NCBI GenBank assembly: GCA_023630215.1
Contig: JALPRQ010000002.1
Location: 1-64,000, forward strand
Reading direction: 5' to 3'
Origin: Rhodobacteraceae bacterium NBU2976
Lineage (GTDB): Bacteria; Pseudomonadota; Alphaproteobacteria; Rhodobacterales; Rhodobacteraceae
Length of the DNA: 64,000 nt
This document shows positions 1 through 64,000 of the stretch, piece after piece. A program made the translations under genes and the position numbers. How positions within the stretch are numbered: position 1 is the stretch's first letter; every line of letters starts with the position of its first letter. A model generated the notes under the pieces. The model made no database searches. It worked only from the letters and a program-made list of their open reading frames with translations, and was not told the DNA's origin.

Positions 1-302
1 GTCTGATGCACTCTGTTCCAAAGAAACAAAGAAACCACCAAACAGTGAAGCTGACACTCACATCATCGACCTAAGCCTAGTGAGCCGATATGACAAGCAA
101 TTCCGTCGATTACGACCAAACCACCCGCATATCTCTTCATCATATATAACAATGTCAAAGAGCGTGCTTCCCTTAGAAAGCAACAGCAGCTGACCGTGTC
201 TGGCCCGCTGCCGTGAGGGCGGCTTTTAGGCAGATTCGTCAGGGGGTGCAACAGGAAAAATCACGAAATTCGCAAAAATTTTCGAACCCGGCAATATTCC
301 CT
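1..302. other. Intergenic, no gene recognised
   Basis: I see no convincing coding frame, tRNA or hairpin with a T-tract here. The longest frame (62 codons, minus strand, 63-251) has a Cys-rich, unstructured composition and no ribosome-binding site, so I treat it as chance. The segment lies downstream of the minus-strand membrane-protein gene and may also hold the end of a transcript that starts outside the window. Confidence 0.5.
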
Positions 303-659
303 TTATTCCTTGGCTCCGACAGCCGCCAGGCCCAGCAATCCGGCCACCAGACACATCGCAATCGGGAACATGGTAAAGACGCCAAAGCCCAAACCCCACA
401 ACATTCCCGCGGCAGAGATGAACATCAACACCGCACCGATGACGGGACGTGCGCCCGTCATTGCGCCGCCAGCGATCGCAAGGATCGGGGCAACAAGCCC
501 TACCAGCTTCCAACGAGCAGCATTTTCCGTGGTTTCGATCACATCACGGACTTCGGCGTTGAACCAATCGGTGAATTCAACCCAGCCATACGCAAAGAAA
601 CCAACAAACATACCGACGATTCCGCCAATGATTCCCAAGATAGTCGCTGCATTTTTCAT
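303..659 (-). CDS. Small four-helix membrane protein, function unknown
   Basis: A 118-residue protein with four predicted transmembrane helices: about residues 5-26 (Gly/Ile/Phe rich), 52-68, 72-92 and 95-114. The loop between helices 1 and 2 contains an acidic stretch (EFTDWFNAEVRDVIETTEN) that probably faces one side of the membrane. The layout resembles small DUF4064-like integral membrane proteins, but I do not recognise the family with certainty. Its ATG overlaps the TGA of the upstream ArsC-like gene (ATGA), so the two are translationally coupled; no functional link is evident. Confidence 0.75.
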   Translation of the reverse strand: MKNAATILGIIGGIVGMFVGFFAYGWVEFTDWFNAEVRDVIETTENAARWKLVGLVAPILAIAGGAMTGARPVIGAVLMFISAAGMLWGLGFGVFTMFPIAMCLVAGLLGLAAVGAKE

Positions 660-976
660 GTGAGGTCAGACTCCACGTCGCGGGACCAGCCCAGATATAA
701 TTGCCCGTCATCAATGACCGGGCGTTTCATCAAGGTGGGGTGAGTGACGAGAAGGTCAAGGGGAGGCTGTGTCCGTTCGGCGTCAGACAAGTCACGCCAG
801 GTGGTGGAACGGGTGTTGATCAATCGGTCGCCGAACGCCTCGTAAAACCGGAGAAGGTCCGCCGCAGGGACCCCGTCATCGCGCACATCAATATAGGTGA
901 CATCCCGACCGGCCGCCGCCAGCGATTTCAGCGCCTTTCGGCAGGTGTCACAGGTTTTCAGACCGTAGAATTTCAT
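656..976 (-). CDS. ArsC/Spx-family thioredoxin-fold reductase (YffB-like)
   Basis: A 106-residue cytoplasmic protein that opens with a thioredoxin-fold strand and the redox motif Cys9-x-x-Cys12 (KTCDTCRKA), followed by the family helices and the typical end 'LMKRPVIDDG'. These are hallmarks of the ArsC/Spx/YffB family, small glutathione- or thiol-dependent reductases. True arsenate reductases need a defined Arg triad that I cannot confirm, and no arsenic-resistance gene lies nearby, so arsenate as substrate is not supported. First gene of a two-gene unit with the membrane protein 303-659. Confidence 0.85.
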   Translation of the reverse strand: MKFYGLKTCDTCRKALKSLAAAGRDVTYIDVRDDGVPAADLLRFYEAFGDRLINTRSTTWRDLSDAERTQPPLDLLVTHPTLMKRPVIDDGQLYLGWSRDVESDLT

Positions 977-1032
977 CCATTCCCCTCCCTACCCGTTTGA
1001 TATGTAACAACAATCATATCCACAGAAAACCC

Positions 1033-1061
1033 TTGATTTTCAGCGCAATTTCCCCCATATG
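1033..1061 (+). promoter_or_regulatory. Predicted sigma70-type promoter of first csp gene
   Basis: A -35 element TTGATT (1033-1038) and a -10 element CATATG (1056-1061) are separated by 17 bases. The arrangement is repeated before the second csp gene, with the same spacing and flanking bases (AAAACCC before, CCCGTG-like and TTTCAC after). It implies a leader of roughly 115-120 nucleotides before the ATG at 1186. Confidence 0.6.
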
Positions 1062-1185
1062 AGCGCCGTGGATAAAGTCTTTCACACTTTGCTGAGACCC
1101 TTTTGGGACGTTCGGTAGAAGATAAAGACCGAAGGCACCAAGGCCGCTGCATGTCGCGGGCGGCACCCAAAAGGAGAAACACGGA

Positions 1186-1392
1186 ATGGCTACTGGCACC
1201 GTGAAATGGTTCAATGGAACCAAAGGTTATGGATTTATCGCTCCAGACGCTGGAGGCAGCGATGTCTTTGTACATATTTCTGCTGTTGAGCGCGCAGGTC
1301 TGAAAGGCCTGAACGACAACCAGAAAGTGTCTTATGAACTGGAAACCGGCCGTAATGGCAAGGAATCTGCGACGGACCTGAAACTGGTCTAA
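1186..1392 (+). CDS. Cold-shock domain protein (CspA family), copy 1
   Basis: A 68-residue single cold-shock domain (OB-fold) protein. RNP1 is KGYGFI (residues 13-18) and RNP2 is DVFVHIS (residues 26-32), the aromatic strip that binds single-stranded RNA and DNA. The start is set by AAGGAG about 10 bases upstream. The product probably acts as an RNA chaperone. It is nearly identical in plan to the next gene, so this is a tandem duplication. The long leader (about 118 nt) suggests post-transcriptional temperature control, as known for E. coli cspA. A strong terminator follows. Confidence 0.95.
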   Translation: MATGTVKWFNGTKGYGFIAPDAGGSDVFVHISAVERAGLKGLNDNQKVSYELETGRNGKESATDLKLV

Positions 1393-1413
1393 GCCCCTGT
1401 TACACAACAGGTA

Positions 1414-1446
1414 ACGGCGGTCGGGTCCCCCGCACCGCCGTTTTTC
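1414..1446 (+). terminator. Rho-independent terminator after csp copy 1
   Basis: Stem ACGGCGG(T) 1414-1421 pairs with (A)CCGCCGT 1434-1441, with a 12-base loop, followed by TTTTTCTT. This separates the two csp genes into independent transcripts. Confidence 0.85.
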
Positions 1447-1472
1447 TTGCCCGCCTGTCAGAATAAAACCCC

Positions 1473-1501
1473 TTGCTATTTCAAATATTTACCCCCATAT
1501 G
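1473..1501 (+). promoter_or_regulatory. Predicted promoter of second csp gene
   Basis: -35 TTGCTA (1473-1478), 17-base spacer, -10 CATATG (1496-1501). Geometry and surrounding bases match the promoter at 1033-1061, including the CCCCCATATGA block and a downstream TTTCAC (1519-1524). Confidence 0.6.
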
Positions 1502-1624
1502 ACCCCCGTGAAGTAGTTTTTCACGATTCCTCCTGACGCCTTATGCAGCTTGCGGTTTCACTTAAGACGCACTGCACCGAGGCTACCGCATACCGTGGGT
1601 GGCGATATATTAGGAGAATACGGC

Positions 1625-1834
1625 ATGGCTAATGGCACCGTAAAATGGTTCAACGCAACTAAAGGCTTCGGCTTCATCGCACCAGACAATGGTGGAAGCG
1701 ATGTTTTTGTTCATATTTCTGCCGTTGAGCAGGCTGGCCTTCAGGGCTTGGCTGACAACCAGAAAGTTTCTTATGAGCTGGAATCTGGCCGTAACGGCAA
1801 AGAATCCGCGACAGCTTTGAAACTGGCAAACTAA
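1625..1834 (+). CDS. Cold-shock domain protein (CspA family), copy 2
   Basis: A 69-residue cold-shock domain protein with KGFGFI (RNP1) and DVFVHIS (RNP2), differing from copy 1 at only about ten positions. The frame is open further upstream to 1550, but AGGAGAA at 1612-1618 sits correctly before the ATG at 1625, and the family begins at this Met, so 1625 is the start. The leader from the predicted promoter is almost exactly as long as that of copy 1. Same predicted role: single-stranded nucleic-acid binding and RNA chaperoning. Confidence 0.95.
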   Translation: MANGTVKWFNATKGFGFIAPDNGGSDVFVHISAVEQAGLQGLADNQKVSYELESGRNGKESATALKLAN

Positions 1835-1858
1835 TCCCGTTTCATATGTTAACGAATG

Positions 1859-1888
1859 CGCGGTCGGATCACTTCGGCCGCGTTTTTT
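1859..1888 (+). terminator. Rho-independent terminator after csp copy 2
   Basis: CGCGGTCG (1859-1866) pairs with CGGCCGCG (1875-1882) with one G-U pair and an 8-base loop, followed by six T (1883-1888). Confidence 0.85.
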
Positions 1889-2046
1889 GTTATGCAGGAA
1901 CCATGCAGAACCTATGCAGCATTTATGCATATAACAAACGTTAACGCTAAAGGTTTTTTAACCGGAAATCCGACGGGTTGACCCCGCGACGCGGCTAAAT
2001 TTCCGAAGGACCGGCAACACGAGACGTGCAGCGCGGACGTCAATGA

Positions 2047-2469
2047 TTACACCTGCGCGGCCCCGCAGCGGAGCAACCACGAGTTAATGAAGAAACTCCC
2101 CTGAATGGTGATCGTCGCCTCGAATTCACCGCCAGCCCTTACCACGTCAGTCCGGTTCGCCGGGATCACCACAATTTTCGCATTCATCAAATGATCGCCC
2201 ATCCCGACGATGTTCGAAAACTTGGATTGTATGATCACATAGCGCTCTTCGGAATCGCTGAACACGTCCGAGAAGGATCTCACGATGATTTCCGTGTCCG
2301 AGATGATCATCTCGAACGTCTTGGCGAGGTTGTCGCGTTTGAAACTGTCCTCGTTATCGCTGGCCGTCCGGAAATCCGCGGTGATACATTGCCAGACCTC
2401 AGGCGCTGCCGCCGCAGCGGGGAGTGCGCCCAGCAACAGGATCAAAGCTATAAAAATTCGTTTCACCAT
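2047..2469 (-). CDS. Secreted protein of unknown function
   Basis: A 140-residue protein with a clear Sec signal peptide: KR followed by a hydrophobic IFIALILLLGALP core and an AAAAA cleavage zone near residue 22. The mature part is about 118 residues, has two Cys (in WQCIT and LLRCG) that could form a disulfide, and a beta-rich pattern. I do not recognise a domain. GGGGAA precedes the ATG. It stands alone between the csp pair and a palindromic repeat; I cannot suggest a role beyond an exported or periplasmic location. Confidence 0.7.
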   Translation of the reverse strand: MVKRIFIALILLLGALPAAAAAPEVWQCITADFRTASDNEDSFKRDNLAKTFEMIISDTEIIVRSFSDVFSDSEERYVIIQSKFSNIVGMGDHLMNAKIVVIPANRTDVVRAGGEFEATITIQGSFFINSWLLRCGAAQV

Positions 2470-2587
2470 AAATTCCCCGTAAGTATGAAGCCAGACACTG
2501 CCCTGCCCTGACCTGACATATCAACGTCTCATTTATGGAAAAGTGGTGCAAGAATTATTGAGGGCGGTGGGGGGATTAGAACTGCCA

Positions 2588-2665
2588 CCCCACTCTGGCC
2601 GTTCGGGCGAGCGGCCGCGCCCGACCCTCCCCGCGGGAGGGCGCTTCACGCCCACCCAGTGTCGG
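2588..2665. repeat. GC-rich palindromic (REP-like) element
   Basis: A very GC-rich block built of nested hairpins: CCCTCCC (2625-2631) pairs with GGGAGGG (2635-2641) across a 3-base loop; GGGCG (2639-2643) with CGCCC (2649-2653); and GGCCG with CGGCC around 2598-2617. It lies just past the stop of the AT-rich two-gene unit 2687-4083. Similar GC-rich palindromes are common between genes in Rhodobacterales genomes, from memory. Only one copy is seen in this window, so repetition elsewhere is inferred. No tRNA can be folded from it. Confidence 0.5.
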
Positions 2666-2686
2666 GCGTTAGGTTGGTGATGGAGA

Positions 2687-3178
2687 TTAGCCAAAATCTC
2701 GTCGTTGCTTAACAATTGCGGCTGCTACGCGAGGCAGGTAAATGGACATCATAAAGCTAAAACAGGTGAAGAACACAAACGCACTTGTGATTGGTTTAAG
2801 GTGCGTTGGAACCACCTGATAGGAAGTTAATTGGACTGCGAAGAATTTCGTAATCAGCCCTAGAATTATCGCGATGAAGTATATCGAGAAAAGTAAGTAT
2901 TGTTGCGCAACCAAATTTTGATCGGATTCCGCAAGGGCTGTTTCAATTCTATCGACTTCGTCAGCATCCGCATACTCAGCCGGACGCACGCTTGGTTTTG
3001 ACGCTAAGACTGTAAAAATTGCTAGCGAAACGCCCACAAAAATAGCTAATACGCTGGACGAAATATCAACCATCGCCCAATAAGGTTTCGGGTCTCGCCA
3101 AGCATGAAAGGCAACGAAACCCGCGATAACGATGGCAACCAAAAACCACCCCGTCGTGAATTTCAAATTTCCGTTCAT
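2687..3178 (-). CDS. Four-helix membrane protein, candidate RexB-like partner
   Basis: A 163-residue integral membrane protein with four predicted helices: about residues 9-25, 39-59, 96-117 and 131-152. Helices 2 and 3 are joined by a charged cytoplasmic-type loop (DADEVDRIETALAESDQN). Its ATG overlaps the stop of the 302-residue gene upstream (ATGA). Size, four-helix topology, gene order and coupling match lambda rexB (144 residues, four helices, directly after rexA). Sequence identity to RexB, recalled from memory, is weak, so the call rests on topology and context. AT-rich composition unlike thyX upstream points to recent acquisition. Another membrane effector of a two-gene defence module is the main alternative. 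Confidence 0.5.
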   Translation of the reverse strand: MNGNLKFTTGWFLVAIVIAGFVAFHAWRDPKPYWAMVDISSSVLAIFVGVSLAIFTVLASKPSVRPAEYADADEVDRIETALAESDQNLVAQQYLLFSIYFIAIILGLITKFFAVQLTSYQVVPTHLKPITSAFVFFTCFSFMMSIYLPRVAAAIVKQRRDFG

Positions 3179-4083
3179 ACTTTAATTAATCCTTCTGAGA
3201 TAAGTTCTTTTTGGAAGATTGCTAGTTCGTTTTCCAATTGCTGATAATGAACAGTGTTCGCGTAACGACGAACGCTAACTCTCTTAATTAGTTTTAGGTT
3301 TCTGTTCGTTAGAACCTTCCCATTTTCAAGATGGATCGTATAGGCCTCTTCAGTGTCTGACTCTACAACTTCAGATCCTATCTCTGTTAGCCACACGTCC
3401 TTCTCAATCTCATCTTTTCTAAATCTTCCGCGGCTTAAATGTATCCTGCCAACTGTATTAGCTCGCTTCCGAATATCCTCTTTCGCTCCAGGACGGGTCA
3501 GGAGCATATCTAATACGGCGGGAACACTCTGCCTAAAATCAGGTAGCGAAGCCAAATATCCTGTAATCCCGAAGTCAATTCTCGAGACACCAAATTCCTT
3601 CAGTTCATCCAATTTGACTTTGTTTGGCACGTCTTCAATTTCCAGCCTAGTTTCTCCTTTTGTGAGCCCAAGAGACGAACAAATTTCACATATGCACCTT
3701 GACAATGTTCTGTTTTTGTTCGCCATACCTGATGCTATAATGTCATTATCTTTGATTAGCAAGACCATGTCATTCAGGAGGAATTCTTGGTTTTGTGGAG
3801 GCTGTAACTCTTCAATCCCGGCAGAGGTGGTGGTGCTGGAAAAATTAATTGTACCAGTACCGCCGTTCTCAAACTCAAAAATATGAATGAAAACACCATT
3901 CGCACCGTCTTGTTCCCTAATGCTCGCGAACACGATCGACTTCAACAAATCTACTTTGACGATCCTGTCCACCGCTTTCGCCTGTCGCTGAAAAAGCGAC
4001 GTTAGCAAATCTTCAAGTGTGGATTTGTAATCGGAAGAAAAAATCGCTTTTTTGAAAACAAGTGTTTTGGTTCTATCAGACAT
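3175..4083 (-). CDS. Candidate RexA-like protein of a two-gene exclusion module
   Basis: A 302-residue soluble protein, AT-rich and unlike its neighbours in codon use. The middle part (about residues 95-170) runs LNDMVLLIKDNDIIASG, then a Leu/Cys-rich helix, then GLTKGETRLEIE and a Val/Asp-rich strand. In order and spacing this parallels the recalled central part of lambda RexA (FLFVEGDTIGFA, a helix, LSSGERVQIEP). RexA is a DNA-binding sensor that acts with the RexB membrane protein in phage exclusion. Here the next gene encodes a four-helix membrane protein with an overlapping start. The ribosome-binding site (GAGGGG) lies within the last codons of thyX, so expression may follow thyX. The homology is inferred by eye; no prophage genes surround it. 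Confidence 0.5.
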   Translation of the reverse strand: MSDRTKTLVFKKAIFSSDYKSTLEDLLTSLFQRQAKAVDRIVKVDLLKSIVFASIREQDGANGVFIHIFEFENGGTGTINFSSTTTSAGIEELQPPQNQEFLLNDMVLLIKDNDIIASGMANKNRTLSRCICEICSSLGLTKGETRLEIEDVPNKVKLDELKEFGVSRIDFGITGYLASLPDFRQSVPAVLDMLLTRPGAKEDIRKRANTVGRIHLSRGRFRKDEIEKDVWLTEIGSEVVESDTEEAYTIHLENGKVLTNRNLKLIKRVSVRRYANTVHYQQLENELAIFQKELISEGLIKV

Positions 4084-4085
4084 TT

Positions 4086-4994
4086 CTACCCCTCAACAAC
4101 CTCCATCAACTCGCGCCATTCGCGAGCGCTCATGCCGGAACTCTCCTGCGTTACCGTCTCACCCTTCAGCATTTTCTGCAACACTTTTAGCCCCGGGCCG
4201 GACAGTTGCGTGCCGCCTAGACGGTAATCCTCGAACGCTTTATAGGCGAACGGCACCCAGTCGGCGACGATCTTGCACATGGCCTCGGCATAGACGCGGA
4301 TTTCATATTGCGCGTGGGCATCGGCGCGCAGGCGCAGGAAGTGGAACAGGTTGTGGAGGTCAACTTTCCAGTACCATTGCGTATAGATATTCGCGGGCAG
4401 GTTCATGCGGGCGAGTTCGCGGGCAAGGCCTTGCTGCCCATCCTCCGACATCATTTCTTCGTAATGGTCATAGGCGCGGGTGCTGTCCTCGCGCAGGATA
4501 TCGAGAACGCGCTGTGCTTCCTCGCCCTGCAATGTCTCGCCGCGGCCCTGATTGTTGATGACCGACTGCGCCTGCAGGTTTTCGGGCGCGGGGATGTAGA
4601 ATTCACGGTCAAGGATCGAGTAGCGGGCGGAGTATTCGTTGACGTTGGCGGTGCGGTGGCGGATCCACTGGCGGGCGACAAATACGGGGAGTTTGACGTG
4701 GAATTTAACCTCGCACATCTCGAACGGGGTGGAGTGCCAGTGGCGCATGAGGTAGCGGATCAGGCCCTCGTCGTTGGACACCGCCTTGGTGCCCTTGCCA
4801 TATGACACACGGGCGGCCTGCGTGATGGCATTGTCGTCGCCCATATAGTCGATGACGCGGATGAAGCCATGGTCCAGCACAGGGTGCGCTGTGTAAAGAT
4901 GTTTCTCCATCCCCGGGGCGGTGGCGCGACGCGTTGGCGTGGTCTGCGCGCGCTGTTCGTCAATCTCGGCCTGTTGCTCTGGCGTTAGGGGCAT
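4086..4994 (-). CDS. thyX: Flavin-dependent thymidylate synthase ThyX
   Basis: Makes dTMP from dUMP with methylene-tetrahydrofolate, FAD and NADPH. The 302-residue protein carries the ThyX signature [13 protein letters not shown] at residues 112-124 (RHR, then Ser and Arg at the family spacing) and the end motif typical of long alphaproteobacterial ThyX. The frame is open nine codons further upstream, but GGAGG lies 7 bases before the ATG at 4994, which fixes the start. No thyA is seen in the window. The AT-rich RexA-like gene begins only two bases after the thyX stop codon, so it probably shares the transcript. Confidence 0.95.
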
Positions 4995-5057
4995 GCTGTC
5001 CTCCGATTCTTTTGGAAACACTATATATAGCGGGGGACGGTCCGTGAACCACTATAT

Positions 5058-5087
5058 CCCCCGGCCGGGCGATTTCCGGGCCGGGGG
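5058..5087 (-). other. Strong GC hairpin between two minus-strand genes
   Basis: CCCCCGGCC (5058-5066) and GGCCGGGGG (5079-5087) form a perfect 9-bp stem with a 12-base loop. It lies just after the stop of the SnoaL-like gene (5095) and before thyX. No T-tract follows on the minus strand, so it may be a weak terminator or mRNA 3'-end stabiliser. Confidence 0.45.
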
Positions 5088-5094
5088 GTTGGGA

Positions 5095-5541
5095 TCAGTG
5101 GGCGGGGGTGTGCATGACGCTGTCACCAAACGGGTGGTCGATGACCATTTTCCATGTGTCATCGGGCTGGCGGCGAAGGACGGCGACGGACAAGGCGGAC
5201 ATCTCGCCGTCGGGTCCGGGCGCGGTCCATTGCATCAGGTGGAGGGCGGTGTCGCCGGCGATGACCACCTCGTGCGCGCCATAAGTGAAGTTGATGCCGG
5301 ACGCGATGAAGGCCGCGAACATGGCGCGAAGCTCGGCATCGCCGGTGACCGGTTGGCCGGGTTCGGCAAGGACCGTGGCTCCGGGCGCATAGGTCGACAT
5401 GATCCTGTCGATATCGCCCGCCGCAAACGCGTCGGTCATGGTGGTGATGGTGGTCAGGATCGGGGTGTCGGGCATTGCGCTCTCCGTCAGGGCGAGGGTT
5501 GGGGTAAGGGCCAGAAATATGGCCGCAAGGGTTCGTGTCAT
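5095..5541 (-). CDS. Exported SnoaL/NTF2-fold (DUF4440-like) protein
   Basis: A 148-residue protein with an N-terminal signal peptide (residues 1-19, TRTLAAIFLALTPTLALT). The rest follows the NTF2/ketosteroid-isomerase-like pattern of DUF4440 proteins: a helix with AFAAGDIDRIMSTYAPGA, then EPGQPVTGDAELRAMF, then beta strands ending in WKMVIDHPF. Such proteins bind small hydrophobic molecules or serve as accessory subunits; the substrate cannot be read from sequence. It is divergent from the WYL-type regulator at 5614 and may be its target, which is inference from position only. Confidence 0.75.
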   Translation of the reverse strand: MTRTLAAIFLALTPTLALTESAMPDTPILTTITTMTDAFAAGDIDRIMSTYAPGATVLAEPGQPVTGDAELRAMFAAFIASGINFTYGAHEVVIAGDTALHLMQWTAPGPDGEMSALSVAVLRRQPDDTWKMVIDHPFGDSVMHTPAH

Positions 5542-5613
5542 ATCAGGTTCCTTTCTGTTGACAGGGATGGGTCTAGCGGGTTGTTGTGTCAGAAACTGGC
5601 AGTGGGGTGCAGC

Positions 5614-6303
5614 GTGAGAGTTTTTCGATTGTTCGAGGTCATGGACAGACTGCGGGCGCGGACGCAGCCGGTGACGGCGCGCGATCTGGCGGCCGAGATG
5701 GGCGTGTCGATCCGCACCATGTATCGTGACATTGCGGATTTGCAGGGGATGGGTGCGCCGATCCGGGGCGAAGGCGGTATCGGGTACGTGATGGAGCGGG
5801 GGTATTTCCTACCCTCGCTTACCTTTGACGAGGAGGAGCTGGCGGCGTTGTCGCTGGGCACCAAGCTGGTCGCGGCGCGGACGTCCGACAGCCTGGCCGG
5901 GGCAGCCAAACGGGCGGCGGGCAAAATTGCGTCGGCGATTGGCGAGGCCTCACGCGAGGGGTTTTTGGAGAGCCCGCTTGCGGCCGGGACCAGTGCGGCG
6001 ACCCCGACCCCGGCAACCGGCGCATTGCAGGACCGACTGCGCGCCGCGATACGCGAACGGCGCAAGCTGGAAATATCGTATCTAAGCCTGTCTAACCGCG
6101 CCTCTACCCGCGTGGCGCGGCCCTTGGGTCTGACCGTGTTTGATGCGGCGTGGTTGCTGACAATCTGGTGCGAAACGGCCGAGGATTTTCGCCATTTGCG
6201 GCTGGACCGGATCGAGGCAATTGCCGACACCGGCCAGACCTTCCGACACGAGCGTGGCAAGCGCTTCGCCGACGCGCTTCACCGCGAGGACGGGTCCGCC
6301 TGA
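5614..6303 (+). CDS. YafY-family transcriptional regulator (HTH-11 + WYL domain)
   Basis: A 229-residue regulator. Residues 1-60 hold an HTH_11 winged helix (FEVMDRLRARTQPVTARDLAAEMGVS..TMYRDIADL), and the C-terminal part carries a WYL-type domain (LEISYLSLSNRASTRVARPLGL and WLLTIWCETAEDFRHLRLDRI) that in relatives senses ligands. The open frame extends far upstream through the divergent gene, but family length and the start of the HTH place translation at the GTG at 5614; an ATG at 5641 would cut the first helix. It probably controls itself and a neighbour, either the SnoaL gene or the DoxX gene. Confidence 0.85.
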   Translation: MRVFRLFEVMDRLRARTQPVTARDLAAEMGVSIRTMYRDIADLQGMGAPIRGEGGIGYVMERGYFLPSLTFDEEELAALSLGTKLVAARTSDSLAGAAKRAAGKIASAIGEASREGFLESPLAAGTSAATPTPATGALQDRLRAAIRERRKLEISYLSLSNRASTRVARPLGLTVFDAAWLLTIWCETAEDFRHLRLDRIEAIADTGQTFRHERGKRFADALHREDGSA

Positions 6304-6322
6304 ACGCGACGGACCCAAATGT

Positions 6323-6718
6323 TTAGGCGGCAACGGCACCCATCGGGACGACGCTGGTGGACGGGTCTTTCCTCGCGACGTTTTGCAGCTGGAATGACAC
6401 GATCAGGGCGATCAGGGCCACGAGGGCCGGGACGAATCCACCGTCTGCAGCGTTAATGTGGGCGGAAATTGCAAGGATCAGGTGAAAGAACATGCCCGCA
6501 TAGGCCAGATCGCTGAGGCGGACATTGACGCGGGACAGGATCGCGGCGGCACCGGCAAGTTTCGCAATAGCAAGCGGCAGGATCAGGTAGGCGGGATAGC
6601 CGAGGGCGGCATACATGCCCTGCACCATCTCGGGGCTCGTCAGATAAAAGATACCGCCGCCGATATAGACAAGGGACAGCAGGCCGGTGGCAATCCAGTA
6701 GGTGATTTTCAGTTTCAT
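6323..6718 (-). CDS. DoxX-like family membrane protein
   Basis: A 131-residue membrane protein with four predicted helices and the DoxX-like (DoxX_2) pattern: TYWIATGLLSLVYIGGGIFYL at the start, then GYPAYLILPLAIAKLAGAAAIL, and two further hydrophobic segments. The family is linked in places to quinone or thiol redox metabolism, but no specific reaction can be assigned. It ends 19 bases from the convergent WYL regulator and is divergent, across about 100 bases, from the LysR regulator at 6818, the likeliest controller. Confidence 0.85.
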   Translation of the reverse strand: MKLKITYWIATGLLSLVYIGGGIFYLTSPEMVQGMYAALGYPAYLILPLAIAKLAGAAAILSRVNVRLSDLAYAGMFFHLILAISAHINAADGGFVPALVALIALIVSFQLQNVARKDPSTSVVPMGAVAA

Positions 6719-6817
6719 GGCGTTCTCCGAATTGGGTTGATTTACCGCTAGATAAATATGAAACTAATGGATGATAATATGTCGTATTGTTCATACAGTT
6801 AAAACCAATGGTGTGAG

Positions 6818-7735
6818 ATGCTGGACCGCCTGACCTCTATGCAAATTCTGGTGTCGATCGCGGACGAGGGGTCGATTTCAGCCGCAGCGCGGCGTAACGG
6901 AATGTCGGCCACGATGGCGACGAAACATCTGAACGCATTGGAGGGGCAGCTGGGCGTGTCGCTGGTGCGGCGCAGCACGCGCCATGTGGCGCTGACCGAT
7001 CAGGGGGAAAGCTACCTGACCACCTGTCGACGTATCCTGCAAGATGTCAGCGATGCCGAGGCTGAAATGCGCGAACATGCGGTCACACCGCGCGGGCTGT
7101 TGCGCATGTCCGTGCCCGCCGTGCTGGGGGAGATGTTCATCGCGCCCGCCATTGGACGGTTTCTGGCGGATAACCCCCTTTTGGCAGTGGATTTGCACCT
7201 GTCCGATCAGTTCGTTGATCTGAACAGCGGCGAATATGATCTGGCGATCCGTATCACCCACCTGTCGGACAGCAGCCTGATAGCGCGCAAATTGTGCGAC
7301 ATTCCGATGGTGTTGGCGGCCTCCCCCGCCTATTTGGCAGCGCGAGGGGTGCCGACGACGAAGGAAGATATGGAGAAGCATTGCTTCCTTGGCTACCCGC
7401 GCACGGATGATTTGGCCCGGCGGTATTGGCGCATCGGACCAGAAAAAGCGGCCGAGCACACTTCGCTGCCCCGGTTTATTTGCAACAGTGGCACGGCCAT
7501 GGCGCAGGCGGCGATGGATGGGCTGGGGATTGCGGCGGGGCCGATCTATTTCATGCGGGATCAACTGCGCGACGGAACACTGACCGCCATCCACGATCTG
7601 CCGATCCCGGAACTGGACGGTGTATCCGCGCATGCCGTCTATCCCGCCCACCGCCGTACGCCAACCAACACGCGTGTGATGGTCGACTGGCTGGTCGCGC
7701 TGTTTCGCAACGGGCTGCCATGGTCAGACGGCTAA
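6818..7735 (+). CDS. LysR-family transcriptional regulator
   Basis: A 305-residue LysR regulator. Residues 1-60 form the winged HTH (LTSMQILVSIADEGSISAAARRNGMSATMATKHLNALE), followed by the linker helix and a type-2 periplasmic-binding-like effector domain from about residue 90. The divergent gene is a DoxX-like membrane protein, the classic arrangement in which a LysR protein controls its divergent neighbour. The 99-base gap is AT-rich and should hold both promoters. The last 12 bases overlap the end of the convergent SDR gene. Confidence 0.9.
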   Translation: MLDRLTSMQILVSIADEGSISAAARRNGMSATMATKHLNALEGQLGVSLVRRSTRHVALTDQGESYLTTCRRILQDVSDAEAEMREHAVTPRGLLRMSVPAVLGEMFIAPAIGRFLADNPLLAVDLHLSDQFVDLNSGEYDLAIRITHLSDSSLIARKLCDIPMVLAASPAYLAARGVPTTKEDMEKHCFLGYPRTDDLARRYWRIGPEKAAEHTSLPRFICNSGTAMAQAAMDGLGIAAGPIYFMRDQLRDGTLTAIHDLPIPELDGVSAHAVYPAHRRTPTNTRVMVDWLVALFRNGLPWSDG

Positions 7736-8632
7736 CCCGGTCAGATCGTCCAGAGTCGAGAGGAGTTCGGTTTGCAAATCAGGGTCGAAAGTTTGCGGGT
7801 GTGCGGGGCCGAGGGTCATGGTGAAATCGACATAATCGCCGGATGCGAAGGGGAAATCAGGGTCGGTCAGCATGTCGGCAAGGATTTTGCCGCTGCGTTT
7901 TGGGGTGGAGATGCCATCAACAAATGCCGGGAACAAGCGCAAGACTGTGTGCCAGAACAGGCGGGCAAAGAAGGTGTTATCACGCGCCAACCCCGTGCCC
8001 GGCATCGCGCCGGGGTTCAGCGACAGGTGCGTGGCGCTGGATCGTGTGGCCATTGCCTTGGTCCACATAATGCAAGCGCGTTTGGAGGCGGCGTAAGCAT
8101 CGCGGCCTAACTGCGCGGGTTCCTCGGACGAAGGTTCCGGATAAGCGAGGTCGGCGGCGCAGCGATAGACATCATCGCGAAAACCAAACCGTTTGGCGGT
8201 GGTTTCATTGGGGTTTTGCGTGCCGCTTCCAATGGTGACAACCCGGGTCGTGGCCGTCAGATGCGGTTGAAGCAATCCGTACATCAGGTGGTGGCCAATA
8301 AGATTGGTGGCGAAGGTCAATTCAAACCCTTCGGGTGACACTTGATCGCGACGACTGAATTGCAGGCCAGCGTTAAGGCACAGGCTGGACAGTTGGCGGT
8401 CGCCCAGCCATGTGATGATGTCGTTGCAGCAGTTCCGCACGGACGATAGATCGGCGACATCGACCTTGAACAGGGTGAGGCGGTCGGCAGGGACCACGCG
8501 ACGAAGGCCAGCAGCCCGGTCAAAATTGCGGATGGCGGCGAGGATGTGGACCTGAGGATCGCGCACCATGTGGCGGATGGTGGCAAGGCCGAGGCCGGCA
8601 TTCGCGCCGGTGATCAGGTGATAGGTGGGCAT
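7724..8632 (-). CDS. Short-chain dehydrogenase/reductase
   Basis: A 302-residue SDR protein. Residues 7-14 give the glycine motif TGANAGLG for NAD(P)H binding, LNAG lies near residue 87, and the active-site YAASK (Tyr-x-x-x-Lys) lies near residue 180. The long form with an extended C-terminus resembles the retinol-dehydrogenase/protochlorophyllide-reductase-like branch. The substrate is unknown. The stop overlaps the convergent LysR gene by 12 bases. A TetR-family gene starts divergently about 80 bases away and is the probable regulator. Confidence 0.88.
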   Translation of the reverse strand: MPTYHLITGANAGLGLATIRHMVRDPQVHILAAIRNFDRAAGLRRVVPADRLTLFKVDVADLSSVRNCCNDIITWLGDRQLSSLCLNAGLQFSRRDQVSPEGFELTFATNLIGHHLMYGLLQPHLTATTRVVTIGSGTQNPNETTAKRFGFRDDVYRCAADLAYPEPSSEEPAQLGRDAYAASKRACIMWTKAMATRSSATHLSLNPGAMPGTGLARDNTFFARLFWHTVLRLFPAFVDGISTPKRSGKILADMLTDPDFPFASGDYVDFTMTLGPAHPQTFDPDLQTELLSTLDDLTGLAV

Positions 8633-8711
8633 GTCTGGACTCCGTCGTTGGTTGCCCTAAATATGTCGGGGCGGCATTGCGGGCCGCAATTCGCATTTGG
8701 ACCCCTGCCCT

Positions 8712-9347
8712 ATGACCAGCCCGTCCCTGACGTTACGCCCAAGAAAACAACCCTCGCAGGCCCGGGCGGCCTTTACGGTTGATGCGATTTTGGAGGCAAC
8801 GGTTCACATTTTGGAAGCCTCACCAGATGGGCAATTTACCACGAAGCAGGTGGCGGAACGGTCCGGCGTGTCGATCGGATCGCTTTACCAGTATTTCCCC
8901 AACAAGCAGGCGCTGGTGGCGGAGTTGGTGCGACGCAAACTGGCGTTGTTGGTGGACGCCACGCGGAAGGCGTGTGAGACGGCACCTGCGGGGTATGAGG
9001 AAGCGCTGCGCCATGTGATTGCCAATATTATTGCGGAAAAACAACGGAACATGCGCCAGTCGCTGGCCCTGTCCCCGGTCATGACGGGGTTCGAGGTTCA
9101 GGCGATTGTGCGCGACTATACCGCGCAGGTGTACGACAGCCTTCAAACCTGTATCGAAACGCGGCTGGACCGGGCGCTGACCCCTGCAGAGGTCGACCGC
9201 CTTGGCATTGCCATCAATGCGGTCGAGGGGGCGCTGTCGGTGATGGTGAAATCTGATCCCAACAAGCTGACACAGGTGGGACTGATTGAGACGCTGCACC
9301 GGATGTTCGTCGCAACGCTGGGTATCAATACTCAAGACCGCTCATAA
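8712..9347 (+). CDS. TetR-family transcriptional regulator
   Basis: A TetR-type repressor of 211 residues from the ATG at 8712. A TTG at 8697 keeps the frame open but has no advantage. The HTH is QFTTKQVAERSGVSIGSLYQYFPNKQALVAEL (about residues 37-70), with the YQYF and NK signature of the family. The C-terminal ligand domain is helical and variable. It is divergent from the SDR gene 7724-8632, so control of that gene in response to a small hydrophobic ligand is a reasonable inference. Confidence 0.9.
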   Translation: MTSPSLTLRPRKQPSQARAAFTVDAILEATVHILEASPDGQFTTKQVAERSGVSIGSLYQYFPNKQALVAELVRRKLALLVDATRKACETAPAGYEEALRHVIANIIAEKQRNMRQSLALSPVMTGFEVQAIVRDYTAQVYDSLQTCIETRLDRALTPAEVDRLGIAINAVEGALSVMVKSDPNKLTQVGLIETLHRMFVATLGINTQDRS

Positions 9348-9374
9348 AAAAAGGCCGCCTCGGCTGAGGCGGCC
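9346..9374 (-). terminator. Rho-independent terminator of the outer-membrane protein gene
   Basis: On the minus strand the stem is GGCCGCCTC/GAGGCGGCC (9366-9374 with 9353-9361), with a 4-base loop, followed by a run of T (9346-9352 as A on the plus strand). It also lies at the very end of the convergent TetR gene. Confidence 0.88.
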
Positions 9375-9396
9375 CGTTCAATTCGACAATACAGTC

Positions 9397-10272
9397 TTAG
9401 TCGTAGATGGAAGTGTTCACGCCCATACGGGTCAGAACGGATTTTTCCATCATCGGCGTGGACGTGCCATAGACGCTGCGCAGGTCGCCGCCAAACAGGT
9501 AGCTGACGCCGATTTCAGCGCGCAATTCTGTGCCGGAGCCGTCGCCATCCGCATCAACCGTCGTTCCACCCAGCAATGCCGAGCCGTAGAAGTTCGAACC
9601 GCCAAGACGCATCGTGGCTTCGACGCTGTAGTCGAGCTGGGACATTTCTTCGCTGTGAATTTGACCCATGCTGGAATTTAACAGACCGGTGATCATCAGG
9701 TTATCATTGACGAAGTAACGCGCCTGAACACCATAGAACATGTAGTCGGTAAAATTGAGCGAGCTGTGGGTGGAATCGCTGGATGCTGCACCAACATGCG
9801 CGGTCATCAAGATGCCGCTGAATTCAGCCGCGACTTCCAGACCATACCATGTCATATCACCTTGGTCGTCGGAATAGATTTCATCCCACTGTCCCATTCC
9901 ATAGAAACCACCAACGCGGTAGCCGCCAATGTCATAATTCAGGTGCCCGGTGTAGGCGGTCATGGAATAGAAATCACCATCTTCCGTGAAGGTCGCCTGT
10001 TCGGTGCCTGCGTCAAGCTGCCAGCCGAATCGGCCGAAGCTGGAACCCACGGTACCGTCAAGGAAGTAGAAGGTGTCCGCGTACTCGTCGCTCGGCGCGT
10101 CAGAGTTTGCGACAGACGCCGTATTGTAGCCATAGCCCAATGTGACCGCGCCACCAAGATTGTAAGCGGGTCCCGTGGCGACTGCTGCGGTGTCTGGAAC
10201 ATATGCAGGGCTTCCTGCAAGTGCCGGAGCCGCGACGATAAGTGCTGCGACGGAGGATGTGATGAGTTTCAT
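9397..10272 (-). CDS. Putative outer-membrane beta-barrel protein
   Basis: A 291-residue exported protein. The ATG at 10272 has GAGGGA before it and starts a typical signal peptide (KLITSSVAALIVAAPALA, cut near residue 19). The rest is rich in Gly, Tyr, Phe, Thr and Ser, with alternating hydrophobic residues (for example GGAVTLGYGYNTASV, WYGLEVAAEF, YMFYGVQARYFVN), as in porin-like barrels. A strong terminator follows it. It is transcribed alone. No specific porin family is recognised, and the substrate is unknown. Confidence 0.7.
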   Translation of the reverse strand: MKLITSSVAALIVAAPALAGSPAYVPDTAAVATGPAYNLGGAVTLGYGYNTASVANSDAPSDEYADTFYFLDGTVGSSFGRFGWQLDAGTEQATFTEDGDFYSMTAYTGHLNYDIGGYRVGGFYGMGQWDEIYSDDQGDMTWYGLEVAAEFSGILMTAHVGAASSDSTHSSLNFTDYMFYGVQARYFVNDNLMITGLLNSSMGQIHSEEMSQLDYSVEATMRLGGSNFYGSALLGGTTVDADGDGSGTELRAEIGVSYLFGGDLRSVYGTSTPMMEKSVLTRMGVNTSIYD

Positions 10273-10564
10273 GTGTCCCTCGTAAAACAAGAAAAGAGTA
10301 TCTTCGGATGCGTGTAGCTACCAGTTTTCGCCAAAATTTAGCAAGAGACGCATGGGAGTATTTTGAGCACATCCCGGTGTCGCAACATATTTGCAACAGT
10401 ATCTTAGCTTCGACGCGGGAATCTCACAGAGCGAACGGGCGCTATCATGCGGCACTCGATGCGTTAGCGCCCTTTGGGCACCTGAAAAACTGCACAAACG
10501 GCTCGCAGAATATGTGCATTTCTCTCATAAGGTGGCGGGAATCATAACCACGTAGGCTTGATCT
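10273..10564. other. Intergenic region with one inverted repeat
   Basis: Divergent spacer between the barrel protein and the DUF817 gene. GGGCGCTA (10437-10444) and TAGCGCCC (10465-10472) form an 8-bp stem with a 20-base loop, possibly an operator or hairpin. A 79-codon frame on the plus strand (10308-10547) lacks a ribosome-binding site and is judged chance. Confidence 0.4.
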
Positions 10565-11404
10565 GTGAGCATCGAGATTTCTGCCCATTCCGCCAACCTT
10601 AACGTCGAACGCCAGATGGGTGATTTCATGCGGGCGCGGTTGCCGCATGGGGTCGCAGAGTTCGTGATGTTCGGCCTGAAAATGGCGTGGGCCTGTCTGT
10701 TTGCCGGGCTGATGCTGGGGGCGATTATCCTGACGGCGCTGGTCTGGCCCGATGATGCGGTAATGGCGCGCTATGATTTTCTGGTGCTGTTTGCGGTTCT
10801 GACGCAGGTGCTGTTCCTGTGGTTCCGTCTGGAAAGCCTGTCCGAGGCGAAGGTGATCCTGCTATTCCATATCAGCGGCACGATTATGGAGATTTTCAAG
10901 CTGCGGATGGGGTCGTGGTCCTATCCGGAACCGGGGCTATTGAAACTGTTCGATGTGCCGCTGTTTTCGGGGTTCATGTATGCCTCGGTCGGAAGCTTCA
11001 TGGCGCGGGTGATCCGACTGTTTGACATGGAATTCGTGCGCTACCCGTCATTTGGCTGGACGGTTATGCTGGCGGTGGCGATTTATCTGAATTTCTTCAG
11101 CCACCATTATATCTGGGATATCCGTTATCTACTGTTTGCCGCGACACTGGTGCTGTTCTGGCGGACGCGGATCTATTTCACACCGTTCGGGACGCGCCTG
11201 TGGATGCCCCTGCCACTGGCGGCGTTTTTATCCTCACTGTTTCTGTATATCGCCGAGAATATCGGGACGCTGACGGGGACGTGGTTATATTCGGGCTCGG
11301 CCCATTTCAGTTTTACGTCGATGGCGAAGATCGGGTCTTGGTATTTGCTGCTTTACGTCAGTTTCGTGCAGGTGACGTTGGTTTATCGGCAGGCGCTGAA
11401 ATGA
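10565..11404 (+). CDS. DUF817-family integral membrane protein
   Basis: A 279-residue protein with about eight hydrophobic segments. It carries the DUF817 landmarks: a first membrane segment near residue 35, HISGTIMEIFKLRMGSWSYPEP near residue 100, an Asn-Phe-Phe-Ser-His-His-Tyr segment near residue 180 and a C-terminal ENIGTLTGTWLYSG block. Function is not known for the family. The GTG at 10565 is the likely start, but the ribosome-binding site is weak and a later start at 10616 (ATG) is possible. Followed by gloA after about 70 bases. Confidence 0.8.
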   Translation: MSIEISAHSANLNVERQMGDFMRARLPHGVAEFVMFGLKMAWACLFAGLMLGAIILTALVWPDDAVMARYDFLVLFAVLTQVLFLWFRLESLSEAKVILLFHISGTIMEIFKLRMGSWSYPEPGLLKLFDVPLFSGFMYASVGSFMARVIRLFDMEFVRYPSFGWTVMLAVAIYLNFFSHHYIWDIRYLLFAATLVLFWRTRIYFTPFGTRLWMPLPLAAFLSSLFLYIAENIGTLTGTWLYSGSAHFSFTSMAKIGSWYLLLYVSFVQVTLVYRQALK

Positions 11405-11471
11405 GGGTTGCAGCTGCCCGCCAGATGCGTAATTCTGAGCCGAGATTAGCGATAATATATGGGAGAGACAC

Positions 11472-11903
11472 ATGCCGTTGACATATTTGCACACGATGGT
11501 TCGAGTGAAGGATTTGGATGCCTCGATGCATTTTTACAAGGACCTGCTGGGGTTGGAGGAAATTCGACGCTACGACAATGAAGGCGGGCGGTTCAGCCTG
11601 ATCTTTCTGGCCCCGCCGGGTCAGCATGAGGCGCCAATTGAATTGACCTATAACTGGGATGGTGATGATGGCTTGCCGTCGGACAGCCGCCATTTCGGGC
11701 ATTTGGCCTATGGTGTCGATAATATTTACGAGACCTGCCAGAAACTGATGGATGCAGGTGTAACCATCAACCGCCCACCGCATGACGGGCGCATGGCGTT
11801 TGTGCGCTCGCCGGACAATATTTCCATCGAGATATTGCAAAATGGCGAGGCGCTGGAACCCGCCGAGCCATGGACCAGCATGGGGAATACTGGACATTGG
11901 TAA
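11472..11903 (+). CDS. gloA: Lactoylglutathione lyase (glyoxalase I)
   Basis: Converts the methylglyoxal-glutathione hemithioacetal to S-lactoylglutathione in the cytoplasm. The 143-residue protein has the two-module glyoxalase fold: TYLHTMVRVKDLDASMHFY (metal ligand His7), IELTYNW (Glu ligand), HFGHLAYGVDNIY (His ligand) and ISIEILQ (last Glu ligand). Length and motif order fit the nickel- or zinc-type bacterial GloA. A GGGAGA precedes the ATG. The gene ends in a strong GC-hairpin terminator. Confidence 0.93.
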   Translation: MPLTYLHTMVRVKDLDASMHFYKDLLGLEEIRRYDNEGGRFSLIFLAPPGQHEAPIELTYNWDGDDGLPSDSRHFGHLAYGVDNIYETCQKLMDAGVTINRPPHDGRMAFVRSPDNISIEILQNGEALEPAEPWTSMGNTGHW

Positions 11904-11906
11904 GCT

Positions 11907-11930
11907 AAAGGGGGCCGCGGCCCCCTTTTT
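11907..11930 (+). terminator. Terminator after gloA, shared with convergent gene
   Basis: A near-perfect palindrome with the stem GGGGGCC/GGCCCCC followed by TTTTT. Because the stem is flanked by AAA and TTTTT it can act in both directions, for gloA (plus) and the LCCL gene (minus, stop at 11932). Confidence 0.85.
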
Positions 11931-11931
11931 A

Positions 11932-12324
11932 TCAGAACGCGTTCGCGTCGAATATGAAGCTGGAGCCATATGCGCCCCAGTCGCTGGTTGTGACGCCGTT
12001 TGCCTCGGTCCCGATATACACGTCGAGCCCCATGACGCTGATCGTGGAAACCGGACCACCAGATTCGTCAATCACACCAGCATGCGTGGCGGCGGCACAG
12101 ATGCTGCTGTCAGACGTATAGGGACCTGATCCCCAGACGGACCCAGACGCAGACCCGGCAGCGCATTGGCAAAGATAGGCCTCATCCCCACCCGGGAATG
12201 ACCCGCATGACGGTAAATCCTGCGCACTTGCACCTGTCACGGCCAGAAGGCTCGCAGCACCGGCAGCGGTCGCCAGAACTGACGAGAGAATACGGGGATG
12301 ATCTTGAAGATTTGGCAAAGGCAT
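11932..12324 (-). CDS. Secreted LCCL-domain protein
   Basis: A 130-residue protein. The frame is open to 12438, but AGGAGG stands before the ATG at 12324, and the signal peptide (ILSSVLATAAGAASLLAVTGASAQ, cut near residue 35) then starts correctly. The mature part fits the LCCL pattern: a Cys-containing start (LPSCGSF), VWGSGPYTSDSSICAAATHAGVI, GGPVSTISVMG, then an NGV-WG-YGSSF end. LCCL domains are better known in eukaryotes; the four Cys would form two disulfides. Role unknown, exported. Divergent from the SnoaL-like gene at 12419. Confidence 0.75.
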   Translation of the reverse strand: MPLPNLQDHPRILSSVLATAAGAASLLAVTGASAQDLPSCGSFPGGDEAYLCQCAAGSASGSVWGSGPYTSDSSICAAATHAGVIDESGGPVSTISVMGLDVYIGTEANGVTTSDWGAYGSSFIFDANAF

Positions 12325-12418
12325 GCCCTCCTTGTAATGATAACGATGGGACAACATAGCACGGGTGAGAATGGCGTGCGTGAATTTTCTCACATAGCGA
12401 CGGACCGAAAGGGATGAC

Positions 12419-12799
12419 ATGTCGGTAGAGGATAACAAGAAAAACGCGGTTGCGTTCTATGACATGATGTTCAACCAATGCCGCCCACGTGCGGCGATTG
12501 AGGCATTTGTTGGCGACAACTATACGCAGCATAATCCCCATGTCGCCGATGGGAAATCTGCCTTTATCACCTATTTCGAGCGGATGGCCGAAGAATATCC
12601 GGGCAAACATGTCGAGTTTATCCGAGTCATTGGCGAGGGGGATAAGGTTGTGCTGCATTGTCGGCAAACTTGGCCGGGTGATCAGGATTATGCCGGGATC
12701 GATATTTTTCGCTTTGACGCACAGGGCAAGATCGTCGAGCATTGGGATGTGTTGCAGATTATTCCCGACGAAATGGCGCATAATAATGGGATGTTTTGA
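12419..12799 (+). CDS. SnoaL-like polyketide-cyclase-fold protein
   Basis: A 126-residue cytoplasmic protein of the SnoaL-like family (NTF2 fold). Landmarks are [35 protein letters not shown], the ESVxGEGD-like [16 protein letters not shown], and [19 protein letters not shown], as in the DUF4864/YybH-like subgroup. The catalytic function is unknown. The next gene, a glyoxalase-fold protein, starts at the base after its stop codon, so the two are coupled. Confidence 0.85.
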
Positions 12800-13159
12800 A
12801 TGGGTCGCATAATCCAAGCCGTGCCGGTATTGCCAAGCCTTGATATACAGGGCTCGGTTGATTTCTTTGTCGAAAAACTGGGGTTTGAGGCCCCCTTCAC
12901 CCATGGTGATCCCAAACAATATGGCGGGGTGGAGCGCGATGGCGTGCGGGTGCATTTCATCACAGTGCAAGATAAGATGGTCTGCGAATGGACCGTTTGC
13001 CGGATCTATGTCGAAAATATCGACGATATCTATGCCGAGGCGCAGGCCGCTGGCGTGGTCCATCCTAACGGCCCATTGACCGAGCAGGATTGGGGTGAGC
13101 GGGATTTTGGCGTTCTGGATCATTGCGGCGTGCTTATTTATTTTGCCGAGCCAACCTGA
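12800..13159 (+). CDS. Glyoxalase/bleomycin-resistance-fold (VOC) protein
   Basis: A 119-residue vicinal-oxygen-chelate protein with paired beta-alpha-beta-beta-beta modules (VPVLPSLDIQGSVDFFVEKLGFE, then RIYVENIDDIYAEAQAAGVV and FGVLDHCGVLIYFAEP). It resembles bleomycin-resistance-type VOC proteins, which may bind rather than convert their ligand. The ATG directly follows the stop of the SnoaL-like gene, so this is a two-gene unit. Substrate not known. Confidence 0.85.
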   Translation: MGRIIQAVPVLPSLDIQGSVDFFVEKLGFEAPFTHGDPKQYGGVERDGVRVHFITVQDKMVCEWTVCRIYVENIDDIYAEAQAAGVVHPNGPLTEQDWGERDFGVLDHCGVLIYFAEPT

Positions 13160-13207
13160 CACAGAAATTCATTTGATCGGAATATCGCTCCGGCTTAGAC
13201 TCTCGCA

Positions 13208-13861
13208 ATGACCCGAGCGATCTTTGCCATAATCCTGATTTTTGCCGGACTTCCCGTTAAAGCCTGCGAAGTGGCGCTTGCGCTGACGGTTGATGTGTCG
13301 GGGTCGATAGACGAAGTCGAATACCGCTTACAAATGGACGGCTTGGCGTCGGCGCTGCAGGACGCAACGGTCGAGGATGCGATCATCAACAACAAGGCTG
13401 CGCTGATGTTGGTGCAATGGACCGGGGGAAGCCGTCAAATCGTTTCAATCCCCTGGCGACGGCTGGAAACGCGCGCTGATGTCGCCGCATTTGCCGCCGA
13501 GGTCCAAAACACGCCGCGCCAATGGAGCCAGTTTTCAACCGCAATCGGCAATGCGTTAACCTTTACAGCGGCACAGTTCGGTCCGGTTGTGGACTGCAAA
13601 CGCCATGTGATTGACGTATCGGGGGACGGTTATTCCAACGAAGGGACGGCCCCCAAAGACATCGGCGCGGCGCTGGCGCTACAGGGGTTCCAGATAAACG
13701 GACTTGCCATCGAAGGAGACGCCTTTGAATTGACGGCTTATTACAAGGCGAATGTGGTGCACGGCGAAGGTTCATTTGTGCTGACGGCCCAGACCTATGA
13801 AGATTATCCCCGCGCGATCTGGCGAAAGCTGTTGGCAGAACTGTCGGATCAGATCAGCTAA
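13208..13861 (+). CDS. DUF1194 protein, exported, von Willebrand A-like
   Basis: A 217-residue protein with a signal peptide (residues 1-18) and a VWA-type metal-site motif: VDVSGSIDEVEYRLQMDG (the DxSxS MIDAS motif near residue 28), with a second Asp in VIDVSGDGYSNEG (near residue 135). DUF1194 proteins are common in Rhodobacterales and Rhizobiales; the role is unknown, probably periplasmic protein binding. Its TAA overlaps the ATG of the next gene (TAATG). Confidence 0.85.
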   Translation: MTRAIFAIILIFAGLPVKACEVALALTVDVSGSIDEVEYRLQMDGLASALQDATVEDAIINNKAALMLVQWTGGSRQIVSIPWRRLETRADVAAFAAEVQNTPRQWSQFSTAIGNALTFTAAQFGPVVDCKRHVIDVSGDGYSNEGTAPKDIGAALALQGFQINGLAIEGDAFELTAYYKANVVHGEGSFVLTAQTYEDYPRAIWRKLLAELSDQIS

Positions 13862-14103
13862 TGAAACGGGACATGCCATCCCTTAGCCGACCGATACAGC
13901 CGATGCCGGCGGATGTGGCCGAGCGCCTGAAACGCCGGGGTGTGAAGGCGGCTTACGAGGCACGCCCACCTTATCAACGAAACGACTACCTGATGTGGAT
14001 CGCCGCCGCTAAACGCCCAGAAACCCGTGAAAAGCGTCTGTCACAAATGCTCGACGAATTGGAAAGCGGCGGCGTCTATATGCGGATGAAATGGAACGGA
14101 TAA
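13861..14103 (+). CDS. YdeI/OmdA-type small protein
   Basis: An 80-residue protein matching the C-terminal domain of YdeI/OmpD-associated (OmdA) proteins: PADVAERLKRRGVKAAYEA, then PPYQRNDYLMWIAAAKRPETREKRL with the strongly conserved Trp-Ile-x-x-Ala-Lys-Arg-x-Glu-Thr core, and a terminal helix. Such proteins are linked to bacteriocin or cationic-peptide tolerance in enteric bacteria, which need not hold here. Translationally coupled to the DUF1194 gene. Confidence 0.75.
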   Translation: MKRDMPSLSRPIQPMPADVAERLKRRGVKAAYEARPPYQRNDYLMWIAAAKRPETREKRLSQMLDELESGGVYMRMKWNG

Positions 14104-14143
14104 ACGCGATTTCGCATTTGTGCGTTGCAAGTCCCCGGCCTTT

Positions 14144-15190
14144 TTATATGAAGTCCCCCCGCTTGCGTTTCAGATTCGCCTTCCCTTCGGAGTAGAGCTT
14201 GTTCAGGCGGCGGCTTTCTGCGCGCCGTTCGGCGACGGATTGCGTGTTGAACGCATCCTCGCGTTGCAGTTTTCGCCAACGGTCCAAGCGTCGTGCGTCC
14301 AGTTGGCCGTTGTCAATGGCCGCCTGAATGGCGCAGCCCGGTTCGGTATCGTGCTGGCAGTCCGTAAACCGGCAGGTGCCCGCCAACGTCACGATGTCGT
14401 CGAACACGGCCTCTACCCCCTCGGCAACATCGTAGATTTGCAGCTCGCGCATGCCCGGCGTGTCGATCAGCCATGCGCCAGAGGGTAACGGATACATGGA
14501 TCGTGCGGTGGTGGTGTGCCGCCCCTCGGCGTCATCCTCGCGGATGGAACGGGTCAACAGCCCCTGCCCGGTCAGCGCGTTGGTCAGTGTCGTCTTGCCG
14601 ACGCCGGACGACCCCACCAACGCCACCGTCCGCCCCTTACCGAGCCATGGCGATAGCTTGGCGGAAGGCTCGCTGGAGGTTGCGTTCAACAACTCGACGA
14701 TGACCCCCTTCAGGTGACGCTGCACCTGATCAAGATAATCGCCGGGATTGTCGGCGAGATCCGCCTTGGTCAGCACCACCACAGGTTCAACACCAGCCTG
14801 ATGGGCGACGACGACATAGCGTTCCAATCGGGCAATGTTGAACTCCTGATTGCAGGAGGTCACGATAAATAGCGTGTCGATATTGGCGGCGATGGATTGT
14901 GCGATGGCCACGTCGCCTGCGGCGCGGCGTTTGACGTCGGACCTTCGTTCCAGCACACGGGTGGCGAGCGGTGGGTCGCCCGCTGTCAGCACCCAGTCCC
15001 CGACCGCCACGCGAGCATCGGCCAGCACGGGGGACATGGGGATCGTCTTTGCTCCACCTTCCCCCAATGTATGGATCAGGGTGCGCTGCACCTCGACGAC
15101 ACGGCGGGGGGTAAGGGTGTCAAATTCGTCCGGCGTCAATTGTGATTGAAAATGCGCCGAAAAGCCCAGATCGGGCAAAGTATAGGTCAT
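14144..15190 (-). CDS. rsgA: Small-subunit ribosome biogenesis GTPase RsgA
   Basis: A late 30S-assembly GTPase of 348 residues. It has the circularly permuted GTPase order: G4 (LTKAD near residue 136), then G1 (GSSGVGKTTL near residue 195) and G3 (DTPGMRE near residue 245). An N-terminal OB-fold comes first and a C-terminal zinc site last (CRFTDCQHDTEPGC near residue 272). Length and motif order match RsgA/YjeQ. The C-terminus is rich in Lys and Arg, suited to rRNA contact. It is monocistronic as far as can be seen, and the SRP RNA gene lies upstream in the same direction. Confidence 0.95.
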   Translation of the reverse strand: MTYTLPDLGFSAHFQSQLTPDEFDTLTPRRVVEVQRTLIHTLGEGGAKTIPMSPVLADARVAVGDWVLTAGDPPLATRVLERRSDVKRRAAGDVAIAQSIAANIDTLFIVTSCNQEFNIARLERYVVVAHQAGVEPVVVLTKADLADNPGDYLDQVQRHLKGVIVELLNATSSEPSAKLSPWLGKGRTVALVGSSGVGKTTLTNALTGQGLLTRSIREDDAEGRHTTTARSMYPLPSGAWLIDTPGMRELQIYDVAEGVEAVFDDIVTLAGTCRFTDCQHDTEPGCAIQAAIDNGQLDARRLDRWRKLQREDAFNTQSVAERRAESRRLNKLYSEGKANLKRKRGDFI

Positions 15191-15342
15191 GGATATTAGC
15201 CTTCGATGAGGTCACGGAACCCGCCGCGCTCCCGGCACGGGGGTGAGTCATCGGGCGTTGGGAGACGGCCTTAACGGACCGGCGCGAACGCCCGGAGGTA
15301 AGATGCTACAATCATGACTGCCCTCCTCTGCTGGCGTGAAGT

Positions 15343-15436
15343 GAGAGGTTGGACAACGACCCAAACGGGACTCGTTACGGCTGCTTCCTTCCGGACCTGA
15401 CCGGGTTGGCGAGGCGTTCGCCCGCGCCAACCTCTC
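15343..15436 (-). ncRNA. ffs: Signal recognition particle RNA (4.5S, small bacterial type)
   Basis: On the minus strand the conserved SRP domain IV is present: the symmetric and asymmetric loops around GGTCAGGTCCGGAAGGAAGC, followed by AGCCGTAACGAGTC. The ends GAGAGGTTGG (15436-15427) and CCAACCTCTC (15352-15343) pair perfectly to close a hairpin of about 94 nucleotides. It binds Ffh to target membrane proteins. The predicted 5' end fits the promoter at 15444-15472. Confidence 0.95.
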
Positions 15437-15443
15437 GATATTG

Positions 15444-15472
15444 GATATAAGCGTGGCGGATGAGTCGGTCAA
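15444..15472 (-). promoter_or_regulatory. Promoter of the SRP RNA gene
   Basis: On the minus strand, -35 TTGACC (15472-15467) and -10 TATATC (15449-15444) are 17 bases apart; the first paired base of the SRP RNA (15436) lies 8 bases after the -10 element. Confidence 0.75.
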
Positions 15473-15490
15473 GGGAGGGTGGGTTGTTCC

Positions 15491-15817
15491 CTAGATGCGT
15501 CTGAGGTCTTCGTTAACGACATCCAAAATTTTACCATCGCCAACTTTTCGCCGCCCTTCCTGCACCGTGAACTCAAAACCGACGTAAAGCCGGTTAAGTT
15601 GGGCCTCGGGGACCAGAAGGGTCATACGGACGGTAACGGTTTCACCAAGTTGCACCCATTCCTGCCCCACATACTCGTGCGATGCACAGTTCAATTGGTC
15701 TTCCAAACCAAAATCATGATCTGGTCGATATCCCGTTCGCACAGGTCCATTTCGCCCGCCTTCCTCGGGAGTGAGAAACCTGATTTCTGCGACCAAGTCA
15801 TGCTTCTTAACCGTCAT
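15491..15817 (-). CDS. EF-Tu C-terminal-domain-like protein
   Basis: A 108-residue protein resembling the third (C-terminal) beta-barrel domain of elongation factor Tu standing alone: VKKHDLVAEIRFLTPEEGGRNGPVRTGYRPD at the start, EWVQLGETVTVRMTLL in the middle and LYVGFEFTVQEGRRKVGDGKILDV at the end. It lacks any G domain, so it is not a GTPase. The ATG at 15817 is preferred over a TTG six codons earlier. The function of these single-domain proteins is unknown. Adjacent to, but divergent from nothing recognisable as, translation genes other than the SRP RNA. Confidence 0.75.
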   Translation of the reverse strand: MTVKKHDLVAEIRFLTPEEGGRNGPVRTGYRPDHDFGLEDQLNCASHEYVGQEWVQLGETVTVRMTLLVPEAQLNRLYVGFEFTVQEGRRKVGDGKILDVVNEDLRRI

Positions 15818-15964
15818 GTTTTTTATTCCCGACAAAATGTAACTTTGTATAACTCGAAAGACTCGGTCAGTCCCCGCAATAAATCAACCGACGTGACACC
15901 GGGCTTTCGTCGAAACCTTCGGCTATTTGCGATATGTCGTCGGGGCGGTTGGCCCAGATACCTG

Positions 15965-16528
15965 CTAGCTTGCCCCCAAACAATAGCTATCGCGATAGGT
16001 CAGGATATCCGCCAGTAAATCCGCCAACGCCTGTTCGCTGTCGACAAATGGCATCACATATCCAACGGTTTTGCCCCATGAGCTTTCTATCAGGACCTCG
16101 CGGTCGCCGTTTTCGTCGCGAGTATTTCCGTAAATAATCTGCTGAAAACTTTGACCGTCCGCGTGGATAAGGAAGAAACTTGACGCATACCATGTCCCGT
16201 TTTCTTCAGATGGTGTCGCGAAATAATCATAAGGTGTACCGTTAAGAGTCGGTTCAACATCAATCGACGCAACGTCGCCGATTATCGTCGCATCCAGTTC
16301 CCATGCGCCCGCGTCAGAGGGCGTGTGAATCTCCATGATGAAATCACAGCCGTCCAAACGGATATAAGTCTGATATGGGGATCGGAGCGCGGTTCCCACG
16401 AACGCTTCCCCCATATCCGGCACAAAGGAACGGTGATAGATGTCGTCGGCCATCTGTTGTTGGTCGGTATGTGTGTCCGCACAGATGGTCGTGCCACAGA
16501 CAAGGAATAGAGGGAGGAGCCTCTTCAT
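15965..16528 (-). CDS. Exported protein of unknown function, second of a coupled pair
   Basis: A 187-residue protein. GAGG precedes the ATG at 16528, which overlaps the stop of the upstream gene (TGATG). Signal peptide KRLLPLFLVCGTTICA at residues 1-17. The mature part has one inner Cys (RLDGCDFIMEIHT) and one near the end (YRDSYCLG), spaced as in the neighbour 16528-17121, and a similar closing pattern (helix with VDSEQALADLLADILTYRDSYC). The two look like diverged paralogues. Domain and role unknown; location periplasmic or outer-membrane associated. Confidence 0.7.
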   Translation of the reverse strand: MKRLLPLFLVCGTTICADTHTDQQQMADDIYHRSFVPDMGEAFVGTALRSPYQTYIRLDGCDFIMEIHTPSDAGAWELDATIIGDVASIDVEPTLNGTPYDYFATPSEENGTWYASSFFLIHADGQSFQQIIYGNTRDENGDREVLIESSWGKTVGYVMPFVDSEQALADLLADILTYRDSYCLGAS

Positions 16529-17121
16529 CAGCTTACCTCTTGGCAAAAGCGTTCTTGGTATTCGGTGATTGCATTGGTCAGTTCGACAAGTTGGGTTTCG
16601 TCAGTTGGGTTTATCACCGGAAACTTGGCAAAGAAGTGCGCAACCTCGACCATGGGGACGTCACGGAGCGATACAGAGGGGTTTTTCTGCATAAAGGTTT
16701 GATCCTTCATCGTTAGGATCACATCGCCAAAGTCTTTTCGCATTAGAGTGATCGAAGCTGATGTCCATGGACCAATGACCGGGTCATTAAGGGTTTCGTA
16801 TTTGTACAACAGGTTGGTGTCGTAATCCGGGCCAAGTTCATGGTCCCGCAGATCAAGATACGCCTCGAATTGCAAAAATGGCGGGCCATCAGCGGGTGTA
16901 GATTTGACCGAAAGATGCGCGATGCAATCCTGAACCTCAATCACCCCCTGCCGTGAGCCAAGCTCGTATTCTATCAGTGTCATGGCCATGTCGATAGTTT
17001 GCAGACTCTGGCCGGAAGACAGCGATAGAATTTTTTGTTCCAAATCTTCACGGCTCAACATGTCCTGAGCCGGTGCGATGTTCGCTAAGATAACCAATGC
17101 TGATGATAAAAGCAGTCGCAT
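16528..17121 (-). CDS. Exported protein of unknown function, first of a coupled pair
   Basis: A 197-residue protein with a signal peptide (RLLLSSALVILANIAPAQ, cut near residue 19). It contains one Cys in QDCIAHLSV and one near the end in YQERFCQEV, probably a disulfide. The C-terminal helix (LVELTNAITEYQERFC) parallels the end of the next gene, so the pair seems to arise from a duplication. I do not recognise the family. It shares a short divergent upstream region with nudC. Confidence 0.7.
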   Translation of the reverse strand: MRLLLSSALVILANIAPAQDMLSREDLEQKILSLSSGQSLQTIDMAMTLIEYELGSRQGVIEVQDCIAHLSVKSTPADGPPFLQFEAYLDLRDHELGPDYDTNLLYKYETLNDPVIGPWTSASITLMRKDFGDVILTMKDQTFMQKNPSVSLRDVPMVEVAHFFAKFPVINPTDETQLVELTNAITEYQERFCQEVS

Positions 17122-17203
17122 GAAACCTCCGCGGAAAATGGCTTTTCAAAATAGGGGAATTCATTACTGTACGTCGACTGTTCTATTCCGGAAACGCGCC
17201 GCC

Positions 17204-18157
17204 ATGCAACTTAATGAAACCGTAACTTTTGCCGGGGGCACGTTGGATCGGGCGGCGCATTTGCGGGGAGATTCGGACCGACTGCTGACTGATGCGAACG
17301 CTCGCGCGATGGTGGTTTGGCATGGAAAGGTGTTGATGGATGTGAGCGGGCCGCAATTGGCGTGGGTCACGCTTGACACTCCGTTGCTGGCCGAGGCGGT
17401 GGAGGCACCGATTTTCCTTGGTCTTCAGAAAGGTGCGCCGCGGTTTGCGTTTGACGTGTCAGCATGGGCTGCCCCGGATGCGGACGCTGACGCGATGGCG
17501 CGGTTTCTGGATGACAGTCTGAACCATCATCCTGACCTGCCCGATAGGCTGCAATTCGCGGACGTGCGGGCGGTCATGTCCGACCTGTCGCATGAAGAGG
17601 CCGGGGATTGTGCGACCGCCAAGGGAATATTTGAATGGCATCAGACCCACAAATTCTGCGCCAATTGTGGTGCGGCCTCGGTCGTTGCCCAAGCCGGGTG
17701 GCAGCGGGATTGCCCCGCTTGTGGGCGCAGCCATTTTCCACGCACAGACCCGGTTGTGATCATGCTGGTGACGCATGGCAACCGCACCTTGCTTGGCCGC
17801 GCAAGCGCGTGGCCAGAGGCGATGTATAGCTGCCTTGCAGGCTTCATGGAGCCGGGCGAAGGGATCGAAGAGGCCGTGCGCCGCGAGGTGTTCGAAGAAA
17901 CCGGCGTGCGCATCGGCAAGGTTGATTACCTTGCCAGTCAGCCTTGGCCATTTCCGTCCTCGCTCATGATCGGATGTCGGGCCGAGGCGATCAGCACCGA
18001 TATCACGTTGGACCCGGCAGAGCTGGAAGATGCAATCTGGGTCAGCAAAGAGCAGATCGCGGATGCGCTGTTGGGCAACAACCCGAATTTCAAACCGGGT
18101 CGGCGCGGGGCGATTGCCCGGTTCCTGATTGACAATTGGCTGGCCGACCGATGGTAG
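17204..18157 (+). CDS. nudC: NAD(+)/NADH diphosphatase NudC
   Basis: Hydrolyses NADH/NAD+ to NMN(H) and AMP, and in E. coli removes NAD caps from RNA. The 317-residue protein starts at the ATG at 17204; longer frames have no support. It has an N-terminal domain, a zinc ribbon with Cys152, Cys155, Cys170 and Cys173 (FCANCG and DCPACGRSHFPRTDP), a Nudix box at residues 213-235 (GFMEPGEGIEEAVRREVFEETGV) and the NudC-specific SQPWPFP at residues 245-251. The TAG stop overlaps the start of the DMSP-lyase-like gene (ATGGTAG), so the two are coupled. Confidence 0.95.
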   Translation: MQLNETVTFAGGTLDRAAHLRGDSDRLLTDANARAMVVWHGKVLMDVSGPQLAWVTLDTPLLAEAVEAPIFLGLQKGAPRFAFDVSAWAAPDADADAMARFLDDSLNHHPDLPDRLQFADVRAVMSDLSHEEAGDCATAKGIFEWHQTHKFCANCGAASVVAQAGWQRDCPACGRSHFPRTDPVVIMLVTHGNRTLLGRASAWPEAMYSCLAGFMEPGEGIEEAVRREVFEETGVRIGKVDYLASQPWPFPSSLMIGCRAEAISTDITLDPAELEDAIWVSKEQIADALLGNNPNFKPGRRGAIARFLIDNWLADRW

Positions 18158-18729
18158 CGCCGTTCGAACGCCTGATGGAAGAAACCGCCCGTCTGTTCGA
18201 TGCCGAAGAACGCGGCGAGGGGCCGGTCTGTGCCGACGCGTTTCGACAGGTTCCGACGCCTCAGCATCGCCAGCCCCCTCGTTCCGTCATCCAATCGGCA
18301 CTGGAAACATCATACCACCCCGCCGCCATTGCGCTATATCAGGCCGGCGACTGGGTGCCATGGGAGCTGAACAGCACATCGATCTTTGGCGCAACGGATG
18401 ACGCCGAAGACGTCTACTTTGTTGCCCGCATCATCGGACCTGGGTGTCTGATGGATAGCGATACGATTCTTGCCGGATATTTCTTACAATTGCCGGGCAT
18501 CTATTACCCCTTGCACCACCACGAAGCCGCAGAAACTTATGTCGTCATCGGGGGCGAGGCGGATTGGACATCGGATATGGATATATTTCGGTTTGGGCCC
18601 GGAACAATGATTCATCATCCGCCCTATATGCCGCATGCGATGCGCACTTTTGACCAACCTCTGATCGCCGCTTGGCGCTGGAGCGGGAATATCGACACCG
18701 ACACGTATCGCTTCCTCGAGGGATGGTAG
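18151..18729 (+). CDS. DMSP-lyase-like cupin (DddQ/DddL superfamily)
   Basis: A 192-residue protein with a single cupin barrel. Metal-site motifs are LHHHEAAETY (residues 121-130: His, His, Glu and Tyr at DddQ-like spacing) and HHPPYMPHAM (155-164), with AGYFLQLPGIYYP just before. This is the dimethylsulfoniopropionate lyase cupin pattern, enzymes that split DMSP to dimethyl sulfide and acrylate in marine Rhodobacterales. The usual acrylate-handling genes are not adjacent, so activity on DMSP is inferred from the family. The ATG at 18151 overlaps the nudC stop. Confidence 0.72.
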   Translation: MVAPFERLMEETARLFDAEERGEGPVCADAFRQVPTPQHRQPPRSVIQSALETSYHPAAIALYQAGDWVPWELNSTSIFGATDDAEDVYFVARIIGPGCLMDSDTILAGYFLQLPGIYYPLHHHEAAETYVVIGGEADWTSDMDIFRFGPGTMIHHPPYMPHAMRTFDQPLIAAWRWSGNIDTDTYRFLEGW

Positions 18730-18789
18730 AAGCGTTGTATTCCCACCCTACCCCTTTTAAAAATATTGAAAATCTGTGCAGGAATCACA

Positions 18790-19257
18790 ATGCAATTCAA
18801 ACATAGTCAGCTCATTAACGCCCCGGCCGAATATGTTTTTCAACGCATTACCAATTTCGAGGCGTTTGAATCCTACTCGGGCACCAAGGGGTTCAGCTTC
18901 CAGCGCCGGGACAACAAATCGGTGCGGATCGGCACCCAGTGGAATATCAGTTTTGTGCTTCGCGGGCGCACGCGTCGGTTTCGCGCAGCACTTAGCGAGC
19001 TGATTCCGCCTCGCACGGTTTCCTATTCCTCGACCAGTCCGAAATATTCCGCGGCGATGTCGCTGACCGTGACCCCCGTTTCCCCGCGATCCAGCACGCT
19101 TGACATGCTGTTGGTGGCGCAACCGCGCAGTTTCTCTGCGACGTTGGTGTTCAATTCGTTTCGCCTGGGCCGGCGACGGGTGAACAAACGCATTTCGAAA
19201 TATATGCAGGATGTGGCGGACAGGTTGGCGGCGGATTACGCGGCCCCAACCGACTAG
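18790..19257 (+). CDS. SRPBCC/START-like polyketide-cyclase-fold protein
   Basis: A 155-residue protein of the SRPBCC type: it starts with HSQLINAPAEYVFQRITNFEAFESY, the usual opening helix and strand, then beta strands (VRIGTQWNISFVLRGRTRRFRAAL) and a long C-terminal helix (VNKRISKYMQDVADRLAADY). These proteins bind hydrophobic ligands; no catalytic residue can be named. AGGA stands about 8 bases before the ATG at 18790, favoured over an earlier start at 18766. The downstream gene is a lipoprotein. Confidence 0.78.
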   Translation: MQFKHSQLINAPAEYVFQRITNFEAFESYSGTKGFSFQRRDNKSVRIGTQWNISFVLRGRTRRFRAALSELIPPRTVSYSSTSPKYSAAMSLTVTPVSPRSSTLDMLLVAQPRSFSATLVFNSFRLGRRRVNKRISKYMQDVADRLAADYAAPTD

Positions 19258-19345
19258 CCCTTTCATCTGCTAGACAGACTGACGCGGTCTGATAGGGTTA
19301 GGGATGGGGCAAGATATCCTTGCTGCAACCATTTGGGGCCCAGCT

Positions 19346-19951
19346 ATGATATTTCCCATTCTATCCACTGCTTTTCGTTGTCTCGGCGTCATGACGTTGG
19401 CGATATTGCTGGTTGGTTGTGGAGGCGGGATGGACGCGCTGTCCTATTCCCAGCTTGAATCCCGTTATGAACGGTTGATCGAAAGCACCGGGGGCTTGGA
19501 ACGCACCGATGGCTCCACGTCCATTCCCGGCGGCGTGAACACCTATTCCGGTTATGCGTATTTCTTTGTCAGGCTCCCCTCTGGTCGCGACGAGGAATTC
19601 ATGGCGAAGATAGATGTTGTGATTGATTTCACCCCCGATGTGCGGGATCGCGTTGTGATTAGCAATATCGTTGGACGAAACGTCGGCAATGTGATCGGCA
19701 CGGTGCAAAGCGACAATGGGATAACATTCTCGCTATTGACTCCGGGATTTACCAACTTGCGGTTTAATGCCGCAAATCTGGCGGGCGAATTAAACAATCC
19801 CGAATTCAGCGGAGTGTTTTGGGGACAGGCATTTGGTGAATTCTACGGGGCAACGCCCAAACTGATCGACGGATATTTCCCGTCGACGCGTCTGACAATT
19901 GACGGGGTGGATACCGTCGTCGTTGGTAAATTCCGGGTCATCAGCGACTAG
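19346..19951 (+). CDS. Putative lipoprotein of unknown function
   Basis: About 201 residues from the ATG at 19346; an earlier start at 19304 is also open. The N-terminus has a hydrophobic segment ending in the lipobox LVGC followed by GGG, so the mature protein would be lipid-anchored at Cys. The mature part is beta-rich with repeated Gly-Asn motifs (VVISNIVGRNVGNVIG, NAANLAGELNNPEFSG, VFWGQAFGEFYGATP), resembling the transferrin-binding-protein-like (TbpB-type barrel) lipoproteins of Rhodobacterales. That assignment is tentative. Its stop is three bases from the end of convergent pheA. Confidence 0.65.
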   Translation: MIFPILSTAFRCLGVMTLAILLVGCGGGMDALSYSQLESRYERLIESTGGLERTDGSTSIPGGVNTYSGYAYFFVRLPSGRDEEFMAKIDVVIDFTPDVRDRVVISNIVGRNVGNVIGTVQSDNGITFSLLTPGFTNLRFNAANLAGELNNPEFSGVFWGQAFGEFYGATPKLIDGYFPSTRLTIDGVDTVVVGKFRVISD

Positions 19952-19954
19952 CCC

Positions 19955-20797
19955 CTACCCCACTGATTTGCGAAAAGCCGCTTTGGGGTAAACGCCCAAA
20001 ATATCGAGGTTGTTGGTGAAATAGGCCAATTCCTCCAGCGCGCGCTTGACGGGCGGATCCTCGGGGTGGCCGTCAATGTCAGCATAGAACTGGGTCGCGG
20101 TGAAGGACCCGTCGATCATATAGCTTTCCAGCTTGGTCATGTTCACGCCATTCGTCGCAAATCCTCCCATCGCCTTGTAAAGGGCGGCGGGGATATTGCG
20201 GACCTGAAACACGAAAGTGGTCATGATATCTTTGCTGCCCGCGGGTGGGCTTACCGCGTCCGGAGACATCACCAGAAATCGTGTCGTGTTATTTTGCTGA
20301 TCCTCGATATGCGCGGCGAGGGTTTCAAGATGGTAAATCTCGCCCGCCAACGGTGACGCCAATGCCGCCATCGCCGGATCACCCATTTCAGCGACCTTTT
20401 GCGCAGAGCCCGCAGTATCCACGCCCGTAATCGGAGCAATCCCATGTTTTTTCAGAAACGACCGGCATTGGCCCAAAAGGACCGTGTGGCTCATCGCTTT
20501 CTTCACATCCGAGATCGCCGCACCCGGAACACCCAGCAGATTGATATGCACACGTACGAAATGTTCACCGATGATATGAAGGCCTGTGTCAGGCAGCAGA
20601 TGATGGATATCGGCAACCCGGCCATAGGTGGAATTTTCCACCGGCAGCATCGCAAGCGACGCGCGCCCTTCCTTTACCGCGGCGACCGCGCTTTCAAAGC
20701 TGGGACATGGCATGGCCTCCATATCTGGAAACATCTCGGTGCATGCCTGATGGGAATAGGCACCGGGTTCGCCCTGAAAGGATATGATTTTCGCCAT
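19955..20797 (-). CDS. pheA: Prephenate dehydratase
   Basis: Converts prephenate to phenylpyruvate in phenylalanine synthesis. A 280-residue monofunctional enzyme without a chorismate-mutase domain. The catalytic part starts IISFQGEPGAYSHQACTEMFP and includes PVENSTYGRVADIHHLL and the catalytic NNTTRFLVMS (Thr-Arg-Phe, near residue 175). A regulatory ACT domain follows (about residues 195-275: VFQVRNIPAALYKAMGGFATNGVNMTKLES). The ATG at 20797 fits the family start; the frame extends 19 codons upstream without a ribosome-binding site. Divergent from the cytochrome c gene. Confidence 0.95.
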   Translation of the reverse strand: MAKIISFQGEPGAYSHQACTEMFPDMEAMPCPSFESAVAAVKEGRASLAMLPVENSTYGRVADIHHLLPDTGLHIIGEHFVRVHINLLGVPGAAISDVKKAMSHTVLLGQCRSFLKKHGIAPITGVDTAGSAQKVAEMGDPAMAALASPLAGEIYHLETLAAHIEDQQNNTTRFLVMSPDAVSPPAGSKDIMTTFVFQVRNIPAALYKAMGGFATNGVNMTKLESYMIDGSFTATQFYADIDGHPEDPPVKRALEELAYFTNNLDILGVYPKAAFRKSVG

Positions 20798-20913
20798 GAT
20801 AAAATTTCTCTTAGTCGGTCGTTTGGTCGCGCCTTCTACACCTTGCAAAGCCATAGGGGAAGCGGTTAGAAGGCTTCAACGAAATTCTGTCGAGATATAA
20901 GGTAACAGCACCC

Positions 20914-21417
20914 ATGGATACGATGACAGCAACAAAGGTGGTTGGCGGGCTTTGCAGCACCTTTCTGGTTTTCCTTTTGGTGAAGTGGGGAGGCGAGATC
21001 ATTTTCCACGGCGGCGGTCATGAAGATATGGAACCTGCCTATGTGCTGGAAGTGGCCGACTCGGGCAATACAGGCCCGGTCGAAGAGGGGCCAAGCTTCG
21101 ATGAACTGATGGCACTTGCGGATGTCGGCAAAGGCGAACGCGTCTTTGCTAAGTGCAAAGCCTGTCACAAGGTTGGCGAAGGGGAAAATGGCACGGGTCC
21201 GACGCTTTATCAGATTTTTGACCGCGACAAAGGCTCGGTTGATGGTTTCAACTATTCTGGCGCGATGGCATCAGCCGAGGGTAATTGGACAGCTGAAAAT
21301 CTGAATGGCTTCCTGACCAAACCTTCGGATTATTTGCCGGGCACCACCATGGGATTTGCCGGACTGCCAAAAGCCGAAGATCGTGCAAACCTGATTGCCT
21401 ATCTGCAAACGCTCTGA
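20914..21417 (+). CDS. Membrane-anchored c-type cytochrome (CycM/c552-like)
   Basis: A 167-residue class I cytochrome c. An uncleaved N-terminal helix (residues 6-24, ATKVVGGLCSTFLVFLLV) anchors it, followed by an acidic linker, the haem motif CKACH at residues 81-85 and the Met ligand in GTTMGFAG (Met146). This is the layout of CycM, which carries electrons between the bc1 complex and cytochrome oxidase in Rhodobacter and Bradyrhizobium relatives. It therefore acts on the periplasmic face of the inner membrane. A good terminator follows. Confidence 0.92.
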   Translation: MDTMTATKVVGGLCSTFLVFLLVKWGGEIIFHGGGHEDMEPAYVLEVADSGNTGPVEEGPSFDELMALADVGKGERVFAKCKACHKVGEGENGTGPTLYQIFDRDKGSVDGFNYSGAMASAEGNWTAENLNGFLTKPSDYLPGTTMGFAGLPKAEDRANLIAYLQTL

Positions 21418-21440
21418 TCTGTCACATATGTCACCAAAAA

Positions 21441-21463
21441 CCGCCTTTCGAGGCGGTTTTTTT
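21441..21463 (+). terminator. Rho-independent terminator after cytochrome c gene
   Basis: CCGCCT (21441-21446) and AGGCGG (21451-21456) with a stable TTCG loop, preceded by AAAAA and followed by TTTTTTT. Confidence 0.92.
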
Positions 21464-21570
21464 GTGCCTTCACGAAGCTGTAACGGATTCGCGCCTTGCG
21501 TAATGATCCACAGAGCAATTACCATCGTTTAAAACGTGCATCTGCACAGGGTTAAACGGAGGTATGCACC

Positions 21571-23475
21571 ATGGTTCAGAATGTTGGTGAAGCAAGAGTT
21601 GTGACACGAGACGAGGCAGAACAGACCGCCCCGCATTTCTGGATCAACTGGTTAGGTGTTCTGGTCGTCGGGTTCACCCTTCTGATAACCACGTTGGCAA
21701 ACGCTCAAGATACCATTCGCACCTATGCGATTTCCAAATATGGGGATATCAAATATCCGGCTGACTTTGCGCATCTGGATTACGTCAACCCGGATGCGCC
21801 GAAGGGTGGGGAATATTCCAGTTGGGCATTTGGCACGTTCGACAGTTTGCACCCTTATATCGTGACGGGAACGGCCGCAACTGGGGCATCAATTCAGTTT
21901 GAATCGCTAATGGTCGGCACGTCGGACGAGACCGACACGCTTTATGGTCTGTTGGCATCCGAGCTGGAATATCCGACCGACCATAGCTGGGTGATTTTTT
22001 ATATGCGTCCCGAAGCCCGGTTTTCCGACGGCACGCCGGTGACGGCGCATGATGTGGTTTTCTCGCACGAAATTCTAAAGGAGAAAGGGATCCCCTCGAT
22101 CCAGACGTTCTTCACCGAAACCTTCAAATCGGTCGAGGCATTGGACGATCACACGGTCAAATTCACGTTCTTTGAGCCATCGGAATCAAATGATCTTGTG
22201 ATGCAGGCGGCAACCACGACGGTGTTCTCCAAGAATTGGTGGGAGGGGCGTGATTTCGCTGAACCGCAGCTGGAAGCACCTATTGGATCAGGGGAATATA
22301 TTCTGGATTCAATGGAAGTTGGTAAAACCATCACCTATCGCCTGCGGGATGATTATTGGGGTAAGGATCTTCCGATCAATATCGGACGCAGCAATTTTGC
22401 GACCTTGCGGTTCGAATATTATGCCGACCCCACCGCCGCATTTGAAGGGTTTAAAGCGGGTGAAACCTGGTTCCGGAATGAAAATTCATCGCTGTCATGG
22501 GCGCAGGACTACACCTTTCCAGCGGTGGAAAACGGGATCGTAAAGAAGGTGGAATTGCCAGATGGCAATATCGGCTCGGCACAGGGATTCATCTTTAACC
22601 TGCGCGAAGCCCCGTTCGACGATATTCGTGTGCGCGAAGCGATCGGCTATATGTTCAACTTCGAATGGTCGAACAAGACTCTGTTTTACGGGCTTTACAC
22701 GCGTGTTGACAGTTTTTGGGAAAACTCGCCCTTGGAAGCACAGGGTATGATTCCGGATGACGAGCGCGCCATTCTGGAACCATTCGCACAATATTTCCCC
22801 GAGACATTGTTCACCGAACCGGCGGTCAGCCCACCTGTCTCTAGCGATCAGCAGGTCGACCGTGCCCTGATCAGGGCTGCCGGGGCATTGCTGGATGAAG
22901 CGGGCTGGTTGGTTGGCGAGGACGGAATGCGCCGTAACGAGGCGGGTGAAGTCTTGTCGATTGATATCCTTAACTATTCCCCTGCATGGGACCGGATCAT
23001 CAACCCCTATGTCGAGAACCTGAAACTTCTGGGGATCGACGCCACCCACACGCGCATTGATTCCACCCAATACACCGAGCGCGTCGACAATTTCGATTTC
23101 GACATGATCGTCACAACCATCGGCAATTCGCTGACACCGGGATTGGGGATGATGCAATGGTACGGATCCGAAAATGCGATGGTGCCATCACGCAACCGGG
23201 CCGGTCTGCAAAACGAGGGCATTGATCAACTTATTGATCTGGTTCTTGCGTCTGAAAATCGAGACGAACTGAACCTGCGCACACGGGCAATGGATCGGGC
23301 GCTACGCTCGCTGCACATCTGGGTGCCACAATGGTATAAAAGCGTTCACACGGTTGCCTATTACGATTTCTATCGTCACCCGGACGAGCTGCCTCGATTT
23401 GCCTTGGGTATGCCGGACTTCTGGTGGTTCGATCAGGAGGCGTTTGACGCGATGAAAGCCGCCGGGGACATTTAA
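21571..23475 (+). CDS. yejA: Peptide ABC transporter substrate-binding protein (YejA-like)
   Basis: A 634-residue periplasmic binding protein of cluster C (family 5). Landmarks are HALSKYGD-type [30 protein letters not shown] at the mature start and SFDSLHPYI-like [14 protein letters not shown], both characteristic of YejA, then DWS-type solute-binding strands to the end. Unusually, about 25 polar residues precede the signal hydrophobic core ([22 protein letters not shown], residues 26-46). GGAGG stands before the ATG at 21571. First gene of a four-gene operon for import of oligopeptides, in E. coli also of microcin C. Confidence 0.92.
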
Positions 23476-23480
23476 GCCGT

Positions 23481-24575
23481 ATGGGCGCCTATATCCTTCG
23501 CCGCCTGCTTCTCATAATCCCGACATTGTTCGGGATTATGGTGATCAACTTCTCGCTGGTGCAGTTCCTGCCCGGCGGGCCAGTTGAACAGGCATTGGCG
23601 GAGTTGGAAAATATGGGCAACCCGTTGGACCTGATCGGCGGGGATGGCGGGGACGCCGGTATAACCACACGCAACGAGGTCGATAAGGAATCCATCTATC
23701 AGGGTGCTCGGGATTTGCGCAAAGACCTGATCGAAAAGCTGAAAATCCAGTATGGGTTCGACAAACCGCCGCTGGAGCGTTTCGTCATGATGATGAAAAG
23801 CTACCTGACATTTGACTTTGGCAAAAGCCATCGGCACGCGGAAACGGTGGTGGAGTTGATCATTGATAAGCTACCCGTCTCCATCACGCTGGGACTATGG
23901 TCAACGCTTATCGCCTATCTGATCGCGATACCGTTGGGAATCAGGAAGGCGGTCAGAGACGGATCGAAGTTTGACACTTGGACCTCGGGTGTCCTGATCG
24001 CGGCTTATGCGATTCCGGGGTTCCTGTTCGCCATTATGTTGCTGGTGCTGTTTGCAGGCGGGTCCTATTGGAAAATCTTCCCGCTGCGGGGACTGACCTC
24101 GCCTAACTTTGACGAGCTGTCGCTGTTCGGACAAATTAAGGACTATTTCTGGCATATAACTTTGCCGGTCCTCGCTCAGTCTATCGGAGGTTTCACAGGC
24201 CTAACGATGCTGACAAAGAACTCGTTCCTTGACGAAATTCGTAAGCAGTATGTCATGACCGCCCGTGCAAAAGGGTTGACTGAACGCCGGGTGCTTTATG
24301 GACATGTCTTCCGGAACGCGATGCTGATCGTCATCGCCGGTTTCCCGGGCTTGTTCATTGGGATTTTCTTCGGTGGGGCTTTGTTCATCGAAACGATCTT
24401 CTCGCTCGACGGGTTGGGGCGGCTGGGCTTTGATGCCACGATCACGCGGAACTATCCGGTGATGTTCGGCACGCTTTACTTCTTCACGCTGCTGGGCCTG
24501 ATCATCAAGCTGATCTCGGACCTTACCTATATCTGGATCGACCCGCGCATTGATTTCGAAAGTCGTCAGACATGA
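23481..24575 (+). CDS. yejB: Peptide ABC transporter permease (YejB-like)
   Basis: A 364-residue inner-membrane permease starting 5 bases after yejA. It has the N-terminal TM and [32 protein letters not shown] typical of the OppB/DppB class, an extended YejB-specific periplasmic part (residues 45-110, with the [26 protein letters not shown] block) and the binding-protein-dependent transport loop ([29 protein letters not shown], the EAA motif) near residue 260. Its end overlaps yejE by four bases. Confidence 0.95.
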
Positions 24576-25693
24576 AGCTGACGACCCTACAACGTCGCCG
24601 TCTGGCGAATTTCCGTGCCAACCGCCGCGCTTATTGGAGCCTGTGGATTTTCGGCGTCCTATTCGTGTTTTCGCTGTTTGCCGAGCTGATCGCCAACGAC
24701 AAACCGCTGATCGTGTCCTATCAGGGGGAATGGCGGTATCCGCTACTCGACTTCTATTCCGAGTTTGACTTTGGCGGCGACTTTCGCACCGCTGCTGATT
24801 ATAAAAACCCCGAACTGCAATGCCTGATCGTGACTGGGGGTATGGCGGATGCCTGCTTCGTTGGGCCGGATGGTGCCCGCGAGGTGATTGCCGACGCGGA
24901 TGATGGCTTTGTTGCCGGAGAACCCATCAACAAAGGCTGGTTGATGTGGCCGCTGATCCGCTACAAGTTCAATACGGTCGATACCTATAACGTAGATACC
25001 GCACCCAGCCCGCCGGATAGCGAGCATTGGCTAGGCACGGACGATCAGGCGCGCGATGTGCTTTCACGGATTATCTACGGTTTCCGCATCTCTGTTATTT
25101 TTGCGATTACAGTGACGTTTATCTCGACAGCGCTTGGCATTATGGCGGGCGCCGCACAAGGGTTTTATGGCGGGTTGTTCGACCTGTTATTCCAGCGGTT
25201 TACCGAAATCTGGGGTTCGTTGCCGAGCCTCTATATCATTATCATCCTGTCCGCGATATTCACGATGAATTTCTGGTTGCTGACACTGATCATCGTGGCG
25301 TTCGGGTGGAACTCGCTGGACGGTATCGTGCGCGCAGAATTCCTGCGGGCCCGCAATTTCGAATATGTCCGCGCCGCCCGCGCACTGGGCGTCAAGGACC
25401 GCGTGATCATGTTCCGTCACGTGTTGCCCAACGCGATGGTCGCCACCGTCACCATGCTGCCCTTTCTGGTGACAGGCGCGATTGGCACATTGGCGGGATT
25501 GGATTTTCTGGGCTTCGGATTGCCGGACAGCTACCCCTCGCTGGGTGAACTGACCTTGCAGGCGAAGCGGAACCTGAACTCGCCATGGCTGGCCTTTACC
25601 GCCTTTTTCACCTTTACGATCATGCTGTCGCTGTTGGTGTTCATCTTCGAAGGGGTGCGCGACGCGTTTGATCCGCGCAAGGTATTCAAATGA
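24572..25693 (+). CDS. yejE: Peptide ABC transporter permease (YejE-like)
   Basis: A 373-residue permease. It begins with the YejE cytoplasmic start ([19 protein letters not shown]), then TM1 and a long periplasmic insert, with the [24 protein letters not shown] block near residue 150 and the EAA loop ([36 protein letters not shown]) near residue 255. It forms the channel heterodimer with YejB. The stop overlaps the start of yejF (ATGA), so the operon is tightly packed. Confidence 0.95.
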
Positions 25694-27276
25694 CCTCGCT
25701 TCTGTCGGTAAAGGGTTTGCATGTGCATTTCGGCGACCAGACGGATGTGGTCAATAATGTCAGCTTTGATATTGCCCCCGGTCAAACCGTTGCGATTGTG
25801 GGGGAAAGCGGATCGGGCAAATCCGTCACCGCCCTGTCGCTGGTCGATCTGTTGCCCGAAACGGCCCATGTCAGCGGCAGTGCGACATTTGACGGGCAGG
25901 AGCTGATCGGCGCTGACAATGCCACGCTGCGCGGCGTGCGCGGTAACGATATCAGTTATATTTTTCAGGAGCCGATGACCTCGCTTAACCCGCTGCACAC
26001 GATCGAAAAGCAGCTAACCGAGGCGATGCTGATCCATCAAGGCCTGACGGGAACCCGCGCCCGCGTGCGGATCGTGGAATTGTTGGAGCAGGTTGGCATC
26101 CCCGATCCTGAAGCCCGCCTGCAATCCTATCCTCACCAACTGTCTGGGGGACAGCGGCAACGTGTGATGATCGCGATGGCGCTGGCGAACAACCCGAAGC
26201 TGCTGGTGGCGGACGAACCGACCACTGCGTTGGATGTGACCATTCAGGCACAAATTCTGGACTTGCTGGCGGACATTCAGCGCACGAACGGGATGGGGAT
26301 GTTGTTCATCACACACGACCTGAATATCGTGCGCAAAATCGCTGACCATGTTTGTGTGATGCAGGATGGCGTGATGGTGGAAACCGGCCCAACCGAAGCC
26401 ATTTTCGCCAATCCCCAACATGACTATACTAAAATGCTGCTGGCGGCGGGGGCTACCGGTTCCCCTGCTCCGGTGCCAGATGGCGCGGCCGAGCTGGTGA
26501 GCACCAAGGACCTGCGCATCTGGTTTCCGATCCAGCGTGGTTTGTTGAAAATGACCGTTGGCCATATCAAGGCCGTCAATCAGGTGGACCTGTCGATCCG
26601 GTCCGGCGAGACGCTGGGGATTGTTGGCGAAAGCGGTTCGGGCAAAACGACCGTTGCGTTGGCGATTCTGCGGCTGATCCGGTCAAGCGGTTCGATCCAG
26701 TTTGACGGGCGCGAATTGCAGGGGTTGAGCAACAAACAGATGCGCCCCTTGCGCAAGGACGTGCAGATCGTGTTTCAGGACCCGTTTGGGTCCCTGTCAC
26801 CGCGCATGACGGTCGAGGAAATTATCGGCGAAGGGTTAACGGTTCACGATATGCCCGGTGATCGGCGCGCCCTTGTGCAAGAAATAATGCAAGAGGTCGG
26901 GCTGAACCCCGATTGGCTGGAACGTTACCCGCACGAGTTTTCCGGGGGTCAACGCCAGCGCATCGCGATTGCGCGCGCGATGATCCTGCGGCCCAAGCTG
27001 GTGGTGCTGGACGAACCGACCTCGGCCTTGGACATGACGGTGCAGACACAGATTGTCGATCTGCTGCGCGATTTGCAGGAAAAACACCGCCTGTCCTACC
27101 TGTTCATCAGCCATGATTTGCGTGTGGTGCGGGCGTTGTCGCACAAGGTGATGGTGATGAAAGACGGCGATATTGTAGAGGCGGGTGATTGTGAGACAGT
27201 ATTCGACAACCCGCAGACGGATTACACCAAGGCGCTGATGGCGGCGGCGCTTGAAGGAATTGGCGAGGTTTCCTGA
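25690..27276 (+). CDS. yejF: Peptide ABC transporter, double ATPase (YejF-like)
   Basis: A 528-residue protein with two fused ABC ATPase domains. Domain 1 has Walker A GESGSGKS (residue 38 region), signature LSGGQRQRV and Walker B LLVADEPT; domain 2 has GESGSGKTT (near residue 315), [14 protein letters not shown] and [12 protein letters not shown]. Both sites appear catalytically intact. Sequence order and length match YejF, which powers YejBE. The stop overlaps the ATG of the following small membrane-protein gene (TGATG). Confidence 0.95.
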
Positions 27277-27494
27277 TGGATTTGTCAAAAATCAACAAAA
27301 GTATCTGGTCATGGCGTCCCAACAATTGGGAGACGTTAATTGCACAAACGGTGGCGATGCTGGTGGCAGTCTTGGTATTTGGGTGGACAACACCGATTGT
27401 CTTTATTCTCGGCGGCATTTTTTTCGTGATCGCGCTACCGCTGAATGTTTTCCTGTTAGGGCAAAGCAAATCTGATGCCGGAAATGATGACTGA
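27276..27494 (+). CDS. Small two-helix membrane protein
   Basis: A 72-residue protein whose ATG overlaps the yejF stop (TGATG). It has a polar start (KINKSIWSWRPNNWETLI), two hydrophobic segments (about residues 23-40 and 43-63) and a charged end. No known domain is recognised. Coupling to yejF suggests co-expression with the peptide transporter, but no role in transport is shown. It overlaps the next gene by 20 bases. Confidence 0.65.
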   Translation: MDLSKINKSIWSWRPNNWETLIAQTVAMLVAVLVFGWTTPIVFILGGIFFVIALPLNVFLLGQSKSDAGNDD

Positions 27495-27963
27495 AATTCG
27501 GATCGCGCGACCCGGTGACGCCGACCATATTGCCAGCTTCTGGAACCCGATCATCCGCGACACCACCATCACCTTCTCTAGCGAGGAAAAGTCCCCACAG
27601 ATGATTGTGGACATGATCTCCACTCGCCCGTTCTTTGTTGCGGTCGACGGCGATCATGTGCTGGGCTTTGCCACCTATGGCCAGTTTCGTGGTGGTAACG
27701 GGTATCGCAAAGCGATGGAACATACCGTGATCCTGTCCGACGCCGCCAAGGGGCGCGGCATCGGCAAAGCCTTAATGAAAACAATCGAAGATGACGCCAG
27801 ATCGAAGGGTTATCACATCATGGTCGCTGGTGTTTCTGGCGAGAATACCGCCGGGATCGCATTTCACAAAGCGTGCGGATATGTCGAAACCGGCCGCATG
27901 CCCGAAGCCGGGTTTAAGTTTGACCGTTACCTCGAATTGGTTCTTCTTCAAAAAATCTTGTGA
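27475..27963 (+). CDS. GNAT N-acetyltransferase (phosphinothricin/methionine-sulfone acetyltransferase-like)
   Basis: A 162-residue GNAT enzyme. It starts IRIARPGDADHIASFWNPIIRDTTITFSSEEKSP and has the acetyl-CoA loop in SDAAKGRGIGKALMKTIEDDA (R/Q-x-x-G-x-G/A, near residue 95) and SGENTAGIAFHKACGYVETG, typical of the Pat/MnaT group that acetylates amino-acid-like amines. Exact substrate not known. Possible starts at 27475, 27484 and 27487; the first is used. Follows the yej operon and overlaps its small membrane protein gene. Confidence 0.88.
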   Translation: MPEMMTEIRIARPGDADHIASFWNPIIRDTTITFSSEEKSPQMIVDMISTRPFFVAVDGDHVLGFATYGQFRGGNGYRKAMEHTVILSDAAKGRGIGKALMKTIEDDARSKGYHIMVAGVSGENTAGIAFHKACGYVETGRMPEAGFKFDRYLELVLLQKIL

Positions 27964-28013
27964 GCGACCCTTTGACTAGTGTCAGTCGCCACCCTATTTG
28001 CTAAACTGTTTTT

Positions 28014-28700
28014 ATGTCGATCTGGACCCGCATATCCGAAGCCTTATCCGCCCTGGCCAAAGGGGAAGGGTTGTCTGCGGTCTTTGAAAACCTGACCCGC
28101 CCGCCGGAGAAATCCGTCGCCTTCACCATCGCGGTCATCGCATTAGGTGCAAAAATGGCCAAGGCGGACGGGCGTGTGACACGGGACGAGGTCGTCGCCT
28201 TTCGCCAGATTTTCCACGTAAACCCCGAGGATGAGGAACAGGCGGCGAGGGTCTTTAACCTCGCCCGGCAGGATGTTGCGGGCTATCGCAGCTATGCCGA
28301 AAAAATCGCCCGAATGTTCAGGGATGACAAATCCATCCTTCAGGATCTGGTCGAGGGGTTGTTCCATATCTCGATGGCGGATGGGCATTACCATCCGAAA
28401 GAAGATGAATTCATTGCCGAGGTGGCGCGTATTTTTGGCCTGCCCGACAAGCTGTTCACCTGCCTGCGCTCGCGTTATGTGCCCGGCGCGGAACCTGACC
28501 CGTATTCCGTGTTGAATGTCAGCCACGACGCCAAGCTGATCGATATCCGCAAGGCGTGGAAAAAATTGGTGCGCGAGGAACATCCCGATAACCTGCACGC
28601 GCGCGGATTGCCTGATGAAGCGATTGCGCTGGCCAACACACGGCTGCGCACGATTAACAGCGCCTGGGAAGAGATCCAGAAAATGCACGAAGCTGCCTGA
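28014..28700 (+). CDS. DjlA-like co-chaperone: TerB-like domain plus J domain
   Basis: A 228-residue protein. Residues 35-145 form a TerB/DjlA-like helical domain (AVIALGAKMAKADGRVTRDEV... and EGLFHISMADGHYHPKEDEF, two acidic metal-type motifs). Residues 160-225 form a J domain (DPYSVLNVSHDAKLIDIRKAWKKLVREEHPDN) with the HPD motif that stimulates DnaK. Unlike DjlA it has no N-terminal membrane helix, so it is predicted cytoplasmic. The stop overlaps the start of the next gene (TGATG). Confidence 0.88.
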   Translation: MSIWTRISEALSALAKGEGLSAVFENLTRPPEKSVAFTIAVIALGAKMAKADGRVTRDEVVAFRQIFHVNPEDEEQAARVFNLARQDVAGYRSYAEKIARMFRDDKSILQDLVEGLFHISMADGHYHPKEDEFIAEVARIFGLPDKLFTCLRSRYVPGAEPDPYSVLNVSHDAKLIDIRKAWKKLVREEHPDNLHARGLPDEAIALANTRLRTINSAWEEIQKMHEAA

Positions 28701-29737
28701 TGCGTGTAGCCACCTACAACATCGAATGGTTCACCGACCTATTCGACAAGAATGATCGGCTGCTTCTGGATAAGGAATGGTCACGCCGCTATAACGTAAC
28801 CCGCCGCGATCAGGCCCAAGCGATTGCCGAAGTGATCCGCAACGTTGATCCTGACCTGTTGCTGATTGTCGAAGCCCCGAACACCGGTCATTCGAACGAC
28901 ACGGTCCGCGCGCTCGAAGGGTTCGCCACGCATTTCGGCCTACGCCAGTCCGCTGCCGCGATGGGGTTCGTCAACGAAACCCATCAGGAGCTGGCGGTGA
29001 TGTATGACCCGACAGTGGTCAGTGTTACCCACGACCCCGTGGGCGAGGTGGCAGAGGGCAACGTCACCCCTTTTGCCCCGCGCTTTGACAGCAGGTTCAT
29101 GTATGACGTCGACGTCGATGGCAAACCCGAACCCCACGTGTTTTCCAAACCCCCGTTGGAACTGCTGGTCGAAGACCGGGTCAGCGGCGGGGTGTTCCGC
29201 CTGATTGGCGTACATACGAAATCCAAGGGCCAGCATGGCGCGAACAGCCATCAGGAAGCAGTGCAGATGGTCGTCGAAGCGAGGCGCAAGCAACTGGCAC
29301 AATGTATCTGGATCCGGCGAAGGGTCGAAGGGCATCTGGACGCTGGTGACCCTTTGATCGTTCTGGGCGATTTCAACGATGGTCCTGCGGTAAACGGGTA
29401 TGAAACCTTGTTCGGCCGCTCGGGCGTGGAAATTGTCATGGGCGAAGATAACATTCCTACCCGCAAGCTGGTCGAACCCCATGCCGCGATCATGCTGGAC
29501 CCGCATATGGCATGGGCCATATCCACCGCACGGTTTTATTCGAAAGAATATGACCGCTATCTGAATGCGCTGTTGGATTATGTCATGCTTTCGCAAGGGC
29601 TGGCGAGCACCACGGACCCGAAATGGCGTATCTGGCATCCGTTTGATGATCCGTCCTGTTTTGACGATCCGGTCATGCAGCACGCACTGCTTACGGCATC
29701 GGATCATTTCCCGGTTAGCGTCGATTTGATCTTTTAA
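28700..29737 (+). CDS. Endonuclease/exonuclease/phosphatase-family protein
   Basis: A 345-residue member of the EEP fold. Catalytic-type motifs are present in order: ATYNIEWF (Asn for metal), LIVEAPN (Glu), GVHTKSK (His/Lys), LGDFNDGP (Asp-x-Asn) near residue 223 and ASDHFPVSV (Ser-Asp-His) at the end. The same residues serve DNases and phosphodiesterases; the substrate cannot be told. No signal peptide, so probably cytoplasmic. Coupled to the DjlA-like gene upstream. Confidence 0.85.
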   Translation: MRVATYNIEWFTDLFDKNDRLLLDKEWSRRYNVTRRDQAQAIAEVIRNVDPDLLLIVEAPNTGHSNDTVRALEGFATHFGLRQSAAAMGFVNETHQELAVMYDPTVVSVTHDPVGEVAEGNVTPFAPRFDSRFMYDVDVDGKPEPHVFSKPPLELLVEDRVSGGVFRLIGVHTKSKGQHGANSHQEAVQMVVEARRKQLAQCIWIRRRVEGHLDAGDPLIVLGDFNDGPAVNGYETLFGRSGVEIVMGEDNIPTRKLVEPHAAIMLDPHMAWAISTARFYSKEYDRYLNALLDYVMLSQGLASTTDPKWRIWHPFDDPSCFDDPVMQHALLTASDHFPVSVDLIF

Positions 29738-29781
29738 CCGCCGCCTCGCACCCCTAAGTTTTCCCGGAAAAGGAGATTCAT

Positions 29782-31614
29782 ATGATGCACCCAACCCCTG
29801 CCCCCGACCTGTTCCGCGACGCCCGTGACGCCGCCAGCGGCAAGAATATGGGCGACCTGCCGGAATGGAAGCTGGAGGATTTATATCCCAGCGAGGACGG
29901 GCCAGAGATCAAAGGCGATCTTGACTGGCTGGGCAAGGAAACCGCGGCATTTGGCGCAGATTACACCGGGAAGCTGGCCGAACTGGATGCTGCCGGGATG
30001 CTGGACTGCGTGCATCGCTACGAGAAAATTCAGAACATCACCGGGCGGATCATGTCCTATGCGGGCCTTCGCTATTATCAGGCAACGACGGATGCCCAGC
30101 GCGGCAAGTTCATGTCGGACATGCAGGCGGCGGTGACGGATATGTCGACGCATCTGGTGTTCTTTTCGCTGGAGTTGAACCGCATTTCCGATGAGGCGCT
30201 GGATGCGCTGCTGGCGGAGAATGCGGATCTCGCCCGCTATAAACCCGTGTTCGACAGCGTGCGCAAAATGCGCCCCTATCAGCTTTCGGACGAGTTGGAA
30301 AAATTCCTGCATGATCGGTCGGTCGTTGGGTCGGCGGCGTGGAACCGTTTGTTCGATGAAACCATGGCCGGGCTGGAGTTTGACGTAGATGGCGAGACAT
30401 TGAACCTGGAGGCCACGCTGAACCTGCTGACCGATACGGACCGGTCAAAACGCGAAGTGGCGGCCAAGGCGCTGGCCAAAGTGTTCGTGGACCGATTGCC
30501 CCTATTTTCCCGCATCACCAACACCTTGATCAAGGAAAAGGAAATCGTCGACAAATGGCGCAAGATGCCGACACCCCAGACCGGGCGGCACCTGTCGAAT
30601 GATGTGGAACCCGAGGTGGTCGAGGCCCTGCGCAATGCAGTGGTGAACGCCTATCCGAAACTCTCGCACCGTTATTATGCGCTGAAAGCCAAGTGGCTGG
30701 GGCTGGACAAACTGGAAGTCTGGGACCGCAATGCGCCCCTGCCCGGCGAAGACACGCTGACCATCCCGTGGGATCAGGCAAAGGCAACGGTGCTGGAGGC
30801 ATACGGTGAGTTCGACCCGCGCATGGCCGACATCGCCCAGCCGTTCTTTGACAAGGGCTGGATTGATGCACCGGTGAAGCCCGGTAAATCACCAGGCGCG
30901 TTTGCGCATCCGACCGTCACGAATGTGCATCCCTATATCCTGTTGAATTACCTTGGCAAACAGCGCGACGTGATGACGCTGGCGCATGAGTTGGGCCATG
31001 GTGTGCATCAGGTGCTGGCGGCTGATCAAGGTGAATTGCTGGCGGATACGCCGCTGACCTTGGCGGAAACGGCCTCGGTCTTTGGCGAGATGCTGACCTT
31101 CCGCAAATTGCTAGAAAACGCCCCGGATCAGAAGGCGCGCAAACGGCTTCTGGCCTCCAAGGTCGAAGATATGATCAACACGGTCGTCCGCCAAATTGCG
31201 TTTTACGATTTCGAATGCCGGGTGCACGCGGCCCGCAAGGATGGCGAGCTGACGCCCGACCAGATCAACGCAATCTGGATGGAAGTGACGCATGAATCCC
31301 TCGGCCCCGCATTCAATATCATGGAAGGATACGAAGCCTTCTGGACCTATATCCCGCACTTCATCCACTCGCCGTTTTATGTCTATGCCTATGCGTTTGG
31401 CGACGGTCTGGTGAACGCGCTTTATGCGGTTTACGAGGAAGGCGACGCAGGCTTTCAGGAGAAATATTTCGACATGCTCAAAGCGGGCGGCTCTCAACAT
31501 CATTCGACTTTGCTGGCCCCGTTCGGGCTGGACGCGAGTGATCCGAAATTCTGGGACAAAGGCCTGTCGCTAATCGCCAGCATGATTGATGAATTGGAGG
31601 CGATGGAGGGGTAA
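29782..31614 (+). CDS. pepF: M3-family oligoendopeptidase F
   Basis: A 610-residue cytoplasmic zinc oligopeptidase. The metal site LAHELGHGVHQ (HExxH) lies near residues 400-410, with the third ligand Glu in ETASVFGE near residue 432. The PepF/M3B architecture is seen in full: PEWKLEDLYPSEDGPEIKGDL at the start and FNIMEGYEAFWTYIPHFIHSPFYVYAYAFGD near the end. AAGGAG precedes the ATG. It cleaves peptides of about 6-20 residues; its position after the yej transporter and peptide-related genes fits use of imported peptides. Confidence 0.95.
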   Translation: MMHPTPAPDLFRDARDAASGKNMGDLPEWKLEDLYPSEDGPEIKGDLDWLGKETAAFGADYTGKLAELDAAGMLDCVHRYEKIQNITGRIMSYAGLRYYQATTDAQRGKFMSDMQAAVTDMSTHLVFFSLELNRISDEALDALLAENADLARYKPVFDSVRKMRPYQLSDELEKFLHDRSVVGSAAWNRLFDETMAGLEFDVDGETLNLEATLNLLTDTDRSKREVAAKALAKVFVDRLPLFSRITNTLIKEKEIVDKWRKMPTPQTGRHLSNDVEPEVVEALRNAVVNAYPKLSHRYYALKAKWLGLDKLEVWDRNAPLPGEDTLTIPWDQAKATVLEAYGEFDPRMADIAQPFFDKGWIDAPVKPGKSPGAFAHPTVTNVHPYILLNYLGKQRDVMTLAHELGHGVHQVLAADQGELLADTPLTLAETASVFGEMLTFRKLLENAPDQKARKRLLASKVEDMINTVVRQIAFYDFECRVHAARKDGELTPDQINAIWMEVTHESLGPAFNIMEGYEAFWTYIPHFIHSPFYVYAYAFGDGLVNALYAVYEEGDAGFQEKYFDMLKAGGSQHHSTLLAPFGLDASDPKFWDKGLSLIASMIDELEAMEG

Positions 31615-31623
31615 TTAAGCATC

Positions 31624-31645
31624 AGAATTGCCCATGGGCAATTCT
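31624..31645 (+). other. Perfect 22-bp palindrome after pepF
   Basis: AGAATTGCCC followed by its exact reverse complement across a central ATGGGC overlap (self-complementary over 22 bases). Only a mixed T-rich tail (GTTATTCTC) follows, so it is a weak terminator candidate, or a binding or integration site at the edge of the AT-rich islet. Confidence 0.5.
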
Positions 31646-31746
31646 GTTATTCTCACAATAAGCAGAAACCGATCATAGGATGCACTATCTTTCAGCATGC
31701 TCATCTTGATCAATATCCACTCCTTTGCTCACTCAAACCAAAGTTA

Positions 31747-33447
31747 CTAAATCTTGAATGAATAATAGTCTTTAGAGTAACTGACTGGAATATTGCTTCC
31801 TAGATACTTAAGATTAACAAAAGAAAACGCCCTCGCCAAGTCGGATCGTGACAGAGACTTGGATTCACTTTTCGTAATTAAATTTCGTTGCGCTCGTTCA
31901 AGGTCTTCAGCAATTGCTGTTGATCGAATATCAAACTTATCAATCAATTCTGTAATAAATGAACTGCTCAAGACCTCGCTGGCAAGCCCCTCAGCACGGA
32001 AGGTTTTGATGCCATAATTTTCGTTGGGTTCAATATGCTCGATGTTTTTAATAAAACGGTAGTAACTACGTTTCATTGCTCGGTTGACTGCCGAGACCTC
32101 CCGCCATTTTGGGTTAATCATCTCCTTGATCGACCTTGATTGGTTTGCATAGAAGGCTAGGAAAGAGGATGACTGATACGGAAGCATTGTTTTAGATCCA
32201 TATGTATTGGTTAAAGAGGATAAATTTCTCAACGCAAAGCAGCGATATGAAAAGTGATTAAACTGCTCCAATAACATCCTTTTTGAGGCAAGATTGGATT
32301 TCGTTTGCTGATGGGACATGCGATTTAAAATTGATGAAACAACAAAATTTTCATCCAAGCCAAGTCGCTTAAGCGATTTGCGGTCTGTTAAAAGAAACAA
32401 CAAGGTATAGAACACGCTGGGTTCTATTTTTGGCACAACCTTTGAAGCCACTTTGGTTACAAGGTCAATAAACGGAAAATCACAAAATAAGCTATTTTTA
32501 ACGAGGCTCTTTAGCAAAGACTTAACTTCGCGAACACCTACTCCATTCTCGAAAGCAGCACTTAGTTTTGACATATCTAGCCCGATGATAGCATCGGCGT
32601 TTTGACCACTAAGCACCAAACTATTACCGACATCTACGTCCCAATGTGGGTTCATGGGATTAATAAGATTAATCTCCATTTTCTTGGCGAGTTCTCCTTG
32701 GAAGCGTTCATCGTAAAAATTATCTGAACCAACTTTTTCTAACTCCCAACCAAACAATTCCGCAACTGCATCAGCTTTTTTCGGATTGTTATCTTGGGTT
32801 GCACTGCGTTTTAAATTTATAAATCGCGGGCGAAGTCCACATTCCATTGCCGCTACACCAATCAGTGTACTATCGATACCGCCTGACAACATAATTGCTG
32901 CGTCAGGTGCTATCTGAAAGTGTTCGTCCACGGATCGGACAAGCGATTCAATCGGATTCCGTCGCGAACCATTTGCGGACTGAGTGGCGTACATATCGCT
33001 TACAAAGTTATTTTTTTGAATACCTGACTCGCTGAATTGGAAAAAGTCGCCACTGTCAAAATAGTGAACTCCGGCGTTTGGTGGGACGCAACCGAACGGC
33101 AGTCCACTAAAAACTGTATTCCAAACAAATAGATCATCAAATTCTGTAAATGCGATGTAACTTGCTACGTCTGATAGTGTTTTGCAAAAAAAATATTCTC
33201 CCAGTACTTCTACCAAATATCCTCCTGAAAATCCTGTCGACGCGGATACAAATCTAACCCCTTTAACATGACCATGAACCAAGTAGTCGCCACAAGAATT
33301 AAGTGTTTCCTCTTGGTGAATGCCCTCAATCCCTGAAGTCAGAAAAGCACGCTCGATATCTTTTAATCGTACGCGGCTAACGGTTCCCGTCACAAAGCAG
33401 CTTGAATCGTCGGAGCAGTCTTTTATTACGTGCTTCTCGATTCTCAT
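31747..33447 (-). CDS. Asparagine-synthetase-like PP-loop ATPase (lone, AT-rich)
   Basis: A 566-residue protein from the ATG at 33447 (MRIEK...), which overlaps the stop of the small ORF upstream (TGATG). The PP-loop SGGIDS at residues 188-193 is the ATP-pyrophosphatase signature of asparagine synthetase B, beta-lactam synthetase and lasso-peptide cyclase families. The N-terminal 150 residues correspond to the glutaminase-like domain but lack the catalytic Cys2, so glutamine-derived ammonia is unlikely. It may form amide bonds on a special substrate. AT-rich composition and codon use differ sharply from pepF and cobB. No lasso leader peptidase or exporter lies next to it. Classification to the superfamily is firm, product unknown. 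Confidence 0.75.
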   Translation of the reverse strand: MRIEKHVIKDCSDDSSCFVTGTVSRVRLKDIERAFLTSGIEGIHQEETLNSCGDYLVHGHVKGVRFVSASTGFSGGYLVEVLGEYFFCKTLSDVASYIAFTEFDDLFVWNTVFSGLPFGCVPPNAGVHYFDSGDFFQFSESGIQKNNFVSDMYATQSANGSRRNPIESLVRSVDEHFQIAPDAAIMLSGGIDSTLIGVAAMECGLRPRFINLKRSATQDNNPKKADAVAELFGWELEKVGSDNFYDERFQGELAKKMEINLINPMNPHWDVDVGNSLVLSGQNADAIIGLDMSKLSAAFENGVGVREVKSLLKSLVKNSLFCDFPFIDLVTKVASKVVPKIEPSVFYTLLFLLTDRKSLKRLGLDENFVVSSILNRMSHQQTKSNLASKRMLLEQFNHFSYRCFALRNLSSLTNTYGSKTMLPYQSSSFLAFYANQSRSIKEMINPKWREVSAVNRAMKRSYYRFIKNIEHIEPNENYGIKTFRAEGLASEVLSSSFITELIDKFDIRSTAIAEDLERAQRNLITKSESKSLSRSDLARAFSFVNLKYLGSNIPVSYSKDYYSFKI

Positions 33448-33635
33448 CAAATATTTCTCCATACAAATCGGTCACATTTTAAAATAGTTTTGCGTTCCAC
33501 CTTCATTAGGGGGTCGTCGTTTGTCAACGCTGGACGTCCGATTATCTCGACCCATCGAATTTCTGTTACTGATCGTACTGCTAGGAAATCTTGCTTTAAA
33601 ATTGCCACACACTTCGCCTGCAAAGTGTGCTCCAA
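33447..33635 (-). CDS. Small ORF coupled to the asparagine-synthetase-like gene
   Basis: A 62-residue frame starting at a TTG and ending with TGA that shares its A with the ATG of the next gene. Basic and aromatic end (KTILKCDRFVWRNI). Composition is AT-rich like its partner. It shows no clear domain, signal peptide or ribosome-binding site. A different frame (33472-33729, 85 residues) covers the same DNA, so a frameshift joining the two is possible. If real it could be a precursor or partner peptide of the downstream enzyme, which is speculation. Confidence 0.3.
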   Translation of the reverse strand: MEHTLQAKCVAILKQDFLAVRSVTEIRWVEIIGRPALTNDDPLMKVERKTILKCDRFVWRNI

Positions 33636-33732
33636 AAATTATAAAATCCTTATCCAAATTCGGTGGTTGTATTTTTGCAGTAGCGTTCCAAAACTGGAAG
33701 GAAATGCCATCCAAATAAAGACATTTCAATTG

Positions 33733-35040
33733 TCAGGAGCCTGTTTGTGACAACGCAATCACATGCGCAAATGACCCGCAAACACGTCCGTTGATATGCC
33801 CCATATCGGGAAGCGGGTTACCGATTGCGCCTTTGGCGCTGAACAAGCGGCCCGGTTCGGACTTTGTAACCGTGGCGTAATGAAACTCGTGCCCTTTTAG
33901 CGGCCCCCACGGCAAGACAGGCTCGGGGGTCAGGTGCCGGTAGCCCAGATGAAATTTTGGGGTTTCAAAACTGGTAGAAACCGGCAGGAACCCCAACATG
34001 GGATAGGTGATGCCGCCTCCATCGGTCAGGGTCTCGCCCAGCACCATATACCCGCCACATTCGCCATAGATAAGTGTTCCCCGTTCGCGCGCGCTGACCA
34101 TCCCATCGCGAAAAGCGCGATTCATCGTGAGCGTTCGGGCATGGAGTTCCGGGTAGCCACCGGGCAGATATATAGCATCAACCGAGGGATCCGGCGCCTC
34201 GTTCGCAAGTGGGGAAAAGACCCTGATTTCTGCCCCCTGACGTTGCCAGTCTGATAGAATGTGCGGGTAGACAAAGCCAAACGCTTCGTCACGTGCCACC
34301 GCGATACGTTGACCAAGGGGGGAAAGGCGCGGCGCTGATTGTGCAGGGGTTACATCCGCTGCCAACCCAAGCAAGGCCTGCAGGTCGACATGTTCAGCGA
34401 CCAAGCTTGCTGCCTTTTTGATGAATTTCACCAGATCGGGACGCTCGCCGGGTTGCACCAACCCCAGATGGCGGGACGGTGTGTCCAGACGGTCGGACCG
34501 AGGCACAGCGCCCAGCACCGGAATGCCGGTGGTCGCAATCGCGCGGGTCAGCATGTCGACATGGCGTTCTGACCCGACACGGTTCAGGATCACGCCGGCG
34601 ATGCGCACATCGTTGCGGTAATTGGCAAGACCCTGCACCAGAACGGCGGCGGTTTGTGCCTGATGCGAGGCTTCCAGCACCAGGACAACGGGCAGGTCTA
34701 GAATGGCGGCAAGGTCGGCGACCGATCCTTTGCCCATCGGGTCATCGTCCGGTGCCCCGTCGAACAGACCCATCGCCCCTTCGACGATCAGAAGCTCGCC
34801 ACCCTGCCCCGATGCTGTGGCGCGTAGCTGGTCTGGCGGCATGGCCCACGCATCCAAGTTGACACAGGGGTTGCCACTGGCGGCGGCGTGAAATTGCGGG
34901 TCAATATAATCCGGCCCGGATTTGGCCGAGCGCACATCGACCTTTCGGTCGCGCAGCGCACGCAGCAGCCCCAACGTGATCATGGTTTTGCCCGACGCCG
35001 AGCGAGGCGCGGCAATGATCAGCCCCTTTTGTGTTGCCAT
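33733..35040 (-). CDS. cobB: Cobyrinic acid a,c-diamide synthase (CobB/CbiA type)
   Basis: Amidates the a and c side chains of (hydrogeno)byrinic acid with glutamine and ATP. 435 residues: an N-terminal dethiobiotin-synthetase-like ATPase with a Walker A (APRSASGKTMITLGLL, residues 10-25) and SAKSGPDYIDPQFH, then a C-terminal glutaminase with the catalytic Cys in YGECGGYMVLGE (near residue 325) and a final FHYATV. Last gene of the cobalamin operon read from 42.2 kb; AT-rich islet DNA begins right after its stop. Confidence 0.95.
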   Translation of the reverse strand: MATQKGLIIAAPRSASGKTMITLGLLRALRDRKVDVRSAKSGPDYIDPQFHAAASGNPCVNLDAWAMPPDQLRATASGQGGELLIVEGAMGLFDGAPDDDPMGKGSVADLAAILDLPVVLVLEASHQAQTAAVLVQGLANYRNDVRIAGVILNRVGSERHVDMLTRAIATTGIPVLGAVPRSDRLDTPSRHLGLVQPGERPDLVKFIKKAASLVAEHVDLQALLGLAADVTPAQSAPRLSPLGQRIAVARDEAFGFVYPHILSDWQRQGAEIRVFSPLANEAPDPSVDAIYLPGGYPELHARTLTMNRAFRDGMVSARERGTLIYGECGGYMVLGETLTDGGGITYPMLGFLPVSTSFETPKFHLGYRHLTPEPVLPWGPLKGHEFHYATVTKSEPGRLFSAKGAIGNPLPDMGHINGRVCGSFAHVIALSQTGS

Positions 35041-35050
35041 AGCGGCCCCC

Positions 35051-35818
35051 TTATTTGTTCACCTTCGGTCGCAACACATGTGGGATTGTGGGGTCGTAGA
35101 GCGCCGAATCCTTGAAGTCTGATGGAGTGTCCACTGCCGGACCCACAAAAATCAACGCTGTGCGGGTGATTTTCTGGACCCGAACGGCCTCACGGATGGT
35201 GCTAAGCGTCCCTTTGATGAATTTTTGGTCAGGCCAGCCGACGCGATAGGCAACAACGACCGGACAGTCGGGACCATAATGGGGGGCAAGCTGGCGTTCG
35301 ATCTCGCGCAGGTTGCGGATGGCGAGGTGAATGACGATGGTCGCGCCGGTGCGGCCAAAGTTTTCCAGCGTTTCCCCCGGCGGCATGTCGGTCGATTTCA
35401 TCGACATACGGGTGAGGATGAGGGATTGGGCGATTTCGGGGATCGTCAGCTCCTGCCCCATCGCGGCGGCGGCGGCGGCATAGGCGGACACACCGGGCGT
35501 GATGTCGTAGGGAATGTTTTCGGTCTTTAGTCGCCGGATCTGCTCGGCGATAGCCCCGTAAAGCGAGGGGTCGCCCGAATGGACACGGGCGACGTCTTTG
35601 CCCTCGCTGTGGGCCTTCACGATTTCGGCGTGCGTGTCGTCAAGCGTCATGGGGGCGGTGTCCAGCACGCGCGCCCCTTCGGGCGCGTAGGCGACGACAG
35701 CTTCGGGCACCAGCGATCCGGCATAGAGGCAGACGGGGCATTGTTCGATCAAACGGCGGCCTTTGACGGTGATCAGGTCGGGGTCGCCGGGGCCAGCGCC
35801 GATGAAGTGGACGGTCAT
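35051..35818 (-). CDS. cobM: Precorrin-4 C11-methyltransferase
   Basis: A 255-residue SAM-dependent corrin-ring methyltransferase. It starts VHFIGAGPGDPDLITVKGRRLI (the GxGxGD SAM loop), then SGDPSLYGAIAEQIRRL and PGVSAYAAAAAAMGQELTIPE, the CobM/CbiF pattern that distinguishes it from the other ring methyltransferases. It overlaps the end of cbiG-cobJ by four bases (ATGA) and is followed by cobB after 10 bases, in one operon. Confidence 0.95.
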   Translation of the reverse strand: MTVHFIGAGPGDPDLITVKGRRLIEQCPVCLYAGSLVPEAVVAYAPEGARVLDTAPMTLDDTHAEIVKAHSEGKDVARVHSGDPSLYGAIAEQIRRLKTENIPYDITPGVSAYAAAAAAMGQELTIPEIAQSLILTRMSMKSTDMPPGETLENFGRTGATIVIHLAIRNLREIERQLAPHYGPDCPVVVAYRVGWPDQKFIKGTLSTIREAVRVQKITRTALIFVGPAVDTPSDFKDSALYDPTIPHVLRPKVNK

Positions 35819-37617
35819 GACAGGTCTCCGTCAATTTTGCGGGCATAGCCGCGGGGCGTGAACATGCGGGGACCCTCGCCGCGCACGATCAGGCGGGAAT
35901 GGCTGGAGCCGACGAGGACGGTGGTCAGCATATCGACCTCGTCAACGTCAAGGTCGGCGAGGCGGCGGTAGGTCAGCGTTTCCTCGGGCCGTCCCAGCGA
36001 TGCTGCCAGAAGGACGGGCGTGTCAGCGGGGCGATGTTGGAGGAGGATATCGCGCGCCTCCGCCAGCAATGTCCGGCGGCGTTTCGACACGGGGTTGTAA
36101 AAGGCAATGACAAAATCCCCCTCGGCAGCGGCTTTTAGACGTTTCAGAATATCCTCGCGCGGCGTCAACAGGTCGGACAGGGATATGGCGCAGAAATCAT
36201 GGCCAAGCGGGGCACCCGCCCGTGCGGCAGCGCCTTGCAGTGCAGACACGCCGGGGGTGGAAACCACATCGACCCGCCGCGCGGCGTCCGTAACGCCATG
36301 CTGATCCGGCGCGCGGTCCAGCAATTCGTAGACCAATGCGCCCATGGCATAGATGCCCGCGTCACCTGAACAAATCAGCGCGACGTTCTTGCCTTTTCCG
36401 GCTTCTTCGAGAGCATAACGGCAGCGGTCTTCTTCGCCGCCCAGCGGGAAATCGGATCGGGTTTTCCCTGCCGCAAGCGGTCCGAGGAGGTCGATGTAAA
36501 GGCCATAGCCGACCAGTTCTTCGGCCTCGGCAATCAGTTGCGAGGCTTCGGGCGTGCGCCAGGAATGCTGGCCGGGTCCGATGGATACGATGGACAGTTT
36601 TCCTCGGGATCGGCCGCGTAATTCGGTAACAGGCTCCGGCGCTCGAGCTATCGCGCAAGTCGCGTTTGCGGTTTTGACCTTTTCAACCACTAGCGTCGCA
36701 TCCTGCCCCGCCGCCGCCAGCGCCGACGCCTCGGACACACCGTGGCAGCCGACCTCGGCAAAAACCACGTCGGAGGGATTGGCGAGACGTGGAGTCTCGG
36801 CCTCCAGCGTCACAGCATCAAAAACTCTGAACGGCACACCAAGACGCCGCGCCGTATCGATCATCGCAGGCTCGTCACCTTTGAGGTCAAGCGAGGTCAC
36901 GCAGGCGATACATTCCGGCGCGATCCCCGCCTTCGCGAGACTGTCGTTCACCAGCGCCCACATTTCGTCAGGATCACACCCGCGCGCACATCCCAGACCC
37001 AGAATGTGACGCTGTGGATAATAAACCAGCGAACCGTCGGTGAGCGTCACAGGTGCCACGCTGGTGATCAGGCGCATCGGACCCGTGCCGGAGTCCAGCC
37101 CCCAGATATTCTCGCCCTCGATGATCGGCTGCACGCCAGACAGCATCGCGGCCATCGCCTGTTTGGCATCCTCGGGGTTACCCAGACGCCAGCCTGCAGG
37201 TGGCTCGTCCAGCGCAATGCCCAGCGCCACATCTCCTGCTGTGGTGACGGCGGCGTGGGACTGCAACGCCTCGGCAATCTGTTTCGTCAGACGGTTGGCC
37301 CCGCGATGCCCGCCAAGCAGCGGGATCACGGTGGAGCCATCGTCGGGGATGGCAATTACGGGTGGTTCAGTGCGTTTATCGGCCAGAACCGGGGCGACGG
37401 CGCGGACCAGAATGCCAGCAGCGCACACGCCAATCACCGGATGCCCAGCCACAAACAAATTGCGCACATGGTCGAGCGCGTTCGGAAAGAACGCATCCGC
37501 CTGATCCACCCGCCCCTCGCGGCCATGCAACGGCACGTCCAGCGCTGCCGCGACACGGTGTGCGGTGGGTTCGCCGGAGCGTGACAGGCAGATAACAATG
37601 GGGGTCAGGTCAGCCAC
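35815..37617 (-). CDS. cobJ: Fused CbiG / precorrin-3B C17-methyltransferase (CobJ)
   Basis: A 600-residue fusion. Residues 1-330 match CbiG: the N-terminal part (IVICLSRSGEPTAHRVA) and a CbiG central region with CAAGILVRAVAPVLADKRTEPPVI and GGHRGANRLTKQIAEAL, then the C-terminal CbiG part (LGLGCARGCDPDEMWALV and CHGVSEASAL). Residues 340-600 match CobJ: SIVSIGPGQHSWRTPEA, GYGLYIDLL, SGDAGIYAMGALVYELL and AFYNPVSKRR. CbiG opens the delta-lactone in the anaerobic pathway; CobJ contracts the ring and methylates C17. One chain may channel the intermediate. Start overlaps the cobI end. Confidence 0.92.
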   Translation of the reverse strand: MADLTPIVICLSRSGEPTAHRVAAALDVPLHGREGRVDQADAFFPNALDHVRNLFVAGHPVIGVCAAGILVRAVAPVLADKRTEPPVIAIPDDGSTVIPLLGGHRGANRLTKQIAEALQSHAAVTTAGDVALGIALDEPPAGWRLGNPEDAKQAMAAMLSGVQPIIEGENIWGLDSGTGPMRLITSVAPVTLTDGSLVYYPQRHILGLGCARGCDPDEMWALVNDSLAKAGIAPECIACVTSLDLKGDEPAMIDTARRLGVPFRVFDAVTLEAETPRLANPSDVVFAEVGCHGVSEASALAAAGQDATLVVEKVKTANATCAIARAPEPVTELRGRSRGKLSIVSIGPGQHSWRTPEASQLIAEAEELVGYGLYIDLLGPLAAGKTRSDFPLGGEEDRCRYALEEAGKGKNVALICSGDAGIYAMGALVYELLDRAPDQHGVTDAARRVDVVSTPGVSALQGAAARAGAPLGHDFCAISLSDLLTPREDILKRLKAAAEGDFVIAFYNPVSKRRRTLLAEARDILLQHRPADTPVLLAASLGRPEETLTYRRLADLDVDEVDMLTTVLVGSSHSRLIVRGEGPRMFTPRGYARKIDGDLS

Positions 37618-38300
37618 GGATCGGCACCTTTCGTGATCAGGATCATAGAGAAATAAGGGGCGTTTTCGGGGGCATCGGCTAGCGGTAGAACGATTTGATC
37701 TGGCAGGCTGGCGCGTTCAATATACGTGGCCGTCAGGGCAAGGTCGGCGATGATCTGACGGATTTTTGGCAAGTGCCGCCCGACTTTCATAATTGCCACG
37801 GCATCGGAGTGCGCGATACGGTCGCGCAAGGTATCAGCGTCCAGCGTCGCAGGCAAAACCGTCAGCGTTTCATTGCGCGCTGTCAGCGGCAAACCCGCCA
37901 CGGCAGCGCAGGTTGTTAGCGAGGTCACGCCTGGCACGATCACCGTCTGATAGCGTCCAGACAGTCGCGCGAACAGATACATGAAAGACCCATAAAAGAA
38001 CGGATCACCCTCGCACAGCACCACGACATCGTCGCCAGCGTCGAGCGCTGCGGCAATATCCGCCGCCCCTGTATCATACGCCGCCTGCGCGGGTTCCCGC
38101 GCCGTGGTCATCGGGATATCAATGCGGATTTCGCGGGCATTTGGCGCGATCACCCCCGCCGCGATGGAGCGCGCAAAACTCTCGCCGCCTGCCAGTGTCG
38201 GATAGGCTACGACCTTGGCCGCCGATATCAGGCGATGCGCTTTTAGCGTCATCAGCTCCGGATCGCCCGGCCCCAACCCTATGCCATAAAGAACACTCAT
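37605..38300 (-). CDS. cobI: Precorrin-2 C20-methyltransferase
   Basis: A 231-residue SAM methyltransferase. The ATG at 38300 overlaps the cobL stop (CGATGAGT); the longer open frame to 38495 is not used. YGIGLGPGDPELMTLKAHRLI gives the SAM loop, CEGDPFFYGSFMYLFARL and VPGVTSLTTCAAVAGLPL follow, and the family end NAPYFSMILITKG is present. It transfers the C20 methyl group early in corrin synthesis. Confidence 0.95.
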   Translation of the reverse strand: MSVLYGIGLGPGDPELMTLKAHRLISAAKVVAYPTLAGGESFARSIAAGVIAPNAREIRIDIPMTTAREPAQAAYDTGAADIAAALDAGDDVVVLCEGDPFFYGSFMYLFARLSGRYQTVIVPGVTSLTTCAAVAGLPLTARNETLTVLPATLDADTLRDRIAHSDAVAIMKVGRHLPKIRQIIADLALTATYIERASLPDQIVLPLADAPENAPYFSMILITKGADPWLT

Positions 38301-39496
38301 CGTTTGATCAGGCTCCACTGTGTCACTGGCATCAGCGGTTTCATCCCGGTCAGCGTGCCCACGGGCGTCGCACGCGACACCGCGATTTGCACCAGCTCTC
38401 CACCATGTTCGGCATGCAGCGCCAACAACAGCGCTTGCGTTTCCAAGGTCACGCCATTGGCGACCAGTCGTCCCAGAGGCCGCAAAGCAGACCAACAGGC
38501 GGTGAACACGTCACGCGTCAGCCCGCCACCAATAAAAATGGCGTCTGGCGCAGCCAGTCCGTCGAGTTGATCTGGCGCTGTGCCATCCAGCAATTCCAGC
38601 TTTGGCACACCCAGCGCCAGCGCATTATGCGCCGCCATCGCGCGACGATCCGCACGGGGTTCGATGCCAATGGCGGATGTATAGCGCGCCGCGCGCATCC
38701 ATTCGATCGCGACCGATCCCGATCCGCAGCCGACGTCCCACAACAGTGCCCCGCGCATTGGCATCAGCTTGGCAACGGTCACCGCGCGCACCTCGCGCTT
38801 GGTCATGGTGCCGTCGCTTTCAAACAGCTCGTCCGCCAATCCCGGCACGCGTGGCAGCAGCGCCGCATCTGGCGCGGCGATACATTCCACGGCCAGCGTG
38901 TTGAACGCCGGCACGGCCTGGTTCCACGTCTCGGCAATGCCATCAAAACGTTTTTCGTCGGCCCCGCCCATGGAGGACAGCACGGTCATCCGACTTTGTC
39001 CGTAACCCCGTTCGCTCAGGAACCGCGCGATTTGCGAGGGTGTGTCCGACCCCGTCGTCAGGATCAGCAAGCGCACATCCGGCTGTATAAACGCAATCAT
39101 CTGTTCCACCGGGCGGCCATGGACGGTCAGGGTTTCCAGATCCGCCATGCTCCACCCCATCCGCGCGGCGGCCAATTGGAAGGCCGAGAGTTGCGGGTGA
39201 TAGGTGATCTCGTTCGCCGGAATGGCGCGCCCGATCCGTGCCCCGACCGAGAACCAGAGCGGGTCACCGGTCGCCAGCACCACGACGCGTTTGCCTTTGA
39301 AGGATTTCAGCGTCTCGATCAGCGCATCAAACGGCGAGGGCCACGCGACCCGTTTGGCCGTCACATTCGCTGACAAGTTATGATGACGATCCCCGCCAAT
39401 GATGATCTCGGCCGCTTCGACAATGGTGCGGGTGGCGGGGGTCAGGCCGTCGAGGCCATCCTCGCCAATCCCAACGATATGGAGCCAAGGGGTCAT
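38297..39496 (-). CDS. cobL: Precorrin-6Y C5,15-methyltransferase (decarboxylating)
   Basis: A 399-residue bifunctional enzyme (CbiE plus CbiT). The N-terminal half is a corrin-type methyltransferase (LHIVGIGEDGLDGLTPATRTIV, ATGDPLWFSVGARIG). The C-terminal half is a class I SAM methyltransferase (LLWDVGCGSGSVAIEWMRAA, near residue 245) that methylates C15 and decarboxylates. The ATG at 39496 overlaps the stop of the cobH fusion gene. Both domains appear complete. Confidence 0.95.
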   Translation of the reverse strand: MTPWLHIVGIGEDGLDGLTPATRTIVEAAEIIIGGDRHHNLSANVTAKRVAWPSPFDALIETLKSFKGKRVVVLATGDPLWFSVGARIGRAIPANEITYHPQLSAFQLAAARMGWSMADLETLTVHGRPVEQMIAFIQPDVRLLILTTGSDTPSQIARFLSERGYGQSRMTVLSSMGGADEKRFDGIAETWNQAVPAFNTLAVECIAAPDAALLPRVPGLADELFESDGTMTKREVRAVTVAKLMPMRGALLWDVGCGSGSVAIEWMRAARYTSAIGIEPRADRRAMAAHNALALGVPKLELLDGTAPDQLDGLAAPDAIFIGGGLTRDVFTACWSALRPLGRLVANGVTLETQALLLALHAEHGGELVQIAVSRATPVGTLTGMKPLMPVTQWSLIKR

Positions 39497-40971
39497 TGTG
39501 TGTCCTCCGGTAATCCTGCGGCGAAGGCGTTGACGGCGGCAGAGGCCATGGCGGACCCGCCACGTCGGCCTTGCAGCGCGATGAACGGGGTGTTGCCGGG
39601 GTTGGCGGACAGCGCCGCTTTGCTTTCCGCCGCGCCGACGAAGCCGACGGGGAAGGCGAGGATCGCCGCGGGTTTCGGCCAACCCTGATCCAGCTTTTCC
39701 AGCAGGTGGAACAGCGCCGTTGGGGCGTTGCCGATGGCGACGATGGCGCCCTCGATATGGTCACGCCACAGCTCCACCGCGGCGGCGGATCGGGTGGTTT
39801 TCAGGTTGGCGGAAAGGTTGGGCGTGCGAGGGTCGTTTAGGGTCACGATGACCTCGTTTTCCGACAGGTAGCGGCGAATGATCCCCGCGCCGACCATTTC
39901 GCAATCGCATAGGATCGGGGCACCGTTGGTCAGGGCCGTGTGGGCGGCGGTGTAAATATCGTCGCTGAAACTCAGGTCTTGGGGCAAGTCCACCATACCA
40001 CAGGCGTGGATCAGGCGGGTGGCGACCGGGTGCAGGTCTTTGGGCAGTTTCGAAAAATCCGCCTCTGCCCGCACAGTTTCGAAGCTTTGGCGATAGATGG
40101 CGGCGGGGTCCTTCAGATAGGTTGGCATCGCGGCGGTCAGCAACTCGACGCAATCCTGACCCAGCATACACGCCTCCTCCAGCCGCACTTTCGCTGGCAT
40201 GTCGAGCGGTTTGCGCAGGACCTCGCGCAGGTCGCCGCGGCGATCAAGCACGGCAAACACCTCGGCCAATCGCCGCACCTGTCCGGCATCTTTCACTGAC
40301 TCGCCCGGGTGCGGTGGCAGCATCGAGGGGTAGATTTCGGCGAGCACATGACCCTCATCCTCACCCAGCGTTTCCAATGGCCAGACGCGGCACGGGAGGT
40401 TGGCCCGCAACCGTTCGAGCGCGGCGATACCGGTCAAGGCTTGGGAGCCGACGGACCCAATGCCAAAAAGTTTCCAGACCTCTTGCGCGCGGTTCCCTTC
40501 CTCTGCATAGCGGTTTCGGGGTGGGAGCGTCTCGCCATATCCTTGCCCGCAGGTCTTCGCCAGATCGTCATAGGTATGCCGACTAGGATGCCCCCAAAAG
40601 GGGCCGACGCCGGGGAAGCGTTGGTTTAGCCGCGCAGCCACTTTGAAACGGTTGTTGGCGTTGTGATCATCATCAATGATCTGGTCCGAAAGCAAGCGCC
40701 AGAGGTCGCGCCAGTCGCCGCCGGTCAGGGCGTGAGCGGTGCCTTCGGGGTAGCCGAAGGGGAAGTCGAACCCGGCCAAAACCCGCTCGCCTCGGGCCGT
40801 GGCCTCGCGAAGAATATCTGCGATCTCGGCCATCGCTTGGACCCGCGTTTCAGGGTTGGTCAGGCGCAAATCCCCACCTCGCAACCATGCGATCCAGATG
40901 CTGTCCGCACCTGTTGCGGGGACTGACGACGATGACCAGTCCACCATCAGATATCCGTCAAACAGGCTCAT
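39493..40971 (-). CDS. cobH: Precorrin-8X methylmutase (CobH) fused to an N-terminal unassigned domain
   Basis: A 492-residue protein made of two parts. Residues 285-492 match CobH/CbiC, moving the C11 methyl to C12: YLKDPAAIYRQSFETVRAEADF, ATRLIHACGM with the catalytic His, PILCDCEMVGAGI and ILAFPVGFVGAAESK. Residues 1-280 form a domain with YLMVDWSSSS, LAGFDFPFGYPEG and WKLFGIGSVGSQALTGIAAL, which elsewhere, from memory, is a separate cob-linked gene; it has a DUF429/RNase-H-like look, unproven. In-frame joining is smooth (VRLEEACMLGQDCVELL). ATG overlaps the cbiX stop (ATGA). Confidence 0.88.
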   Translation of the reverse strand: MSLFDGYLMVDWSSSSVPATGADSIWIAWLRGGDLRLTNPETRVQAMAEIADILREATARGERVLAGFDFPFGYPEGTAHALTGGDWRDLWRLLSDQIIDDDHNANNRFKVAARLNQRFPGVGPFWGHPSRHTYDDLAKTCGQGYGETLPPRNRYAEEGNRAQEVWKLFGIGSVGSQALTGIAALERLRANLPCRVWPLETLGEDEGHVLAEIYPSMLPPHPGESVKDAGQVRRLAEVFAVLDRRGDLREVLRKPLDMPAKVRLEEACMLGQDCVELLTAAMPTYLKDPAAIYRQSFETVRAEADFSKLPKDLHPVATRLIHACGMVDLPQDLSFSDDIYTAAHTALTNGAPILCDCEMVGAGIIRRYLSENEVIVTLNDPRTPNLSANLKTTRSAAAVELWRDHIEGAIVAIGNAPTALFHLLEKLDQGWPKPAAILAFPVGFVGAAESKAALSANPGNTPFIALQGRRGGSAMASAAVNAFAAGLPEDTQ

Positions 40972-42062
40972 TTCTTGCGCACACTCTCCGGCCCGTGCGG
41001 GTGCTTGGCATGAGGGTATTCGGGGTGCGCGTGGTCGTGGTGATGATGTCCGTGGTCATGGTCATGGCTGTGATCATGCGGATGGTCGTGATCGTGATGA
41101 TGGTGACCCATATCCAACCGACAGGCCCCCGTGCAGAACGTGTCACACAGGTCGCAGGTTTCCACCGTTGCCCCCGGCGCATTCGCGCCCTGCCCTTCGA
41201 CATGGTGGTGGTGGCTTTCCTGCGCCATGCCGACCTCGGCTTCGAACCCCAGAACCTGCTCGCGGTATTTGCACATGCCGCAATTCATGTTGTTCGTACC
41301 TTCGAGAATTTCGCGCACGCGGTCCGCAAAGGTTTCGATGACCTTCGGGTGATCATTCAGGTAACCGGCTTTGACGAACTGGATGTCCGGATGCGCCGCG
41401 GCAACTTGGTCGGTGAAGCCATAAATCCGGTCGATCAAGATGCCGGAGAACAGGAAATACGGGAAAACGATGATGCGTTTATAGCCCAGCTTCGTCGCAT
41501 GTTGCAGACAGGGTTCAACCAGCGGGAAGGTGACGCCGGAATAGCCGACCTCGACCCAGCCGAAGCCCATCCCCTCTTGCAACAGACGCGCGATTTTCGA
41601 CACGTTGGCGTTGGCGTCGGGGTCCGACGCGCCACGGCCGATGACGACCAGACAGGTGTCGTGCAACGCGACCTCGCCGTGTTCGGCGTTGGCGGCATCC
41701 ACCGCCGCGCGGACACGGTCCGAGGCCGCCGACACCATCTTGGGGTCAACGCCCAGCTCGCGGCCATAGCCCACGGTGATCCCGTGTTTGGCGGCATAGG
41801 TGTTCAGCACCGTCGGAATATCGTTTTTCGCGTGCATCGCCGCGAACAACATCCCGGGCACCGCCAGAATATGGTCACAGCCCGCCTCACGCAGGTTATC
41901 GAGTCCGTCGCGGATCACCGGATTGGCGAATTCCAGATAGCCGTAATCGACCGGCCAGTCGGGGAAATGCGGACGCAGACGTTCCGCCAGCACGGCGAAT
42001 TCGTCCACGGCGGCTTGGCTGCGGGACCCGTGCCCACAGACCATCACTCCGAATTTTGGCAT
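40968..42062 (-). CDS. cbiX: Long-form sirohydrochlorin cobaltochelatase CbiX with His-rich tail
   Basis: A 364-residue chelatase. Two CbiX domains are fused: residues 1-130 (FGVMVCGHGSRSQAAVDEF) and about 140-260 (LVVIGRGASDPDANANVSK). A Cys motif NMNCGMCKYREQVLGFE follows, the iron-sulfur type end known in CbiX-L, then a His-rich tail (several HHHH and HDHDHPH runs) for cobalt storage or delivery. It inserts cobalt early into sirohydrochlorin/precorrin-2. The start at 42062 is one base after the stop of the small 48-residue gene upstream. Confidence 0.92.
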   Translation of the reverse strand: MPKFGVMVCGHGSRSQAAVDEFAVLAERLRPHFPDWPVDYGYLEFANPVIRDGLDNLREAGCDHILAVPGMLFAAMHAKNDIPTVLNTYAAKHGITVGYGRELGVDPKMVSAASDRVRAAVDAANAEHGEVALHDTCLVVIGRGASDPDANANVSKIARLLQEGMGFGWVEVGYSGVTFPLVEPCLQHATKLGYKRIIVFPYFLFSGILIDRIYGFTDQVAAAHPDIQFVKAGYLNDHPKVIETFADRVREILEGTNNMNCGMCKYREQVLGFEAEVGMAQESHHHHVEGQGANAPGATVETCDLCDTFCTGACRLDMGHHHHDHDHPHDHSHDHDHGHHHHDHAHPEYPHAKHPHGPESVRKK

Positions 42063-42063
42063 C

Positions 42064-42210
42064 TTAACGGCGGGCGGCGATGAGCGCGACACAGGCCGCC
42101 AGAACGGCAACAGCCAGAACTTCGGGGTGCGGCATGTGGAAGCCACCTGTCGCAGGATGTGCGAAAGCAGGCGTGGCAGCGAGGGTTGCAAATGCGATGA
42201 GTTTTTTCAT
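42064..42210 (-). CDS. 48-residue membrane protein leading the cobalamin operon
   Basis: A small gene too short for a usual ORF listing. AAGGAAAG precedes the ATG at 42210. The protein has a signal-peptide-like start (KKLIAFATLAATPAFAH, cleavage near residue 17), a short polar part (PATGGFHMPHPE) and a second hydrophobic stretch (VLAVAVLAACVALIAA) ending in ARR. The stop lies one base before the ATG of cbiX, so it heads the operon. The three His between the helices hint at metal handling; a cobalt-uptake role like that of CbtB-type small subunits is inference only. Confidence 0.7.
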   Translation of the reverse strand: MKKLIAFATLAATPAFAHPATGGFHMPHPEVLAVAVLAACVALIAARR

Positions 42211-42236
42211 TGTCTTTCCTTCCAATTTAGAAGGAA

Positions 42237-42345
42237 ACGCTTGTCGTCTGACAGTTTCAGCTAAGGCCCCCGGGATGGGTCAGCCGCCACCGAACGCGTT
42301 TCCAGCCCAGAATGGGCACCGTCGATAGGACTGCCTAACAAGCGC
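42237..42345 (-). promoter_or_regulatory. Putative cobalamin riboswitch (variant) of the cob operon
   Basis: On the minus strand, CGCTTGT (42344-42338) pairs with ACAAGCG (42244-42238) to close a domain of about 107 nucleotides upstream of the small gene and cbiX. Inside it, in order, are GGTGCCC with a GGGC hairpin partner, GGAAACGC, CGGTG, CGGCTGACCC and AACTGT, resembling the cobalamin riboswitch core (GGTGCC, AGGGAAGC, GGTG, GCTGNCCC, AACTGT). The usual AGGGAA is altered, and an insertion separates the CCC and AACTGT blocks. A hairpin upstream (42353-42375) has a loop complementary to GGCAG. Position before a B12 operon supports the call. Confidence 0.5.
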
Positions 42346-42423
42346 CCCGAGTCGGCACAAGGCAGAAACCGACGCCTTGCAGATATTCGCGTCATCGGGG
42401 ATAGTTCGGGGCGGAGCGTGGGC

Positions 42424-43110
42424 ATGAAAAAATTCGGCGAAGATATATGGATCGCAGGCGGGGCATCACTCGAGGTTGGCGGGTTTTCTTATAACACGCG
42501 AATGGCGGTGATCCGGTTGTCAGATGGCGGACTGTTCATTTGGTCGCCCATCCAACTTACCGAGAAAGTGAAGGCCGAGGTTGACGCGCTTGGGTCCGTT
42601 TCTCACATCGTCTCGCCGATCAAGTACCACCATCTGTTCATTGCCGACTGGCAGGCAGCCTATCCGGACGCTAAAACCCACGCCGCACCCGGGCTGACAA
42701 AACGGCGCAAGGATTTGCGTTTTGATGCGGAATTGCAGGACGGTCCCGACCTGGCGTGGGCGGATGTCATGGATCAGGCGATTTTTTTCGGCAATCCAAT
42801 GCTGGAAGAGGTGATTTTTTATCATCGTCCAAGTCGCACGGTACTTTTCTGTGACTTGCTGCAACAATTTCCTGCGGAGCATTTCACTGGTTGGCGACGG
42901 ACCATCGCGCGGCTGGACCTGATGATCGGCCCCGAGCCCACGGTGCCGCGGAAATTTCGGGTGGCTTTTATCAATCGACGCGCGGCGCGCACAGCGCTGG
43001 AGCGAATTCTGAATTGGCAAGCGGATCGTTTGATCATTGCCCATGGCGACGTGATTGAACAGGCGGCCACAGACACGCTGCGGCGTGCCTTCACATGGTT
43101 GAAGCGTTAG
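42424..43110 (+). CDS. DUF4336 protein (metallo-beta-lactamase-like)
   Basis: A 228-residue cytoplasmic protein. GGAG precedes the ATG at 42424; a GTG at 42418 is too close to it. DUF4336 features: GEDIWIAGGASLEVGGFSYNTRMAVIRLSDGGLFIWSPI, then HIVSPIKYHHLFIADWQAAYPDAKTHAAPGL and ADRLIIAHGDVI at the end. These correspond to a metallo-beta-lactamase fold in which the classic HxHxDH motif is degenerate (KYHHLFIADW). Enzymatic role unknown. Divergent from the cobalamin operon. Confidence 0.85.
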   Translation: MKKFGEDIWIAGGASLEVGGFSYNTRMAVIRLSDGGLFIWSPIQLTEKVKAEVDALGSVSHIVSPIKYHHLFIADWQAAYPDAKTHAAPGLTKRRKDLRFDAELQDGPDLAWADVMDQAIFFGNPMLEEVIFYHRPSRTVLFCDLLQQFPAEHFTGWRRTIARLDLMIGPEPTVPRKFRVAFINRRAARTALERILNWQADRLIIAHGDVIEQAATDTLRRAFTWLKR

Positions 43111-43117
43111 AGAGGCC

Positions 43118-43393
43118 TTAAACGCAAAGTGCGCGGATCGCGGAACCGCTGCCCGACGGTGTCAAGGTCAGGTTTGACATTTCGAGGTCTGACGCCGCAC
43201 ATTCCGGTTGCACGATCAGCTCGCCGATTTCTTCGGGGCTAAAGGCCGCGCCTGCAAAACCGGTGACCACAACCTGCCCGTCAACAACTTCCATCGCGAC
43301 ACTGGCCTTATTCGGGTCGTCGTCACCAACCAACCCGCCGCCACCGCATCCGGCCAGAATAGTCACAAAAATACCTGCAATCGCTTTGCGCAT
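43118..43393 (-). CDS. Small lipoprotein of unknown function
   Basis: A 91-residue protein with a lipobox (LAGC at residues 13-16) after a short signal peptide, then GGGG and an acidic linker. The mature part has a Cys pair (PECAASD and ALCV) and a beta-rich layout (ASVAMEVVDGQVVVTGFAG). Lipid-anchored, outer or inner membrane. No family recognised. Its stop is 7 bases past the convergent DUF4336 stop. Confidence 0.7.
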   Translation of the reverse strand: MRKAIAGIFVTILAGCGGGGLVGDDDPNKASVAMEVVDGQVVVTGFAGAAFSPEEIGELIVQPECAASDLEMSNLTLTPSGSGSAIRALCV

Positions 43394-43455
43394 GATGTCC
43401 CCTTCATAGTGTCAGTCGTCTGTAGCCCAACATATTTGCGACACGAGCTCAAGCA

Positions 43456-43695
43456 TTGATCGGGCGAGGATATCGAAAATCAGCCAGTACGCGCCGAACC
43501 ATGGTGACACGACGGGAATAATTCCGTGTGCCGTCGGATTTGGTGATCGTCGCGTTCGAAATCGATGACGAACGAAACATGGTGTTCTGTCGTTCAGCCA
43601 GAAAACGGGTCCATTCGGCGTCACTTCCAATGCAAGCGGATCAATGTCGAAGGAAATTACCCCTAGGTTTATCCCGTCACCGCCCGCTGGCATAA
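43456..43695 (+). pseudogene. Possible remnant of a PilZ-domain gene
   Basis: Read on the plus strand from 43501 the frame gives MVTRRE, a TAA stop, then FRVPSDLVIVAFEIDDERN and on to a stop at 43693. RREYFR would be the c-di-GMP-binding PilZ signature, with the Tyr codon (TAT/TAC) replaced by TAA. Upstream in frame is a TTG start candidate at 43456. A 93-codon frame on the opposite strand covers the same DNA. Weak support; it could be chance. Confidence 0.25.
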
Positions 43696-43802
43696 CGTGT
43701 TACTCACATTGCAATCGGCACGTTTGCTACGTAGAAACTTCTACAATCATTTGAGCACGCGCTTAACCAATTCTTGATGCCGTTTCCATGATGGGGGGAA
43801 AT

Positions 43803-44594
43803 ATGACAGACCAGCTTTTTTCGGTGAAAGATCAGATTGTGCTGGTGTCCGGCGGCAGCCGGGGGATTGGGCTGGCGATCGGGCAAGCCTTTGCCGAACG
43901 CGGGGCGACCGTGGTGCTGACGGGGCGGGGGCAGGATGCGCTCGACGCCGCGTGCGAGGGGACGATAATGACCGGCGTCACCTGTGACGTGGCGGATGCG
44001 AATTCGATCACCGACTGCGTGGCGCGCGTGATCGAGGATCACGGGCGGATCGACACGATGATCAATTGCGCGGGCGTCAATAAACGCATGCCGGCAGAGG
44101 ACTACACGGCCGAGGAGTTTGATCAGATCATCGCCATCAACCTGCGCGGCGCGTTCCTGATGGCGCAGGCGGTGGGGCGGCAGATGATCAAGCAGGGGTC
44201 GGGGAATATTATCAACATCGACAGCCTGTCGACCCACGGCCCGCTGACCCAAGTGCTGCCCTATGCGATGAGCAAGATGGGCTTGCAGAACATGACCAAG
44301 GGGCTGGCGCTGGAATGGGGGCCAAAGGGGGTCCGCGTGAACGGGCTGGCGCCGGGGTTTATCTGGACGGACCTGACTGCGAAACTCTGGTCGGACGAGA
44401 ATTTGCAGGCGTGGAATTCGAAGGTGACGCCGATGGGGCGGATGGGTCAGGTGGATGATTTGGTCGGCACAGCGCTGTTTCTGGCGTCACCTGCGGCGGG
44501 GTTTGTGACGGGCCAGACGATCCGCGTGGATGGCGGGGCGTCAGCGGGGATGCGCTGGCCGATAGCGGGGGATTTCCGGGTGGAGGTGGTTTAG
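43803..44594 (+). CDS. SDR-family oxidoreductase (gluconate 5-dehydrogenase-like)
   Basis: A 263-residue classical SDR. The coenzyme motif is SGGSRGIG near residue 15, NCAG near residue 90, Ser in NIDSLSTHG and the active-site YAMSKMGLQ near residue 158; VDGGASAGM closes the protein. The pattern fits the gluconate 5-dehydrogenase/2-deoxy-gluconate 3-dehydrogenase branch using NAD(P)H. GGGGGAA precedes the ATG at 43803. No sugar-acid genes are next to it, so the substrate is inferred from the family only. Confidence 0.9.
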   Translation: MTDQLFSVKDQIVLVSGGSRGIGLAIGQAFAERGATVVLTGRGQDALDAACEGTIMTGVTCDVADANSITDCVARVIEDHGRIDTMINCAGVNKRMPAEDYTAEEFDQIIAINLRGAFLMAQAVGRQMIKQGSGNIINIDSLSTHGPLTQVLPYAMSKMGLQNMTKGLALEWGPKGVRVNGLAPGFIWTDLTAKLWSDENLQAWNSKVTPMGRMGQVDDLVGTALFLASPAAGFVTGQTIRVDGGASAGMRWPIAGDFRVEVV

Positions 44595-44634
44595 GGTGCG
44601 GTCAACTTAAACCTGAAACAGTGGGCAGAACGAA

Positions 44635-44964
44635 ATGTTAAGCGTCAAAGATTTTTTGTTAACGTCAACATTCTCTGAAGACAAACCCGCCGAGGTCGTT
44701 GGCATATTTACTCACGATGGCAACGAAGCACTTTTGCGTGACGAAATGTCGGCGGTCCCTGAAGATTTTGTCTTAATTCGAACCCCTGACCTGCTAAAGC
44801 ATTTGTTTTCTTGTGTCCCTGCATATGGCGGTGGTGAGTATTTGTATCGCGACAAAGTGGAAATTAGAGGCAAGGCGGAGATCGCTGAAGGTGGACGGAT
44901 CACTCTAACAAATTTGCAAGAATTTGTACTGTTTCGGAAAGGTGAAACTTTTAACGTTATGTAG
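44635..44964 (+). CDS. Hypothetical 109-residue protein, AT-rich
   Basis: A small soluble protein (LSVKDFLLTSTFSEDKPAEVVG at the start, GEYLYRDKVEIRGKAEIAEGGRITLTNLQEFVLFRKGE at the end) with an OB-fold-like alternation but no family I recognise. The base composition is AT-rich compared with the SDR gene before it. It belongs to the AT-rich stretch that includes the sulfotransferase-like gene. A weak ribosome-binding site precedes the ATG. Confidence 0.55.
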   Translation: MLSVKDFLLTSTFSEDKPAEVVGIFTHDGNEALLRDEMSAVPEDFVLIRTPDLLKHLFSCVPAYGGGEYLYRDKVEIRGKAEIAEGGRITLTNLQEFVLFRKGETFNVM

Positions 44965-45087
44965 TCGGTGACGTAGGCTGCGAGGTTTCCACGCACCGTT
45001 TGAGATGTTTTGGTGCGTGCAGAGCACCCACACTATTAGAGAATTCGCTTTTTTGATATTGTAACGTGGACTAGATTGCTAAGACTC

Positions 45088-45846
45088 TTACCCTATTTCG
45101 TAGCCCATTTTATCAGCAAGTGATGATACCCGTTCATTTAAGAGCCTAGAGTAAATCACCTTGTTCTCGGTAGGCAGCCGTTTGTAATTGTCAGTTTTTT
45201 TGTTTCTATCAATTACTGCATTGGCAAATCCACATGCGGACCATAGTCGTCGCATATGAGAAGGATCATCACCGTACAAATCTTCGAATTTGAACATGCC
45301 TGCGAAACATTCACGTTCATGCATCTCTAACAGAAAATCATTGATTTCAAGCCATTGATATAGTGCGCGCTCAAAGTGTGTGTAATTTGGATATTCGAAA
45401 CTCAGATCATGATGTTTAGCGTTATCATGAAAAGGTGTTATTAATCCGTGCCGCTGCCAACTAGATATTTCACCAGTCAGGGTATTCATAGCGGATAGTG
45501 AGATGGCGGTATCTATTGGATTTCGCACAATATGAACAAACTTGAAGTTTTTAAGGAACCTATTTTCGAGGTAGGGAATCCAAGGAAATGATGGCCAACC
45601 AGTGTCAATAAAGCTTCTTCCGCTATTTAATGATTCTTCCACTCTAATCAGATGTGCTTTTACGGCACGTAGTTGCCCGACGAGTTCATCTTGTCTTAAA
45701 TTTCGGAATGCTTGAGACGGTCTATATTTAATTCCGATAGCCTCATGAACAACTGTTGCCCTAGGTTCGCCTTGCAACAGCAACATACATAAATTTTGCG
45801 TACTAGTTCGTCCTGTCGAGGCGAAATGAATTAGATCTGGCAACAA
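45088..45846 (-). CDS. Sulfotransferase-like protein, AT-rich
   Basis: A 252-residue protein with features of PAPS-dependent sulfotransferases: HFASTGRTSTQNLCMLLL at the N-terminus (5'-phosphosulfate loop type) and FVHIVRNPIDTAISLSAMNT (3'-phosphate-binding VRNP-Ser block, near residue 100). It would transfer sulfate to a hydroxyl or amino group of a surface glycan, lipid or metabolite, not known. No good ATG exists in frame: TTG at 45846 is used, and an earlier upstream extension is possible, so the N-terminus is uncertain. AT-rich, isolated from any capsule cluster. Confidence 0.68.
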   Translation of the reverse strand: MLPDLIHFASTGRTSTQNLCMLLLQGEPRATVVHEAIGIKYRPSQAFRNLRQDELVGQLRAVKAHLIRVEESLNSGRSFIDTGWPSFPWIPYLENRFLKNFKFVHIVRNPIDTAISLSAMNTLTGEISSWQRHGLITPFHDNAKHHDLSFEYPNYTHFERALYQWLEINDFLLEMHERECFAGMFKFEDLYGDDPSHMRRLWSACGFANAVIDRNKKTDNYKRLPTENKVIYSRLLNERVSSLADKMGYEIG

Positions 45847-45911
45847 CTTTCCCCATATGAACCAAAAGTGCCGAGAAATGACTGGCTAAAATTTACGAAA
45901 ATATTCATCCC

Positions 45912-46520
45912 TTAAAACTCCACCCCCCGCTGCGCCTTCACCCCTGACCGGAACGGATGTTTCACCAGTTCCATCTCGGTGACCAGATCGGCGGCCTCGA
46001 TCAGTTCTTCGGCGGCGTTCCGGCCCGTTAGGACCACATGCGTCATCGGGGGTTTTTCGTCGCGCAAAAACGTCAACACATCAGCCAGATCAATATAGCC
46101 GTAGCGCAGCGCGATGTTGATTTCGTCCAAGAGGACCATCGCGTTCCGCTCGTCGCGGATCAGCTCCTTCGCCTTTTCCCACGCGGCGCCGGCCATTTCG
46201 ATGTCGCGTTCCTTGTCTTGGGTTTCCCACGTGAACCCCTCGCCCATCGCATAGAACGGGCATTCTTCGGCAAAGCGCTCGGTGATCAGTTTCTTCTCGC
46301 CGCTTTCCATCCCGCCTTTGATGAACTGCACCACAGCGCAGGGCTGGCCCCACGCGATATGGCGGAAGATCATGCCGAACGCGGCCGAGGATTTGCCCTT
46401 CCCCTTGCCGGTATGGACAATGATCAGGCCCTTTTCATCGGTCTTGGTCGCCATGATTTTATCACGCGCGGCCTTCTTCTTGGCCATTTTGGCGTTGTGG
46501 CGGTCGGTGTCGTCGGTCAT
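45912..46520 (-). CDS. cobO: Cob(I)yrinic acid a,c-diamide adenosyltransferase
   Basis: Transfers the adenosyl group from ATP to corrinoid cobalt. A 202-residue CobO/BtuR enzyme. The ATG at 46520 has GGGAGA before it. The Walker A is HTGKGKGKSSAAFGMIFRHIAWGQPCAVVQFIKG, followed by VLLDEINIALRYGYIDL and THVVLTGRNAAEELI. It closes the second cobalamin operon, separated from cobN by five genes not obviously related to B12. Confidence 0.95.
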   Translation of the reverse strand: MTDDTDRHNAKMAKKKAARDKIMATKTDEKGLIIVHTGKGKGKSSAAFGMIFRHIAWGQPCAVVQFIKGGMESGEKKLITERFAEECPFYAMGEGFTWETQDKERDIEMAGAAWEKAKELIRDERNAMVLLDEINIALRYGYIDLADVLTFLRDEKPPMTHVVLTGRNAAEELIEAADLVTEMELVKHPFRSGVKAQRGVEF

Positions 46521-46572
46521 GGAAATCTCCCTTTTGCGCAAGAGTATGTGCCCCGCGCCGCGAAGGGAAGGG

Positions 46573-47157
46573 TTATCGCGCGGCTGCGGCCCGTTCCCGG
46601 ATCACGCAGCCAATCGCGTGGTCGTTGATCAGGCCCATTGCTTGCATGAAGGCGAAACAGGTGGTGGGGCCGACGAATTTCCAGCCGCGTTTTTTCAGGT
46701 CCTTGGACAGCGCAATCGCGGCGGGGGAGGTCGTGAGGGTTTGTGGCTCGGGGATTTCCGACGGGTCGGGTTCGAATGACCAGAAATAGGCGGCGAGCGT
46801 TCCGGTTTCTTTGATCAATTCAATCGCACGGGCGGCGTTGTTGATCGTTGCCGCGATCTTGCCACGGTGGCGGATGATGCCAGCGTCGGTGACGAGGCGT
46901 TCCACGTCCATGGGGCCGAATTGCGCGACCTTATGGAAATCGAACCCCGCAAACGCCGCACGGAAATTCTCGCGCTTCGCAAGGATCGTTCGCCAGCTGA
47001 GGCCGGACTGGAACCCCTCTAGGCAGATTTTCTCGAACAGGCGGATGTCGTCATGGACGGGGAAGCCCCACTCTCGGTCGTGATAGTCCAAAAATTCTGG
47101 CGCCGACCCCGCCCAGCGGCAACGGGGTTGGCCGTCGGGGGCAGTGTAGAGAGTCAT
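46573..47157 (-). CDS. tag: DNA-3-methyladenine glycosylase I
   Basis: A 194-residue base-excision repair enzyme. It has the Tag family features: CRWAGSAPEFLDYHDREWGFPVHDD at the start, with zinc-coordinating Cys and His, ERLVTDAGIIRHRGKIAATINNARA in the middle and KFVGPTTCFAFMQAMGLINDH, with the last zinc ligands, at the end. It excises 3-methyladenine. Its ATG overlaps the stop of the upstream GFA-family gene (ATGA). Why it lies between cobN and cobO is not evident. Confidence 0.95.
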   Translation of the reverse strand: MTLYTAPDGQPRCRWAGSAPEFLDYHDREWGFPVHDDIRLFEKICLEGFQSGLSWRTILAKRENFRAAFAGFDFHKVAQFGPMDVERLVTDAGIIRHRGKIAATINNAARAIELIKETGTLAAYFWSFEPDPSEIPEPQTLTTSPAAIALSKDLKKRGWKFVGPTTCFAFMQAMGLINDHAIGCVIRERAAAAR

Positions 47158-47540
47158 CCGATACGTTTCTCCAGATCATCCTCGATGGTCAGCCAGTCAA
47201 CCGCTTCCTCGTGATGGAAATGGATGGTGGGGGCGACGAGGGTCTGGTCGTCCAGACTGACGGCATAAAGATGCATGGTCTTTTTGTCCCAGCCGCCATC
47301 ATAGGCCATCGGCGTGCCGCAATTGGTGCAGAAAAGGCGGTGGTTGCCCGGGGTCGATTCATAGGATCCGGGCGTCCGGCCTGTCCAACGAAAGCCGCCG
47401 CGCGGAACGCCAAACCATGTGGTCAGCGGCGAACCCGTATTGCGCCGACAGCTTTCGCAATGGCAATGGCCCTGCCAAACGATCTCGCCATCAAATGCGT
47501 ATGTAGTTTCGCCACACAGGCAATGTCCAGTTTGCGTCAT
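47154..47540 (-). CDS. GFA-family (Mss4-fold) zinc protein
   Basis: A 128-residue protein of the glutathione-dependent formaldehyde-activating (GFA) family. Cys ligands for two zinc sites are visible: GHCLCGE near residue 6, GHCHCESCRRNTG near residue 27 and RLFCTNCGTPM near residue 72. Most members of this fold are annotated only by similarity; formaldehyde activation should not be assumed. Start and stop overlap with both neighbours (GNAT gene upstream and tag downstream). Confidence 0.88.
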   Translation of the reverse strand: MTQTGHCLCGETTYAFDGEIVWQGHCHCESCRRNTGSPLTTWFGVPRGGFRWTGRTPGSYESTPGNHRLFCTNCGTPMAYDGGWDKKTMHLYAVSLDDQTLVAPTIHFHHEEAVDWLTIEDDLEKRIG

Positions 47541-47995
47541 AAAAATTTCCTTAAAGTAATAGATGTTGGGCGATCATATCCATCATGCGCCGTCTCCGCC
47601 ACTTTCACAAAGCCTAGCGCGGCGAAGGTTTTGTGGTTCGCGGTCAGCTCGACCCGCGTTTGCAGTTCCAGAAAGCCAAATCCGCGTTCCCGGGCTATCT
47701 CCTCGGCCTCTGCCAACAGCGCCCGCGCCAGCCCCTGTCCGCGCTGACTGGCATCCACGGCGATTTTGCCGACATAAAGCGCATCGCCCAGCGGCTTACA
47801 CAGCGCACAGGCTACCGGCGGATCGCCAATGACCAGCGCAACGCCTTCGACCGCCGCACGTTCCAGATCCTCAACAGTCAGGTGATGCATGGAGCTTGGG
47901 GGATCAATCACCCCGTCCATATAGGCAAAGCTGCGCTGGATCAGCTTCAGCATGGGGGCGAAATCGTAGGGGGGCGTGATGCGGGTGACGGTCAT
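47537..47995 (-). CDS. GNAT acetyltransferase
   Basis: A 152-residue GNAT-fold protein starting at the ATG at 47995, which overlaps the stop of the restriction-modification reading frame (ATGA). It carries YVGKIAVDASQRGQGLARALLAEAEEIA (acetyl-CoA loop, near residue 85) and LELQTRVELTANHKTFAALGF. The longer open frame to 48163 lies inside the R-M gene and is not used. Substrate unknown. Confidence 0.85.
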   Translation of the reverse strand: MTVTRITPPYDFAPMLKLIQRSFAYMDGVIDPPSSMHHLTVEDLERAAVEGVALVIGDPPVACALCKPLGDALYVGKIAVDASQRGQGLARALLAEAEEIARERGFGFLELQTRVELTANHKTFAALGFVKVAETAHDGYDRPTSITLRKFL

Positions 47996-48729
47996 TCCGG
48001 CCCTCCCAAATCCATCGTGATCGTTTTCATGATCCGGTCGGTTTCGGAGAGGATTTTGATGATGCGCTGGTAGTGGCGGATGTCGTCGAAGGACAGCGTG
48101 CGGCCCTTGCGGTCCTTTAGCCATTTCTGCGCGGGCTGGTAGCCGCCGATATAGAAATCCCATGACACGTCCGGGACGTTTTCAAACCGCTGACTGTCGT
48201 TGATCCAGACATGACCGTCCTTGCGGAGGGGTTTGTCCACTTCGCCATCGCCCTCGCCGACAAAGGGATAGGGCGTGTCGCCGATAACGTCGGCCTCCAT
48301 CAGGTGGAGACGGCGGAGGCGGTTGCCCTTGGCCGACACATCCCAGAATTCATCGGGGGAGGAGGGCCAGGGGATGCGGGGGAAGTCGATTTTCAGGAAC
48401 TCGGCATACGTCTCGCGGTAGGCGGGGCAATGGAGGGTGCCGTAGATATAGTCGAAGGTCTGCAATTCGTCCGGCTCGCCATGCGTGGGGTGCGTGGCGA
48501 GGGCCCGGAGTTTTTTATAGAGCTTCGGATCGAAGTTTATGCGGCGGGTTTGGTCGAGGTCTTGTTCGTCGGGGTAGAGGTAGATGGGGAAAACAGCGCT
48601 TTGTGTCGTTCTTTCTCCACATTTCGTCTCGACTAACTTGTTACTAATGTAGAAGTGACTGCAAGTTCCCGATTTTTCACTTCTTGCCGACACTAGCGCA
48701 AGGTTCTGACCTTTAATCATATTGTCCAT
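47992..48729 (-). CDS. C-terminal portion of a single-chain restriction-modification protein, cut off by an amber codon
   Basis: A 245-residue continuation of the frame of the larger R-M gene upstream. It keeps the conserved block ETKCGERTTQSAVFPIYLYP (residues 35-54) that in type ISP/IIG-like enzymes lies within the recognition and C-terminal region, then DYIYGTLHCPAYRETYAEFLKIDFPRIPWP and YIGGYQPAQKWLKDRKGRTLS. It is in the same frame as the 797-residue part and separated by one TAG (48748-48750) and six sense codons. Whether an internal start at 48729 works is unknown. AT-rich only in its first 40 codons. Confidence 0.75.
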   Translation of the reverse strand: MDNMIKGQNLALVSARSEKSGTCSHFYISNKLVETKCGERTTQSAVFPIYLYPDEQDLDQTRRINFDPKLYKKLRALATHPTHGEPDELQTFDYIYGTLHCPAYRETYAEFLKIDFPRIPWPSSPDEFWDVSAKGNRLRRLHLMEADVIGDTPYPFVGEGDGEVDKPLRKDGHVWINDSQRFENVPDVSWDFYIGGYQPAQKWLKDRKGRTLSFDDIRHYQRIIKILSETDRIMKTITMDLGGPE

Positions 48730-48747
48730 TGTCGACCGGGCCGTCGT

Positions 48748-51141
48748 CTAGACCACGCTCTCATGGAAAATTATCTTCCGATCATCAAAAGGACGGTAAC
48801 TAATCTCTCTAATTAAAGAACTGCGATCTTGCACGTTCCTCAAGCTTGCTCTAGCTCTTGAAATGTCCCATCCTTTCTTCAAAGGAATATCGAGCATGTT
48901 GCAAAGCTCTGAATCCGACAATTCAACATTCGACGCAAATTCCTGAATTCGCTGAGTTAGTATCTGACTATTTTCGGAAATACTAAAACCGTCCCTCGCC
49001 GTTATTACCCCGGACGAATAAATAGGGAAGAAATCTGCCAAACTCGGTGCTTCTTCAACGTATTTACTAAACGAAGGACCTGAAGGGTGGAAGATATAGT
49101 TTGGAGAAACTGCTCCGCAATCAACCCAATCTGTTTCGCCGAACGATTTTGTATATAAGGTTTCTCCCTTATATCTTCGTGATCCCCATAGCTCGCTAAA
49201 ATATACTTTCCCTTTTTGAGAGGATGATTTTTTTACTTTTACGCATATTAGTATCGCTACACCTTGTTTAATTTCGAAAACGTTTTCATCGGTAATATCA
49301 GCCGGAGGCACTTCACGTATCTCGCTATTGCCATGAAGATCGAGGACATACACTCGATCAAAGGAGTCGAGAAGATGCGATCGCAACCCGCGAAATGAGC
49401 TGCTTTTTAAATAGCCATGGCTCGTAACAAAACCCAATATTCCATATCCGGTCTTTCTAAGAATTCTTTCTGCCAATGCGATAAATTTAATGTAATCATT
49501 ATTAATGTTTTTCTCGAATTGTAGCATTCCCTTTTCTTTGATTTTATTACCGTCAACATATCTAAATGGCTCAACTAACTGAATTTGTTCATCAGACAAA
49601 TTGCCTGACATTATGTTATAGGGCGGGTTGCCGATCACGCACATGATCGGTTGCTGGCGTTTGATGTTGTTGGCCGCTCGCGCCTCATTCGTCAGCCATT
49701 GGGCCATGAACAGGTCGCGGACCTCGCGCTCGCCTTCCTCCAGCGAGTTGGTCAGATAGACCGACAAGCGCGGCGGCTGGCCGGTGGGCTTGTAGCCCAG
49801 CTCCGTCAGGATCATGTCCAGCTTCATGTGGCACATGGCATAAGAGGCCATCAGCAGTTCGAAACCATGCAGGCGCGGGATCAGGTCGCGTTCGATATAG
49901 CCGGACCACATGCCTTCAGCGATGCCCTTGACGCGCGGGGCGATCTGCTTGATGACCTCCGCCAGAAAGGTGCCTGTGCCCGTCGCAGGATCGAGGATCT
50001 GGACCCGGTGGACCTCCCGCTTATTGGTGATGGGTTTGCCCTTTTTGTCGAGAAACCCGGTGTCCCAGTCGACGGTGACTTTGGACGTATCCGCCAGCCC
50101 GTCGGCCAGTCCAAATTCCTTTTGCAGCACCTCGTCCACCGCGCGGACGATGAAATTGACGACGGGTTCGGGGGTATACCAGACCCCCCGCGCCTTGCGT
50201 TTTTTAGGGTTATATTCCTTTAGGAAGTCTTCATAGAAATGAATAAACGGGTCGTTGCGTTTGGTCAGCGATCCGAAATTGGCCATCAGTTTCGCCAGGT
50301 CACAGGCCTGAAACACCAGCGCCAGTTCGTCGATGATCCAGCGGATACGGTCATCCAGCGTCGGTCCGGCGATATAGCTGAACAGGTTGCGCAGGAACGG
50401 GTTGGTTTTCGGGAGGAGTTCGAGGGCTTCTTGGCGCGAAAAATCCTCTACGGTCGGGTCGTGCAGGCGGGCAGCGAACATGCCGTAGGCGATGGTTTCG
50501 GCGTAGATATCCGCAAATTCATCGGGCGAGATATCGTGGATCAACTGTTCCTTGAAACCGCGATATTGCCCCGCCAGTTCGGTTTGCAGGTCGGCGTCTT
50601 CGCGCAGCGCCTTGCCCATCACGTCCTTGATCAGCGTCGCCCGTCCCGCCATCATTTTCGCCAGCTTCGCGGCGGAGGTGATGGTTTGCGGACGGGCAGT
50701 GACGAAATCCTGTAACAGGTGGGCGAACTGGTCGAAATTTTCCGGCCGCGGCTGGATGCCCATCAGCACGTCCCCGATGGTGACCGAGGCGATCCGTTCC
50801 CCCTCGCGATAGAAATCCCAGTCGAGGCCATTGGTATAGATCAGGTTCGGCAGGCCCGCGATATAGCGATCCTGCTGTTCCTTGTTCGGCCCTTTGCGCG
50901 GGCGGATGTCGATTTCAATGTCTTTGGCCTCAATATGGCCTAGCGGAATGTCGCCCTGTTCGATGATGAAATCCGGGGCGCCGCACGCCTCGCGTTTGGG
51001 TTCATTGGTTGCGATGATGTCTGCGGTGGTTTCGATCAGCGTCTTGATGGCCGGGCGATAGGAATGCTCGGTCGCGTTGCCGCGCGCATGAATGGCGGAA
51101 ATGTCGGTCAGGAACTGGGAAATATCAGCGGTTGAAATCAT
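48748..51141 (-). CDS. Type IIG/ISP-like restriction-modification protein, N-terminal portion ending at in-frame TAG
   Basis: A 797-residue part of a single-chain nuclease-methyltransferase. Residues 56-73 (PDFII...GHIEAK) match a PD-(D/E)xK nuclease. A helical connector follows, then the adenine-N6 methyltransferase with motif I DPATGTGTF (384-392), GVWYTPEPVVNFIVRAV (319-335) and motif IV NPPY (505-508). From residue about 508 to the end the DNA is AT-rich and encodes the target-recognition domain. The stop is a TAG where relatives appear to have Trp or another residue, and the same frame continues for 245 residues to 47992. It lies 10 bases after cobN, inside the cobalamin operon. Confidence 0.85.
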   Translation of the reverse strand: MISTADISQFLTDISAIHARGNATEHSYRPAIKTLIETTADIIATNEPKREACGAPDFIIEQGDIPLGHIEAKDIEIDIRPRKGPNKEQQDRYIAGLPNLIYTNGLDWDFYREGERIASVTIGDVLMGIQPRPENFDQFAHLLQDFVTARPQTITSAAKLAKMMAGRATLIKDVMGKALREDADLQTELAGQYRGFKEQLIHDISPDEFADIYAETIAYGMFAARLHDPTVEDFSRQEALELLPKTNPFLRNLFSYIAGPTLDDRIRWIIDELALVFQACDLAKLMANFGSLTKRNDPFIHFYEDFLKEYNPKKRKARGVWYTPEPVVNFIVRAVDEVLQKEFGLADGLADTSKVTVDWDTGFLDKKGKPITNKREVHRVQILDPATGTGTFLAEVIKQIAPRVKGIAEGMWSGYIERDLIPRLHGFELLMASYAMCHMKLDMILTELGYKPTGQPPRLSVYLTNSLEEGEREVRDLFMAQWLTNEARAANNIKRQQPIMCVIGNPPYNIMSGNLSDEQIQLVEPFRYVDGNKIKEKGMLQFEKNINNDYIKFIALAERILRKTGYGILGFVTSHGYLKSSSFRGLRSHLLDSFDRVYVLDLHGNSEIREVPPADITDENVFEIKQGVAILICVKVKKSSSQKGKVYFSELWGSRRYKGETLYTKSFGETDWVDCGAVSPNYIFHPSGPSFSKYVEEAPSLADFFPIYSSGVITARDGFSISENSQILTQRIQEFASNVELSDSELCNMLDIPLKKGWDISRARASLRNVQDRSSLIREISYRPFDDRKIIFHESVV

Positions 51142-51150
51142 TCTGGATTT

Positions 51151-54100
51151 CTAGCGCGAGTTGGGCGGAGTGCCTAGCGGTTTGTTTAAGATGGTGTGCA
51201 ACAACGCCCGCGCAGAATTACTTCTCGGGTGCCACATGTCGCGGTCTATCGCCTCCTGAAAGCGTTCCGCGATTTCACGGAGCGCGGCAGGGTTGTGGTC
51301 GGCGATGAACTGGCGGGTGGTTTCGTCCTCCAGAAACGCTTCATGCACAAGATCGAAATGATGGTTTTTGACGGCGCGCGTGGTTGCCGCGAACGCAAAC
51401 ATATAATCGACCGTCGCAGCCATTTCGAACGCACCTTTATAGCCGTGGCGCTTGACCCCCTCGATCCATTTGGGGTTCACAACGCGGGAGCGGATGACGC
51501 GCGACATTTCTTCGTCGAGTGTGCGGATCACGGGGCGTTCAGGGCGGGAATGGTCGTTGTGATAAATCTTCGGCGCTTCGCCTTGCAGGTGTTCAATCGT
51601 CGCCGCGACGCCGCCTTCGAATTGGTAATAGTCGTCGCTGTCCAGAATGTCGTGCTCACGATTGTCCTGATTGTGGACCACCGCCTGAACGCCCGTTAAG
51701 CGCGTTTCCAGCTCCGCGCGCGCCCCCGCGCCGCCCGCCTTGCCGCCATAGGCATAGCCACCCCATGTCAGGTACGCCTCCGCCAGATCGGCCTTGTCGT
51801 TCCAGATGCGTTCGTCGATCAACGCCTGCAATCCCGCACCATAGGCCCCGGGTTTTGCGCCGAAAATGCGATAGCCCGCGCGATCTTCGCCCAGCGTTTT
51901 AACCTCCGCGCGATAGCGTGCCGCCAGTGGGTTCATGTCGTCGGGTTCCTCCAACTTCATCACCGCACGGATCGCGCTATCGAGCAGATCAATCTGCGCC
52001 GGAAACGCATCGCGGAAGAACCCCGAAATCCGCAAGGTCACATCTACACGCGGACGGTCCAGCACGCTCAGCGGCATAATCTCGAACCCCGTCACGCGGC
52101 GACTGGCATTATCCCATTCCGGCTTAACGCCCATCAGCGCCATCGCCTGCGCAATATCATCACCACCCGTGCGCATGTTGGATGTCCCCCATGCGGTCAG
52201 CACCATGGCGCGGGGCCAGTCGCCTTCCTCCTGCAAATGCCGTTCGATCAGCAGGTTCGCCGACTTCCAACCCAGCGTCCACGCGGCTGGCGTTGGCAAG
52301 GTCCGGCTGTCGATGGAGAAAAAATTCCGGCCCGTCGGCAGCACGTCCAGACGCCCGCGCGTCGGGGCACCCGAGGCGCCGGGGGCGACGAAACGGCCAG
52401 CAAGGCCGCTGAGGAGCCCCCGCATCTCCGCCGGTCCACAGCCCCGCAAGGTTGGGACAACATCAGCATGTATCCCTTCCACCACCAGCCGCGTGCGTTT
52501 CCACATCGGATCAGGTTCCAACCCTTCGATCAGCCGTCCGGCGATCCATTCCAGCCGCTCGACAGAGTCGCCCAACGTCCGCCACGGGTCCGAAGATGCC
52601 GCCTTCAAAAACTTGTGGCGCGGCCCGTCATACGCATCCGACATCACACAATCGAGCGGGTCAAACCCCATCTCCATATCCGCCGCCAAGGCCCGGATAA
52701 GCGAGGCATTCGCCCCCTTCCCATCCCCACGCGGCACCCGCACCAAGGCCGCCACTAGATCACGTTCCAGCGTTCCCGTGGGCGAGGACCCGAATATATG
52801 CAGCCCGTCCCTGATCTGGCTTTCCTTGAGATCACACAGGTAATTATCAAGCGCCGCTAGTTGCTTCCCTTCTTCAGCATTCCAATCAATTCCCGCATCT
52901 TCATCGATCCTTGTCGCTCGGGTCAGGTTCAATATCTCGCCGCGCAGGAAATCCAGCCGCCGGGGATCCACGCCTGACGCTTCGTAATATTCGTCAACCA
53001 GCGCCTCCAGATCCTTGAGCGGACCATAGGTCTCCGCCCGCGTCAGCGGTGGTGTCAGATGGTCGATGATCACGGTTTGCGCACGGCGCTTGGCCTGCGT
53101 CCCTTCACCCGGATCATTCACAATGAAGGGATAGAAATGGGGTGTCGGGCCGAACACAGCCTCCGGAAAACATTCATCGGACAGCGCCAGCGCCTTACCC
53201 GGCAACCACTCCATATTGCCGTGCTTGCCCATATGGACAATCGCATGGGCACCCAACTGATGGCGCAGCCAGAAATAGAAGGCGAAATAATTGTGTGGCG
53301 GCACAAGGTCCGGTGAGTGATACGTTTCCTTGGGATCAATATTATAGCCCCGCGCTGGCTGTATCCCGACAACCGCATTGCCGAACCGCAGGATCGACAG
53401 GCTGAAATAGCCGCAATCGACCTCACCAGTGGTAAAAAACGGATCAGCCTCCGGCGCACCCCACCTTTCCTCAACCTTGCGGCGGACCTCGGCGGGCAGT
53501 TGGCCATAATCAATCTGATAGTCCGACATCATCAGCCGCTCGCCACCGTCACGGCGCACACGGTCGGTCAGCCAGTTCGTCGGTCCCGCCAGTATCCGCG
53601 CCATCAGGTCGGCGCTGTCGGCTGGCAAGTCACGCACGGCAAACCCTTCATCCGCCAGCGCCCGCAGCACATCGACCGTTGCCGCAGGCGTGTCCAGCCC
53701 GACGCCATTCGCCAGCCGTCCGTCCTTGTTGGGATAATTCGCCAGCACCAGCGCGACCTTTTTCTCCGCCACAGGAACCCGCCGCAGCTTCGCCCAGTTC
53801 GCTGCCAACTTCGCCACAAACGCAATCCGCCCGCCATGGGCGCGGTAGGCGGTGATCAGGCATTCGGTCGCCTCGTCAAAATACGCCTCGCCTTTGAAAC
53901 TCACCGCACGGGTCAGGATGCGCCCGTCGATTTCCGGCAAGCTGACATTCATCGCAATGTCCCGCGCAGACAGACCGTTTAGGCCGCTGTCCCACGCCTC
54001 CTCCGTCCCCGCAGCAAAAACAATCTGGAACACCGGCGCACCGGTGGAATCCAGAACCGTCCCTTTGCCCGCATCTTGGGGCGTAGATATCGCAAAACTG

Positions 54101-54897
54101 GTGCCGTTCAGCACCACATCAGGTTGGGCGTCGGCGAAAATCTGGGAAACCGTTGCGGCGGACAGTTCATCCTTTAATGACGCCACAAAAATCGGCAGCG
54201 GGTTCAGCCCCTCCCGCGCCAACTGTTTAACCAACCGATTGACCGGATGCAGACCCGCGCCCTGCACCAATGCGCGGTAAAACACCAACGCTACGACAGG
54301 TTGATCCGGCTGCCATGCTGCGCGGATCGTGTCCAACGACGCCGACTCCTCGCCCGGCCAATAGAGCCCTGCGCGCAATAGCGGCTTCGCCTGCTGCGGG
54401 CGTTCAGCCCCGTCCAGCATTGCCCGCGTATAGCGCAGGAAATTCGCCGCATTCTCCGGCCCGCCCTCAATCAGATAAGACCAGAGCGCGTCATAATCCG
54501 CGCCCGACACCGTCGAAAATGCCCGCAATTCTTCGTCAGGTTTATCGTCCCCGGGCAGCACAGCAAAGCCAACACCCGCCGCACCCAACCGCACCGCGAA
54601 TTGCTCCAGCCCATAGGGCCAATAGGCCCGTCCGCCCAGCAACCGCACCACAACCAGCTTCGCCTTGGTCGCCGTGTCGTCCAGATATTTATCAATCGTA
54701 AAACTGTGCGAGAGGTTCCCGAGGTTCGCCAGACGCAAACTCTGTGGCCCGTCCTTGATCGTACTGAAGGCTTCGGACAGCGCGGCGATTTCCGTGTCCG
54801 CCGCGCTGATTACGATCACGTCGGCGGAGGATTGACCCAGATCGACCGGCTCCGACCCGTCGGAAATCTCGCCGGGTTGGACTTGTAGCAGGTGCAT
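51151..54897 (-). CDS. cobN: Cobaltochelatase subunit CobN
   Basis: The large subunit of the aerobic cobaltochelatase (with CobS and CobT), inserting cobalt into hydrogenobyrinic acid a,c-diamide. 1248 residues, the full length for CobN, related to magnesium-chelatase BchH. Landmarks include FVASLKDELSAATVSQIFADAQPDVVLNGTSFA, IVHMGKHGNMEWLPGKALALSDECFPEAVFG and MRTGGDDIAQAMALMGVKPEWD. CobS and CobT are not in the window. The start overlaps the stop of the GNAT gene upstream. Confidence 0.97.
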   Translation of the reverse strand: MHLLQVQPGEISDGSEPVDLGQSSADVIVISAADTEIAALSEAFSTIKDGPQSLRLANLGNLSHSFTIDKYLDDTATKAKLVVVRLLGGRAYWPYGLEQFAVRLGAAGVGFAVLPGDDKPDEELRAFSTVSGADYDALWSYLIEGGPENAANFLRYTRAMLDGAERPQQAKPLLRAGLYWPGEESASLDTIRAAWQPDQPVVALVFYRALVQGAGLHPVNRLVKQLAREGLNPLPIFVASLKDELSAATVSQIFADAQPDVVLNGTSFAISTPQDAGKGTVLDSTGAPVFQIVFAAGTEEAWDSGLNGLSARDIAMNVSLPEIDGRILTRAVSFKGEAYFDEATECLITAYRAHGGRIAFVAKLAANWAKLRRVPVAEKKVALVLANYPNKDGRLANGVGLDTPAATVDVLRALADEGFAVRDLPADSADLMARILAGPTNWLTDRVRRDGGERLMMSDYQIDYGQLPAEVRRKVEERWGAPEADPFFTTGEVDCGYFSLSILRFGNAVVGIQPARGYNIDPKETYHSPDLVPPHNYFAFYFWLRHQLGAHAIVHMGKHGNMEWLPGKALALSDECFPEAVFGPTPHFYPFIVNDPGEGTQAKRRAQTVIIDHLTPPLTRAETYGPLKDLEALVDEYYEASGVDPRRLDFLRGEILNLTRATRIDEDAGIDWNAEEGKQLAALDNYLCDLKESQIRDGLHIFGSSPTGTLERDLVAALVRVPRGDGKGANASLIRALAADMEMGFDPLDCVMSDAYDGPRHKFLKAASSDPWRTLGDSVERLEWIAGRLIEGLEPDPMWKRTRLVVEGIHADVVPTLRGCGPAEMRGLLSGLAGRFVAPGASGAPTRGRLDVLPTGRNFFSIDSRTLPTPAAWTLGWKSANLLIERHLQEEGDWPRAMVLTAWGTSNMRTGGDDIAQAMALMGVKPEWDNASRRVTGFEIMPLSVLDRPRVDVTLRISGFFRDAFPAQIDLLDSAIRAVMKLEEPDDMNPLAARYRAEVKTLGEDRAGYRIFGAKPGAYGAGLQALIDERIWNDKADLAEAYLTWGGYAYGGKAGGAGARAELETRLTGVQAVVHNQDNREHDILDSDDYYQFEGGVAATIEHLQGEAPKIYHNDHSRPERPVIRTLDEEMSRVIRSRVVNPKWIEGVKRHGYKGAFEMAATVDYMFAFAATTRAVKNHHFDLVHEAFLEDETTRQFIADHNPAALREIAERFQEAIDRDMWHPRSNSARALLHTILNKPLGTPPNSR

Positions 54898-55349
54898 CAG
54901 AGGGCCTTGGTCATAAAAATGCTGAATTCGCCGTCGTCATAGTCGCCAAACGGCCCGCAGCGGGTAAATCCGCCGCGTTCATAAAGCCGATGCGCCGCAT
55001 GCAGCAACGTTCCGGTTTCGAGATTCAGGACCGGCAACCCCAGCCCACGTGCTTCGTCCTCGACCTGCGTTAGCAGCGCTGCGCCAACGGATCGCCCCCG
55101 CGCCGCGGGATCGACAAACATCGACTTCACTTCGCCATATCCATCCCGGATCGCCAGCGCCGCGCAGCCGAGCGTTTCATTACCGTCCTTGGCCACGAAA
55201 AACCGGATATCCTCGCCACAAAGCGCATCTATTGACAGGAAGTGACACTCCCCCACCGGAAACAGCGAGGTCATCAGATCGTGCGACCCTTGCAACAGCC
55301 GTATCGCGCCCGCGTCGCGCGGATCGCCATATGTAACCGCAACACTCAC
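54897..55349 (-). CDS. GNAT acetyltransferase in the cobalamin operon
   Basis: A 150-residue GNAT protein with ESMFVDPAARGRSVGAALLTQVEDEARG (acetyl-CoA loop near residue 80) and NLETGTLLHAAHRLYERGGF. It overlaps cobN at its stop (by one base) and cobW at its start by four bases, so it is part of the operon. Substrate unknown; a role in B12 synthesis is not established. Confidence 0.88.
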   Translation of the reverse strand: MSVAVTYGDPRDAGAIRLLQGSHDLMTSLFPVGECHFLSIDALCGEDIRFFVAKDGNETLGCAALAIRDGYGEVKSMFVDPAARGRSVGAALLTQVEDEARGLGLPVLNLETGTLLHAAHRLYERGGFTRCGPFGDYDDGEFSIFMTKAL

Positions 55350-56416
55350 GCCGCGCCCAGCGCCCGTTCGATAGCCAGCCGATCCAGCCCGGCCTCGCCA
55401 ATCACAACAAGGTTGGCGCGTCCCTTTTCGGCATCCGTCAGCGGGCGGTCGAAATAGGTTTCAATTCGCGGGCCTACCGCCTGTATCACCAGCCGCATCG
55501 GTTTCGCGCCAACCTGCGCGAACCCTTTCAGGCGCAATATGTCATGGTCGCGGATCACTTTGGCGACCGCGTCCGCGAATGCCTCAACCTCTGTCACAAC
55601 ACCGCGCGTGACCTGAAAAGTTTCAAACTCGTCATGCCCGTGGTCGTGCTCGTGATCATGGTCGTGATCGTCCTCATCATCGTGGTGATGATGGTGATGG
55701 ACCTCGTGCCGGGCGTCCAGATCATCCTCGGCCCCGATTCCCAAGCCCAGCAGCATCTGCGGCGAAATCGCCCCCATCGAGGTCCGGATCACCTGAACAC
55801 CATCGCGGCTGCCTGCCTTTAGACGGGTTTCCAGATCGTCTGACTGGGCGTCGCTCAGAAGGTCCGTTTTGTTGACGATGATCATGTCCGCACAGGCGAG
55901 CTGATCCTCGAACAGTTCCGACAGCGGGGTCTCGTGATCCAGATTGTCATCCGCGCCCCGTTGCGCATCAATCGCACCTTCGTCATGGGCAAACCGCCCT
56001 TCGGCCATTGCTGCGCCATCGACCAGCGTGATCACGCCGTCCACCGTCACGCGATTGCGGATTTCCGGCCAGTTGAACGCCCGCACCAACGGCTGCGGCA
56101 GCGCCAGCCCCGAGGTTTCAATCACGATATGATCCGGCGGCAGGTCGCGGTTCAGCAGTTTTTCCATCGCGGGGACAAAATCCTCTGCCACCGTGCAGCA
56201 GATACAGCCGTTCGACAGCTCCAGCACGTCATCATCCTCGCACCCTTCGATCCCGCAGCCTTTCAGCAGGTCGCCATCGACGCCCAGATCACCGAACTCG
56301 TTGATAATCAACGCAATTCTCTTGCCGTTGGCGTTGCGCAACATATGCTGCACGAGCGTGGTTTTGCCCGCGCCCAGAAACCCTGTGATCACCGTTGTCG
56401 GTATCTTGCCTGCCAT
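55346..56416 (-). CDS. cobW: CobW-family metallochaperone GTPase with His-rich loop
   Basis: A 356-residue COG0523 GTPase that delivers metal, probably cobalt, for cobalamin synthesis. Walker A GFLGAGKTTL near residue 13, the metal site NGCICC (Cys-x-Cys-Cys near residue 70), NKTDLL near residue 183, and a CobW C-terminal domain. A loop at residues 241-262 is very rich in His and Asp (HEVHHHHHHDDEDDHDH...), a plausible cobalt-binding region. Overlaps GNAT downstream and follows DUF1636. Confidence 0.95.
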   Translation of the reverse strand: MAGKIPTTVITGFLGAGKTTLVQHMLRNANGKRIALIINEFGDLGVDGDLLKGCGIEGCEDDDVLELSNGCICCTVAEDFVPAMEKLLNRDLPPDHIVIETSGLALPQPLVRAFNWPEIRNRVTVDGVITLVDGAAMAEGRFAHDEGAIDAQRGADDNLDHETPLSELFEDQLACADMIIVNKTDLLSDAQSDDLETRLKAGSRDGVQVIRTSMGAISPQMLLGLGIGAEDDLDARHEVHHHHHHDDEDDHDHDHEHDHGHDEFETFQVTRGVVTEVEAFADAVAKVIRDHDILRLKGFAQVGAKPMRLVIQAVGPRIETYFDRPLTDAEKGRANLVVIGEAGLDRLAIERALGAA

Positions 56417-56417
56417 A

Positions 56418-56786
56418 TTATTCCCCTGTGGTCAGCGCCGGAATGCGGGCGCGAAAATGCCCTTTCACCCCTTGCGGCCATTGTTTAAAGGGCACCTGCC
56501 CCGTGTCACTTTCGCGATGCCGCTCGGCATATTCGACGATGGCGTCTGCGGAGGTTGCGTCCGGCGTGAAGGAGCCCAAAACATAGGTCAGCTTGCCGGG
56601 CGCGGCAATCACCACGTTACAGTGGAACTCGCACCCCATCGTGCAGGATACGCGGCGCACAGGCAAACCCTTGGCCCCTGCCAATGCCTCGACTTCCTCG
56701 GCCAGCATTTCGCCGCCGGTTTTGCCGTTATGGATTTTCTCTTCGACACTGTAGTTACAGGTATCGCATACGATAATTTCTGTCAT
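56418..56786 (-). CDS. DUF1636 metal-binding protein
   Basis: A 122-residue protein of the DUF1636 family. Metal-type Cys sites are CDTCNY at residues 7-12 and SCTMGCEFHCNVV (near residue 47). DUF1636 genes are typically next to cobW and cobK in Rhodobacterales, as here, so a role in cobalt handling or ferredoxin-like electron supply is likely but unproven. One base from cobW and one base from cobK stops. Confidence 0.88.
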   Translation of the reverse strand: MTEIIVCDTCNYSVEEKIHNGKTGGEMLAEEVEALAGAKGLPVRRVSCTMGCEFHCNVVIAAPGKLTYVLGSFTPDATSADAIVEYAERHRESDTGQVPFKQWPQGVKGHFRARIPALTTGE

Positions 56787-56787
56787 G

Positions 56788-57507
56788 TCACTTTCTTAGT
56801 CGCGCGAGCCAGTCGGTCACGTCTGAAACCGTCGTCACGGTCTCTACCACCGGCAAGACGGGGCGTTCAATGACGATAATCGGGATTGACAGGTAAGTCG
56901 CCGCCTCGATCTTGGCAAAGGTCGCGTCACCGCCAGAGTTTTTCGTGACCAGATGTGTGATCCGGTGGTTCTGCATCAGCGCCAGTTCGTCGTCGAACCG
57001 GTGCGGCGGGCGCTGGATGATCGCCTCGCCATTGGTGAAGGGGTTAGCCACTGCGTCGATTGCACGGAACAGGAACCAGACGTCGGCACGATCCGCAAAC
57101 GGGTTCAGCGACTGCCCGCCGACGGTCAGAAAGGCGCGAGCGCCCGTCGGCAGGGCATCCGCCGCGTCAGGATAATCACCGACAATTGTCCAGCTTGGCG
57201 CAGGCGTCCAAGCGGGGCGTTCAAACCGCAGCATCGGGATTTTCGCACGAGAGGCCGCCGCACAGGCGTTCCATGATATATTTTTGGCATAGGGGTGCGT
57301 TGCATCAATCAGTGCGGTGATCCCAGCATCTGTGATGTAGCGCAGCAACCCGTCCGCCCCGCCGAACCCGCCCGTGCGGGTCGGATGATCGCGGGGGCGC
57401 GGTTCCGCGGTAACACCGGACAGGCTTTCCATTACGTCATAGCCTTCGGTGAACAGGGTGTCGGTCAGCCGTGCGCCGTCTGATGTGCCGCCAAGGATCA
57501 GGATCAT
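56788..57507 (-). CDS. cobK: Precorrin-6A reductase
   Basis: A 239-residue NADPH-dependent reductase of the CobK/CbiJ family. ILILGGTSDGARLTDTLFTEG gives the coenzyme-binding start; LIDATHPYAKNISWNACAAA near residue 70 and LVTKNSGGDATFAKIEAAT near residue 190 are the conserved blocks. It reduces precorrin-6A to precorrin-6B. Overlaps cbiD by four bases (ATGA). Confidence 0.95.
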   Translation of the reverse strand: MILILGGTSDGARLTDTLFTEGYDVMESLSGVTAEPRPRDHPTRTGGFGGADGLLRYITDAGITALIDATHPYAKNISWNACAAASRAKIPMLRFERPAWTPAPSWTIVGDYPDAADALPTGARAFLTVGGQSLNPFADRADVWFLFRAIDAVANPFTNGEAIIQRPPHRFDDELALMQNHRITHLVTKNSGGDATFAKIEAATYLSIPIIVIERPVLPVVETVTTVSDVTDWLARLRK

Positions 57508-58523
57508 GCAAAATCCCTCCGGCTGAGGATATTCCCGGCCCGGTCAATCACGATGATTTCCACTTGAACGGGCGCGCCGTCCAGCATCGCCAGCGCTTCG
57601 CGTTGCGCCCCCTCGGCCACCCAGTCGGCAAACGCCGCGCCGTTGCGTTCATAAACCTCCGCCGCCGTCACCGCCTCGCCCACGTCGAAATCCGACAGCG
57701 CCGTAAAATCCACTTGCGAGCGCCCGGAATGCAAATCCCGCGCCCCTTGCGCCAGCTTGGTCAGCTTGCCGATCCCCCCCGCCAGCGTCAGCCGCGCGAC
57801 CGGATGGCGGCGCATATATTTCAGCATCCCCCCGACAAAATCGCCCATGTCGAGGCAATCTTCCTGCGACAGCTTATAAATCCCCCGCGCCGTGGCCTCG
57901 GACGTTGAACCCGTCGCTGCGATCACATGATCCCGCCCTGTCGCCACCGCCACGTCGATGCCGCGATGGATGGAGGCTATCCACGCCGCACAACTAAATG
58001 GCCGCACAATCCCCGTGGTCCCAAGGATCGAAAGCCCGCCAACGATCCCCAACCGCCTGTTCCAGGTTTTCTTCGCCAGTTCCTCGCCATCCCGGACCGA
58101 GACCGTCACATCAAGGTCCATCGTGTCCGACACATCCGCAATCGCCTGATCAATCATCAGGCGCGGCACCGGGTTGATGGCGGGTTCCCCGACCGCAAGC
58201 GGCAAGCCGGGTTTGGTTACGGTGCCGACCCCCTTACCCGCGAAGAACCGCAAGCCCTGCCCCGGCGCACCCTGCGCCACCCGCGTTAGGATCAGAGCGC
58301 CGTGTGTTACATCCGGATCATCCCCTGCGTCTTTGATAATTCCTGCCTCGGCCCAGCCCTCGCCCGCCGATGTTTCCGCCAGCGCGAATGCCGGCGTCTC
58401 CCCTTTTGGCAAAGTAATCGAAACCGGGTCCAGAAACCCGCCGCCGCTCAACGCTGACGCTGCCGCCTTGGCCGCAGCCGCAGCGCAGGCGCCCGTGGTC
58501 CAGCCGCGCCGCAGCTCGCTCAT
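57504..58523 (-). CDS. cbiD: Cobalt-precorrin-5B C1-methyltransferase CbiD
   Basis: A 339-residue enzyme. GGAGG precedes the ATG at 58523; the HAD stop overlaps it. LRRGWTTGACAAAAAKAAASAL at the start (the TTGxCA motif), PGVTVRTI-type DVTVSVRDGEELAKKTWNRRLGIVGGLSILGTTGIV, and DFVGGMLKYM near residue 220 are CbiD-specific. CbiD normally works on cobalt-containing intermediates of the anaerobic route, replacing CobF of the aerobic one. No cobF is seen in the window. Confidence 0.95.
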   Translation of the reverse strand: MSELRRGWTTGACAAAAAKAAASALSGGGFLDPVSITLPKGETPAFALAETSAGEGWAEAGIIKDAGDDPDVTHGALILTRVAQGAPGQGLRFFAGKGVGTVTKPGLPLAVGEPAINPVPRLMIDQAIADVSDTMDLDVTVSVRDGEELAKKTWNRRLGIVGGLSILGTTGIVRPFSCAAWIASIHRGIDVAVATGRDHVIAATGSTSEATARGIYKLSQEDCLDMGDFVGGMLKYMRRHPVARLTLAGGIGKLTKLAQGARDLHSGRSQVDFTALSDFDVGEAVTAAEVYERNGAAFADWVAEGAQREALAMLDGAPVQVEIIVIDRAGNILSRRDFA

Positions 58524-59218
58524 CCGGCCTCCAGCCACGCAGGGATTTGGCCGATGTCGCGCAGCACCACGTCCGCATGCGGAGCGAGATCGCCATGATC
58601 CGCCATGCCTGTCAGCACCGCCACCCGTATCATGCCAGCGTCGCGCGCGGAAAACAGGTCGTGCGTTGTGTCACCGACCATCGCGACCTCGGCCGGCGCA
58701 AGGCCCATCTGGTCTGCGAAAGCCAACAGCATCCCCGGTTGCGGTTTCGACCCAAACCCGCTGTCAAACCCGGCGATATAGTGAAAATCCTGTTCGATAC
58801 CTGCCCGCCCCAGATGCACCCGTGCTGCACTTTCCGCATCATTCGTGGCAATCCCCAGCTTTAGGTCGCGAGCCAGAAAATCCTGCATCAGCGGGACCAG
58901 CGGCACAGCAGGCACCATTTCGATCCCGGTGGCCGAATGTTTCAGCTCCTCGTAAAGCCCGGCATAATCGCGCTCCGGGAAAACCGTGCTGACCAAATCC
59001 GTCAGCTCGCCCAACGTCCCGGCAATCACCGGGCTTTGCTTTAAGAAACGGTTCTCCGCTCGGTCGAACATCAACACCTCGGCCAGCCGATCCGCAACCT
59101 CCGGATCATCTGCGGCCATCGCGTCGATAACCTGTCCGCACCAGACGCCCCAGGTCTTGTGAAAATCGAACAGCGTGCCGTCCTTGTCGAATAACAGACC
59201 TTTGATGCGCGTGGCCAC
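58520..59218 (-). CDS. HAD-family phosphatase (phosphoglycolate phosphatase-like)
   Basis: A 232-residue haloacid-dehalogenase-superfamily hydrolase. Motif I FDKDGTLFD (residues 9-17), motif II TNDAES near residue 122, motif III Lys in GSKPQPGM and motif IV MVGDTTHDL near residue 175. Start is GTG at 59218 with AAGGCAA before it. It heads the second cobalamin operon by an overlap with cbiD; a phosphatase step in B12 synthesis is possible but not demonstrated. Confidence 0.88.
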   Translation of the reverse strand: MATRIKGLLFDKDGTLFDFHKTWGVWCGQVIDAMAADDPEVADRLAEVLMFDRAENRFLKQSPVIAGTLGELTDLVSTVFPERDYAGLYEELKHSATGIEMVPAVPLVPLMQDFLARDLKLGIATNDAESAARVHLGRAGIEQDFHYIAGFDSGFGSKPQPGMLLAFADQMGLAPAEVAMVGDTTHDLFSARDAGMIRVAVLTGMADHGDLAPHADVVLRDIGQIPAWLEAG

Positions 59219-59314
59219 TTGCCTTGATCCCTTTTCCCGCTAACCTGCCCGTGGGAGGACAGATGGTTCACGGATTAAGTTATGGGTTCGCGCGCACCTT
59301 GACCAGAGGGTGCG

Positions 59315-62300
59315 ATGCTTAAGTTTCGCTCCGACAGGGATCGGCCCGTCCATATGGGTCGCTACCGCGTGGAGCGGTTGGCGCGCGGTGATACGGTGCG
59401 GGATGTGCCACCTTATCAGCCGATCCATTTTGACGCCCCCCCCGAAAGTCTGATTTCCGCGATTGCGCCCTATCAAGCCATGCTGGATGCGATCCGCGAC
59501 GGCTATGCCAAGCGCGAACGCGCCGTCATTCCAGACGACCCGACGGAGCGCGCGAACCATCTGAAAGCGTTCGGATATTATCAGGATGCATCCCTGATGG
59601 GCGTCTGCCGGACCGACGGCGCGTTTCTGGATGCGCCGACCGTTAATCCGGGTGTAGCAGCGTTGGCCGAGGAATTGCGTACCAAGCAGGTGAGATCACA
59701 GGCGGCAGGTGTCGACGTGATCATGGCAGAACTGAAGGAGTCCATGTCCCGCCCGCCCGAGGCCTGCACGCACCACACGCACGCCCTCGTTTTCCTGACC
59801 GAATATGTCCGCGAGCCGGACATCCACGAACCCGGCAGCGACTGGATCAGGGGCTGTCAGGCGCATCGCGCGTCGGTGCGTGGGGCGGAAAACGCTGTGG
59901 TCATCGCGAATTACATTCGCCTGCTGGGGTATGAGGCCCGGGCGCATACCATGGCCGCGTCGGACGTTGACCTAAACCGGCTGGCCGTCGCCTCCGGTTT
60001 GGCGATTGTGGAAAATGACAAGCTGGTCGCGCCGTGGATCGGCACAGGGTTCGGGCTGGCGGCGATCACCACGACGCTGGAGATCGCCCCCGACAGCCCG
60101 CTTGCTCCGCAAAACCTGCCACGCGGTCGCCCCGCCTACAGCCACCGCCGGTTCAAGGACGGCGCACACCCGTTTGAACGCATCAAACGGGTTGAGACGC
60201 CGACAACCTACCTCGACGAAGCCCGCATTCCCCGCATCCCGAAACGCACCGACATGTTCGCGCGATCCCTATTCGGCGACATGGGCAAAAAGAACCAAGA
60301 GGCCGCGAAACGCGGCAATTATTTGCGCAAATCTGCCACCGCCTTTGCCCCTCGCCACGCGCTTGGCGCGTTCATTATGCTAGAGGATCGTGACCCTGCC
60401 CCAACCCGCAATCCGATGGTTGCCCAACAGGACAAAGCCGCCGATCTGGTCAAGGCCGCCAGCTATTTTTTGGGGATCGACGCGGTCGGCATATCGCGCT
60501 GCCCCGACTGGGCATGGTATAGTCACAACGCCGCCGCCGAGCCCATACCCCCCCGCCACGACCACGCCATCAGTATGATCGTCGATCAAGGCTATGACAC
60601 GATGGAGGGGGCCTCGGGCGACGACTGGATCGCCGCCTCGCAATCCATGCGCGCCTACCTGCGCTTTTCGCTAATAGGTGGGATCATCGCGCAGCATATC
60701 CGCAATATGGGCTACGAGGCGCAGGTGCACACGGTGATGAACTCTACCGTCCTGCAACCGCCCTTGTTGCTACTGGCAGGTCTGGGCGAGGTCAGCCGGA
60801 TTGGCGAAGTGATCCTTAACCCCTATCTCGGCCCGCGACTGAAATCGGGCGTTGTGACCACCAACATGCCGATGGCGCATGACAAACCCATCGATTTCGG
60901 CCTGCAAAAATTCTGCGATGCCTGCAACAAATGTGCCCGCGAATGCCCGTCAGGGGCGATCACGGCAGGGCCGAAACGGATGTTCAATGGCTATGAAATC
61001 TGGAAATCCGACAGCCAGAAATGCACAACCTATCGCATCACCCAAGATGGCGGTGCGATGTGTGGACGCTGCATGAAAACCTGCCCGTGGAATCTGGAAG
61101 GTCTGTTTGCCGAGGCCCCGTTCCGTTGGGCCGCCAGCCACATTCCGGCGCTGGCGAAACCCCTCGCGAAGCTGGATGATAAGATCGGCAAAGGTGGCCT
61201 GAACCCCGTCAAAAAATGGTGGTGGGATTTGGAGATGCGTGACGAAGGTCCCTATCAGCCTCCGGCCGAGCCGGTAAACAAACGCGACCTGCAACCCGAA
61301 ATCGACCTGAAATTCACGGATCAGACCCTCGCCGTTTACCCCGCCAACCTCGCGCCGCCGCCATGGCCCTATCCGTTCCCGATGGATCGGGAGGCCGGGA
61401 TCAAGGCCTACAACGAAATGCTGTCGGCGGAACAATACAAGGCGCTGCTGGCACGCGGTGCGACTGAAAAGCTGGCACACAAATACGTCGCTGATCAGGG
61501 GGAAAGTCCGGTGCTGGCGGTTGTGGTCAGCAAGGTCGAACAGATGACACCCGACATCATCAAATACGAATTTCAGTCCGCCGACGGCAGCGACCTGCCC
61601 CCCTTCACCGCGGGCGCCCATATCGACGTTGTCATCGCGCCCGAATTCTTCCGCCAATATTCGCTGTCCGGCGATCCGGCGGACCGGAAAACCTATCAGA
61701 TCGGTGTGCTGCGCGAGGATGCGGGCCGCGGCGGCTCTGTCCTGATGCAGCGAATATTTACCGAAGGACGCAAGCTTTACATCTCCAAACCCATCAACCA
61801 TTTCCCACTGGCAGAGGGCAGAAAACATTACCTGATGGGCGGCGGGATCGGTGTAACGCCCATGATCGCGATGGCGTACGAATTGCACGCCAAGGGCAGC
61901 CCGTTCGAACTCCACTACAGCTACACGTCCCGCGATTCCGCCGGATATCTGTCGGACCTCGCCGCCACCCTTTGGCGAACGCACCACCATTGCAGCGCCG
62001 ACCAAACACGCGCCGACCTATCCGCCATCCTTCGATACGAACCCGACGCCCACGTCTATGCCTGTGGCCCTGATCGCTACATCGCCGCCGTTCAAGACGC
62101 CGCCCGCGCCAATGGATTCCCCGACGAAAATATCCATATCGAATATTTCACACTGCCCGAGGAACCCGAATATGAAAACCACCCGTTCACACTGCACCTG
62201 ACCAAGTCGAATCGCGACATCCATGTCGCCGCCGACGAAACTGCCGCCGATGTTTTGAACGCCGCGGGGTTCAACGTGCTGGTCAAATGCGCCGACGGTT

Positions 62301-62446
62301 TATGCGGCACCTGCAAATGCGGCCTGATTGGCGGCGAGGTCGAACATCGCGACCATGTGTTATCGGCACAACAACGGGAGACCGCGATTATCCTCTGCCG
62401 CTCTCGCGCTGCGGACAAAGACGGGATCATTGAAATCGACCTCTAA
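59315..62446 (+). CDS. Cobalamin-dependent reductive dehalogenase fused to flavin/[2Fe-2S] reductase
   Basis: A 1043-residue protein with two halves. Residues 1-300 look like a degenerate copy of the cobalamin-binding domain; residues 370-530 are the active copy (ISRCPDWAWYSHNAAAEPIPPRHDHA, VHTVMNSTVLQPPLLLLAGLGEVSRIGEVILNPYLGPRL), followed by two [4Fe-4S] motifs, CDACNKCARECP (about 534-545) and CGRCMKTCP (about 583-591). The C-terminal half is a phthalate-dioxygenase-reductase-like module: RQYSLSG (about 778), GGGIGVTPM (about 843) and the plant-type [2Fe-2S] CADGLCGTCKC (about 992-1002). This layout is that of the catabolic, oxygen-tolerant NpRdhA/BhbA group; no twin-arginine signal, so cytoplasmic. 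GAGGGTG precedes the ATG. Confidence 0.9.
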   Translation: MLKFRSDRDRPVHMGRYRVERLARGDTVRDVPPYQPIHFDAPPESLISAIAPYQAMLDAIRDGYAKRERAVIPDDPTERANHLKAFGYYQDASLMGVCRTDGAFLDAPTVNPGVAALAEELRTKQVRSQAAGVDVIMAELKESMSRPPEACTHHTHALVFLTEYVREPDIHEPGSDWIRGCQAHRASVRGAENAVVIANYIRLLGYEARAHTMAASDVDLNRLAVASGLAIVENDKLVAPWIGTGFGLAAITTTLEIAPDSPLAPQNLPRGRPAYSHRRFKDGAHPFERIKRVETPTTYLDEARIPRIPKRTDMFARSLFGDMGKKNQEAAKRGNYLRKSATAFAPRHALGAFIMLEDRDPAPTRNPMVAQQDKAADLVKAASYFLGIDAVGISRCPDWAWYSHNAAAEPIPPRHDHAISMIVDQGYDTMEGASGDDWIAASQSMRAYLRFSLIGGIIAQHIRNMGYEAQVHTVMNSTVLQPPLLLLAGLGEVSRIGEVILNPYLGPRLKSGVVTTNMPMAHDKPIDFGLQKFCDACNKCARECPSGAITAGPKRMFNGYEIWKSDSQKCTTYRITQDGGAMCGRCMKTCPWNLEGLFAEAPFRWAASHIPALAKPLAKLDDKIGKGGLNPVKKWWWDLEMRDEGPYQPPAEPVNKRDLQPEIDLKFTDQTLAVYPANLAPPPWPYPFPMDREAGIKAYNEMLSAEQYKALLARGATEKLAHKYVADQGESPVLAVVVSKVEQMTPDIIKYEFQSADGSDLPPFTAGAHIDVVIAPEFFRQYSLSGDPADRKTYQIGVLREDAGRGGSVLMQRIFTEGRKLYISKPINHFPLAEGRKHYLMGGGIGVTPMIAMAYELHAKGSPFELHYSYTSRDSAGYLSDLAATLWRTHHHCSADQTRADLSAILRYEPDAHVYACGPDRYIAAVQDAARANGFPDENIHIEYFTLPEEPEYENHPFTLHLTKSNRDIHVAADETAADVLNAAGFNVLVKCADGLCGTCKCGLIGGEVEHRDHVLSAQQRETAIILCRSRAADKDGIIEIDL

Positions 62447-62548
62447 GCGGAAAAGCGCTGATTGGCTGAAATGCTCTTCAGACTGATCGGCGTACGCCCT
62501 ATGTGAAGGCCACGCAGTGACATGCGTCAAACTGTATTGGGGGACCAT

Positions 62549-63049
62549 ATGAAATATATTATAATTTTGATCGCGATCCTCGTCGTTGGTGGCGGCGGGT
62601 ACTATTACTACGACAAACAAGTCTCCGCCGAAGTGGCACGGGTTGAGGCGGAAAAGGCAGAAGCCGCGCGGATCGCATTAGAAGAGGCTGAAGCCGCACG
62701 CTTGGCCGAAGAAGCAGAAGCCGCCCGGCTTGCCGAAGAAGCCGAGGCTGAGGCCGCGCGTGTTGCCGCCGAGCTTGAAGCAGCGACCGCAGCCGCAGAA
62801 GCCGAAGCGGCACGGCTGGCAGCCGAGGCGGAAGCCGCTGCACAGAATGCACAGGATGCCGTTCAGGATCAGGTAGATCAGCTGACCGAACAGGCTGAGG
62901 ATGCAGCCGACGCCGCGGAAGAGGCCGTGAACGACGCGCTTCAGTCAGCAGAGGATTCCTTGCAAGACGCTGTCGACTCGGCGGTTGATGAGATGAATGA
63001 TGCTGCCAACCCCGAGGAACCGGTGGCAGAGACATCAGAAAACAACTAA
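62549..63049 (+). CDS. Membrane-anchored Ala/Glu-rich coiled-coil protein
   Basis: A 166-residue protein. GGGGGA precedes the ATG at 62549. An N-terminal anchor (KYIIILIAILVVGGGGYYYY) is followed by about 100 residues of Ala/Glu repeats (EAARLAEEAEAARLAEEAEAE type) forming a long coiled coil, then an acidic Asp/Asn-rich end with further heptads (DAADAAEEAVNDALQSAEDSLQD). It resembles anchored stalk proteins of Rhodobacterales; role unknown. Its end is 22 bases from the convergent DUF3572 gene. Confidence 0.7.
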   Translation: MKYIIILIAILVVGGGGYYYYDKQVSAEVARVEAEKAEAARIALEEAEAARLAEEAEAARLAEEAEAEAARVAAELEAATAAAEAEAARLAAEAEAAAQNAQDAVQDQVDQLTEQAEDAADAAEEAVNDALQSAEDSLQDAVDSAVDEMNDAANPEEPVAETSENN

Positions 63050-63050
63050 A

Positions 63051-63068
63051 CGTCAGTTCGCACTGACG
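63051..63068. terminator. Bidirectional hairpin between convergent genes
   Basis: CGTCAGT (63051-63057) and ACTGACG (63062-63068) form a perfect 7-bp stem with a TCGC loop between the stops at 63049 and 63072. No clear T-tract, so termination strength is uncertain. Confidence 0.45.
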
Positions 63069-63071
63069 CGA

Positions 63072-63350
63072 TTACGTCCAATTCGGCACCTGCCCGCCCG
63101 GTAATTCCTGGCGGGCACGTGCGACAGACTCGTTTGGCAAATTCATGTCGTGGCAAAACGCCAACAGGCTAGGCTCATTCGACAGTAGAAAATCCAGAAC
63201 ACTCCCCAGAAATTCGCTATCTGCTGCATTTTCCCGCAAGTGATCGGGAGACAGGCCGCTTTGTGCCATAAAGGGGCCGGATTGATCCGGGTCGGAAACG
63301 ATCCACGATAGTGCCTGAAGCGCGATTACCTCTGCCTGTCCAATATTCAC
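63072..63350 (-). CDS. DUF3572 protein
   Basis: A 92-residue protein from a GTG at 63350, which has AGGA about 8 bases upstream and matches the usual family length; frames to 63410 (ATG) or 63437 are also open. DUF3572 core: AEVIALQALSWIVSDPDQSGPFMAQSGLSPDHLRENAADSEFLGSVLDFLLSNEPSLLAFCHDMNLP. Such proteins lie beside pleD in Rhodobacterales, as here, divergently. Function unknown. Confidence 0.8.
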   Translation of the reverse strand: MNIGQAEVIALQALSWIVSDPDQSGPFMAQSGLSPDHLRENAADSEFLGSVLDFLLSNEPSLLAFCHDMNLPNESVARARQELPGGQVPNWT

Positions 63351-63437
63351 TGATCCTAATCCTGTTTGGTTACCAATGTTTAACGTTTTTCGGATTGAGT
63401 CTGCTCCCATGTTTAACCCGTGTATCTGGGAGTGCAA

Positions 63438-64000
63438 ATGTCCGGTCGCATTCTTGTTGTAGATGATATTGCTACAAATCGTCTGATCTTGCAGGCGAAA
63501 TTGTCGTCAGCCTATTTCGAGGTGCTTTTGGCCGAAAATGGTGAACAGGCGCTGGACATTGCGACAAATGAAATGCCGGACATGGTACTGCTTGATGTCA
63601 TGATGCCCGGTATCGACGGATACGCCGTTTGTTCGCGTTTGAAACGGAATCCCGACACCGCTCACATTCCGGTCATCATGATCACTGCCGCTAATGAACA
63701 ATCGGAACGGGTGCGCGGATTCCAGGCTGGTGCGGATGATTTTCTTAACAAACCGATCAACGACATGACCTTGTTCACGCGGGTGCGCAATCTTTTGCGC
63801 GTCAAGATCATGTTTGACGAACTGAAAATGCGCGAATCTACCACTCAGGAACTGGGCCTGACCGAGCTTCTGGATATGAACAGCCTCAAAAACCAAAGCG
63901 GATCGGTGATGATCGCGCCCAAAAACCAAGAACAGGGGATTGGTTGGCTTAAAAGCATGAAATCTCACCTCCCGTACGAGGTTTTTGCCTCCTATGGTGA
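63438..64000 (+). CDS. pleD: PleD-like response regulator, 5' part (runs off the window)
   Basis: At least 187 residues are encoded before the window ends. The first receiver domain is complete: ILVVDDIATNRLILQAKLS, phosphoacceptor Asp in MVLLDVMMPGIDG (near residue 53), ITAAN and the Lys in FLNKPIND. After it comes a second receiver start or linker (GSVMIAPKNQEQGIG). In PleD proteins two receivers are followed by a GGDEF diguanylate cyclase, expected beyond base 64000 but not visible. GGGAGTG precedes the ATG. Confidence 0.85.
   Translation, partial: MSGRILVVDDIATNRLILQAKLSSAYFEVLLAENGEQALDIATNEMPDMVLLDVMMPGIDGYAVCSRLKRNPDTAHIPVIMITAANEQSERVRGFQAGADDFLNKPINDMTLFTRVRNLLRVKIMFDELKMRESTTQELGLTELLDMNSLKNQSGSVMIAPKNQEQGIGWLKSMKSHLPYEVFASYG

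Follow-up and report, generated by a model that had tools for sequence, protein, structure and literature searches.

Enzymes of the asparagine synthetase B (AsnB) type that lack a glutaminase and serve other acceptors exist, beta-lactam synthetase being one of them. In Escherichia coli AsnB, the first Glu of the second motif is considered to assist the attack of ammonia. The uronamide-forming enzymes WbpS and WbqG are assigned to TIGR03108 (PMC7468200, in extract), and the AsnB of the Tannerella pseudaminic acid (Pse) cluster has been proposed for the acetamidino group of Pse (PMC6120980, in extract). Lasso peptides generally require B and C proteins (PMC5067487, in extract).

Here, we characterize an AsnB-like protein encoded in the window, meaning the whole 64,000-nucleotide stretch of Rhodobacteraceae bacterium NBU2976 DNA that was analyzed. 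Set against canonical asparagine synthetase B (TIGR01536, PF00733), the window protein aligns over the PP-loop domain, the linker, and part of the N-terminal domain, whereas it is without Cys2, has a shorter N-terminal domain, and carries GQNADA in place of GxGxDE. It has the AsnB-type architecture of WbpS and WbqG (TIGR03108, eps_aminotran_1) and may, by that likeness, share a surface-sugar role with them, but it differs from them in its truncated glutaminase domain and in giving no TIGR03108 match at E ≤1.

Position, composition, and distribution of the gene

The AsnB-like, glutaminase-less PP-loop enzyme gene lies at 31747..33462 on the minus strand and, in the ORF listing, spans 571 codons when read from its outer ATG (33462); an alternative inner start, the ATG at 33447 (M6), would give a protein of 566 residues. 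The PP-loop motif SGGIDS (residues 193–198; 32869..32886, minus strand), located by sequence and motif alignment, presumably forms the ATP/pyrophosphate site, as in the rest of the family. The second motif, GQNADA (residues 286–291; 32590..32607, minus strand), was placed by alignment against a Paracoccus relative and 26 AsnB-type proteins. Cys is absent after either possible start (M1 or M6), which, together with SGGIDS, bears out the asparagine-synthetase-type protein without a glutaminase Cys that a preliminary description of this DNA had reported. The predicted structure of the protein had a mean pLDDT of 31 and was given no weight.

The same description had called the DNA AT-rich and foreign-looking, and this held, with GC at 0.41 against neighbors near 60%. 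Third-position GC of the gene is 0.39. The native flanks are a pepF-like M3 peptidase gene (29782..31614, plus strand; GC 0.58, third-position GC 0.73) and a CobB/CobQ-type cobB (33733..35040, minus strand; GC 0.61, third-position GC 0.65). Among 12 further genomes from the genus (7 of which are ≥90% complete with ≤5% contamination) the window protein was found in none, and the 294 other genomes in the family sample gave no match either. Across the class, 5 of 384 other genomes gave matches, over short stretches only; by eye, three of these are LarE-like PP-loop frames of short length, and the remaining two, of 613 and 633 codons, are AsnB-like. Absence from the sample does not amount to absence from the family, as the family sample failed to recover the Paracoccus gene and the genus Paracoccus lay outside the sampling. 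Judged from its foreign composition and its absence from the sampled relatives, the AsnB-like gene is horizontally acquired.

We also compared the surroundings of the gene with those in congeners. Where a close cobB occurs in congeners (eight loci, 61%–66% identity), no pepF was seen within ~1.5 kb beyond the match, though at the same ~1.5-kb reach our own locus shows no pepF either, because the acquired gene sits between. Read by eye, a LysR-type regulator lies downstream of cobB in seven of the eight congener loci, two of which have a HAD-like frame in between, and the eighth was unreadable. Downstream of pepF, seven congener loci carry ABC-transporter genes, a short host-attachment-like gene, or an oxidoreductase, also by eye. 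Since the flank order differs in the congener loci read, the pepF–cobB interval that holds the acquired gene looks like a rearrangement junction particular to this genome.

Further features of the window were noted in passing. An AT-rich, foreign-looking gene at 45088–45846 (minus strand; GC 0.41, GC3 0.35) stands beside what by eye is a cobO-like frame and scores 24.4 bits with Sulfotransfer_3, a weak match under the cut-off of 27. At 47992–51141 (minus strand), a Type ISP restriction-modification methylase is split in its C-terminal specificity domain into two frames, covering profile positions 1–96 and 107–341. Two AT-rich frames of 163 and 302 aa at 2687–4083 (minus strand; GC 0.42–0.45) lie beside thyX (Thy1) and have no Pfam match at E ≤0.01.

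Family placement and relatives

A tblastn search of 72,556 plasmid records with the window protein (E ≤0.1) returned one relative, from Paracoccus denitrificans, with 51% of the query covered at E 1e-6. When the two proteins were compared alone, they shared 20% identity over 479 residues (E 2e-14). From the window protein and this sole long relative, we built a two-row profile. Among genome contigs, the window protein alone found no locus and the two-row profile found one, the same Paracoccus gene in strain DSM 413.

The Paracoccus protein (L007 9803–11770; L073) is related to the window protein over most of its length, is likewise without an N-terminal Cys, and shares the motif GQNxDA, but identity between the two is no more than 20%–22%. 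It is 616 aa long as compared, or 655 from its first ATG, against 571 aa in the window. Unlike the window gene, its gene is of 58%–60% GC (1-kb bins) and adjoins PseB, PseC, and PseI, all over their NCBIfam cut-offs. PseG in this cluster falls just below cut-off (142.9 of 153.55 bits), and the cluster also holds a cytidylyltransferase and an ATP-grasp gene; the order is PseI, one large gene with no Pfam match at E ≤0.01, and the AsnB-like gene. The window gene, flanked by pepF and cobB, is not in a surface-sugar cluster, and only the Paracoccus relative is. Among curated models, the Paracoccus protein scores 29.3 bits with plain AsnB and 16.9 of 570.1 bits with TIGR03104 (N-acetylglutaminylglutamine amidotransferase). 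Searched across the order, it matched 3 of 389 other genomes, all canonical AsnB by eye. The two-row profile matched 4 of 389 in the order (E ≤1e-5), all four starting Met-Cys-Gly by eye, and 67 of 298 other genomes in the phylum (E ≤1e-3).

For family placement, we used an AsnB set drawn from 29 script-checked phylum loci, of which the 26 with a Met-Cys-Gly/Ser start in the first 80 residues were retained (L032, L042, and L043 were left out). The preliminary description had suggested a profile comparison, and in it the window protein falls with the AsnB-type proteins: hhalign of the two-row profile against the 26 gave a probability of 98.2 (E 3.9e-14) over residues 52–294, and the window protein alone gave 96.1 (E 3.2e-9) over residues 116–294. 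Residue 131 of the window protein pairs with residue 198 of a canonical AsnB (locus L031), and from this alignment the window protein is of AsnB type with the start of the glutaminase domain missing. Scores against curated models were low. Pfam Asn_synthase (PF00733; cut-off 21) gave 19.3 bits with the protein and 21.3 bits in a six-frame search, and the NCBIfam matches all fell far below cut-off, namely LarE (19.8 of 150 bits), AsnB (TIGR01536; 17.3 of 267.1), and NF033561 (10 of 300). All of these curated-model matches were restricted to the PP-loop stretch, and the NCBIfam matches at E ≤1 included neither TIGR03108 nor any other sugar-amidotransferase model. By sequence, then, the window protein is a divergent AsnB-family member outside every curated subfamily tested.

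A LarE-type sulfur transferase was considered, as LarE provided both the best NCBIfam line and the best PDB profile lines, each over the PP-loop stretch only. We rejected it because the AsnB alignment extends beyond that stretch into the linker and some of the N-terminal domain. The PDB search, made with the thin two-row profile, had returned three lines, comprising two LarE sequences and AsnB.

The second motif sets the window and Paracoccus proteins apart. In the AsnB set, which was picked as canonical and found with the window profile, G-x-G-x-D occurs in all 26 proteins, followed by E in 25 and by D in 1. The window protein has GQNADA and its Paracoccus relative GQNMDA, together G-Q-N-x-D-A. 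As Gln stands at the same position in 4 of the 26 canonical proteins (SGQGADE), it is Asn and Ala that distinguish the pair. A literature search, not made by motif name, returned nothing on a window/Paracoccus AsnB subfamily.

The host has a Pse cluster of its own on another contig, with PseB, PseF, PseG, and PseI over cut-off (PseC was outside the search). The Pse genes are followed by a Capsule_synth gene and then by a 500-codon AsnB-like gene that overlaps the Capsule_synth gene by 4 nt, an arrangement like that in Paracoccus, where the AsnB-like gene likewise comes after PseI and one large gene. The product of this gene (L094 6367–7869, C1) aligns with the AsnB set (hhalign 97.6), and its best NCBIfam line is TIGR03108, at 27.5 of 816.9 bits. 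Like the window protein, it is cysteine-less and truncated; unlike it, it has SAGKDS as its PP-loop and DGGGNDS as its second motif. Direct comparison of the two proteins was not significant (best BLAST E 1.5; hhalign probability 0.6). Another nonulosonate-type setting was seen by eye in locus L025 (genome G801), where an AsnB-like gene without a Met-Cys start (8966–10807) lies near NeuB-, NeuC-, and cytidylyltransferase-like genes.

A phage origin was examined and rejected. The leads were short: an Erwinia phage match covers residues 172–290 (E 0.1), IMG/VR contig matches cover residues 187–252 only, and phrog_16728, a 579-position family of unknown function, matches residues 133–245 of the window protein with 19.2 bits. 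The last also matches the Paracoccus (26.2 bits) and host Pse-cluster (26.7 bits) AsnB-like proteins. Viral scans with the window protein and with the Paracoccus protein found no relative, and PADLOC gave no match. As a separate observation, phages do encode lone PP-loop proteins of ~280 aa, at L008 4959–5822 (the Erwinia phage, phrog_26038, unknown function) and L071 7950–8789 (IMG/VR contigs).

Small frames ahead of the gene

Two small frames with TTG starts overlap between the gene and cobB on the minus strand, one of 62 codons (33447..33635) and one of 85 codons (33472..33729), both as the preliminary description had reported. The overlap of start and stop that it described is likewise present: in TGATG (33445..33449, minus strand), TGA at 33449–33447 ends the 62-codon frame and ATG at 33447–33445 opens the inner start (M6), with GGAG 9 nt ahead of that ATG. 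The plus strand is also open here, for 106 codons (33430–33750).

The length of these frames was compared with 5,000 dinucleotide shuffles of the 286 nt from the cobB stop to the inner start, on one strand, a test chosen after the frames had been seen. A frame of at least 85 codons occurred in 0.68% of shuffles and one of at least 62 codons in 8%, and a frame of at least 84 codons plus another of at least 60 occurred in 0 of 5,000. Codon scores trained on the AsnB-like gene (its two halves reach 0.211 and 0.155, in part by construction) were −0.012 for the 85-codon frame and 0.022 for the 62-codon frame; shuffles averaged −0.124 (sd 0.081). By 90-nt windows, the best-scoring frame was a third one at first (0.05), then the 85-codon frame for the two middle windows (0.05 and 0.03), and finally the 62-codon frame (0.16).

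Searches for relatives were negative. Neither frame matched Pfam or NCBIfam at E ≤1. The 62-codon frame had no plasmid match at E ≤10, found only itself in its own genome, and reached a best E of 0.17–0.18, at chance level, among the 1,919 frames of the fetched loci and the window. The 85-codon frame had a best E of 2.2 among the same frames (phmmer) and three chance-level lines in plasmids at E ≤10. No small frame precedes the AsnB-like gene at the Paracoccus locus or the host Pse locus, where the preceding gene is long. A precursor peptide in the 62-codon frame, which the preliminary description had entertained, is thus not supported, the frame having no relatives in plasmids, its own genome, or the 1,919 frames and being absent at the Paracoccus and host loci. 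Rfam gave two lines far below gathering scores. TATAAT lies just ahead of the TTG of the 62-codon frame; a promoter scan reported no site there, and we draw nothing from it. The scan found one site, at 33541–33569, against 4.8 in shuffles.

The suggestion that a frameshift hides a larger partner survives in part, in that a modest hint of an upstream gene remains, but convincing relatives of either frame did not emerge. The two frames are perhaps the cut, frameshifted 3' end of a former foreign upstream gene, truncated at cobB, the 85-codon frame as its possible first half and the 62-codon frame as its second, unless the latter arose by chance; the signal is modest and post hoc.

Candidate functions and their significance

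The window protein is best placed, by analogy, beside surface-sugar AsnB-like enzymes. We consider it an even prospect that this acquired AsnB-like enzyme, its glutaminase dead, makes an amide-type bond on a surface sugar; both substrate and chemistry are inferred. In such a reaction, the PP-loop domain would use ATP to activate a carboxyl (or amide) group, either on the surface sugar itself or on its acyl substituent. AMP would then be displaced by free ammonia or by an amino compound rather than by glutamine, so that the sugar would end up with an amide or amidine decoration. A possible source of the substrate is the Pse pathway of the host itself, and the gene may have come with the cut end of an upstream gene. 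As no sugar gene adjoins the window gene, the link to Pse is drawn from one distant relative and from analogy.

The preliminary description had pointed instead to lasso-peptide cyclases and beta-lactam synthetases. Such membership is not supported, with no curated model over cut-off and the long relative in a surface-sugar cluster; tested by family models, by PDB profile, and by looking for the B protease, it is left as unlikely. The coupled-looking start TGATG would suit a RiPP enzyme, for example a lasso-peptide cyclase whose substrate peptide comes from the 62-codon frame, as would the weak matches to NF033561 (albusnodin/ikarugamycin cyclase), which cover only the PP-loop in the window protein (10 of 300 bits) and, in the Paracoccus relative, residues 29–239, reaching the N-terminal domain (16.6 of 300 bits). 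Both matches, however, are far below cut-off, and the Paracoccus protein scores more with plain AsnB. The lasso B protease PF13471 was not found in the genome at E ≤0.001 (2 of 14 control genomes match, 1 over cut-off), and the 62-codon frame has a TTG start, no relatives, and no counterpart at the Paracoccus locus. We regard this role as highly improbable. Somewhat better, though still rather unlikely, are the prospects of a ligase that, through beta-lactam-synthetase-like or NAGGN-like chemistry, makes a small natural product or a dipeptide-like metabolite with no tie to surface sugars. The weak TIGR03104 match of the Paracoccus relative and the want of sugar genes next to the window gene agree with it, but there are no biosynthetic neighbors, the Paracoccus relative stands in a sugar cluster, and the PDB search at E ≤10, a weak test given how thin the two-row profile is, brought up no beta-lactam or carbapenam synthetase.

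The gene might also be a passenger that came to the junction by chance, perhaps along with the remains of another gene, and is not, or no longer, used. It is a lone gene at that junction, found in 0 of 12 congeners, the pepF-cobB adjacency occurs in no congener locus read, and the upstream frame appears broken; against this, 571 codons run without a stop, and the PP-loop and the shared second motif are intact. We give this a minor chance. Overall, the lasso or RiPP role is unlikely, and the enzyme most likely decorates the sugars of the cell surface instead of making peptide antibiotics.

Taking the surface-sugar decorator further, we tentatively raise the possibility, itself doubtful, that the window and Paracoccus proteins represent a rare GQNxDA subfamily of AsnB that uses a non-glutamine-derived amine to decorate Pse-type sugars, such that the arrival of a single gene could switch the surface glycan of the host. 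If this is true, the tailoring of bacterial Pse glycans, whose steps are poorly assigned, would gain a further type of enzyme. It would also mean that such tailoring genes move singly and that one gene could alter the surface met by phages and predators.

Follow-up and report, generated by a model that had tools for sequence, protein, structure and literature searches.

The window, the whole 64,000-nucleotide stretch of the Rhodobacteraceae bacterium NBU2976 genome that was analysed, contains an intact gene, rdhA (59315–62446, forward strand), whose product of 1043 amino acids is predicted to be a self-sufficient catabolic reductive dehalogenase. The reading frame occupies exactly these positions, begins with ATG and has no internal stop codons; in the alignment its N terminus, start included, lines up with that of NpRdhA of Nitratireductor pacificus. 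Divergent from rdhA lies a gene for a HAD-superfamily phosphatase (58520–59218, reverse strand; HAD-IA model over its cut-off), whose stop codon overlaps the possible start of cbiD (ATGA). The HAD gene is the only one between rdhA and the series cbiD-cobK-DUF1636-cobW-GNAT-cobN (51151–58538, reverse strand), which is context and does not belong to the enzyme. A second group of B12 genes, comprising cbiX-like/cobH, cobI/J/M and cobB, starts about 17 kb from rdhA. Both B12 neighbours named in the earlier note, the divergent cbiD-cobN series and the cbiX-cobB genes some 17 kb away, are thus present.

The gene downstream of rdhA (62522–63049, forward strand) encodes a protein rich in Ala and Glu that has a single hydrophobic segment near its N terminus; a similar protein occurs at the same place in congeners, and no family match was obtained for it. 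It is followed by genes for a DUF3572 protein (63072–63437, reverse strand; PF12096, 1.9e-29), a common downstream neighbour of such enzymes, and for a PleD-type response regulator (63438–64000, forward strand; NF007135), which extends beyond the window to position 64823. The promoter scan of positions 59150–59400 yielded nothing. Beside rdhA there was no sign of a transporter, a MarR-type regulator or a gene for ring degradation, and no RdhB anchor was seen among its annotated neighbours.

Two further features of the window were recorded. A Type ISP restriction-modification enzyme seems to be split over two ORFs (47992–51141, reverse strand) between cobN and the gene for cob(I)yrinic acid adenosyltransferase, one (48748–51141) carrying the methylase domains and the beginning of the specificity domain, the other (47992–48729) the rest. 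A bacterial small SRP RNA is located at 15339–15437 on the reverse strand (RF00169, 59.7 bits).

In the RdhA protein a degenerate corrinoid repeat is followed by the active corrinoid domain, which bears two [4Fe-4S] sites, and by a reductase tail with sites for FMN, NAD(P)H and a [2Fe-2S] cluster. The NCBIfam model TIGR02486 (RDH) passes its cut-off of 160.35 with 194.4 bits and matches twice, strongly at about residues 405–623 and weakly in the N-terminal part (59537–60103). The latter match falls in the vestigial repeat (about residues 71–264; 59525–60107, forward strand), and alignment of the two repeats with each other gave a score of 150, compared with 30 ± 4.7 and a maximum of 53 over 500 shuffles. 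In the vestigial repeat the catalytic Tyr is replaced by Ser and the Lys by Gly, and the Fe-S cysteines are absent. The active domain with its clusters spans residues 361–645 (60395–61249, forward strand), as mapped on NpRdhA; its two [4Fe-4S] motifs, C534/537/540/544 and C570/583/586/590, are invariant in all 85 homologues compared. The C-terminal part, about residues 730–1043 (61502–62443, forward strand), resembles phthalate dioxygenase reductase: in the PDB search residues 734–1039 or so match 2pia (6.2e-54), as well as the reductase tails of self-sufficient P450s. The tail motifs RQYS, GGGIG and C992-x4-C997-x2-C1000...C1028 for the [2Fe-2S] cluster are present and conserved among homologues. 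The one-chain layout read by the earlier note, with degenerate and active corrinoid domains, two [4Fe-4S] sites and a C-terminal flavin/[2Fe-2S] reductase, is therefore borne out by the RDH matches, the repeat alignment, the motifs and 2pia. The duplicated corrinoid domain and the fused reductase do not fit a respiratory reductive dehalogenase, which has one corrinoid domain, no reductase tail, TAT export and an RdhB anchor. The start of the protein, MLKFRSDRDRPVHMG, lines up with that of the cytoplasmic NpRdhA and, by eye, has no RR motif with a hydrophobic stretch.

NpRdhA, with structures 4ras, 6zxu and 6zy1 (PMC7565698), is the best relative both by sequence and by predicted fold. In the PDB sequence search 4ras covers residues 3–101 and 151–702 (9.6e-163). 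The 14 best PDB matches of an AlphaFold2 model made from 24 sequences (mean pLDDT 75, pTM 0.75) are all NpRdhA structures (TM 0.83–0.84 on the target, about 40% identity), and P450 and PDR-type reductases come next. This agreement holds at the fold level only, since model confidence is low in the active domain, with pLDDT of about 41–60 over much of residues 480–620.

The class-III B12 fold is common to reductive dehalogenases and epoxyqueuosine reductase, and the QueG model TIGR00276 does match the RdhA protein weakly. Its 26.7 bits are, however, far under the cut-off of 200, a genuine QueG (440 bits) is encoded elsewhere in the genome, and both the RDH score and the NpRdhA matches point to a dehalogenase. 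It is scarcely credible that the protein is a QueG-like enzyme with no dehalogenase function, and this identity was rejected. The phylogeny with RdhA and QueG sequences that the earlier note had suggested agrees: in the core-domain tree the protein falls within a self-sufficient clade, which is split from NpRdhA and short forms with support of 100 and is also separate from QueG, although very long outgroup branches make the deep part of this tree only a loose guide. The identity as a cobalamin-dependent reductive dehalogenase is backed by family score, residues, fold and tree alike.

The catalytic and pocket residues of NpRdhA are retained. In that enzyme Y426 is the proton donor, and the substrate hydroxyl is bound by S422, K488 and R552 (PMC7565698). 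NpRdhA residues Y426, K488, R552, S422, M423 and F291 correspond to Y448, K510, R574, S444, M445 and F315 of RdhA, all invariant among the 85 homologues; F315 sits in the linker just upstream of the active corrinoid domain. The Tyr/Lys pair expected by the earlier note in the second corrinoid domain is accordingly kept as Y448 and K510, and no loss was seen. Two pocket positions vary: of the 85 relatives, 62 have Cys and 21 Val where RdhA has A441, with Ala in NpRdhA too, and most have Val where RdhA has L337.

One genome scan yielded 80 homologous rdhA loci, mostly from Rhodobacterales and a few from bins assigned to gammaproteobacteria and others. Enzymes of this kind are common in the bacterium's own family: in an even draw of near-complete genomes, 161 of 397 (about 40%) carry a homologue matching at E ≤ 1e-200. 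No relative found exceeds 66–67% full-length identity, and the branch is fairly long. The gene order HAD(-), rdhA(+), DUF3572(-), PleD(+) recurs, being conserved in roughly half of these loci. HAD is adjacent and divergent in 46/80, DUF3572 adjacent in 37/80 and PleD downstream in 34/80, while HAD and DUF3572 occur together in 35/80, with more than 2.5 kb available upstream in 76 loci and downstream in 62, so that some loci are too short for both sides.

In the full-length tree RdhA stands outside clades A and B, beside the protein of Monaibacterium marinum (L092), with weak support (74). Membership of the HAD-linked clade A was rejected by the AU test (p 0.003), and joining to clade B was not (p 0.44); the exact placement is uncertain because the groups were named after the tree was seen and the window branch is long. 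Of the positions that distinguish the two clades, 12 are A-like in the protein, 11 are B-like and 8 are neither, a mixture that permits no conclusion on a domain-wise mosaic origin. GC content (rdhA 60.4%, HAD 60.8%, cbiD-cobN 61.2%) is like that of the neighbours and thus gives no sign of recent acquisition.

The earlier note had read the position of rdhA beside the B12 operons as co-selection of cofactor supply and enzyme, and the distances invite this: a single gene separates rdhA from cbiD-cobN, and the second B12 cluster starts about 17 kb away. Yet within about 9 kb of rdhA none of the 80 loci has a homologue (>38% identity) of the 12 B12-pathway genes of the window, and no cobalamin riboswitch was detected in the window at the Rfam threshold. 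The arrangement exists in the genus without rdhA. The genome that retains rdhA is small (2.8 Mb); the gene is absent from all 12 sampled congeners (search at 1e-30), every one of which has the HAD gene. All eight congener contig pieces examined contain HAD-cbiD-cobK-DUF1636-cobW without rdhA; cobN is next in six of them, and the other two end within or just after the series. DUF3572 flanks HAD on the opposite side in six pieces, all those reaching so far; in five of these six PleD comes after it, and then the gene that is next on the window's contig, which is putatively RimO-like. Co-selection with B12 genes was rejected on synteny and is very unlikely as the cause of their adjoining.

In six of the eight congeners (the HAD-DUF3572 intervals of L140, L141, L142, L143, L144 and L147) a 4HBT-family thioesterase gene occupies the place of rdhA. 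In Monaibacterium (L092) HAD, thioesterase and rdhA occur together, with thioesterase and rdhA side by side. A tblastn search of the eight congener intervals for an rdhA remnant gave no match at E ≤ 1. In the simplest reading, ancestors had rdhA at this locus and the sampled congeners lost it, and the B12 operon came to lie behind HAD through a different event, at the level of the genus. An alternative kept alive by the AU result against clade A is that rdhA was inserted independently at the same position. Under either history, the nearness of rdhA and the B12 operon does not demonstrate co-selection; adjacency to B12-synthesis genes characterises the genus. This is a useful negative result, as adjoining a B12 operon is here no evidence of functional linkage.

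The genome was examined for pathway genes with one family search at a time. The 4-hydroxybenzoate 3-monooxygenase gene pobA was found (628 bits, cut-off 539), and the genes for both subunits of protocatechuate 3,4-dioxygenase (pcaG, pcaH), pcaD and a 3-oxoadipate-processing gene were over their cut-offs, with a pcaB-like gene just under. The protocatechuate-branch cluster (L163:6774-12147; G000:C1) comprises the pcaB-like gene, a 3-oxoadipate:acetyl-CoA acetyltransferase-type gene, pcaG, pcaH and pcaD. The pobA and pca genes are on another contig than rdhA. Genes for homogentisate dioxygenase (hmgA), HpaB and phenylacetyl-CoA epoxidase (PaaA) were not found in these searches.

Taken as an enzyme of the BhbA/JtRdhA type, RdhA is, with high confidence, a self-sufficient catabolic reductive dehalogenase, probably cytoplasmic and driven by NADPH, and acting most likely on ortho-bromo and ortho-iodo phenols. 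By analogy with characterised relatives, NADPH would be oxidised by the FMN of the C-terminal reductase, and the electrons would run via the [2Fe-2S] centre and both [4Fe-4S] clusters to the cob(II)alamin, in its base-off form, of the second corrinoid domain. S444, K510 and R574 would hold the phenolate while cobalt takes off the ortho-halogen and Y448 supplies the proton; the first corrinoid-like domain would have a structural role only. The enzyme thus probably removes bromine or iodine from phenols, and 3-bromo- and 3,5-dibromo-4-hydroxybenzoate are among the likeliest substrates. These two are favoured as growth-relevant because the PobA/Pca genes are present and hmgA, HpaB and PaaA were not found: the product, 4-hydroxybenzoate, could be passed to PobA and then to PcaGHBD of the same genome. 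With pobA and pcaGHBD in the genome, the best-supported role would be to feed bromo-4-hydroxybenzoates, once debrominated, into the beta-ketoadipate pathway.

The protein could instead be a divergent enzyme of the RdhA fold with an altered substrate or role, acting on other halogenated aromatics or in detoxification rather than catabolism. Its deep branch, which the AU test keeps apart from the main HAD-linked clade (p 0.003), the pocket differences at A441 and L337 and the lack of an adjoining catabolic gene are consistent with this. The phenolate-binding and proton-donor residues are nevertheless all conserved, and the genome is equipped with PobA/Pca for 4-hydroxybenzoate, while the genes sought for phenylacetate-type products (hmgA, HpaB, PaaA) were not found, which makes such a change of role unlikely. 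A shifted substrate or halide range of this deep self-sufficient lineage with A441, for instance towards bulkier or chlorinated phenols, is similarly improbable. NADPH-driven debromination or deiodination of ortho-halogenated phenols remains the preferred reading; with such enzymes in 161 of the 397 near-complete family genomes, it bears on the aerobic turnover of natural bromophenols.

Among known systems, NpRdhA shares with RdhA the vestigial and active corrinoid domains, the two [4Fe-4S] sites and the residues Y426/K488/R552/S422/F291 (about 40% identity), but it lacks the reductase tail and needs separate redox partners. The earlier note had offered NpRdhA and BhbA as examples of the layout; this is right for BhbA, which has the tail, and not for NpRdhA (PMC10463259). 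BhbA of Comamonas sp. 7D-2 is described as a self-sufficient catabolic RdhA with a C-terminal PDOR domain, like RdhA by this description, in the pathway for bromoxynil and 3,5-dibromo-4-hydroxybenzoate (PMC10463259). The same source places BhbA in a plasmid-borne bromoxynil-degradation cluster (PMC10463259), whereas rdhA is flanked by HAD and DUF3572-PleD, and catabolic genes are absent beside it.

Roseobacter sp. MED193 encodes an RdhA (L033) with 62% whole-length identity and the same layout, carrying Val at the position of A441. An RdhA of this strain, Ros_A3X954, debrominates 2,6-dibromophenol (PMC13101508). MED193 has two RdhA genes, with frames of 1083 and 537 amino acids, so that L033 is not certainly the assayed enzyme and equating the two was dropped.

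JtRdhA of Jhaorihella thermophila is NADPH-dependent, tightly coupled and works in air; it debrominates and deiodinates ortho-halophenols, and chloro analogues only inhibit it (PMC10463259). Its described layout equals that of RdhA, without a TAT signal and with a duplicated corrinoid domain, two [4Fe-4S] clusters and a PDOR tail with FMN and [2Fe-2S], and both enzymes carry the Y/K/R residues of NpRdhA (PMC10463259). The self-sufficient catabolic kind is thus already described in BhbA and JtRdhA, and rdhA adds another member, a divergent natural variant for the small set of characterised oxygen-tolerant, NADPH-driven debrominases.
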